A stretch of DNA of 37,501 nt from assembly GCA_017860085.1 (NCBI GenBank), contig JAFNAJ010000001.1, positions 1 through 37,501 of the forward strand, given 5' to 3'. The notes beneath the pieces were generated by a model. That model did no database searches. It worked only from the letters and a program-made list of their open reading frames with translations, and was not told the origin of the DNA. Every line of letters begins with the position of its first letter. Within the stretch, counting starts at the first letter, position 1. The position numbers and the translations under genes were made by a program. The stretch comes from Acidobacteriota bacterium. GTDB lineage: Bacteria; Acidobacteriota; Vicinamibacteria; Vicinamibacterales; JAFNAJ01. Shown piece after piece: positions 1 to 37,501 of the stretch.

Positions 1-559
1 CCTCCGCGCGCTGCTGGCTCTCGGCGGCGAAACGATCCTGATCGTCGCGACCCACGCCGTAGCGGGCGCCAATCTCCTCAGCCGTCAGCCCCATGTGACA
101 CGTCTTGATCGCGCACGTCAATCCATCGTCGATCATCGTGTCGACGACCTGAGCGTGCCCCATTCGGTATCCCCACCGGGCCCCCTTGAGCAGGAAAGGC
201 GCGTTGCTCATCGACTCCGTGCCACCTGCGACGACGAGTTCGCAGTCGCCCGTGGCGATGCTCTTGGCCGCATGAACGACGGCCTGCAGGCCCGAGCCGC
301 AGACGCGGTTGACGGTCTCGGCCGGCACCTCCACCGGCACGCCCGCCTTGAGCGCGGCCTGCCTGGCGACGTTCATGCCGACGCCGGCCTGCAGGACGCA
401 CCCCATGATGACGTCCCCCACACCATCCGGGGTGGCATGCGCCCGATTCAGGGCTTCCCTGATCACGATCGCTCCCAGGTCGGCCGCGGACAGGTCCTTC
501 AGCGTGCCCCCGAACGACCCGATCGGCGTTCGGCACGCGCTCACGAGGTAGGCATCCAT
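1..559 (-). CDS. Acetyl-CoA acetyltransferase (thiolase), truncated by window start
   Basis: Manual minus-strand translation MDAYLVSACRTPIGSFGGTLKDLSAADLGAIVIREAL...ETVNRVCGSGLQAVVHAAKSIATGDCELVVAGGTESMSNAPF with thiolase active-site Cys motif NRVCGSGLQA. Absent from the ORF track because it runs off the window edge. Confidence 0.95.
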   Translation of the reverse strand, partial: MDAYLVSACRTPIGSFGGTLKDLSAADLGAIVIREALNRAHATPDGVGDVIMGCVLQAGVGMNVARQAALKAGVPVEVPAETVNRVCGSGLQAVVHAAKSIATGDCELVVAGGTESMSNAPFLLKGARWGYRMGHAQVVDTMIDDGLTCAIKTCHMGLTAEEIGARYGVGRDDQDRFAAESQQRAE

Positions 560-560
560 C

Positions 561-2516
561 TCAACGCTCCAGTTGGGGCAGGTTCTTGAACAGTTCGAGG
601 GCCTCCGGGTTGGCCAGCGCTTCGCGATTGCGTACCGGTCGGCCGTGGACGACGTCGCGCACGGCCAGTTCCACGATCTTGCCACTCTTCGTACGCGGGA
701 TGTCGGCGACGGCCACGATTCGAGCCGGGACGTGTCGGGGCGTGGTGCTCTCTCTCACCTTCTGCCGGATCCGCGCCTCGAGTGCCGCGTCGAGCGCCAT
801 TCCCTCGCGCAGGCGCACGAACAGCACGACCCGCTGGTCGCCGTCCCAGTCCTGTCCCACGACGAGGCTCTCCACCACCTCGTCGAGCTGCTCCACCTGA
901 CGGTAGATCTCGGCAGTGCCGATGCGAACCCCGCCTGGGTTGAGCGTGGCGTCCGAACGCCCGTGGATGACCAGCCCGTCATGCTCGGTGATCTCCGCCC
1001 AGTCGCCGTGACACCACGCGCCAGCGAAGCGCTCGAAGTATGCCGCGCGGTACTTGCGACCGTCGCCATCGTTCCAGAAACTCAGCGGCATCGACGGAAA
1101 CGGTCGCTTGCACACGAGCTCGCCGGTCTGTTGGCGCACGGGTTCGCCGCGCTCATCGAAGACGTCCACGTCCATGCCGAGCCCGCAAGCCTGAATCTCG
1201 CCACGCCAGACGGGCCCGATCGGATTCCCGAGAACGAAGCAGCTGACGATGTCGGTGCCGCCCGAGATCGACGCGAGGTGCACGTCGGCCCTGATCCGCC
1301 TGTAGACGAAGTCGAAGCTCTCCGGGGCCAGCGGCGACCCCGTCGACGTGATCGTCCGCACGGAGTCGAGCCGATGCGTGTCGATCGGCGCGAGGCCGGC
1401 CTTCTCGACCGACGCGATGAACTTCGCCGAGGTGCCGAACAGGGTCATGCGCGTCTCCTCGGCCAGATCGAACAGGACGTTGCCGTTCGGATGGAATGGC
1501 GACCCGTCGTAGAGCACGATCGTCGCGTCGGAGGCGAGGGCCGATGCGAGCCAGTTCCACATCATCCACCCACAGGTCGTGAAGTAGAAGACGCGATCGC
1601 CCGGATGGATGTCGCAGTGCAGTTGGTGCTCCTTGAGGTGCTGGAGGAGCGTGCCACCGGCGCCGTGCAGGATGCACTTCGGTGCCCCGGTGGTGCCGGA
1701 CGAGTAGAGGATGTAGAGCGGCTGATCGAACGGCCACGGCTCGAACTCGATCGGTCGCGGCCGGAAGGTGTTCAGAAGGGTCGACCATCCCACTGCGCCA
1801 CGAAGCCCACGGATGTCCGCGCTCTCGGCGACGTACGGGACGACAATCGTGCGCTCGACGGTCGGGAGCCCTGCCAGGATGGGCCCCAGTCGCGAGAGGC
1901 AATCGTGTGCCTTGCCGCCGTAGAAGTACCCGTCTGCAGCGAGGAGCACCTTGGGCGAGATCTGCCCGAAGCGGTCCAGCACGCCCCGCACGCCGAAGTC
2001 CGGTGAGCACGACGACCAGATCGCGCCGAGGGTTGCGGTGGCCAGCATCCCGATCACGGCCGCCGGCAGGTTCGGCAGATACGCGGCGACGCGATCGCCC
2101 GGGCCCACCCCGGCGTCACGCAGGGCCTGCGCCAGACGCGAAACGTCGTCGTGAAGCGCTGCTCGCGTGAGCGTCTGCCTGACGCGGCCCTCGCCCGAGA
2201 ACACGATGGCCTCACGCTCGTCGGGTCGACCCAGGAGGTTCTCGGCGAAGTTCAGGCGGGCGGTGGGAAAGAACCGCGCCCCCGGCATCAGGTGCGGATC
2301 CGAGACCGGTGGACCCTCCCCACGCGATCCGACGACACCGCAGGCGTCCCACACCTCGGCCCAGAAACGACCGAGGTCGTCGACCGACCACGCGTGCAGA
2401 TCGCGGTAGGTGGGCAGCTCACGGCCTGCCGCGATCGAGGCTCGACGCAGGAACGCCGAGAGGTGCGCCTGCGCGACCCGATCGTCCGAGGGAACCCACA
2501 GCGGCTCTCGAACCAT
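561..2516 (-). CDS. Acetoacetyl-CoA synthetase (acetoacetate-CoA ligase)
   Basis: Adenylate-forming motif [21 protein letters not shown]; long N-terminal region [16 protein letters not shown] typical of acetoacetate-CoA ligases. Start [12 protein letters not shown] at 2516, preceded by TATAAT. Confidence 0.9.
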
Positions 2517-2526
2517 CTCGCGCAGA

Positions 2527-3441
2527 TTATAAGTCCCGGGTCGACAGCCGAGCGCGCCAGGCGGCCGCGGCCGCAAAGGCCCTCATCACGGCATCGCGAT
2601 CACCGAGCCCGCGGCGCATGGCGGACAGCTCCTCGATGAGGCGGTCGATGGCCGCTTCCAGGTGGTCGGCATTCGTGGCGCAGATATCCGCCCAGATGTC
2701 GCCCGGGCTCGACGCGAGCCGCGTCGTGTCGAGGAGGCCGCCCGCGGCCAGGTCCAGTCCCTCGTCTCCAACGGCCTCCCCGACCACGCGCATCAGCGCG
2801 CTGGCCGTCAGCTGCGGCAGGTGACTGACGAACGCGAGCAATGCGTCGTGGCGCGCCGGGTCCATGGGCATGGGTCGCGCCCCAACGGCCTCGACGAACG
2901 CCGAGACTTTCGAGAGGACCTCGCCTGGGAGGTCACCGCTCGGGGTGAGGATCCAGCGCCGACCGACGAACAGTCCGGCGGCCGCCGAGCCCAGTCCGCC
3001 GCGAGCGGCGCCAGTGAGGGGATGACCGCCGACAAACGACAACCGCCCCGGCAAGTCCGCCGCGGCGCGAACCACCGCGCGCTTGGTACTGCTGACGTCG
3101 GTGACGACAGCGTCTCCCGCAACGACGTCTGGCAGGTCGCGCAGGATGGAGATGGTCTGCAGGACGGGGGCCGAGAGGACGACCAAGTCGGCCTCGGCCA
3201 GCATGCCGAGGTCGTCGGCCCCGACGTCGATGGCGTGGCGGACCATCGCCTGCTCGAGCACCTCCTTCCGGTCCACCCCGATCACCAGCGTCGTCGGCCA
3301 GACCTCCCGGGCGGCAAGCGCGATCGACCCACCGATGAGCCCCAGACCGACCACCCCGATCCGCGCAAAGGGCGGTGGGCCCTCAGCGGGCGTCAGCGTG
3401 GTGTCGGCCGCACGGACCGGCAGACGTCGCGCGGCGGCCAC
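2527..3441 (-). CDS. tyrA: Prephenate dehydrogenase
   Basis: N-terminal Rossmann motif [22 protein letters not shown] and GGHPLTG motif. Probable GTG start at 3441; the upstream ORF extension overlaps the DAHP synthase gene. Confidence 0.88.
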
Positions 3442-3442
3442 G

Positions 3443-4492
3443 CTACCGGCCCCAGCCGCGCCTCGCCACCGGTTCCACGCAGATGCTGCGCCCAATGGCC
3501 GGGGCGATGATCCGAAGCTCGGCCATCAGCCGCTCGAACTGCGACGGGAACATCGACTGCGCGCCATCGCTCAGCGCGTGGTCGGGATCGCAGTGCACCT
3601 CGATGAGCAGGCCGTCGGCGCCGGCAGCGACGGCGGCCCGCGCCATGGGCGCGACCTTGTCACGACGGCCCGTGCCGTGGCTCGGATCGACGAACACGGG
3701 CAAGTGGCTCAGTTTCTTGACGACAGGAATGGCCGAGATGTCGAGGGTGTTGCGCGTGTAGCTCTCGAACGTACGGATCCCCCGCTCGCACAGGATCACG
3801 TGCATGTTGCCGCCGGCCAGCACGTACTCCGACGACAGCAACCACTCCTCGATGGTTGCCGAGATCCCCCGCTTGAGCAGGATGGGCTTGCGCGTCTTGC
3901 CGAGCTCGCGCAACAGCGTGAAGTTCTGCATGTTCCGCGCGCCCACCTGCAGGACGTCGGCGTATTGCACCACCACCTCGATCTGGCTCGCATCCATCAC
4001 CTCGGTGACCAGCGGCAACCCGTGTTGATCGGCGGCTGCGCGCAGCAGCCGCAGGCCCTCCTCGCCGAGCCCCTGGAAGCTGTAGGGCGAACTGCGGGGC
4101 TTGAAGGCCCCCCCGCGCAAGACCTTGGCGCCGGCCCGCTTGACGGCCGCCGCCGTGGCCTGCACCTGCTGCTCGCTCTCAGCCGAACAAGGGCCTGCCA
4201 TCACGATGACCTCGTCGCCGCCAATCCGCACGTCGCCGCACAGGAAGACCGTGTCGTCCTGCTTGAAGGTCCGGCTGGCCAGCTTGAACGGCTCGGTGAT
4301 GCGCACGACCTCCTGGACGCCCTCGAGCAGTTCGACCAGCCGAGGATCCCCCATCCGGGCGCCACCCACTGCCCCGATCACCGTTCGGGTCGCCCCAGTC
4401 GACCGGTGCACGTCGTAGCCCATCGTCACGAGCTGGGCCACGACCCGTTCGATCTGCTCCTCGGTCGCCCGTTCCTCCATCACGACCACCAT
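3443..4492 (-). CDS. aroF: 3-deoxy-7-phosphoheptulonate synthase, type I-beta, with N-terminal ferredoxin-like regulatory domain
   Basis: MVVVMEERATEEQIERVV...TRTVIGAVG then MAGPCSAESEQQ, KVLRGGAFKPRSSPYSFQGLGEEGL, DPSHGTGRRD. GTG at 4507 is an alternative start overlapping the chorismate mutase stop. Confidence 0.93.
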   Translation of the reverse strand: MVVVMEERATEEQIERVVAQLVTMGYDVHRSTGATRTVIGAVGGARMGDPRLVELLEGVQEVVRITEPFKLASRTFKQDDTVFLCGDVRIGGDEVIVMAGPCSAESEQQVQATAAAVKRAGAKVLRGGAFKPRSSPYSFQGLGEEGLRLLRAAADQHGLPLVTEVMDASQIEVVVQYADVLQVGARNMQNFTLLRELGKTRKPILLKRGISATIEEWLLSSEYVLAGGNMHVILCERGIRTFESYTRNTLDISAIPVVKKLSHLPVFVDPSHGTGRRDKVAPMARAAVAAGADGLLIEVHCDPDHALSDGAQSMFPSQFERLMAELRIIAPAIGRSICVEPVARRGWGR

Positions 4493-4503
4493 GCCATCCT
4501 CCG

Positions 4504-4815
4504 TCACGCGTCCGCGCGCGTTCGGTCACCCTCGGGACCGTGCGTCGCTTGCTCGAGCGCTTCGCGCTCCAGGCGTCTTGCTTCGTCGATGATCCGCTCG
4601 AAGAGCCTCGTCATCGCCTGCCCGTCCAGCGGCCCTTTGTTCACGCCCCGCACGTGGGCCAGCACCTGCTGCTCACGGTCTGGCTGGTAGACGGCGAGGC
4701 CCAGCGCGTGCTTCAGTCGCCCAATCGCCAGCGCGCACTCGGCTCTCGCGCTGAGCAGCGCCACCAGCTCCTCGTCGAGGTCGTCGATCCGTCGACGCAG
4801 GTCGTCGATGGTCAC
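4504..4815 (-). CDS. Monofunctional chorismate mutase, AroQ class
   Basis: [55 protein letters not shown]; typical AroQ helix 1. GTG start with GTGA overlap to the trpA stop. Confidence 0.88.
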   Translation of the reverse strand: MTIDDLRRRIDDLDEELVALLSARAECALAIGRLKHALGLAVYQPDREQQVLAHVRGVNKGPLDGQAMTRLFERIIDEARRLEREALEQATHGPEGDRTRADA

Positions 4816-5645
4816 CGCGGGCCGTCCTGTTCGCCGCCGAGCGGCCTCGGAGCGCACCCCCGACGAAGCGCGCGCACGAAGGCCTCGACGTGCTCGACCA
4901 ACGCGTCCGACTGCCCCCAGCGCCCGATCACGTCCACGAGGGCACTGCCAACCACGGCGGCGTCGGCCCACTGGGCCACGTCGGCCACGTGCTCAGGGGT
5001 CGAGAGCCCAAACCCGACGGCCACCGGCAGCGCCGTCTCGCGCTTGATGCGCGCCACCAGGTCGCGCGCTCCGTCGGCCAGGGACGCGCGCGCGCCGGTC
5101 ACACCCAGGCGAGAGATCGCGTAGAGGAACCCGCGCCCGAGGCGACCCGCCTCACGAATGCGGGCCGGCGTGGTAGTCGGACTCAGCAGGAAGATGGTAT
5201 CAAGCCCCACCCCTTCGAGCGCAGCGCGCAGGCCGCCGGCCTCCTCGACGGGCAGATCGAGGACGAGCACGCCATCGACGCCTGCCTCCGAGGCTCTGGC
5301 CGCGAAGCGGTCCAGCCCCACCCTGACGACGGGGTTCGCGTACGTGAAGAGCACGATCGGGGCGCGGATGGCCGCTCGCTCGCGAGCGACCATCTCGAGC
5401 GTGGCCGCGAGCGTGGTGCCCGACGCGAGAGCCCGTTCCGAGGCTCGCTGGATCACGGGACCGTCGGCGAGCGGGTCCGAGAACGGCACGCCTATCTCGA
5501 GGATGTCGGCCCCAGCGCCGTCGAGTGCCCCGAGGACTCGTGCCGACCGCTCGAGATCTGGATCGCCGGCCGTGACGTAGGTCACCAACCCGGCACGTCG
5601 TTCGGCGCCCAGCCGCTCGAACGTCTCTCGAATTCGCGACCTCAC
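4812..5645 (-). CDS. trpA: Tryptophan synthase alpha subunit
   Basis: [69 protein letters not shown] start, GTGA overlap with trpB stop. Confidence 0.97.
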
Positions 5646-6898
5646 AACGACGGCTCCTGCCCCGCCGCGTCCGGGCGCAGTTGCCGTTCAACTGCCTGCA
5701 CGTCCTTGTCGCCCCGGCCCGAGAGGTTGACCAGCACGAGCTCAGGGGGTGACGACTCGCGCGCCAGTTCCCTGAGGTGCGCAATCCCGTGGGCGGACTC
5801 GAGCGCTGGGACGATGCCCTCGGTGCGGGCAAGCCACTGAAACGCCTCGAGCGCCTGTGCGTCGCTCACGTGTGCATACTCGGCGCGGCCCGACGATCGC
5901 AGCCACGCGTGCTCGGGGCCGATGGCCGCGTAGTCGAGCCCTGCCGACACCGAGTGGGTGGCGCCGATGTTGCCCGCGTCGTCTTGCAGCACGAAAGTGC
6001 GCGTGCCCTGAAGGATCCCCGGGCTGCCGCCCGCGAACCGCGCGGCATGACGGCCGGCCTCGATCGCCTCCCCTCCTGCCTCGACGCCAATCAACCGGAC
6101 GGCCGAGTCATCGATGAACGCGTCGAAGAGGCCCAGCGCGTTGCTGCCACCGCCCACGCAGGCCACCACCGCGTCAGGCAACCGCCCGTACTGTGCCAGG
6201 CACTGCGCGCGGGCCTCCTGCCCAATCACGGACTGGAACTCCCGGACCATGAGGGGGTAGGGGTGCGGCCCGAGCGCCGAGCCGAGCAGGTAGTGTGTGT
6301 CGTGCACGTTCGCGACCCAGTCGCGCATGGCCTCGTTGATCGCGTCCTTCAGGGTCCGACTTCCCGCATCGACGCCGTGCACGCGTGCGCCGAGCAGACG
6401 CATGCGGAACACGTTCAGGGCCTGACGGGCCATGTCGTCGACGCCCATGTACACGTCGCACGCCAGTCCGAGCAGTGCGCACACCGTGGCCGTGGCGACC
6501 CCGTGCTGGCCGGCGCCGGTCTCGGCCACGACGCGACGCTTCCCCATGCGCACGGCGAGCAGGCCCTGGCCGAGCGCATTGTTGATCTTGTGCGCGCCGG
6601 TGTGCGCCAGGTCCTCACGCTTCAGCAGCACCCTTGACGCGCCGAGCGCACTGGCCAGGCGCCGTGCCTCGTGGAGGGGTGTCGGGCGGCCGACGTAGTG
6701 GCGCAAGAGCGACGTGAACTGTTGCTCGAACGCCGGGTCGCTCCGGGCGTCGAGATAGGCCGCTTCGAGCTCGGCAATGGGCGCCACGAGCGTCTCGGGC
6801 ACGAAGCGGCCGCCGAACTCACCAAAGTAGCCGCGCGCGTCCGGATCGCGTCGCCCGAAGGCGCCGCGCACGGTGACGGGTGGTGCCTGGTCTTCCAT
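5642..6898 (-). CDS. trpB: Tryptophan synthase beta subunit
   Basis: [75 protein letters not shown] at 6898 ([12 protein letters not shown]) preceded by GAGG. Confidence 0.97.
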
Positions 6899-6903
6899 CG
6901 ACC

Positions 6904-7545
6904 TCAACCGTTCTCCGTCCTGGGCCCAGCCGATGCGACCCTGACGGCCTCGAAGAATGCCCGCATCCGGCCCGCGTCCTTGACACCTGGCGACGCTTCC
7001 ACGCCCGACGCCACGTCGAGCGCCCACGGCTGCACCGACCGGATGGCCTCGGCAACGTTTCCCGCCGTGAGGCCACCCGCCAGGATGCTCCTCCGTCGCC
7101 GCGCCAGCCGGGCGGCCAGCGCCCAGTCCGCGACGCGACCAGTTCCACCCCGGCGCGCGCGATCGTCGGTATCGACGAGGAGCGTGACCTCGCCGGGCCA
7201 CACCTCGGCTACGACGTCGACCGTCGTGGGCGTCAGCCGCACGGCCTTGATCACCGGTCGTGGCAATCTCGCGGCTAGCGATGGGCCTTCGTCGCCGTGC
7301 AGTTGCACGGCCGCGAGCGGAACGTGCTCGCACCATCGGCGCACCTCGTCGGCGGGCGCGTTGACGAACACGCCGACCAGTACGACGAACGGCGGCAACG
7401 CCCGCGCAATGTCCCTGGCCTGGTCGAGCGCCACGACGCGCGGGCTGCCCCTCCACGTCACCACGCCGATGGCGCTGGCCCCGAGATCGACCGCCATTTC
7501 GGCATCGGCAGGCCGCGTGACGCCACACACCTTCACGCGGGTCAC
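6904..7545 (-). CDS. trpF: Phosphoribosylanthranilate isomerase
   Basis: [70 protein letters not shown] start overlapping the trpC stop. Confidence 0.94.
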
Positions 7546-8402
7546 GGCGGCACTCCCTGGTCGGCTCTTGTCGAGCCTGACGCGAGGCACCGTCGACCGG
7601 CCCCGAGCAAGTCCGCCAACGCGGCCCCCGGGTCGGGCGACGCCATGAAATGCTCGCCGATCAGGAACGCGTCGTATCCCGCCAAGGCCAACCCTGCGAC
7701 CACTGAAGGGTCCTTGAGACCGCTCTCCGCCACGGCCACCACATGGCCAGGCAACCGTGCAGCCAGGTCTCGTGAGGTCGAGGCCGACACTTCGAGCGTT
7801 CGCAGATTCCTGTTGTTCACGCCGACGATGTCGGCCCCCGCATCCACGGCACGGGCGACCTCGGTCGCGTCGTGCACCTCGACGACGGCCGCAAGCCCGA
7901 GGCCAGAGGCCTCCCCGAGCAGCGCCGCGAGTTGGTGCTGCTCGAGCGCCGCGACGATCAGCAGCACAGCGTCGGCGCCGTGTGCGACGGCCTCGAACAA
8001 CTGGTAGCGGTCGACGATGAAGTCCTTGCGGAGCACCGGAGTGGTGACGACCCGTCGGACTGCGGAGAGGTGATCCAGCGCGCCATCGAAAAAACACGGC
8101 TCGGTCAAGACCGACACGGCCACCGCGCCGGCGGCTTGGTACGCCGAGGCAATGCGGGGCGGATCGTACGCCGCCCGCAACACTCCACGAGACGGCGAAC
8201 GCCGCTTGCACTCGGCAATCACGCGGACATGGGGCCCAGTGCCGAGCGCCGATCTGAAGGCGGACCCTCTCGGCACGTGTCCCACGCACAGCCGCTCCAG
8301 CTCCGCCAGCGGAACCCGCGCCTCTCGCGCCTCGACGGTGCGTCGCGTCGAAGCGACAATCGCCTCGAGGAGATCGCCACCAGATCCCGGGGGCACCGTC
8401 AT
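7542..8402 (-). CDS. trpC: Indole-3-glycerol phosphate synthase
   Basis: [71 protein letters not shown] at 8402 overlaps the trpD stop (ATGA). Confidence 0.96.
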
Positions 8403-9418
8403 GCGTCCTCTCCCCGCGAACACGACGCCATCCGCGCGAGCGTCGAGGCCGACCGCCCCGAATCAATCGCGTCGATCGCCTGCTCCATGCCCTCGCGCAC
8501 CGTCGCGACGACGCCCGCAATGAGGAGCGCCGCACCCGCGTTCAGCACGACGATGTCTCGGGCTGGCCCTCCCTGCCCCGAGAGCACGTTGCGCGTCAGC
8601 GTGGCATTGTCGTCGGCAGTACCGCCCGTTAGCGCGTCGAGCGTGGTCTTTCTCAGGCCGAAGTCCGCCGGATGGACATAGAAGGTGTGCACCAGACCGG
8701 CGCGGCACTCGGAGACCTTCGTGTAGCCGCACGTGGACAGCTCGTCGAGACCGTCGGCGCCGTGCACCACCCACGCCCGATGGGACCCCAGCCTCGCGAG
8801 CGCGGTCGCCACCAACTCGGTCATCTCCGGCCGCGGCACACCGACGAGTTGTCGTCGCGCGCCGGCGGGGTTGGTCAGCGGCCCGAGGAGGTTGAAGGCC
8901 GTCCGCAACCCCAGGTCTCGCCGGGCCTGGCCGGCATGTCGCATCGACGGGTGGAACGTCGGCGCGAACAGGAACGCGATCCCGGCATCGGTGAGGCAGC
9001 GTTCCACCCTGTCGGGTGGCGCGGTCACATCGACGCCCAGCGCCTCGAACACGTCCGCGCTGCCACAGCGGCTCGATACCGAGCGGTTTCCGTGCTTGGC
9101 CACCAGCACGCCGCACGAGGCGACGACGATGGCCACCACCGACGAGATGTTGAACGTCCCTGCGCCGTCGCCACCCGTGCCGCACGTGTCGAACGCCTCC
9201 GGATACTCCCGCGACAGCCGCACCGCGTGCGCGCGCATGGTCGAGGCAAATCCCACCACCTCCGCGGGACGCTCGCCCTTGAGCCTGAGGCCGACGAGCA
9301 GCCCTCCGATCTGCGCCTGGGTTGCCCGCCCCGCCATGACCTCGGCCATCGCGCTGGCGGCCTCGTCGGTCGTCAGGTCGCGCTGGAGTGCGAGCTTCTC
9401 GAGAAGACCGGCGAACAT
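8399..9418 (-). CDS. trpD: Anthranilate phosphoribosyltransferase
   Basis: DTCGTGGDGAGTFNIS, VAKHGNRSVSSRCGSADVFEALG, FNLLGPLTNPAGARRQLVGV, VHGADGLDELS. Confidence 0.97.
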   Translation of the reverse strand: MFAGLLEKLALQRDLTTDEAASAMAEVMAGRATQAQIGGLLVGLRLKGERPAEVVGFASTMRAHAVRLSREYPEAFDTCGTGGDGAGTFNISSVVAIVVASCGVLVAKHGNRSVSSRCGSADVFEALGVDVTAPPDRVERCLTDAGIAFLFAPTFHPSMRHAGQARRDLGLRTAFNLLGPLTNPAGARRQLVGVPRPEMTELVATALARLGSHRAWVVHGADGLDELSTCGYTKVSECRAGLVHTFYVHPADFGLRKTTLDALTGGTADDNATLTRNVLSGQGGPARDIVVLNAGAALLIAGVVATVREGMEQAIDAIDSGRSASTLARMASCSRGEDA

Positions 9419-9984
9419 CACAGCTCCATGAAGTTCCGCAGCATCCGGCGTCCCTCGACCGTCATGATCGACTCCGGGTGGAACTGCACGCCGTGCACCG
9501 GCCACGCCCGGTGCCTCAACGCCATCACCGTCCCATCGTCCGCCGCGCGCGCGGCCACCTCCAGGGCGGCCGGCCACCCGTCGTCGGACACGACCAGCGA
9601 GTGATAGCGTGCGGCCTCGAAGGATCCGGACAGCCCACGGAATACCCCGCGGCCGTCGTGTTCGACGGTCGACGTCTTGCCGTGCATCGGCCGAGGTGCC
9701 CTCACAACCAGACCACCAAAGGCGTGACCGATGGCCTGGTGCCCCAGGCAGACGCCCAGGATCGGCACCTCGGCTCCGAAGCGCCGAACCAGCTCGACCG
9801 AAACCCCGGCATCTTCGGGACGGCCCGGCCCCGGTGAGATGACAATCCGCGTGGGGCGAAGCCCGGCGATGTCGTCCAAGGTCACCGCGTCGTTTCGACG
9901 CACCACCACCTCGGCCCCCAGTTCGCCCAGGTACTGGGCGAGATTGAAGGTGAACGAGTCGTAGTTGTCGAGCAGCAGGACCAT
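9418..9984 (-). CDS. trpG: Anthranilate synthase component II (glutamine amidotransferase)
   Basis: MVLLLDNYDSFTFNLAQYLGELG, VISPGPGRPEDAG, ILGVCLGHQAIGHAFGG, VHGVQFHPESIMT. Confidence 0.97.
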   Translation of the reverse strand: MVLLLDNYDSFTFNLAQYLGELGAEVVVRRNDAVTLDDIAGLRPTRIVISPGPGRPEDAGVSVELVRRFGAEVPILGVCLGHQAIGHAFGGLVVRAPRPMHGKTSTVEHDGRGVFRGLSGSFEAARYHSLVVSDDGWPAALEVAARAADDGTVMALRHRAWPVHGVQFHPESIMTVEGRRMLRNFMEL

Positions 9985-9988
9985 GGGT

Positions 9989-11479
9989 CTAGAGGCGCTC
10001 CGTCTGGGCCAGCTCGATGGCCTTCAGCAGCGCGCGCGCCTTGTCGCACGACTCCTCGAACTCCGACGCCGGATTCGAATCGGCCACGATCCCCGCACCA
10101 GCCTGCACCAACGCCCTCCCCTCCCGCATGACCACCGTGCGGATGGCGATGCAACAGTCGAGATTGCCGGCGAAATCGAGATAGCCAACCGCCCCCGCAT
10201 AGAGGCCCCTCGGCCCCGGCTCCTGCTCTGCGATGATCTCCATCGCACGAATCTTCGGCGCGCCCGACACCGTGCCAGCCGGGAAGCACGCGACCAGGGC
10301 GTCCAGTCGATCCCGGTCCTCGTCGAGGCGCCCCTCCACCCGCGACACCAGGTGCATCACGTGCGAATAGCGCTCGAGCGCCATGAACACCGGGACGCGC
10401 ACGGTTCCGGGTTCGCACACGCGTCCCAGGTCGTTCCGACCGAGGTCGACGAGCATGACGTGCTCGGCTCGCTCCTTCTCGTCACGCTTCAATTCCTCGC
10501 CCAGCCGCAGGTCTTCCTCGTCCGACCGGCCACGGGGACGAGTGCCCGCAATGGGGTGCGTCTCGACGCGTCGGCCTTCGACGCGCACGAGCATCTCGGG
10601 CGATGACCCAACGATGGCCAACTTGCCCATGCGGACGAAGTACATGTAGGGCGACGGGTTGACGTGACGCAGGGCACGATAGACCGCAAACGGGTCAGCC
10701 GTCACCTCCGCTTCGAACCGCTGCGACAAGACGACCTGGTACACGTCGCCCCGAGCGATGAGCTCCTGCGCGGCTCGCACCGACGCTTCGAAGCGCTCGC
10801 GTGTCGTGTTCGAGTGCACCTCCGGCGCGGCAGCGGGCCCGGCCGGTGCGCGCGACAGGGCCCGATCGAGTTCGCGCTCCAGAAACGCAATCCGCGCGCA
10901 GGCGAAGTGGTACAGCGTTTCGAGATCCTCGTTCGGCGTGATGCGCGCGTTGGCGATGGCCAGGATCCGGTGCTTGACGTGATCGAACGCGAGCACCGTG
11001 TCGAAGAGCATGAACCCGGCCTCGGGACCCTCTGCCGCCTGGGCGCTGCCGTACCGCTCCCAGACCGGCCTCAGGGCCGGCTCGAACCACGGCGAGGCGT
11101 CGTACCCAAAGAAGCCCACGGCTCCGCCTGTGAAGCGCGGCAGTTCGGGAACGAAGGGCGACCGGAACTCCGACATCAGCCGGCGGAGGGCGTCGACAAA
11201 CGGCTCGGCCAACTCGGTGGTCTCTCCACTTCGTTCGAGGATGGTCCGCCCCTGCGACGCACGAAGGACGAGAAACGGGTCCTTGCCGAGAAACGAGTAT
11301 CGGGCAACCTGCTCGCCTCCTTCCACGCTCTCGAGCAGGAAGGCGTAGTCGGAGAGTTCCGCGATCTTGAGGAAGGCGGACACCGGCGTCAGCAGGTCGG
11401 CCAGGATCTCCTTGTAGACCGGGACGAACGTGCCCCGGCGGGCCAACTCCACGAACTCTTCGAAGCTGGTCTGTCTCAT
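9989..11479 (-). CDS. trpE: Anthranilate synthase component I
   Basis: MRQTSFEEFVELARRGTFVPVYKEI; LLESVEGGEQVARYSFLG; HPIAGTRPRG, FPAGTVSGAPKIRAMEII, GAGIVADSNPASEFEE. ATG at 11479 overlaps the aroDE stop (ATGA). Confidence 0.96.
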   Translation of the reverse strand: MRQTSFEEFVELARRGTFVPVYKEILADLLTPVSAFLKIAELSDYAFLLESVEGGEQVARYSFLGKDPFLVLRASQGRTILERSGETTELAEPFVDALRRLMSEFRSPFVPELPRFTGGAVGFFGYDASPWFEPALRPVWERYGSAQAAEGPEAGFMLFDTVLAFDHVKHRILAIANARITPNEDLETLYHFACARIAFLERELDRALSRAPAGPAAAPEVHSNTTRERFEASVRAAQELIARGDVYQVVLSQRFEAEVTADPFAVYRALRHVNPSPYMYFVRMGKLAIVGSSPEMLVRVEGRRVETHPIAGTRPRGRSDEEDLRLGEELKRDEKERAEHVMLVDLGRNDLGRVCEPGTVRVPVFMALERYSHVMHLVSRVEGRLDEDRDRLDALVACFPAGTVSGAPKIRAMEIIAEQEPGPRGLYAGAVGYLDFAGNLDCCIAIRTVVMREGRALVQAGAGIVADSNPASEFEESCDKARALLKAIELAQTERL

Positions 11480-12966
11480 GGTGCGTACCGCTCCTCGGGC
11501 CGGCCGTTCCTCTCGCCGTGCATGGCCGCCAGTCGCCGGGCTGCGGCCTCGCGCATGACCTCGGTCGGCGCCTGTTGTCCCGTCCACCACTCGAACTGCC
11601 GCGCCCCCTGCGCGACCAACATGTCGAGCCCGCCGATGGTGGTGCACCCGCGTCGCCGCGCCTCGGCGAGCAACGGCGTCTCCGCGGGGTGGTACGCGAG
11701 GTCGTAGACCAGGCGTCCATCGAGCGCCGTGCCTTCGACCGGGCTCGACACGCCATCGGGGCCGCTTTCGGCCGGTATGGCGTTGACCAGCAGGTCCCAC
11801 GTCCCAGGCGGGACGGGCAGAGGTCCCCACCCCGCACCGAAGGGTTCGGCCACTAGGCGGGCGCGTGTCGCGTCGCGGGCCCTCACGGTGACACGGGCTT
11901 CTCGATCGGTGAGGCCCGCCACGACGGCGCGCGCCGCACCTCCGGCTCCCACCACCGTTGCGCGGAGGCCCCCGAGCTCCAAGTCGGCCAAGGGTGCGAG
12001 GAATCCTTCGAGGTCGGTATTCGTGGACTCCCATCCCGCCAGGCTCTGAGACCACCGCAGCGTGTTCGCTGCATCGAGCCGCAACACGACGCTGTCTCGC
12101 GACACCGATGCGCGGGCTGCCGCCAGCTTGTGCGGCGCCGTCACGCTGCAGCCCTCCAGCCCCAGGACGGTTCGCGACGCGTCCACGTCCTCAAACGCCT
12201 CCGTTTCCAAAGGCAGGTAGACGGCGTCGACCTTCGTAACCGCAAATGCGGCGTTGTGCATCGCGGGCGACACAGAACGCCTGACGGATCGCCCGACCAC
12301 CCCATACACCCTCGTGCCGGGGCCCACGCTGCGAATTCGAAACTCGTCGAGGAGTCGTTCGAGCGAAAGCTGCCCGGCTGCCACGTCGCCGGCGTACGTC
12401 CACACCGACCCAAACCTCGACGGAAGGACTCGGGTCGCCACACCGGCCTCCCCCATGCCGACCAGCACGAGGCGCCCGCTGGCCCCGTGTTGGCGGCCGC
12501 ACGCGGCCAAGATCGGCAAGTCTGCCAGCCGCCCAACCAGCACGGCCATCTTGGCTCGCGCCGCGCCAGTGGCAAGCATCGCCCTCACACGTTCGGTCAG
12601 GTCGGAGGGAACGCCCCCGGACTCGTGCCACGACAGCACGATGCGGTCGGGGCACCGCGTCAGCAGGTCGTCTCGGAACGGCGCTCCCCATTCGACATCG
12701 ACGTACTCGGCACCAGCCTCGAGCGCGGCCTCCAGGATGCGGCGTCGCTCGTCCTCCCCGCCCTCGAAGCGCCCTCCATCCCAGCGAGGACGGCACGTAA
12801 CCACGGCCGGGCGCCTGCGACCTGCGAGCGCCGCGCCCGGGTCGGGCTCTTCGAGGCCATCGAGCCGCAGTTCGATCAGGTCGGCGCGGGCCGCCGCCTC
12901 GCGGTCGCGGCGCAGCTCGCCGTGACTGCCGGCCATCACGGTTGCACAGATTCGACAGTGGGTCAT
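11476..12966 (-). CDS. aroDE: Bifunctional type I 3-dehydroquinate dehydratase / shikimate dehydrogenase fusion
   Basis: N-terminal half: ICATVMAGSHGELRRD, RADLIELRLDGL, IVLSWHES, ARAKMAVLVGRL (candidate Schiff-base Lys). C-terminal half: GRSVRRSVSPAMHNAAF, SVTAPHKLAA, ESTNTDLEGFL, VVGAGGAARAVV. Start ATG 12966; the ORF-track TTG at 12999 lies inside the terminator hairpin. Confidence 0.9.
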   Translation of the reverse strand: MTHCRICATVMAGSHGELRRDREAAARADLIELRLDGLEEPDPGAALAGRRRPAVVTCRPRWDGGRFEGGEDERRRILEAALEAGAEYVDVEWGAPFRDDLLTRCPDRIVLSWHESGGVPSDLTERVRAMLATGAARAKMAVLVGRLADLPILAACGRQHGASGRLVLVGMGEAGVATRVLPSRFGSVWTYAGDVAAGQLSLERLLDEFRIRSVGPGTRVYGVVGRSVRRSVSPAMHNAAFAVTKVDAVYLPLETEAFEDVDASRTVLGLEGCSVTAPHKLAAARASVSRDSVVLRLDAANTLRWSQSLAGWESTNTDLEGFLAPLADLELGGLRATVVGAGGAARAVVAGLTDREARVTVRARDATRARLVAEPFGAGWGPLPVPPGTWDLLVNAIPAESGPDGVSSPVEGTALDGRLVYDLAYHPAETPLLAEARRRGCTTIGGLDMLVAQGARQFEWWTGQQAPTEVMREAAARRLAAMHGERNGRPEERYAP

Positions 12967-12980
12967 CCTGAACCCGCGAA

Positions 12981-13024
12981 CAGCAAAAAGCCCCTTCAAC
13001 CGGATCGGCTGAAGGGGCTTGCTG
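12981..13024 (-). terminator. Intrinsic terminator of the trp leader (attenuator, segments 3 and 4)
   Basis: Minus strand CAGC-AAGCCCCTTCA-gccgatccggt-TGAAGGGGCTT-TTT-GCTG: 11-bp perfect GC-rich stem, 11-nt loop, T5 run at 12985-12989, located between the leader ORF and aroDE. Confidence 0.92.
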
Positions 13025-13046
13025 AGTCCGCGCCGTGCTGTTCACG

Positions 13047-13142
13047 CTAGGCCCGCGCAGCCTCCCCTTCGGTGCTGATGCCGCGCCACCACGCGCACGA
13101 CGTCGCGCGGATCACACGGCCGGGAAACTCGAAGGCAAACAT
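13047..13142 (-). CDS. trpL: trp operon leader peptide, 31 aa: MFAFEFPGRVIRATSCAWWRGISTEGEAARA
   Basis: Manual translation from ATG 13142 to TAG 13047; tandem TGG TGG codons at 13086-13091; lies between a consensus promoter and an intrinsic terminator, upstream of aroDE-trp. Confidence 0.85.
   Translation of the reverse strand: MFAFEFPGRVIRATSCAWWRGISTEGEAARA
13058..13070 (-). promoter_or_regulatory. Antiterminator segment 2 of the trp attenuator
   Basis: Minus GAAGGGGAGGCTG inside the leader ORF can pair with segment 3 CAGCAAGCCCCTTC (13011-13024): 7 bp (GAAGGGG/CCCCTTC) plus 4 bp (GCTG/CAGC) across a small internal loop. It mimics the terminator 3' arm GAAGGGGCTTTTTGCTG. Confidence 0.8.
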
Positions 13143-13150
13143 CGCGTCGG

Positions 13151-13179
13151 ACGATAACAGAGCCCTTGGCCCCCGTCAA
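13151..13179 (-). promoter_or_regulatory. Sigma70-type promoter of the trp leader
   Basis: Minus TTGACG (13179-13174), 17-nt spacer, TATCGT (13156-13151); leader ATG at 13142. Confidence 0.75.
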
Positions 13180-13208
13180 CTCGTGTGACCGGCGTGCGAC
13201 CGGCGACC

Positions 13209-13237
13209 TTGACCACCTTCGATCCGGTTGCTATAAC
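13209..13237 (+). promoter_or_regulatory. Sigma70-type promoter of the S55-like gene
   Basis: TTGACC (13209-13214), 17-nt spacer, TATAAC (13232-13237). Confidence 0.75.
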
Positions 13238-13255
13238 CGAAACATAGAAGGTAGC

Positions 13256-15100
13256 GTGACAGCACGAAATCCCATGCGATTCACGGTGGCCGCAGCCTGC
13301 GCGCTCCTCCTGCTCGGCGGCACATGCACAGACTCGCAGACGGCCTTGATGCCCGTCGACGAGGTCAGGGCCGGCATGACCGGGACGGGATACACCGTCT
13401 TCAAGGGCGAGGCTCCTGAGCCATTCACCGTCCATATTCTCGGCACGCTCCACAACGTCGTTGGCCCCCGTCGGACGATGATTCTGGCGCGACTCGAGGG
13501 CGGTCCGCTCGCCACGTCGGGCGTGATCGCGGGGATGAGCGGGAGCCCCGTCTACGTGGACGGCCGGCTCGTGGGCGCCATCGCGTACTCCCTCGGCGCG
13601 TTTCCCAGGGAGCCGATTGCGGGCATCACACCGATCGCCGAAATGATCGAGGCCGCTCGCCTGTCGACGCCGCGGTCGGCGTCGCAGCGCGCGTTGCCGA
13701 CGCGCCTCGACGCCCCCGACGCGCTCGCGTCAGCGGTGCGTGCGCTCCTGCCCGGCGCCTCGCCGTTTGCGGAGCGACTGGCGGACGTCCGCGTCGCCGG
13801 CGGCGACGTCGGGCCGTACGCCTTGAGCCTCACGCCCATCGCGACGCCGGTCTCCCTGGCAGGGTTCAGCGGTGACGCGCGAGCGGTGCTGACCAGCGTG
13901 CTCGAGCAGGGGGGGTTCGTCGCCGTCGCCGGCGGCAGCGCCTCGCCGTCCCGAGCACCGTCAGGTGACCGTGCTCTCGCGCCGGGCGACGCCGTTGGTG
14001 TGTCGCTCGTGTCGGGCGACCTGTCGCTGGCGGCCACGGGCACCGTGACCCACGTGGACGGTGACCGCGTCTACGCCTTCGGCCATCCCTTTCTCAATCT
14101 CGGTCCCATCTCGTTCCCCATGACGCGGGCCGAAGTTCACGCGGTCGTCCCCAGCCTGATGTCGTCGATGAAGCTCTCGAGCGTCGGCGCCCCGATCGGC
14201 ACGGTGCGTCAGGATCGGGCCTCGACCATCGCGGGAACGCTCGGCGCCCCTCCGCCGATGGTGCCCGTGCGGATCACGCTCGAGAGCCAGGGGGCGCCGT
14301 CGCGCCGGTTCGCCTTCGAGGTCGCCAACGACCAGGTGTTCACCCCGCTCCTCGCCTTCGCCACGGTCCTTTCCGTCTTCCAGTCGTACGAACGGGAGAT
14401 GGGGTCGGCCACGTTCGCCGTGTCGGGATCAGCCCGTGTCAAGGGGCTTGGCGCAGTGTCGCTCGAGAACGTCTTCGCGGGCGATGCTGCCTCGGCGAAT
14501 GCCGCGGCCTCGGTGGCAGCTCCCCTGACCTCTCTCCTGCGCAACGAGCTGGCCGACGTCGAGATCGAGGGGATCGACCTGGTGGTGCAGTCGACCGAGC
14601 AGACCCGCACGGCGACGATCGAGCGCGTGTGGCTCGACGGCGGCGATGTCCGAGCAGGTCGAACGCTCGTTCTCAAGATCGCCACGCGATCGTACCGTGG
14701 AGAGGAGACGGTCCGTTCACTGCCCGTCCCGATTCCCGAGCACGTGAGGGGCCCGCTGACGCTGCTCGTCGCTGACGCGAGCGCGCTCCGCGAGTGGGAG
14801 CAGCACGAGATCCGACCGGCGAGCGACGTGCAGAACATCGGGCAACTGATCCGGCAGTTGAACGAAACCCGCCGCAACAACCGCCTGTACGTGCGGCTCG
14901 CCAGCCAGTCGGCTGGTGCCGTGGTCGGCGGCGAGGCGATGCCCGCGTTGCCCCCGTCCGTGCTCACGGTGCTCGAAGCCGGCGGGACGAGTGGCAGCTT
15001 CACCCCCATCAGGAGCACCATCGTCGGCGAGTGGGACCTGCCGACCCCGGATGTGATCAAGGGTTCCCGTTCGCTCAGGCTTAACGTGGAGCCCCGTTGA
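13256..15100 (+). CDS. Secreted SpoIVB/S55 peptidase-like domain protein
   Basis: Signal peptide MRFTVAAACALLLLGGTC; VIAGMSGSPVYVDGRLVGAIAYSLG and GDRVYAFGHPFLNLGPISFPMT. GTG 13256 is preceded by AGAAGG; ATG 13274 is an alternative start. Confidence 0.75.
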   Translation: MTARNPMRFTVAAACALLLLGGTCTDSQTALMPVDEVRAGMTGTGYTVFKGEAPEPFTVHILGTLHNVVGPRRTMILARLEGGPLATSGVIAGMSGSPVYVDGRLVGAIAYSLGAFPREPIAGITPIAEMIEAARLSTPRSASQRALPTRLDAPDALASAVRALLPGASPFAERLADVRVAGGDVGPYALSLTPIATPVSLAGFSGDARAVLTSVLEQGGFVAVAGGSASPSRAPSGDRALAPGDAVGVSLVSGDLSLAATGTVTHVDGDRVYAFGHPFLNLGPISFPMTRAEVHAVVPSLMSSMKLSSVGAPIGTVRQDRASTIAGTLGAPPPMVPVRITLESQGAPSRRFAFEVANDQVFTPLLAFATVLSVFQSYEREMGSATFAVSGSARVKGLGAVSLENVFAGDAASANAAASVAAPLTSLLRNELADVEIEGIDLVVQSTEQTRTATIERVWLDGGDVRAGRTLVLKIATRSYRGEETVRSLPVPIPEHVRGPLTLLVADASALREWEQHEIRPASDVQNIGQLIRQLNETRRNNRLYVRLASQSAGAVVGGEAMPALPPSVLTVLEAGGTSGSFTPIRSTIVGEWDLPTPDVIKGSRSLRLNVEPR

Positions 15101-15138
15101 GGCCCACGACGCCGACGTTCTCTTCCCAGGCTTCCCGC

Positions 15139-17358
15139 ATGCCCATACGAATGACGTTCCGACTCTCGCTCGCCATGGCGGTGGGCGCCCTCGTCCCGAC
15201 GGTGTTTGCCGCGACCCCCACGTTCTGGCAAGTCTCGACGCTCGCCGAGTTCCTGAAGGGAGACACGATCGAGCACGTCGCCGTCGACAGCGACGGACGG
15301 CTGATGCTCGGCCCGCGCAACGACGTGGTCTACGCGGGCACCACGCCGGCCATCTGGACCCTCGTCGACGACGGGCAGGGTGCGTTTCTGGCTGGAACCG
15401 GCAACGACGGCCAGGTCCTCAGGATCACCCTCGATGGTCAGGCGGCCGTGGCGTTCGATGCCAGCGAGGCCCAGGTACACGCAGTCGCAGCCGGCCCCGG
15501 ACAGGCCTTCCTCGCGGGCACGGCCCCGGACGGCAAGCTGTATCGTGTGGCGCCCGACGGGGCATCGTCGGTGCTCCACGATCCGCAGGACAAGTACATC
15601 TGGGCGGTCGTCGTGGCGCCCGACGGCACCGCCTATGTGGGCACCGGTGAGAAGGCCGCCGTCTACCGTGTGTCTCCCGCAGGCCAGGCCGCCGTGCTCT
15701 ACCGGCCAAAGGCGGCCAACGTGACCGCGTTGGCGCTCGATCCGCAAGGCAACCTGCTCGTCGGCACCGAGTCGCCCGGGCAAGTCGTTCGAGTCGACAG
15801 CCAAGGCCGGCCCTTCGTGCTGCTCGATTCGCCCTTCCGAGAGATCCACAGCTTGCGCATCGATGCACGCGGCCATGTGTACGCCGTCGCGCTCGATGGC
15901 GCCGAGGACGAAGCCAAGGCTGCGCCGGCTCCGGCTTCAAAGGCGCCCCCAGCCACTCCCGTACCAGTCGTGTCGACGCAAATCACGGTGACGTCGGTCG
16001 CGGGCGTCGGCGTCGACGCCGGCGTCGCCACCCCGTCGCCTTCCGCAGACCAGGCCGGTGGCAAACCGAAGGGTGCGGTGTACCGCATTGCCCCTGACGG
16101 CTTGTGGGACACTGTCTGGCAGTCGAACGACGACCTGCCCTACGACGCCTTCCCCCAAGGAGACGGCTCGCTGCTCATCGGCACGGGGGCCAAGGGCAAG
16201 ATCTTCCAAGTCATGGAGGGTTCGGCACGGGCGACGCTCGTCGCCCGCGCGTCGGCCCAGCAAGTCACCAGATTCGCGCGCGTCGCTGGCGGGGACGTGT
16301 GCTACGCCGTCTCCAACCCCGGCAAGGTGTTCCGGCTGTCGTCCAGTGTGGCGGCCCGCGGCGAATACCAATCTGACGTCCGCGATGCCGGCACCGTTGC
16401 GACCTGGGGCGCGGTGCGGTGGCACGGACGCACGCCACCGGGCACAGCGATCGAGATCTCGACGCGCTCGGGCAACACGAAACGCCCCGACGACAACTGG
16501 AGCGACTGGTCTGTTGCCTACGCGGACGCCGCGGGCTCGCAGATTGCGAGCCCCAAGGCACGCTACCTGCAATGGCGCGCCGTGCTCACTGGAAAAGGTG
16601 TCACGCCTGTGCTGACGTCGGTCACCGCGGCGTACCTGCCGCGCAACGCAAGACCGACCGTCGAAGCCATCACGGTCCACCCGCCAGGCACGGTGTTCTA
16701 CAAGCCCTATCCCACAGGTGAACAGGATCTTGCGGGATTCGACAGCGGGACATCCGACGGCTACCAGCCCGGTCGGCTCGGGGCAGCGGCTTCGTCGTCG
16801 ACGCCGCCGGCCCTCGGCCGCCGCACCTATGAGAAGGGTCTCCAGGCCTTTGCCTGGAAGGCCACCGACGAAGGGGACGACCGGCTGCTGTTCGACGTGT
16901 TCTACCGTCACGAGGGCGACGCGACGTGGCGGCCCTTGCGTCGCGGTCTCTGGGACCCGCTCTTCACGTGGGACACCACCTCGGTGCCCGACGGCACCTA
17001 CACGATCAAGGTGGTCGCCTCCGACGCACCGTCGAACGCCCCAGGGGCAGCGCTCGTCGGCGAATTGGAGAGCGTGGCGTTCGAGATCGACAACACGTCA
17101 CCGATCATCGAGCGCGGGGCGGCCACACCGTCCGGGGATCGGACCGTTGTCCGCTTCGTCGTGCGTGATGGGCATTCGGCCGTGCAGCGCGTCGAGTACT
17201 CGCTCGACGCGAATCGCTGGCGCCTGGTCTATCCGGTTGACGGCATTGCCGATTCGCGGGAAGAGGCCTTCGAGGTCGTGCTCGAAGGCGTGGCCAGCGC
17301 CATCGTGCGCGCGTCGGATTCGCTCGGGAACATCGCGACCGAGGTCGTTGGTCGCTGA
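15139..17358 (+). CDS. Secreted beta-propeller-type protein with linker and C-terminal beta domains, function unknown
   Basis: Signal peptide MPIRMTFRLSLAMAVGALVPTVFA; repeated blade-like units (VVAPDGTAYVGTGEKAAVYRVSPAGQAAVLY; LALDPQGNLLVGTESPGQVVRVDSQGRPFVL); Ala/Pro linker; later Ig/FnIII-like segments. Confidence 0.7.
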   Translation: MPIRMTFRLSLAMAVGALVPTVFAATPTFWQVSTLAEFLKGDTIEHVAVDSDGRLMLGPRNDVVYAGTTPAIWTLVDDGQGAFLAGTGNDGQVLRITLDGQAAVAFDASEAQVHAVAAGPGQAFLAGTAPDGKLYRVAPDGASSVLHDPQDKYIWAVVVAPDGTAYVGTGEKAAVYRVSPAGQAAVLYRPKAANVTALALDPQGNLLVGTESPGQVVRVDSQGRPFVLLDSPFREIHSLRIDARGHVYAVALDGAEDEAKAAPAPASKAPPATPVPVVSTQITVTSVAGVGVDAGVATPSPSADQAGGKPKGAVYRIAPDGLWDTVWQSNDDLPYDAFPQGDGSLLIGTGAKGKIFQVMEGSARATLVARASAQQVTRFARVAGGDVCYAVSNPGKVFRLSSSVAARGEYQSDVRDAGTVATWGAVRWHGRTPPGTAIEISTRSGNTKRPDDNWSDWSVAYADAAGSQIASPKARYLQWRAVLTGKGVTPVLTSVTAAYLPRNARPTVEAITVHPPGTVFYKPYPTGEQDLAGFDSGTSDGYQPGRLGAAASSSTPPALGRRTYEKGLQAFAWKATDEGDDRLLFDVFYRHEGDATWRPLRRGLWDPLFTWDTTSVPDGTYTIKVVASDAPSNAPGAALVGELESVAFEIDNTSPIIERGAATPSGDRTVVRFVVRDGHSAVQRVEYSLDANRWRLVYPVDGIADSREEAFEVVLEGVASAIVRASDSLGNIATEVVGR

Positions 17359-17363
17359 GGACG

Positions 17364-18119
17364 TCAGCTGATCGTCTTGCCGCGGACCGTGGTGTGGGTC
17401 ACCACCCACACCATGTTCACGGCCACCGGTGCGCCGGCGAACGAAGCAGGGCTGAAGCGCGCCTCCGACACGGCGCGCACGAGACGCGACACGGTCTCGT
17501 GGTCGCCCGCCGAGGCCCTCAGCACAGACGGTCGTACCACCAGCCCCTCTCTCGTGACGACGGCGGCCAATGCAAAGACCACGTCGTCGTCGGTCGAAGA
17601 CGACTCCTCGACCAGGGCCGATACCGCCGGCTCGCGCACCACGCGGGGCGGGACCATGCGCTCGTCGATGCTCACCGGGTAGAGGTTCGAACCCGGCGCT
17701 GCCAGCGCGGCCAGGATGCCGGCCAAGGAGTCTGCCCGCACCTGCGGCGCCAAGTAGCCGACGCCGACGAGCAGCGCAGCGCACAGGCCCGTTGCGGCGG
17801 TCGCGGCCAGCGCAGCCCACACCAGGTGCATGTCCTCGAACGCCCGACTCATTCGCACTCTGACCGACTGCTCGCGTTCGGCTTCTGCCCGGGCCACGGT
17901 GGCCTGGCCGGCGCGTGCGATCTCGTCGAGCGGCAGTGGCAGGCCCGTCGCGGCCCGCCTGATCACCTGCCCCAGTCGCTGCAGCCGTTCCACCTCCCGA
18001 GCGCACCCCTTGCAGCGCTCGAGGTGCGTCTCAACGGCACACATCTCCTGGACCGTGAGTTCGCGGTCGCAGAACCCGGACAGGTGGCGTCTGAGGCGGG
18101 CGCAGGTCAGGCGCGTCAT
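17364..18119 (-). CDS. Zinc-finger (ZAS/HC2) transmembrane anti-sigma factor with TonB_C-like C-terminus
   Basis: HxxxCxxC as HLERCKGC; TM segment VWAALAATAATGLCAALLVGVGYL; overlaps the sigma factor stop by ATGA; C-terminal EARFSPASFAGAPVAVNMVWVVTHTTVRG. Confidence 0.8.
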   Translation of the reverse strand: MTRLTCARLRRHLSGFCDRELTVQEMCAVETHLERCKGCAREVERLQRLGQVIRRAATGLPLPLDEIARAGQATVARAEAEREQSVRVRMSRAFEDMHLVWAALAATAATGLCAALLVGVGYLAPQVRADSLAGILAALAAPGSNLYPVSIDERMVPPRVVREPAVSALVEESSSTDDDVVFALAAVVTREGLVVRPSVLRASAGDHETVSRLVRAVSEARFSPASFAGAPVAVNMVWVVTHTTVRGKTIS

Positions 18120-18721
18120 AGGTCCACCAGTTGGGCGCGCAAGGCTTCCCGCGCGCGAGCCAGGCGAGACTTCACCGTTCCCCCCGCCACGCCCAGTGAA
18201 AACGCGATCTCCTCATAGCTCAGACCATCGATCTCGCGAAGCACGATCGCCGTGCGCTGCTCGAACGGCAGCTGCTCGAGCGCCCGCCAGACGCGGTCGG
18301 CAGTCTCCTTCTGGTCGAGAAGCCTGTCTGGGGCCGGACCGGCGTCTCGAAACGCCCGTTCACCGCGTGCGCGAACGTGCTCGTCGAGCGACACCTGGTC
18401 GCCCTGCCGGCGACGACGCCACCAGCGCTGCCGGTTCCACGCCTGGTTGACGACGATCCGATAAATCCAGGTCCGGAGACTCGACTGGCCCTTGAAGGTG
18501 CCGAGTGTCCGGAAGACGCGCAGGAAGACCTCCTGCGATACGTCGAGCGCCTCGTTGTGATCGCCCAGCAGGTGAAGCGCCAGTTGATACACCATGCGCT
18601 GGTGCTGCTCGACGAGATCGCTGCACGCCACCTCGTCGCCGGCTGAACAGCGGGCGATGAGTGCGGCCTCGCCGGTCTCGACCCCGGTCCAGGCAAGTGC
18701 GGCTGCGGGTTTGGCGGACAT
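18116..18721 (-). CDS. ECF-family RNA polymerase sigma factor
   Basis: VEQHQRMVYQLALHLLGDHNEALDVSQEVFLRVFRTLGTFKGQSSLRTWIYRIVVNQAWNRQR and LPFEQRTAIVLREIDGLSYEEIAFSLGVAGGTVKSRLARAREALR. GTG 18733 is an alternative start. Confidence 0.93.
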   Translation of the reverse strand: MSAKPAAALAWTGVETGEAALIARCSAGDEVACSDLVEQHQRMVYQLALHLLGDHNEALDVSQEVFLRVFRTLGTFKGQSSLRTWIYRIVVNQAWNRQRWWRRRRQGDQVSLDEHVRARGERAFRDAGPAPDRLLDQKETADRVWRALEQLPFEQRTAIVLREIDGLSYEEIAFSLGVAGGTVKSRLARAREALRAQLVDL

Positions 18722-18807
18722 CCTTTCGGCCACCAGGCGCTCTCCGGCTAGAATACCGACGATAGATTAGAACCCGCAAGAGGCCCGGTTGTTCCGGGTC
18801 ACCAGCC

Positions 18808-20229
18808 ATGCGCCGCCTGCTGCTCGTCCTGCCCGTCGCCGCCGTGGCCGCCCTGCTCGCGTTCGCCTACGCCTCGTTCACCGCCGAGCGCCGGTACTAC
18901 GACCTGGTCCGCCAGGGAGAGGACGCGCTCGCGCGCTCGAAGTCCTCGGAGGCCGTCGAGGCCTTCAGCGGGGCGATCGCGATCCGCTCCGACCGCATGC
19001 TGGCGTGGTTCAAGCGGGGCGAGACCTACCGGGCGCGAGGTGAACTGGATGCGGCGCTGCGCGACCTGCGACAGGCGGTCGAAATCGACCCCTCGGTCCT
19101 CCCCGCGCTCGAGATGCTGGGCGACGTGCAGTACGACATGGGGAGGTACGACCGGGCGGCCGAGCGGTACGAGGCCTTTCTGGGAGTCGACGACCGGTCG
19201 GACACCGTGCTCTACAAGCTGGCGCTTGCCAGGTTCGCCGAAGGCCAGCTCGAGGCCGCCACGAAGGCCCTGCAGCGCGCGGTCGTCTTGCGCCCGCGGT
19301 TTGCCGAGGCGTACTGCTTCCTGGGTATCTGCCTGCGGGCCGCAGACAATCGCGCGGACGCGCTGGCGGCCCTGAACCGGGCCGCCGAGCTCGCCCCGGC
19401 TCTGCTGGCTGCCCGGGAGGAGCTGGCGTCGCTCGAGGCCGAGCTGGGACGACCCCAGGCGGAGCAACGCCACCTCGAAGCCCTCGTCGCCCTGGACCCC
19501 GACCGTCCCGACCGGTACACCGCGCTGGCGCTGGCGTACGCGCGCGCCGGGCGCACCGACGTCGCCGTCACGACGCTGGCCCGTGCGACCGAGCGCATGC
19601 CGGACCGACCGGAACTGCTCACCGCGCTGGCCAGGGTCTGGCTGATGGTGGGCGAGCGGGGCCCCGACCGGGTCGCCCTCGACAAAGCCATCGAGGCCTC
19701 GGCGCGCGTCGTCGACCAGAGTCCCACCAGTGAGACCATGGCGCTGCTGGGCCGGTCGCTGCTGTTGGCTGGCAAGACGGGCCAGGCCCTGCCCTGGCTG
19801 CAGCGCGCCGCCACTCGGCACCCGGTCGACCCGCTGGCATTGCCGAGCCTGGCCGATGCGGCCGAGCGGTTGGGGCGAGTTGCCGAGGCGCGTGACGCCC
19901 TCGTCAAACACGCCACGCTCGATGGCGACCGCGCCCCGGGTGCCCTGACCGCTCAGCGAGCGGTGCGCATCGCCCGACTGTGCGACCGGCTCGACGACGC
20001 GACTGGCGCAGCGCATTGGCTCGAGCGTGCGATCGCGGCATCGCCCGGCGAGCCAGAGTACCCCGCCCAGCTGGCCCGCGTTCAGTGGGGCGCCGGCTTG
20101 ACCGAGGAGGCGCTTGTCACGATCGGGCGCGCTCGGCAGCGTTTTCCAGCCGACCAGACGCTGCTCGACCTCGAGCGCCGGTTCCAAGCCTCCCCGCGCC
20201 CCAGACGTCGCGCAGCTCGCGCAACTTAG
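18808..20229 (+). CDS. TPR-repeat protein with N-terminal membrane anchor
   Basis: MRRLLLVLPVAAVAALLAFAYASFTAE then multiple TPR-like units (AWFKRGETYRARGELDAALRDLRQAVEIDP; ALEMLGDVQYDMGRYDRAAERYEAFL). Confidence 0.85.
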   Translation: MRRLLLVLPVAAVAALLAFAYASFTAERRYYDLVRQGEDALARSKSSEAVEAFSGAIAIRSDRMLAWFKRGETYRARGELDAALRDLRQAVEIDPSVLPALEMLGDVQYDMGRYDRAAERYEAFLGVDDRSDTVLYKLALARFAEGQLEAATKALQRAVVLRPRFAEAYCFLGICLRAADNRADALAALNRAAELAPALLAAREELASLEAELGRPQAEQRHLEALVALDPDRPDRYTALALAYARAGRTDVAVTTLARATERMPDRPELLTALARVWLMVGERGPDRVALDKAIEASARVVDQSPTSETMALLGRSLLLAGKTGQALPWLQRAATRHPVDPLALPSLADAAERLGRVAEARDALVKHATLDGDRAPGALTAQRAVRIARLCDRLDDATGAAHWLERAIAASPGEPEYPAQLARVQWGAGLTEEALVTIGRARQRFPADQTLLDLERRFQASPRPRRRAARAT

Positions 20230-20239
20230 GCACAGGCTT

Positions 20240-23200
20240 TCAGCCTTCGGCCGTCGGCTCCTTGCTGTCGGCGCTCAGCCCTCGCTCGGGCAGGCCCAGG
20301 CGCGAGATCAGCTTCGAGAGCCCCTGCCGGCTGATGCCCAGTTCCCTGGCGGTGGACCCGCGGTGTCCCTGGTTGCGCAGCAGCGCATCGCGCACGAAGC
20401 CTGCCTCAAATGATCGTCGCGCGGCATCGAGACGGGCCGGCCCGCCCGCGCGCGGCGCTCCGAGCGTCCGGAGTGACGCCGGGAGCATGCCGGCGGCGAC
20501 GCGGCCTCGGCGCGGGGCCGAGACCGCGAGCAAGGCCATCACGTTCTGCAGTTCTCGCACGTTGCCCGGCCAGTGGTACCGCTCGAGGGCGCTCAGTGTG
20601 TCAGGGTCGAGCGTCGCCTTGCTGCCCGCCCGTGCCGCAGCGTCCCGCCAGAAATGCGCGGCCAGGAGGGCGATGTCTTCGCGTCGTTCCCGAAGCGGGG
20701 GAAGGGCAAGGCGTACCACGTCGAGCCGATAGCGCAGGTCATCGCGGAACCGCCCCAGCCCGACTTCGCGCGACAGCGAGCGGTTCGTGGCCGCCACGAT
20801 GCGGACGTCGACGCGTCGTGCCACGTTCTCGCCGACGCGGCGCACCTCGCCTTCCTGCAGCACCCGGAGCAACTTGGCCTGCGCACGAGGTGACAGCTCG
20901 GTCACCTCGTCCAGGAAGAGCGTGCCGCCATCGGCCTCCTCGAACACGCCGGCCCGCTCGCTGATTGCGCCCGTGAATGCGCCGCGCGTGTGGCCAAAGA
21001 GCTCCGCCTCGAGCAGATCGTCGGTGATGGCTGCGCAGTTGATCGCGCAGAACCGCCGGTGCCGCCTCGAGCCGGCTCGATGGAGTGCCCGAGCCACCAG
21101 TTCCTTCCCGCTCCCGCTTTCCCCCTCGATGAGCACTGGAAACGGCACCTGCGCCGCCTGCCGCACGCGCTGTCGCAGGTCTTCGATCACCCCGCTTCCA
21201 CCGACGATGTCGAGGTCGTCTGCCTGGGCGGCCGACGGCAGGGCACGTCGGTCGAGCACGCTGCGCACCGCTGGCGCCGCCGCTGCTGCAGCGGTGGTCA
21301 GCACCGCGAGCACGCGGCTGGGATCTGGCCGGTCGTCGAGGCACCAGCGTGCGCAGAGCGCCGCAATGGGAAGACCTCCATAGCGAACGGCCGTGGCCGT
21401 CTCCACGCCAGCGTCCACCTCGAATGGCGGGATCGACGACCCCGTGCTGACGGCGCGCTCTGCCAGCGAGAAGGCCACGCGGTTTGTCGCGCTGGCGCGG
21501 GCCAGGGGCGTTCCATCCTCCGCATCGAAGCCCACCGCAACGGCACCCAGGCGCGACCGCAGCAGCGCGCAGATTCTCCCAAGCGCGTCCCGCTCGTCAT
21601 CCGCGGCCTGGCAGATCTGCAGGACGTCGACCACCTCGTCCACCACCTCGAACCTCCTCCCTGCCCGCCACGCGACCGACGACGGCGCGCCCATGTCGTG
21701 GGTCAGCCGCGCCCGTCCGATTTGCCGGCGCGGCGCCGCGCCAGCTTCGGCCAGCGCTTGGTCGACCTGGACGCGGACCAGCGGCGGCAGTCGCGTGCGG
21801 TGTCGCATCAACCATCGGGCTGCCGCCCGTGCCTCGCGGGCCGGGCCACGCTGCAGCCGTGCGCCCACGAGTGCAGCCCTGATCGTCGCCGCGGCCACCA
21901 GGCTGTGCGCGCGGTCGGCGGCATCCGTTCCCTCTCGGGCTGCGCGGACCATGCCTTCGACGTCGGCCAGTGCCGCGTGCACGCGCAACCTGGCAGTCAA
22001 GAGCCAGGCTCTGGCAAGTGGATCGCCCCAGGGACGCGCGTGCCAGGCGTCGCGCACAGCCTCGTGCGCGCTGCGAATATCGCCACGGGTCAGTGCCACA
22101 CGCACCCGCAGAGCCCACCACTGCGCCGCGACGAGATCGTCCGTGCCGGGTGCCATGTCGACGAGGTCGAGCACCTCAACCGCACGGTGGATCTCACCCT
22201 GCCACGCACAGCATCGCGCCAGCATCACCCCGCAACCCGGGTGCCCGCGCCCATGCGCTGCCACAGAGGCGGCCCATGCACCCTCCAGCACGTCGCGCGC
22301 CGCCGCAAACTGCCCAAGGTCGGTGCGGAGGCACCCAGTTGCTGCCGCCACCTCGAAGGCGATGTCTGGCGTCCGTGCGGACGACAGGGCGAGGGTGACG
22401 TGCGCCACGGCCGACAACGCGTCGCGCGACCGCCCCTGTTGCCGCAGCCGACCGGCGAGCGCCAACGCCGCGTCGATGCTCGCCTCGGCAGCGTCACGAT
22501 CGTGAGCCAGGTACGCACGTCGTCTGAGCGCACGCTCGCAGGCGGCGAAGCGCCGGCGCGCAAGCAGTTGGGCGACCGGCGTCCGGCAGTCGCCAGCAGC
22601 CCACGCGACGGGGCTCACGGCAGGCGCGTCCCGAAGACTCGGAGACTCTGCGAGCGGCGCTGCGCCGGCACCGGCGGCCGACACGCGCACGATCGCCGCG
22701 GCGCGTGCGGGCGAACAGGCAACGAGCACGGCGCCACCCGCCAGCCCGCCCGTTCCCTCGTCTGCGGGACCGCCATCAGTGGCCAGCACCACGACTGATC
22801 GTCCTCGCCACTCGCGCAAGACGGTCCAGTGCGATGCGACGACATTCGCGTTGAGCACCGCGAGTCCTCGTTCGCGCGCCTCGAGCGCCACGCGCTCCAC
22901 GAATCCAATCGCGGCATCGGCTGGTACACTCAGGTGCACGGCACGAGCCCGCGCCGGTTCGACGGCGTCGAGCACTTCGGTCAGCCGGCGAAGCGCGTCG
23001 GCACCCGCCGCCGTACCGCACCAGGCGTCTCCACGCTCACCGACTTGCCTCGCGCGTCGCACGGTAAACGGCCGTCCATCAGGGTGTCTGCCCTCGGTGA
23101 CCACGACCGCCGCCTCGCCGCGCAGCCAACCGTCGTCTCGCTCGCGTGACAGGCTGACCGGGGTCGACTCGCCGATGGGTCCGTGGCTCCACGAGACGTC

Positions 23201-23305
23201 GACCGGCAGACCGGTGGCCAGGTCGCGCCAACGTCCGCCGACCTGGCGCGCGAATCGATCGTCCAGGTGTTCGAGCGCACCACGACGCAGGGCCGTCCGG
23301 GCCAT
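20240..23305 (-). CDS. Large sigma54-interacting transcriptional activator: TPR-like array, GAF-like region, AAA+, Fis-type HTH
   Basis: AAA+ Walker A GESGSGKE, GAFTGA loop (GHTRGAFTGAISERAGVFEEADGGTLFLDEV), ATNRSL, WPGNVRELQN; C-terminal HTH STARELGISRQGLSKLISRLGL; about 660 aa N-terminal to the AAA+ domain. Confidence 0.92.
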   Translation of the reverse strand: MARTALRRGALEHLDDRFARQVGGRWRDLATGLPVDVSWSHGPIGESTPVSLSRERDDGWLRGEAAVVVTEGRHPDGRPFTVRRARQVGERGDAWCGTAAGADALRRLTEVLDAVEPARARAVHLSVPADAAIGFVERVALEARERGLAVLNANVVASHWTVLREWRGRSVVVLATDGGPADEGTGGLAGGAVLVACSPARAAAIVRVSAAGAGAAPLAESPSLRDAPAVSPVAWAAGDCRTPVAQLLARRRFAACERALRRRAYLAHDRDAAEASIDAALALAGRLRQQGRSRDALSAVAHVTLALSSARTPDIAFEVAAATGCLRTDLGQFAAARDVLEGAWAASVAAHGRGHPGCGVMLARCCAWQGEIHRAVEVLDLVDMAPGTDDLVAAQWWALRVRVALTRGDIRSAHEAVRDAWHARPWGDPLARAWLLTARLRVHAALADVEGMVRAAREGTDAADRAHSLVAAATIRAALVGARLQRGPAREARAAARWLMRHRTRLPPLVRVQVDQALAEAGAAPRRQIGRARLTHDMGAPSSVAWRAGRRFEVVDEVVDVLQICQAADDERDALGRICALLRSRLGAVAVGFDAEDGTPLARASATNRVAFSLAERAVSTGSSIPPFEVDAGVETATAVRYGGLPIAALCARWCLDDRPDPSRVLAVLTTAAAAAAPAVRSVLDRRALPSAAQADDLDIVGGSGVIEDLRQRVRQAAQVPFPVLIEGESGSGKELVARALHRAGSRRHRRFCAINCAAITDDLLEAELFGHTRGAFTGAISERAGVFEEADGGTLFLDEVTELSPRAQAKLLRVLQEGEVRRVGENVARRVDVRIVAATNRSLSREVGLGRFRDDLRYRLDVVRLALPPLRERREDIALLAAHFWRDAAARAGSKATLDPDTLSALERYHWPGNVRELQNVMALLAVSAPRRGRVAAGMLPASLRTLGAPRAGGPARLDAARRSFEAGFVRDALLRNQGHRGSTARELGISRQGLSKLISRLGLPERGLSADSKEPTAEG

Positions 23306-23421
23306 GCGTCACGTCGAGCAAGAAACGCGCCCGCCCGATCGCAGCAGGATCACGCGCGGAGACGGCGCCGACAGGCCCGCGTCACCGCGAGCCGCAGCCC
23401 AGGGGAACGCAGAAACTTCGT

Positions 23422-23427
23422 GTACAA
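23422..23427 (+). promoter_or_regulatory. Putative -10 element (TACAAT) of aroC
   Basis: TACAAT ends 10 nt before the aroC ATG at 23438; no convincing -35. Confidence 0.45.
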
Positions 23428-23437
23428 TCCGGCCTCG

Positions 23438-24667
23438 ATGCTGCGTTTTCTGACTGCCGGCGAGTCGCATGGACAGGCGCTGGTGGTCATCGTCGAGGGT
23501 CTTCCTGCAGGGCTGACGATCGACATCACGCTCGTCAATCGCGAGCTTCGACGCCGACAGCTCGGCTACGGCCGCGGACAACGAATGGCCATCGAAGCCG
23601 ACGAGGCCACGGTCCTCTCGGGGATTCGCGCCGGTCAGACCATCGGCAGCCCCATCAGCCTGCTGATCGGGAATCGCGACTGGAAGAACTGGCAGAAGAC
23701 GATGCACGTCGAGCCGGAGGCGCCGAGCGACGCCACGGGTGCCCTGCGGCCACCGGTCACGCGGCCCCGCCCCGGTCATGCCGATCTCGCGGGCGGGCTC
23801 AAGTTCGACCGAACCGATCTGCGCGACGTGCTCGAGCGAGCCAGCGCGCGTGAAACCGCTGCGCGGGTCGCCGCGGGTGCGCTCGCCCGCCAGTTGCTCG
23901 GCGCCGTCGGCATCGAGGTGGTCAGTCACGTGGTCGCTGTGGGCGAGGTCGGTTCGGATCAGGCGTGCACGGTTGCGTTCGAGGACGCGAGGCGGATCGC
24001 AGACGACCGGCCGCTCCGTGCCGCGGACCCCGCGCTCGAACAGCGTATGGTCGAGGCGATCGACCGCGCGAGGGCCGCTGGCGACACGCTGGGCGGGGCG
24101 TTCGAGGTGATCGCCCACGGCGTTCCCCCCGGGCTCGGAAGCTACACGCAGTGGGATCGGAGGCTCGACGGCCTGCTCGCGCAGGCGCTGATGTCGATCC
24201 CGGCCATCAAGGCGGTCGCCATCGGGCTCGGCACCGCCGTGGCGGCTCGCCCGGGCTCGCAGGTTCACGACGAGTTCGTCCTGCGGCCGGAGGGCGACGG
24301 TCGCCCCCGAGTGGCGCGGATGACCAACCGCGCGGGGGGTCTCGAGGGCGGCGTCACGAACGGCGAAGACGTCCGGGTGACGGCCTACATGAAACCGATC
24401 TCGACGCTGATGCAGCCCCTCAGGTCCATCGATCTCGCGACCCTCGAGTGTGCCCCTGCCACTGTCGAACGCAGCGACGTGTGCGCCGTGCCGGCCGCGG
24501 CAGTGGTCGGTGAGGCCATGACCTGCCTGGTGCTCGCACGCGCACTCGGCGAGCGCTTTGCGGGCGACACCCTGGACGCCCTCGAGGCCAGCATGGCCGC
24601 AGCCCGTCGCCGTGTCGACGAACGCCTCGGCCGGGCGCCAGACGATGCCGGCGCCGACGAGTCATGA
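23438..24667 (+). CDS. aroC: Chorismate synthase
   Basis: MLRFLTAGESHGQALVVIVEGLPAGL, GYGRGQRMAIE, PPVTRPRPGHADLAGGLKF, ERASARETAARVAAGA. Confidence 0.97.
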   Translation: MLRFLTAGESHGQALVVIVEGLPAGLTIDITLVNRELRRRQLGYGRGQRMAIEADEATVLSGIRAGQTIGSPISLLIGNRDWKNWQKTMHVEPEAPSDATGALRPPVTRPRPGHADLAGGLKFDRTDLRDVLERASARETAARVAAGALARQLLGAVGIEVVSHVVAVGEVGSDQACTVAFEDARRIADDRPLRAADPALEQRMVEAIDRARAAGDTLGGAFEVIAHGVPPGLGSYTQWDRRLDGLLAQALMSIPAIKAVAIGLGTAVAARPGSQVHDEFVLRPEGDGRPRVARMTNRAGGLEGGVTNGEDVRVTAYMKPISTLMQPLRSIDLATLECAPATVERSDVCAVPAAAVVGEAMTCLVLARALGERFAGDTLDALEASMAAARRRVDERLGRAPDDAGADES

Positions 24668-25173
24668 TCCGCCCAATCCTGCGGTTCGGCGACCACGACT
24701 TGCAGACACCGGCGCGGCCCGTCGCAGCCATCACCGGCGAAATCCAGCACTTGATCGACGACATGATCGAGACCATGTACGCCGCCCCAGGGGTAGGCCT
24801 GGCGGCGCCGCAGGTCGGCGTGCCGCTGCGACTCTTCGTGGTCGACACGTCGGTCGGCAGCAACCCGCGCGACTTGCTGGTGCTCGTCAACCCCGAGTTC
24901 GTCGAGCGGGAAGGGATGCAGATCGAGGACGAAGGGTGCCTCAGCGTGCCCGGATTCTCGGCCAACGTGGCACGTCCGGCGCGGGTGGTGATTCGCGGGC
25001 TCGACCGCACCGGCGACGTGGTTTCCTGCGAGGGAGCCGGCCTGCTGGCCCGGGCCTTTCAGCACGAGATGGACCACCTCGATGGTCGTCTCTTCCTCGA
25101 TCGCCTGCGAGGCCTGAAGCGGCACCTCATCGTTCGAAAAATCCAGAAACTCAAGCGCACGGGGAAGTGGTAG
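24664..25173 (+). CDS. def: Peptide deformylase
   Basis: GVGLAAPQVG, EGCLSVPG, QHEMDHLDGRLF motifs; ATGA overlap with aroC. Confidence 0.97.
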   Translation: MIRPILRFGDHDLQTPARPVAAITGEIQHLIDDMIETMYAAPGVGLAAPQVGVPLRLFVVDTSVGSNPRDLLVLVNPEFVEREGMQIEDEGCLSVPGFSANVARPARVVIRGLDRTGDVVSCEGAGLLARAFQHEMDHLDGRLFLDRLRGLKRHLIVRKIQKLKRTGKW

Positions 25174-26124
25174 ATGCTTCGCCTGCTCTTTCTCGGTACC
25201 CCCGACTTCGCCGTCCCGTCGCTGGCGCGCCTGCTGCAGTCGGAGCACCGGGTCGTCGGCGTCGTGTCGCAACCTGATCGCCCGCGCGGCCGGGGCCAAC
25301 ACGTCCAGCCCCCCCCCGTGAAGGTGCTTGCGCAGGCCCACGACCTGCCGGTCTGGCAGCCCGTGCGGTTGAAGGACCCCGACCTCATCGACGCACTGAG
25401 AGCGGTGAAACCCGACGCCGCCGTGGTGGCAGCCTACGGCCGGATCATCCCGGACGTCCTGCTCGACCTGCCGCGTCTCGGGATGATCAACGTGCACGCC
25501 TCGCTGCTGCCTCGGTGGCGCGGGGCTTCGCCCATCCAGCGTGCCGTGATGGCGGGCGACCGCGAGACAGGCATCACCATCATGCGCGTGGTTTCCGAGC
25601 TCGACGCCGGTCCCATGCTGGCGAAAGCCACGCGCCCCATCGGACCCGATGAGACCGCGGCCGACGTCGAACGCGACCTCGCGGAGATCGGCGCGGCGCT
25701 GCTGCCGCCCGTGCTCGGTGCGCTCGAATCAGGCACCGCGCGCGAGGAGCCGCAGGATGCGGCGCTCGTCACGTTCGCGCCGCGGCTCGAGAAGGGCGAC
25801 GGAGCCGTCGACTGGACCCTCACCGCGCCCGAGCTCCACAACCGCGTGCGAGGGCTGCACCCGTGGCCGCTGGCCTTCTCGTGGCTCGGTGCGGCGCGGA
25901 TCACGATTCTGCGCACGCGATCAGAGGCGGCGCGTCACACGGTGACGGAGGGCACCATCGTCGAGGCACGCGGCGACCGGATCGTCGTGGCCGCGGGGGC
26001 TGGGACGTCGCTGGCCTTGCTCGAGGTTCGCCCGGAGGGACGCCGAGCGATGACGGCTCGCGAGTTCCTGTCGGGCCACCGCGTCGAGCCGGGGACGCGT
26101 TTTCTCGTTCACCCTCCCGCATGA
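25174..26124 (+). CDS. fmt: Methionyl-tRNA formyltransferase
   Basis: MLRLLFLGTPDFAVPSLARLLQ, QPDRPRGRG, INVHASLLPRWRGASPIQRAVMAGDRETGITIM. Confidence 0.97.
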   Translation: MLRLLFLGTPDFAVPSLARLLQSEHRVVGVVSQPDRPRGRGQHVQPPPVKVLAQAHDLPVWQPVRLKDPDLIDALRAVKPDAAVVAAYGRIIPDVLLDLPRLGMINVHASLLPRWRGASPIQRAVMAGDRETGITIMRVVSELDAGPMLAKATRPIGPDETAADVERDLAEIGAALLPPVLGALESGTAREEPQDAALVTFAPRLEKGDGAVDWTLTAPELHNRVRGLHPWPLAFSWLGAARITILRTRSEAARHTVTEGTIVEARGDRIVVAAGAGTSLALLEVRPEGRRAMTAREFLSGHRVEPGTRFLVHPPA

Positions 26125-27509
26125 CTGCGCCTGCCCGCGTCGCGGCGCACCGCGCGCTGCGCTCGGTGAACGGCCGGCGCGCCGATCTCGCCACGGCCCT
26201 CGCTCGTACACGAACAGACCTCGAGGACGACCGCGACCAGTCGCTGGCGGCCGAGATCGTCACGGGGACCCTGCGCTGGCAGGCCTTTCTCGACTGGGTG
26301 ATCGATCGTCGCCTCGACCGTTCCCCGGGCAAGCTCGACGCGACACTTCGCGACATCCTGCGCGCCGCGGTGTACCAGTTGTGGCGCCTCGAGCGGGTGC
26401 CCGCACACGCCGTGGTCTCCGATGCGGTGACACTCGTTCGGGAGGCTGGGCTGCCAAAGGCTGCCGGCCTCGTCAACGCCGTGCTCCGCAGGATTGCACC
26501 CGAACGCCACGACCTGTCGGGCCCTGGCCACCCTGGCGTCCGCCCGTCAGGACAGGTCGCTGGCGATCTGGCGGCGTGGCGCGAGCGTGCGCTCGACTAC
26601 CTGGCCATCACGTGGTCGCACCCTCGCTGGCTCGTCGCACGCTGGCTCGACCGCTTCGGACTTGACGTGACCGAGGCATGGGTCCGCTTCAACAACGCGC
26701 CGGCTCCGCTCACGCTTCGCGCCAACGGCATCCGCCTCACTCGCGAATCCCTCGCGCGCCGCCTGGCCGCCGTCGGAGTCTCGGTCGAGCCGACCACGTA
26801 CGCCCCCGACGGCCTGATCGTCACGGAAGGGAACCCGCTTCGAACGTCGCTCGCTGGCGAGGGCCTGTTTCTCGTCCAGGACGAAGCGTCGCAATTGGTG
26901 CCTCTCGCCGTGGTTCCGGCCGGCGTCTCCCGCGTGCTCGATGCGTGCGCGGCGCCCGGCGGCAAGACCACCGCGTTGGCAGCAAGCCTCGCTCCCGGGG
27001 CGCTCGTCGTGGCCGCCGACGTGAGGCCGAGGCGCGTGGCGCTGCTCCACCGCACGGTGGCAGCCTGCGGCGCACGCAACGTGCGAATCGTCGCCGCCGA
27101 TCTCGCGCGCGGGCTGCCCTTCGGCGCCGTCTTCGACGCGGTCGTCGTTGATGCACCCTGCTCGGGCTTCGGCACCGTCAGGCGTGATCCCGATATCAAG
27201 TGGCACCGCCACGAGGCAGACCTCGCCGCGTTGGCGGCCACCCAGCTCACGCTGCTGCAGCAGGCAGCAACCGCTGTCCGTCCGGGTGGATGGCTCCTCT
27301 ATGCGACCTGTTCGAGCGAGCCCGACGAGAACCGGCAGGTGGTTGCGCGATTCCTGGCGGCCTGCCCCACGTTCGCCACCTTGCGGCTGCCGCTGGCGGG
27401 CTCGGCACTGCCCCGCGCCGTGATCAGCGCCGACGGCGCCCTCGAGACGTCGCCCCACGAGCACGGCCTCGAGGCGTTCTTCGCAGCGATGCTGGTGCGA
27501 CGGCGATGA
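26121..27509 (+). CDS. rsmB: 16S rRNA (cytosine-5) methyltransferase RsmB/Sun
   Basis: N-terminal NusB-like region; DACAAPGGKTTALA, VVVDAPCSGFGTVRRDPDIKW, LLYATCSSEPDENRQV. Confidence 0.95.
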   Translation: MTAPARVAAHRALRSVNGRRADLATALARTRTDLEDDRDQSLAAEIVTGTLRWQAFLDWVIDRRLDRSPGKLDATLRDILRAAVYQLWRLERVPAHAVVSDAVTLVREAGLPKAAGLVNAVLRRIAPERHDLSGPGHPGVRPSGQVAGDLAAWRERALDYLAITWSHPRWLVARWLDRFGLDVTEAWVRFNNAPAPLTLRANGIRLTRESLARRLAAVGVSVEPTTYAPDGLIVTEGNPLRTSLAGEGLFLVQDEASQLVPLAVVPAGVSRVLDACAAPGGKTTALAASLAPGALVVAADVRPRRVALLHRTVAACGARNVRIVAADLARGLPFGAVFDAVVVDAPCSGFGTVRRDPDIKWHRHEADLAALAATQLTLLQQAATAVRPGGWLLYATCSSEPDENRQVVARFLAACPTFATLRLPLAGSALPRAVISADGALETSPHEHGLEAFFAAMLVRRR

Positions 27510-27562
27510 GGACCGCGGTCGGATGGGAATCGGGACGGACGCCGGTGACAGCTATACTATCC

Positions 27563-27586
27563 GGCGGACCTGAAGGTCCGCCCTAC
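27563..27586 (-). repeat. REP-like hairpin with GTAG foot
   Basis: Minus strand GTAG-GGCGGACCT-TC-AGGTCCGCC: perfect 9-bp arms. Confidence 0.75.
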
Positions 27587-27630
27587 GGGTCGGTCGAAGG
27601 TCCGCCCTGCGGGTCGGTCGAAGGTCCGCC
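27583..27630 (+). repeat. Two tandem 24-bp repeats next to the REP-like hairpin
   Basis: CTACGGGTCGGTCGAAGGTCCGCC (27583-27606) and CTGCGGGTCGGTCGAAGGTCCGCC (27607-27630), one mismatch; AAGGTCCGCC is also the 3' arm of the REP hairpin. Confidence 0.95.
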
Positions 27631-27636
27631 ACGTAA

Positions 27637-28359
27637 ATGGCTCTCGGACGCGGTGTGTTCAGCCTGGGACGTGTCCTCCTTGTCGCGGGAGGGCTCTGCG
27701 CCACGTTCCTGCTGTTCTTCGTCATGTCGTTGCGCGTGGCCATCCGAAGCCGCGAGGTGCCTGTGCCCGCGCTGACGGGGCGCTCTGTCAACGAGGCCAG
27801 TGCCCTGCTCGACGACCTCGGTCTGTCGCTCAGGATCGAAGCGCCGGCGCGCGCCGACGCGCGGATGCCTGCCGGCCGGGTCCTCGTCCAGGACCCGTCG
27901 CCGGGCGTGGTCACCCGACGCCCTCGCAGCGTGAAGGTGTGGCTGAGTGCAGGTCCCGCCGTCACGGTCGTCCCCGCTCTCGTGGGCGAGGCCGAACGTA
28001 CGGCGCAGTTGCGCTTGCAGGGCTCGGGACTGACGGTGACCGACGTCGCCGAGGTGCGGTCGAGCAGCCACCCCCCTGGGACCGTGATCGCCCAGTTCCC
28101 TCCGCCCGACACCCGGTCGGGCGAGGTGGCGATCCTCGTCAACCGCGAGGAGCCGTCGGGTGGGTACGTGATGCCGGACCTGATCGGGGTCGACGGTGAG
28201 CGGGCCGCCAACCTGCTCAGGAGTCGGGGCTTCCGCGTTACCGTCGTGGGCAGCCAGCCCTATCCGGGCATCCCGCCCGGCACGGTGATCCGCCAGGCGC
28301 CCACGGGGGGGTTCGAGGTCGGACCGTCCGACGGCATTTCTCTCGAGGTGAGCCGGTGA
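27637..28359 (+). CDS. Membrane-anchored PASTA-domain protein without kinase domain
   Basis: N-terminal TM LLVAGGLCATFLLFFVMSL followed by three PASTA-like repeats (VPVPALTGRSVNEASALLDDLGL; VVPALVGEAERTAQLRLQGSGL; VMPDLIGVDGERAANLLRSRGF). Confidence 0.88.
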   Translation: MALGRGVFSLGRVLLVAGGLCATFLLFFVMSLRVAIRSREVPVPALTGRSVNEASALLDDLGLSLRIEAPARADARMPAGRVLVQDPSPGVVTRRPRSVKVWLSAGPAVTVVPALVGEAERTAQLRLQGSGLTVTDVAEVRSSSHPPGTVIAQFPPPDTRSGEVAILVNREEPSGGYVMPDLIGVDGERAANLLRSRGFRVTVVGSQPYPGIPPGTVIRQAPTGGFEVGPSDGISLEVSR

Positions 28360-29036
28360 GCATTCGCATGGCGCCATCCATCCTTGCGGCCGACTTCGCC
28401 GCCCTGGGTGCGGCAGTCGCGGAGGCCGAGCGCGGCGGGGCCGACCTCATCCACGTGGATGTGATGGACGGGCACTTCGTGCCGAACATCACGGTCGGCC
28501 CACCGGTGGTGCGAGCACTCCACCGCGTCGCAAAGGTGCCGCTCGACGTGCACCTGATGATCGCCAGTCCCGACCGTTACCTCGACGCCTTCATCGATGC
28601 GGGCGCCGCGATGCTGTCGGTGCACGTCGAGGCGTTGCCGCACCTTCAACGAGCGATTGCTTACATCAAGAGCCGTGGCGTCCAGGCAGGCGTCGCCCTC
28701 AACCCGTCGACGCCTGCGGTAGCCCTCGAGGAGATCGCCGGCGACGTCGACTTCGTCCTCGTCATGTCGGTCAACCCGGGGTTTGGTGGCCAGACTTTTC
28801 TGCCGCGCAGCGAGTCGAAGATCAGGGCGGTGCGTCGCCTGCTGGACCAGGCGGGCAACCACGCCCCGATCGAGGTCGACGGCGGCGTCGACCTCACCAC
28901 TGTTCATGGGATCGCCGCGGCCGGCGCCGAGATCATCGTTGCTGGGCAGGCGATCTTCGGCAGCCCAGACCCCCCGGGCATGGTCAGGGCATTGCGCGAG
29001 GCCGCCGAAGCCGCTCGCGCCGCCGGACCCCGGTGA
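28356..29036 (+). CDS. rpe: Ribulose-phosphate 3-epimerase
   Basis: APSILAADFAALG, HVDVMDGHFVPNITVGPPVV, DVHLMI, VLVMSVNPGFGGQ, EVDGGVD. GTG start overlapping the PASTA stop. Confidence 0.97.
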   Translation: MSIRMAPSILAADFAALGAAVAEAERGGADLIHVDVMDGHFVPNITVGPPVVRALHRVAKVPLDVHLMIASPDRYLDAFIDAGAAMLSVHVEALPHLQRAIAYIKSRGVQAGVALNPSTPAVALEEIAGDVDFVLVMSVNPGFGGQTFLPRSESKIRAVRRLLDQAGNHAPIEVDGGVDLTTVHGIAAAGAEIIVAGQAIFGSPDPPGMVRALREAAEAARAAGPR

Positions 29037-29052
29037 GCTTCCGCGACGTCCC

Positions 29053-29451
29053 GTGCCTCCAGCCTCCAACCGCCTCCGTGTGCGATACGCCGAGACCGAC
29101 ACGATGGGCGTCGTGTACTACGCGAACTACCTCGTCTGGTTCGAGGTGGGACGCGCCGAGTGGCTCCGGGTGCGCGGGCACACTTACCGAGGGCTCGAGG
29201 CAGAAGGCATCGGCCTGCCGGTCGTGGAAGCCGCGTGCCAGTATCATGTTCCAGGGCGTTACGACGACGAGCTCGAGGTCAGGACCGAGGGGCGACTCCT
29301 CTCGGCTGCGCGCGTGCGGTTCAACTATGAGGTCGTGCGGGTGGCCGACGCGGTCGTGCTCGCCACCGGGCACACGGTGCACGCGGTGCTGAACAACCAG
29401 ACCGGTCGGCCATGTCGGCTCCCCGTGGAGATCAGGACACTGTTCCAATGA
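29053..29451 (+). CDS. Acyl-CoA thioesterase, 4-hydroxybenzoyl-CoA thioesterase/YbgC family
   Basis: RVRYAETDTMGVVYYANYLVWFEVGRAEWLR hot-dog fold motif; GTG start. Confidence 0.92.
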   Translation: MPPASNRLRVRYAETDTMGVVYYANYLVWFEVGRAEWLRVRGHTYRGLEAEGIGLPVVEAACQYHVPGRYDDELEVRTEGRLLSAARVRFNYEVVRVADAVVLATGHTVHAVLNNQTGRPCRLPVEIRTLFQ

Positions 29452-30395
29452 AGGCACTCGTCACCGGCGCCGCCGGGTTCATCGGTTCGACGCTCGCAGA
29501 GACGCTGCTCGCACGGGGAGCGGACGTCGTGGGTCTCGACTGCTTCACCGACTACTACCCGCGGGCGAACAAAGAGGCCAACCTGGCGGGTGCTCGTGCC
29601 CACCCTCGCTACACGTTCGTCGAGGACGCCGTGCAGTCGGCCGACCTGGCTCAATTGCTCGACGGGGTGACGCACGTGTTCCACCTGGCGGCCCAGGCCG
29701 GCGTACGCAAGAGTTGGGGCCGCGACTTCTCGACCTATACGAGCAACAACATCGAGGCCACCCAGGTCCTGCTCGAAGCGTGCGTCAGGCGACCGATTAC
29801 CCGCTTCGTCTACGCGTCGAGTTCCTCGGTGTACGGGGACGGGGTGCCAATCCCGATGCGCGAGGATGCGCTGCCCCAGCCGGTGTCTCCGTACGGCGTT
29901 TCCAAGCTCGCTGCCGAGCAACTCTGTTATCTCTACTTCGTCAACTACAGCGTGCCGACGGTCTCGTTGCGCTACTTCACGGTCTACGGTCCGCGCCAGC
30001 GTCCCGACATGGGATTCCACCGGTTCCTGAAAGCCGCGCACGGGGGGCTGCCCATCACCCTCTACGGAGACGGCGAGCAGACCCGCGACTTCACCTTCGT
30101 CGCTGACGCGGTCAGGGCGACGGCCGACGCGGGCACGGCGGGCGTTCCCGGCCGTGTCTACAACATCGGCGGCGGATCGCGCGTGACGGTCAACCACGTG
30201 CTCGGTATCATCGGCCAGTTGGTTCCGCGGCCCTTGGACATCCGCCGCGAAGCCCCTCAGAAGGGCGACATGCACGACACCTATGCCGATACGGCCCTGG
30301 CGCGGGCCGATCTCGGGTTCAGACCGCAGGCGACCCTCGAGGACGGCTTGCGGGCAGAGTACGAATGGCTGACTTCATCCTTCGGGCTGCGGTAG
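29448..30395 (+). CDS. NAD-dependent epimerase/dehydratase (UDP-sugar 4-epimerase type, SDR)
   Basis: MKALVTGAAGFIGSTLAETLLARG, HLAAQAGVRKSW, YASSSSVYG, YGVSKLAAEQL, RYFTVYGPRQRPDM. Confidence 0.93.
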   Translation: MKALVTGAAGFIGSTLAETLLARGADVVGLDCFTDYYPRANKEANLAGARAHPRYTFVEDAVQSADLAQLLDGVTHVFHLAAQAGVRKSWGRDFSTYTSNNIEATQVLLEACVRRPITRFVYASSSSVYGDGVPIPMREDALPQPVSPYGVSKLAAEQLCYLYFVNYSVPTVSLRYFTVYGPRQRPDMGFHRFLKAAHGGLPITLYGDGEQTRDFTFVADAVRATADAGTAGVPGRVYNIGGGSRVTVNHVLGIIGQLVPRPLDIRREAPQKGDMHDTYADTALARADLGFRPQATLEDGLRAEYEWLTSSFGLR

Positions 30396-31249
30396 GGAGA
30401 CGGGCCTCGTCGCCCGGGCTCGAGACAGTTCGCCGTCACCGGGCGGTCACGTTTCTCCTGACATTCGTGTTTTGTTCGCTTCTGGCCTCGTGCGCCGGCA
30501 GGAAGGTCGACCTCTCGGCCGGACAGGGCGAGGCGGACAAGGTGCTGTTCGAACGTGGCTCGCTGTCGGTCGAGGACCGTAAGTGGTTGACGGCTCGGGA
30601 GTACTTTCGACAGATCGTCGACGGGTACCCGCAGAGCGCGTTCAGGGCCGACGCGAAACTCGGCCTGGCCGACACCTACTTCGGCGAGAACACGACCGCG
30701 GCGTATGTGCTGGCGATCAACGAGTACCGGGAGTTCCTGACGTTTTACCCGACGCACCCTCGTGCCGATTATGCTCAGTACAAGCTCGCGATGTGCCACG
30801 TCAAGCAGATGGCCAAGCCCGAGCGAGACCAGAGCGAAACGAAAGAAGCCTTGAAGGAGTTCGCGGCGTTCTTCGAGCGGTTTCCGAACAGCGCGCTCGC
30901 CGCTGAAGTTCGCGCGCGTCAACGCGATGCGCGCGATCGTCTCAGCCAGTCGGAGTACCGGGTCGGGCTGTTCTACTACCGTGCCCGATGGTATCCCGGC
31001 GCCATCGATCGGCTCAGGTCGCTGCTCAAGGACGATCCCGAATACACCTATCGCGACGCCGTCTATTTCCACCTGGCCGAATCGCTGGTCAAGACAGGTC
31101 GACCCGCCGAGGCACTCCCCTACTTCCAGAGGATCCTCGACGAGTTCGCCACGAGCGAGTACCTCGAACAGGCGCGCCTGCGCCTGCAGGAACTGAAGCC
31201 GGCCGAAGGCTCCGCAGTGTTGTCAGGCTCCCCGGCCACCCGAGACTGA
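30365..31249 (+). CDS. BamD-like outer membrane assembly lipoprotein
   Basis: Lipobox LLASC preceded by hydrophobic LTFVFCS; TPR-like AREYFRQIVDGYPQSAFRADAKLGLADTYF...EYREFLTFYPTHPRADYAQYKLAMCH. Confidence 0.85.
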   Translation: MADFILRAAVGRRASSPGLETVRRHRAVTFLLTFVFCSLLASCAGRKVDLSAGQGEADKVLFERGSLSVEDRKWLTAREYFRQIVDGYPQSAFRADAKLGLADTYFGENTTAAYVLAINEYREFLTFYPTHPRADYAQYKLAMCHVKQMAKPERDQSETKEALKEFAAFFERFPNSALAAEVRARQRDARDRLSQSEYRVGLFYYRARWYPGAIDRLRSLLKDDPEYTYRDAVYFHLAESLVKTGRPAEALPYFQRILDEFATSEYLEQARLRLQELKPAEGSAVLSGSPATRD

Positions 31250-31264
31250 CAGACGGGAGGACCC

Positions 31265-32116
31265 ATGCATCGCCTTGTCATGCCTGCACCGCTTGGACCC
31301 GTGGCCGTCGCCGCTCTGCTCACGGTCGGGAGCGCCACGCACGCGTCGGCCCAGAGTGCCGTCGCGCCCCTCTCGCCCGAAGCGCTGTCGCTCGTGTGCG
31401 CCGCCCGTCTGGCGCCTCCACCTGCCGAACCAGCCTTGCGGGTCGTGGGGAGCCGAGACACCGCACCGAGGGAGGTCTTTGGCCCGGCGGACGTCGTGGT
31501 CCTGTCGGGAGGGGACGTCGCGGCTCTGACGCCCGGCCAACAGTACGTCGTGCGGCGCCGCTTCCGGGCCCGGGTCTACGAGCGCTACAACGAGTGGCTG
31601 CAGTCGGCCGTCCATACGTCCGGCTGGGTACGCGTCGACAGCCTGCAGGGCGGTCGGGCCCTGGCCACGGTCGTCTGGGCGTGCGACGGCCTGCGCGCGG
31701 GCGACTACCTCGAGCCCTTCCAACCGCCGGTGGTTCCCGACGCGCTCGCTGAAGGCACGCCCGACTTCGCGGGCGCAGGGCGCGTGCTGTTCGACAACGA
31801 CGAACGCCGCCTCGCCTCACCCTGGAAGCTCGTCCTGGTGGAGCGCCGCGAGGGCGCGAGCGTGGCCCCAGGGCAGCGCGTCACCTTCTTCCGGCGTCTG
31901 TACGGCGACGATGGGCCCGTCTCGCCGCTTGGGGATGGCACCGTCATGGAGGTCTTGCCGACAGCGCTGATCGTGAGGGTCGACTCGGCGCGCGACGCCC
32001 CGCAGTACGCCGGCGAGTTCGCCACGCGGGCACGGGTGTCCTCGGTGAGCGACGTGCCGCGTGAAGACCGCCCCCGCGAGACGGACGATTTCGCCGCTCT
32101 GCACGTCCCCCGCTGA
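31265..32116 (+). CDS. Secreted hypothetical protein
   Basis: Signal peptide VAVAALLTVGSATHASAQ; no confidently recognised domain. Confidence 0.65.
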   Translation: MHRLVMPAPLGPVAVAALLTVGSATHASAQSAVAPLSPEALSLVCAARLAPPPAEPALRVVGSRDTAPREVFGPADVVVLSGGDVAALTPGQQYVVRRRFRARVYERYNEWLQSAVHTSGWVRVDSLQGGRALATVVWACDGLRAGDYLEPFQPPVVPDALAEGTPDFAGAGRVLFDNDERRLASPWKLVLVERREGASVAPGQRVTFFRRLYGDDGPVSPLGDGTVMEVLPTALIVRVDSARDAPQYAGEFATRARVSSVSDVPREDRPRETDDFAALHVPR

Positions 32117-32144
32117 CGTCAGCGGACGGGTCGCGCTCGACTTC

Positions 32145-32735
32145 CTACTTCCGCGAAGACTGGCCGGCCGCCGCGGATGCGGCGCCGGCCATCGCCTGTG
32201 CGAAGTGTCGGTAGTAGTCGAAGGCCGACACCAGGGCGAGTGCCACCACCACCCAGAGTGCAGCCTGACCCAGCAGGAACAGCTCGCGAACCGTGACGTG
32301 GCCGACGAGCAGCAGCAGAACCGCAGCCACCTCGGCCGCCATCTTGGCCTTCCCCAGCCCTGAGGCCGCGAGCGTCACACCTCTCGCCTGGGCCACGCCC
32401 CGAAGCCCTGTCACGGCGAGCTCGCGTCCGATGATCACGGCGGCCATCCAGGCAGGGGCCAAGCCGATCTGGACGAGCGACACGAGCGCCGCCGTCACCA
32501 GCAGCTTGTCGGCCAGCGGGTCGAGCAACTGACCCAGCGTGGTCACCTGCTGGCGCCGCCGCGCGAGATACCCGTCGAGCCAGTCCGTGATCGAGGCGAC
32601 GGCGAAGATGATCGCCCCGACGAGCTCCTCGCGAATCCCGAAGATGAGCCGCCCTTCGAACTTCGTCAGGAGCACGACGACGAGGAGAGGCACGAGGAAG
32701 ATGCGCCCGAGGGTCAGGGCATTGGGCAGGTTCAT
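32145..32735 (-). CDS. pgsA: CDP-diacylglycerol-glycerol-3-phosphate 3-phosphatidyltransferase
   Basis: CDP-alcohol phosphotransferase motif DWLDGYLARRRQQVTTLGQLLDPLADK; NLPNALTLGRIFLVPLL. Confidence 0.95.
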   Translation of the reverse strand: MNLPNALTLGRIFLVPLLVVVLLTKFEGRLIFGIREELVGAIIFAVASITDWLDGYLARRRQQVTTLGQLLDPLADKLLVTAALVSLVQIGLAPAWMAAVIIGRELAVTGLRGVAQARGVTLAASGLGKAKMAAEVAAVLLLLVGHVTVRELFLLGQAALWVVVALALVSAFDYYRHFAQAMAGAASAAAGQSSRK

Positions 32736-32827
32736 TGGAGCGGGTGCCGCGCTCGGGCGGGGTCATTGTAACCCGCGGGTCCGCGGCTGGCTACAGGGTC
32801 CGACTCCATGTATCATTGCGGGTTGTC

Positions 32828-33883
32828 ATGAAAGCAATCCTCCTGGCAGGCGGGAAAGGCACGCGCCTGCGTCCCCTGACCCTCCACACGCCCAAGCCCA
32901 TCGTGCCGATCATCGATCGGCCGTTTCTGCATTACCAGATCGACCTGCTGCACCAGGTGCCCGAGATCGACGAGGTGATCCTGAGCCTCAACTACCAGCC
33001 GCGGCGCATCGAGGAGATCTTTGGCGACGGCACGAGCCGCGGCATCCGCATCCGGTATGTGGTCGAGCCGGCGCCCCTGGGCACGGCCGGTGCCGTCAAG
33101 TTCGCCGAGCGGTTCCTCGACGACTCCGTGGTGGTCTTCAACGGCGACGTCCTGACGCAGGTCGACCTGGGCGCCATCGTTCGCCTGCACCGCGAGCGTA
33201 AGGCCAAGGCCACCATCGTCCTCACGCCGGTGGAGAACCCGACCGCCTATGGCCTGGTCGAGACAGACCACGACGGCAACGTGACGCGGTTCCTCGAGAA
33301 GCCCTCCCCGGACGAGATCACCTGCGACACGATCAACGCCGGCATCTATGTACTTGAGCCCGACACGTTCGACCGCATTCCCAAGGACACGGCCTGGTCG
33401 ATCGAGCGCAGCTACTTTCCCTCGCTCATCGAGCGAGGCGAGACGTTCGTGGCCTACATCGAGCGCGGCTACTGGATCGACATCGGGACGCCCACGAAGT
33501 ACATGCAGGCGCATCGCGACATCATGGACGGGCATTTCGCGATCCCGATGTTCAGCAGCGGCCCGGCCGTCGTGGCCGCGGCCGACGGCGCCAGCATCGA
33601 CGCTGAGGCCGAGATCGTGGGCCCGTGCTTCATCGACGAGGGCGTGCACGTGAAGAAGGGCGCCCGGGTGGGCCCGTACTCGGTGCTGGGACGTCATGTC
33701 CGCGTCGAGGAAGGTGCACGCATCGAGGGCTCCCTCGTGTGGGCAGGCACCTGGGTCGGGCGTGACGCTTCGGTACGGAACGCGATCCTGGGCCGCAATT
33801 GCCATCTGGGCCGCGCCGCTGTCGTCGGCGACGGCCGGGTCCTCGGCGACAAGAGCGTGCTCACCGACTACAGCCAACTGTAA
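32828..33883 (+). CDS. Sugar-nucleotide (NDP-sugar/mannose-1-P type) pyrophosphorylase with left-handed beta-helix C-terminus
   Basis: MKAILLAGGKGTRLRPLTLHTPKPIVPIIDRPFLHYQI; C-terminal hexapeptide-like repeats IVGPCFIDEGVHVKKGARVGPYSVLG. Confidence 0.92.
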   Translation: MKAILLAGGKGTRLRPLTLHTPKPIVPIIDRPFLHYQIDLLHQVPEIDEVILSLNYQPRRIEEIFGDGTSRGIRIRYVVEPAPLGTAGAVKFAERFLDDSVVVFNGDVLTQVDLGAIVRLHRERKAKATIVLTPVENPTAYGLVETDHDGNVTRFLEKPSPDEITCDTINAGIYVLEPDTFDRIPKDTAWSIERSYFPSLIERGETFVAYIERGYWIDIGTPTKYMQAHRDIMDGHFAIPMFSSGPAVVAAADGASIDAEAEIVGPCFIDEGVHVKKGARVGPYSVLGRHVRVEEGARIEGSLVWAGTWVGRDASVRNAILGRNCHLGRAAVVGDGRVLGDKSVLTDYSQL

Positions 33884-33908
33884 CCCCGCATCCCGGAGCA
33901 CTCACCCC

Positions 33909-35267
33909 ATGGCGTCCGTCAATCCAGGAATCTTCAAGGCCTACGACATTCGCGGCATCTACCCCACCGAGATCAACGAGGACGTCGCGCGGCTTGCGGG
34001 GCGTGCCTTCGTCGCCTACCTCGGGGCCAGGCGGATCGCGGTCTCGCGCGACATGCGGCTCTCGTCGCCGTCGGTGGCTGCCGCGTTCATCGACGGTGCC
34101 CGCGAGCAAGGGGCCGACGTCGTCGACTACGGGATGCTCGGCACCGACATGATGTACTTCGCGGTCTGCCGCGACGGCCTCGATGGCGGCGCCCAGATCA
34201 CGGCGTCGCACAATCCGAAGGAGTACAACGGCATGAAACTGGTGCGGCGCGAGGCGTTTCCGTTGAGCGGCGACGCCGGCATCAGCGACATGCGCGAGAT
34301 GATCCTGGGCGACAGCATCCCGGCGCCGTCGGGTCGTCGGGGATCGCTGCGCCAGGCCGACGTCACGGCCGACTACGTCGAGCGCATGCTCTCGTTCATC
34401 GACGTGTCGGCCATCCGTCCCTTCCGGACGGTGCTGGACGCCGGCAGCGGCATGGCTGGGGCGGTCGCGCCGGCCATCTTCGACAGGCTGCCTTGCCAGA
34501 CGACCCGCCTCTGCTTCGACGTCGATGGCACGTTTCCCAACCACGAGGCCAACCCCCTCATCGAGGAGAACCGGCGCGACATCGTCGAGCGGGTCGTGGC
34601 CGAGCGCGCCGACATCGGCATCGCCTGGGACGGCGACGCCGACCGGTGCTTCTTCATCGACGGCGGTGGCGAGTTCGTTGCCGGCGACTTCGTCACGGCG
34701 CTGCTGGCCGAGGCCTTCCTGATCAAGACCCCCGGGGCGAAGATCGTGTACGACGTCCGCGCCAGCTACGCCGTCAAGGACACGGTGGCCGCCTACGGCG
34801 GAACCGCCCTGATGAACCGCGTGGGCCACGCCTTCTTCAAGAAGCGCATGCGCGAGGACGACGCCGTGTTCGGCGGTGAGGTCACGGGTCACTACTACTT
34901 CCGCGACTTCTACTTCGCCGACAACGGCTTCATCCCGGCGCTTCTGATTCTCGAGTTGATGTCGAAGAAGGGGCAGACGCTGGCCGAGCTGCTGGCGCCG
35001 CTGCGCGAGCGCTACTTCATCTCAGGGGAGATCAACACCAAGGTCGCCAGCATGGCCGAGGTCGACCGGAAACTCGACGGCCTGGCGCGCCGCTACGCCG
35101 ACGGCCACGTCTACCGGATGGACGGGGTGTCGGTCGAGTACCCGGACTGGCACTTCAACGTGCGGCCCTCGAACACCGAGCCCTTGCTGCGGCTCAACCT
35201 CGAGGGGGCGACACCGGACGTGATGGCCGCCCGGCGAGACGACGTCGTCGCGTTCATCCGATCGTGA
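33909..35267 (+). CDS. Phosphomannomutase/phosphoglucomutase
   Basis: FKAYDIRGIYP, phosphoserine loop ITASHNPKEYNGMKL, metal site GIAWDGDADRCFFID, RPSNTEPLLRLNLE. Confidence 0.95.
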   Translation: MASVNPGIFKAYDIRGIYPTEINEDVARLAGRAFVAYLGARRIAVSRDMRLSSPSVAAAFIDGAREQGADVVDYGMLGTDMMYFAVCRDGLDGGAQITASHNPKEYNGMKLVRREAFPLSGDAGISDMREMILGDSIPAPSGRRGSLRQADVTADYVERMLSFIDVSAIRPFRTVLDAGSGMAGAVAPAIFDRLPCQTTRLCFDVDGTFPNHEANPLIEENRRDIVERVVAERADIGIAWDGDADRCFFIDGGGEFVAGDFVTALLAEAFLIKTPGAKIVYDVRASYAVKDTVAAYGGTALMNRVGHAFFKKRMREDDAVFGGEVTGHYYFRDFYFADNGFIPALLILELMSKKGQTLAELLAPLRERYFISGEINTKVASMAEVDRKLDGLARRYADGHVYRMDGVSVEYPDWHFNVRPSNTEPLLRLNLEGATPDVMAARRDDVVAFIRS

Positions 35268-35402
35268 GCCCCCGGGCAGGCCCAGTACGCGCCGACACAC
35301 CCCGTCGCCTTCCACCCGGGACGACGACGGGGCAAGTACCCGGCTCATGCTAGACTACTGGGCTTGCGGGGCCGCCCGACGGGCGGTCCGTCCGCGCCGA
35401 TC

Positions 35403-35476
35403 GCGGGCTTAGCATAGTGGTAATGCTCTGGCTTCCCAAGCCAGCTAGACGGGTTCGATTCCCGTAGCCCGCTCCA
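35403..35476 (+). tRNA. tRNA-Gly (anticodon CCC), 3' CCA encoded
   Basis: GCGGGCT...AGCCCGC acceptor stem, D-arm GCATAGTGGTAATGC, anticodon arm CTGGC-TTCCCAA-GCCAG, T-arm ACGGG-TTCGATT-CCCGT, then T-CCA. Confidence 0.97.
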
Positions 35477-35792
35477 CCTTCTTGCTGATGGTGGTCTTCC
35501 CTGCCGGTGCCGCCGACGGCCCGGCGCCCTTGCGCCAGGCGATCAATTCCGCCTCGGCTGCCAGCCAGTCCTCCATCGCGTTGCCCGGCGCGAAGCCGCG
35601 CTCCATGGCGCGGAAGTACGCCCTCACGGCGATCTCCTCCGCCGTGGGCCGAAGGAACGCTGCTGCCTTTGCCGCGCGCGGAGCCCGCGGCTTGGCCACC
35701 TTGGGTGCCCCCGCCGCGGCCTTCTTGGCCGGCGCCGCCACTTTCTTCACATCTGCCGTTGGGTCCGCTTGCTTGATGGTTCGCTTTGCCAT
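35445..35792 (-). CDS. DUF2934-like protein with Lys/Ala/Pro-rich N-terminus
   Basis: PTAEEIAVRAYFRAMERGFAPGNAMEDWLAAEAELIAWRK; Ala/Lys-rich KKVAAPAKKAAAGAPKVAKPRAPRAAKAAA; stop codon inside the antisense of the tRNA. Confidence 0.75.
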   Translation of the reverse strand: MAKRTIKQADPTADVKKVAAPAKKAAAGAPKVAKPRAPRAAKAAAFLRPTAEEIAVRAYFRAMERGFAPGNAMEDWLAAEAELIAWRKGAGPSAAPAGKTTISKKVERATGIEPV

Positions 35793-35885
35793 TGCTACAG
35801 TTCTTCACTCCTTCTTCACGCGCGGTTCCACCGCTACGAACGTACCAGCATAGCAGACACGCCCCCATCCCGCACGCCGCGCCGC

Positions 35886-35891
35886 TATAAT
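35886..35891 (+). promoter_or_regulatory. Perfect -10 element (TATAAT) of the DUF2461 gene
   Basis: TATAAT with only 6 nt before the ATG at 35898. Confidence 0.6.
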
Positions 35892-35897
35892 CGCCCA

Positions 35898-36617
35898 ATG
35901 GGCACCGGCCCGAACTTCCCCCGCGGCGCGGTGACGTTCCTGCGAACACTCGCGCGGCACAACGATCGTGAGTGGTTCAGGGCCCACCGCGACGACTACG
36001 ACCGGCTCCTGCGCAGCCCGCTCGAGGCGATCGTGAACCAACTCGACCTCGATTTCCGCAGTTTCGCCCCGGAGTTGGTCGCCTCGCCCGCTGCCTCGAT
36101 CTATCGTATCTGGCGCGACACGCGGTTCAGCGACGACAAGTCGCCCCTCAAGACCCACGTGGCGGCCGTCTTTCCCCGGCGCGGCCTCCCCAAGCACCAG
36201 GGCGCAGGGCTCTACCTGGAGGTCGGCACTCGCGAGGTCCTGCTCGGCGGCGGCATCTACGCGCCGCGCACCAGCGAGATCCACGCCATCCGGCGCCACA
36301 TCGCCGCCAACTTCGGCCGGTTCCGCTCCATCATCGAGTCCCCGGGTTTCCGGCGAGCCGTTGGGCCCGTGCAGGGTGAGCGTCTGGCGCGGCTGCCGCG
36401 GGGCTTTCCGACGGAGCATCCCGCTGGCGAGTACCTTCGCCTCAAGCAGGTGCTCGCGTGGCGGGAGTATCCCGCTGGCCTGGCGTCGTCGCCCTCGTTC
36501 TACTCGACCGTGCTCCGGGTCTTCCGGGCCATGGCTCCATTGACGACGTTCTTGAACGAACCGCTGCGGCCATCGCTGCCGGATACTCGGGCGACCGACC
36601 GGTTCGGTCGGTCGTGA
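35898..36617 (+). CDS. DUF2461 family protein
   Basis: FLRTLARHNDREWFRAHRDDYDRLLRSPLEAIV...YRIWRDTRFSDDKSPLKTHVAAVFPR typical of this family. Confidence 0.85.
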   Translation: MGTGPNFPRGAVTFLRTLARHNDREWFRAHRDDYDRLLRSPLEAIVNQLDLDFRSFAPELVASPAASIYRIWRDTRFSDDKSPLKTHVAAVFPRRGLPKHQGAGLYLEVGTREVLLGGGIYAPRTSEIHAIRRHIAANFGRFRSIIESPGFRRAVGPVQGERLARLPRGFPTEHPAGEYLRLKQVLAWREYPAGLASSPSFYSTVLRVFRAMAPLTTFLNEPLRPSLPDTRATDRFGRS

Positions 36618-36668
36618 CCGACGTCGCGTGAGCCGCCGGGCCTCCGCCCCCGAGGAGGAGAGACGACC

Positions 36669-37427
36669 GTGGGTGAGATCGACCGCGCCCTCGAGGGGCT
36701 GGCGCGTCGCATTGGCGCTGGCGCAACCGTCACCGTGCTGACCGGGGCCGGGGTGTCGGCAGCCAGCGGCGTGCCCACGTTCCGTGGGGCGGATGGGCTG
36801 TGGCGTCAGCATCGTGCCGAGGACTTGGCCACCCCGGACGCCTTTGCACGGAATCCCCAGCTCGTCTGGGCCTGGTACGCGTGGCGCCGCGAGCGCATCG
36901 CCGCCTGTCAGCCCAACAGGACGCATCAGGTGCTTGCGGCCTGGAAGGCTCGCGACCACACGCTCTCGGTGGTCACACAGAACGTGGACGGACTGCACGA
37001 GCGGGCCGGGCTCGCTGACCTCGTGCGATTGCACGGGTCGATCTGGCACCTTCGGTGCTGGGCCTCGTGCCCGACGTCACCGGTACGGTGGCGCGACGAC
37101 CGTGTCCCGCTGCCCGAGATTCCTCCGCACTGCCCTCACTGTCATGGGCTCGCCCGTCCCGACGTTGTGTGGTTCGGCGAGCCGCTCGACCCCGCGGTTC
37201 TGGACGCTGCGTCGCGCGCGGCCGCCTCTGACATCTTCGTTTCCGCCGGCACGTCATCGCTCGTCTACCCGGCGGCGTCGTTTCTCCCCGTGGCACGCGC
37301 TCGCGGAGCCTACACGGTCGAGGTCAACATCGACGACACGCCGGCGAGCGACACGGTCGACCTCGTGCTGCGCGAGCGCGCCGAGGTGGTCTTCGATCGT
37401 CTCGAGCAGCTGCTCGGGGCGCGGTAG
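36669..37427 (+). CDS. Sir2-family NAD-dependent protein deacylase (class III sirtuin-like)
   Basis: VTVLTGAGVSAASGVPTFRGADGLW, VTQNVDGLHERAG, LHGSIW, Cys pairs CWASC and CPHC, DVVWFGEPLD; YxxR motif WYAWRRE. Confidence 0.93.
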   Translation: MGEIDRALEGLARRIGAGATVTVLTGAGVSAASGVPTFRGADGLWRQHRAEDLATPDAFARNPQLVWAWYAWRRERIAACQPNRTHQVLAAWKARDHTLSVVTQNVDGLHERAGLADLVRLHGSIWHLRCWASCPTSPVRWRDDRVPLPEIPPHCPHCHGLARPDVVWFGEPLDPAVLDAASRAAASDIFVSAGTSSLVYPAASFLPVARARGAYTVEVNIDDTPASDTVDLVLRERAEVVFDRLEQLLGAR

Positions 37428-37451
37428 ACGGACACGCGCCGTTTGGCAGCA

Positions 37452-37475
37452 CGCAGGGCTGAAGCCCTGCGCTAC
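37452..37475 (-). repeat. REP-like hairpin with GTAG foot, first half of a BIME-like pair
   Basis: Minus strand GTAG-CGCAGGGCT-TC-AGCCCTGCG, perfect 9-bp arms; a second copy in opposite orientation (GTAGCGCAG, 37493-37501) begins 17 nt later and is cut by the window end. Confidence 0.75.
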
Positions 37476-37501
37476 AGAACCCTCGTCGCGCTGTAGCGCA
37501 G

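Follow-up and report, generated by a model that had tools for sequence, protein, structure and literature searches.

A probable tryptophan attenuator ahead of an aroDE-trp-tyrA operon in the acidobacterial order Vicinamibacterales

The leader and the operon behind it

The window, a 37,501-nucleotide stretch of contig JAFNAJ010000001.1 from an Acidobacteriota bacterium, carries a short leader followed by a chain of aromatic amino acid genes on its minus strand (Table 1). The initial annotation had listed a promoter, a 31-codon open reading frame (ORF) with tandem TGG codons, segments 2 to 4, a T5 run and an aroDE start at 12966, and each of these was found on the minus strand exactly where it had been placed.

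Table 1. Leader elements and operon genes in the window, listed in the direction of transcription
Feature	Coordinates	Strand	Detail or basis
Sigma-70-type promoter TTGACG-N17-TATCGT	13151..13179	minus	TTGACG 13179-13174, 17 nt, TATCGT 13156-13151
Leader ORF MFAFEFPGRVIRATSCAWWRGISTEGEAARA	13047..13142	minus	ATG 13142, TAG 13049-13047, 31 codons
Regulatory codons TGG TGG (tandem Trp)	13086..13091	minus	read directly
Segment 2 GAAGGGGAGGCTG, 5' arm of antiterminator, within leader ORF	13058..13070	minus	
Segment 3 CAGCAAGCCCCTTCA, 3' arm of antiterminator and 5' arm of terminator	13010..13024	minus	
Segment 4 TGAAGGGGCTTTTTGCTG with T5 run, 3' arm of intrinsic terminator	12981..12998	minus	
aroDE, bifunctional 3-dehydroquinate dehydratase/shikimate dehydrogenase, first structural gene	11476..12966	minus	Pfam, NCBIfam
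trpE	9989..11479	minus	Pfam, NCBIfam
trpG	9418..9984	minus	Pfam, NCBIfam
trpD, start GTG 9421 or ATG 9418	8399..9421	minus	Pfam, NCBIfam
trpC	7542..8402	minus	Pfam, NCBIfam
trpF	6904..7545	minus	assigned by N-terminal sequence and operon position, not by profile
trpB	5642..6898	minus	Pfam, NCBIfam
trpA	4812..5645	minus	Pfam, NCBIfam
aroQ-type (type II) chorismate mutase	4504..4815	minus	Pfam, NCBIfam
aroF, DAHP synthase with ferredoxin-like domain	3443..4507	minus	Pfam, NCBIfam
tyrA, prephenate dehydrogenase	2527..3441	minus	Pfam, NCBIfam

The leader ORF starts 8 nt past the -10 element without a Shine-Dalgarno sequence, 15 nt separate its second TGG codon from segment 2, and the T5 run of segment 4 occupies 12989-12985. 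The stem formed by segments 2 and 3 has a core of 7 bp, with four further pairs and a small internal loop. For the full 180-nt leader, the predicted folding energy is -95.6 kcal/mol (z = -4.1 against shuffles). The terminator formed by segments 3 and 4 is the only strong one in 12.9 kb and the promoter the only promoter-like site there: scanning of positions 400-13300 gave a hairpin of 15 pairs at 3:4 against 5 in the three other terminator-like sites, and a consensus scan of the same stretch returned the promoter (score 9/12) as its sole sigma-70-like site (shuffles mean 0.6). The attenuator is single-copy in its own genome, with the second-best independent match at 19.9 bits versus 82.9. On the plus strand, a divergent gene (13079-15097) encodes a SpoIVB/S55-type peptidase domain, and its open frame extends into the attenuator region.

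Downstream, aroDE joins a type I dehydroquinase domain to a shikimate dehydrogenase domain. Start and stop codons overlap at aroDE/trpE, trpG/trpD, trpD/trpC, trpC/trpF, trpB/trpA, trpA/aroQ and aroQ/aroF, and a start for tyrA is possible right behind the aroF stop codon. Because these overlaps run along much of the chain, aroDE to tyrA are likely to be co-transcribed as one RNA, and the gene content bears out the earlier proposal that shikimate, Trp and Tyr branch genes, including DAHP synthase, lie behind the leader. Beyond tyrA follow an AMP-binding enzyme and then a thiolase (Pfam, NCBIfam). Homologues of aroDE, trpE, trpG, trpD, trpC, trpF, trpB and trpA are present in all 20 long loci from relatives, in the same order wherever a position could be assigned (for trpB and trpF, after correction of the query). 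The same search of these 20 loci found DAHP synthase next in 19, chorismate mutase in 16 and tyrA, with the query used, in none.

Conservation across Vicinamibacterales

The best named AroDE matches are from Acidobacteriota, several of them titled Vicinamibacterales or Vicinamibacteraceae. Since searching with the leader DNA gave only short matches in distant relatives, chiefly to the terminator, the comparison was based on protein-anchored regions upstream of aroDE. AroDE is present in 153 of the 162 genomes of the order, mostly metagenome-assembled, and upstream DNA was taken from 144.

The attenuator layout is found upstream of aroDE in nearly all of the ~140 order genomes. Of the 141 genomes with enough sequence, 106 have a short ORF with WW ahead of aroDE, compared with 3 on the antisense strand and ~8 in shuffles (4-14, ten shuffles); WWW occurs in 62/141 leaders, against none antisense and about 0.1 in shuffles (one match in ten). 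Most leaders lacking WW have W-x-W clusters instead, such as WRWYW, WYWYW, WFWF and WHYWF, and all 137 scored leaders contain 2-6 Trp codons. Typical leader sequences are YASYWWWYRTATEGAAGV and AWWYWGTSEEASALA, in which the EG, EE or GE residues correspond to the codons of segment 2. Terminators below -15 kcal/mol are found in 133/137 relatives, and TTGAC-N17/18-TAnnnT lies upstream of 122/137 leaders versus 3 antisense. The Trp codons, the mimicry between segments 2 and 4 and the terminator, whose conservation in relatives had been named as a check, are kept in 15 family-level groups of the order.

When 50 leaders were used to build a covariance model, it detected 30 members of the order at 63-105 bits in a sample of the phylum, and gave no match above 42 bits outside the order in that sample. 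Weaker matches outside the order, apart from the separate attenuators described below, look like chance hairpins on inspection. No convincing Trp leader was found before aroDE in Desulfobulbales, Blastocatellia or archaea. At gathering scores no Rfam family, trp leader and T-box included, matches the window leader; relaxing E to 10 added nothing but three sRNA matches at chance level, and the leader peptide is without a match in NCBIfam.

The 5' end of the leader is also short in relatives, whose start codons were picked by rule: of the 122 leaders with a promoter, 54 have the start codon within 12 nt of the -10 element and 77 within 18 nt. A Shine-Dalgarno-like 4-mer precedes just 3 of these 122, and 8/137 of all leaders. 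By itself this absence says little, because even the genes in these loci show little of the motif (33% of those with an ATG start versus 22% at control positions), but the leaders are lower still. With a gap of 8 nt in the window, the predicted 5' end of the transcript falls on the ATG or beside it, and the leader ORF may be leaderless or nearly so.

Competing pairings of segment 3

Segment 3 can pair with either segment 2 or segment 4, and the spacing of segment 2 both from the Trp codons and from the stop codon matches a ribosome footprint. In relatives, segment 2 lies a median of 20 nt after the first Trp codon; measured from its own start, the median distance is 28 nt to the end of the stop codon and 55 nt to segment 3.

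The columns of the 2:3 core are paired in 95-100% of genomes. At its variable positions, wherever segment 3 has C for T, segment 2 has G (17/17, 8/8 and 14/14), and several families have an altered stem with matched changes in segments 2 and 3 (CCTCTCCAG/CTGGAGAGG, CCTCTCCGG/CCGGAGAGG and CGCCCCTTCGGC/GCCGAGGGGGCG). Segments from the same genome form 8.26 Watson-Crick pairs per 10, compared with 7.66 +/- 0.056 after permutation and 7.99 +/- 0.044 after permutation within families. The alignment and the choice of hairpin were partly model-guided, yet picking segment 2 by consensus alone, without its own segment 3, led to the same result (8.20 versus 7.72 permuted and 8.00 within-family). Scored on a MAFFT alignment of 50 leaders, covariation is 0.226 for 2:3 (0.178 +/- 0.010 in shuffles) and 0.215 for 3:4 (0.157 +/- 0.010); for both pairings none of 500 shuffles reached the score, which is also above that of every slid register. 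The predicted 2:3 and 3:4 stems are mutually exclusive and are both supported by covariation.

Modelled with a footprint edge of 14 nt, folding of the RNA left free by the ribosome gives 2:3 in 129/133 leaders when the ribosome is stalled and 3:4 in 132/133 when it is at the stop codon. These alternative structures had been proposed for the window from its sequence, and they recur in nearly all relatives. The stalled-ribosome fold of the window leader has -29.8 kcal/mol, and its copy of the attenuator, given its stem, its two Trp codons and its lack of Tyr, is among the weaker in the order.

We conclude that the window element is, with very high probability, a Trp-sensing, ribosome-mediated transcription attenuator of the classical kind, as the initial annotation had read it from the competition between 2:3 and 3:4. 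RNA polymerase would start at ~13143, and a ribosome would begin translating the leader ORF right at the 5' end of the RNA or no more than a few bases from it. When charged tRNA-Trp is scarce, the ribosome would stall on TGG-TGG, leaving segment 2, just past its footprint, to pair with segment 3 and block the terminator, so that the aroDE-trpEGDCFBA-aroQ-aroF-tyrA transcript would be completed. With ample Trp, the ribosome would instead reach the stop codon and cover segment 2, the 3:4 terminator would form and transcription would end near 12985. An untranslated leader would presumably be terminated too, through a 1:2 hairpin alongside 3:4. Sequence and comparison establish the individual elements, how they are ordered and spaced, the two pairings with their covariation, and the operon; from these we infer that transcription terminates in the cell, that the ribosome stalls, that the leader responds to Trp and how far the transcript extends.

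Sensed amino acids, alternatives and known systems

The cluster in the window reads CAWWRG, with two Trp codons and no Tyr, and this leader would sense Trp only. The initial annotation was right about the attenuator but missed both the Tyr codons in the clusters of relatives and the lack of a Shine-Dalgarno sequence. Tyr lies inside the Trp cluster in 126/136 leaders, ~15-fold enriched over the rest of the leader and encoded by both TAT and TAC, and typical clusters are YWWWY, WWYW and WYWYW, with WFWFIYF in one family. One genome with a YWWWY leader (G006, upstream region L133) is a single contig of 7,480,314 bases. The leader may therefore sense Trp and Tyr jointly throughout the order, and Phe too in some families, the window copy having drifted to Trp alone. 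Such joint sensing would fit an operon with chorismate mutase, DAHP synthase and prephenate dehydrogenase, because it makes precursors of all three amino acids. However, Phe is not enriched overall near the cluster (0.97x), the Tyr codon may be retained for reasons of RNA sequence, and the window leader itself has WWRG without Tyr; we regard the balance as even.

The released leader RNA or peptide might in addition act in trans, for which the reported action of peTrpL of Sinorhizobium meliloti (PMC7298713) offers a precedent. Since the length and sequence of the acidobacterial peptide vary freely outside the Trp cluster and segment 2, a conserved peptide function across the order is improbable, and we consider action in trans unlikely. 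That the hairpin is merely a fixed partial terminator without regulation, or marks where another transcript ends, is extremely improbable: 3:4 on its own is indeed a strong intrinsic terminator, but the conserved Trp clusters, the spacing of segment 2 and the 2:3 covariation would be left unexplained, and, because the upstream S55/SpoIVB-like peptidase gene is divergent, no transcript would arrive from that side to end there.

Besides the attenuator before aroDE, other leaders of similar appearance occur in other acidobacterial families. Three of these (L297, L298 and L300) have the Trp-rich sequences ASWWWYRR, GWWWCAG and AWWWCIC and a GCCCTCCGG terminator, and their leader ORF carries a mimic of its 3' arm. 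A trpB-like gene follows L297 and L298, and the gene at L300 has a similar start; this type is a candidate for a separate Trp attenuator of trpB-like genes. At L299 and L309, leaders with MTTSIRYAWWWYASLREVATD and ...PRGWWWRTAHAEGGSPRS are followed by a terminator and then by trpE, whose products are 45-48% identical to the window TrpE, making them candidate attenuators directly ahead of trpE. In one acidobacterial genus (L301-L305), an ORF stretch such as VLVLLVLVLILVTQGAN-stop, a segment 2 mimic and a CCCCCAG terminator precede ilvE and an acetolactate synthase gene, and this leader is likely a branched-chain amino acid attenuator. Outside the order, L315 has a short leader, MARPVPFTAHGWWNEL, and a strong terminator ahead of an aroDE-like gene (31% identity).

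Taken together, a broader reading can be put forward tentatively, at somewhat less than an even chance: an order-wide Trp and Tyr attenuator with a leaderless or near-leaderless ORF would gate a complete shikimate-Trp-Tyr operon, DAHP synthase included, in one decision, while other acidobacterial families would have separate attenuators for Trp, before trpE and a trpB-like gene, and for branched-chain amino acids, before ilvE-ilvB.

The acidobacterial leader has the same parts, order and 2:3 versus 3:4 logic as trpL of Escherichia coli, the Yanofsky type, in which a promoter and a short ORF with tandem Trp codons precede mutually exclusive 2:3 and 3:4 structures, a ribosome at the stop codon covers segment 2, and a U-tract terminator stands ahead of the trp operon. 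Unlike trpL, its ORF lacks a Shine-Dalgarno sequence, most relatives have Tyr in the cluster, no Rfam trp leader matches it, and the operon begins with aroDE and runs on to chorismate mutase, DAHP synthase and prephenate dehydrogenase. In Bacillus subtilis the Trp sensor is an RNA-binding protein, TRAP, whereas the predicted sensor of the acidobacterial operon is the translating ribosome. Both organisms combine common-pathway and Trp genes in one long operon, and the aro-trp supraoperon of B. subtilis is under RNA-level control (PMC1173090); predicted attenuators ahead of tyrA-containing supraoperons are discussed in the same work. In the high-GC genomes of Corynebacterium and Streptomyces, candidate classical trp attenuators with double or triple UGG and GC-rich terminators precede trp operons or trpS, and no conserved RNA structures are reported before phenylalanine or tyrosine operons (PMC1262725). 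These share the classical layout with tandem Trp codons, but the acidobacterial case concerns another phylum and another operon and has Tyr in the cluster.

A 2010 survey listed Proteobacteria and Actinobacteria as the known hosts of leader-peptide systems, to which it added a histidine leader in bacilli; to almost none of the acidobacterial attenuators that it predicted could a function be assigned (PMC2965389). In the openly accessible full-text literature, we found no specific report of a leader-peptide attenuator in Acidobacteriota. What sets the element apart from the classical type is the phylum, the gated operon, the Trp-Tyr cluster of the relatives and the probable short 5' end. This 5' end and the missing Shine-Dalgarno sequence are relevant to how translation without a leader can be coupled to transcription, and the Trp-Tyr cluster raises the question of whether a single attenuator combines the signals from two end products of one branched pathway. 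Acidobacteriota are a dominant soil phylum, and an order-wide case would allow aromatic amino acid control to be predicted in bacteria that are mostly uncultured.
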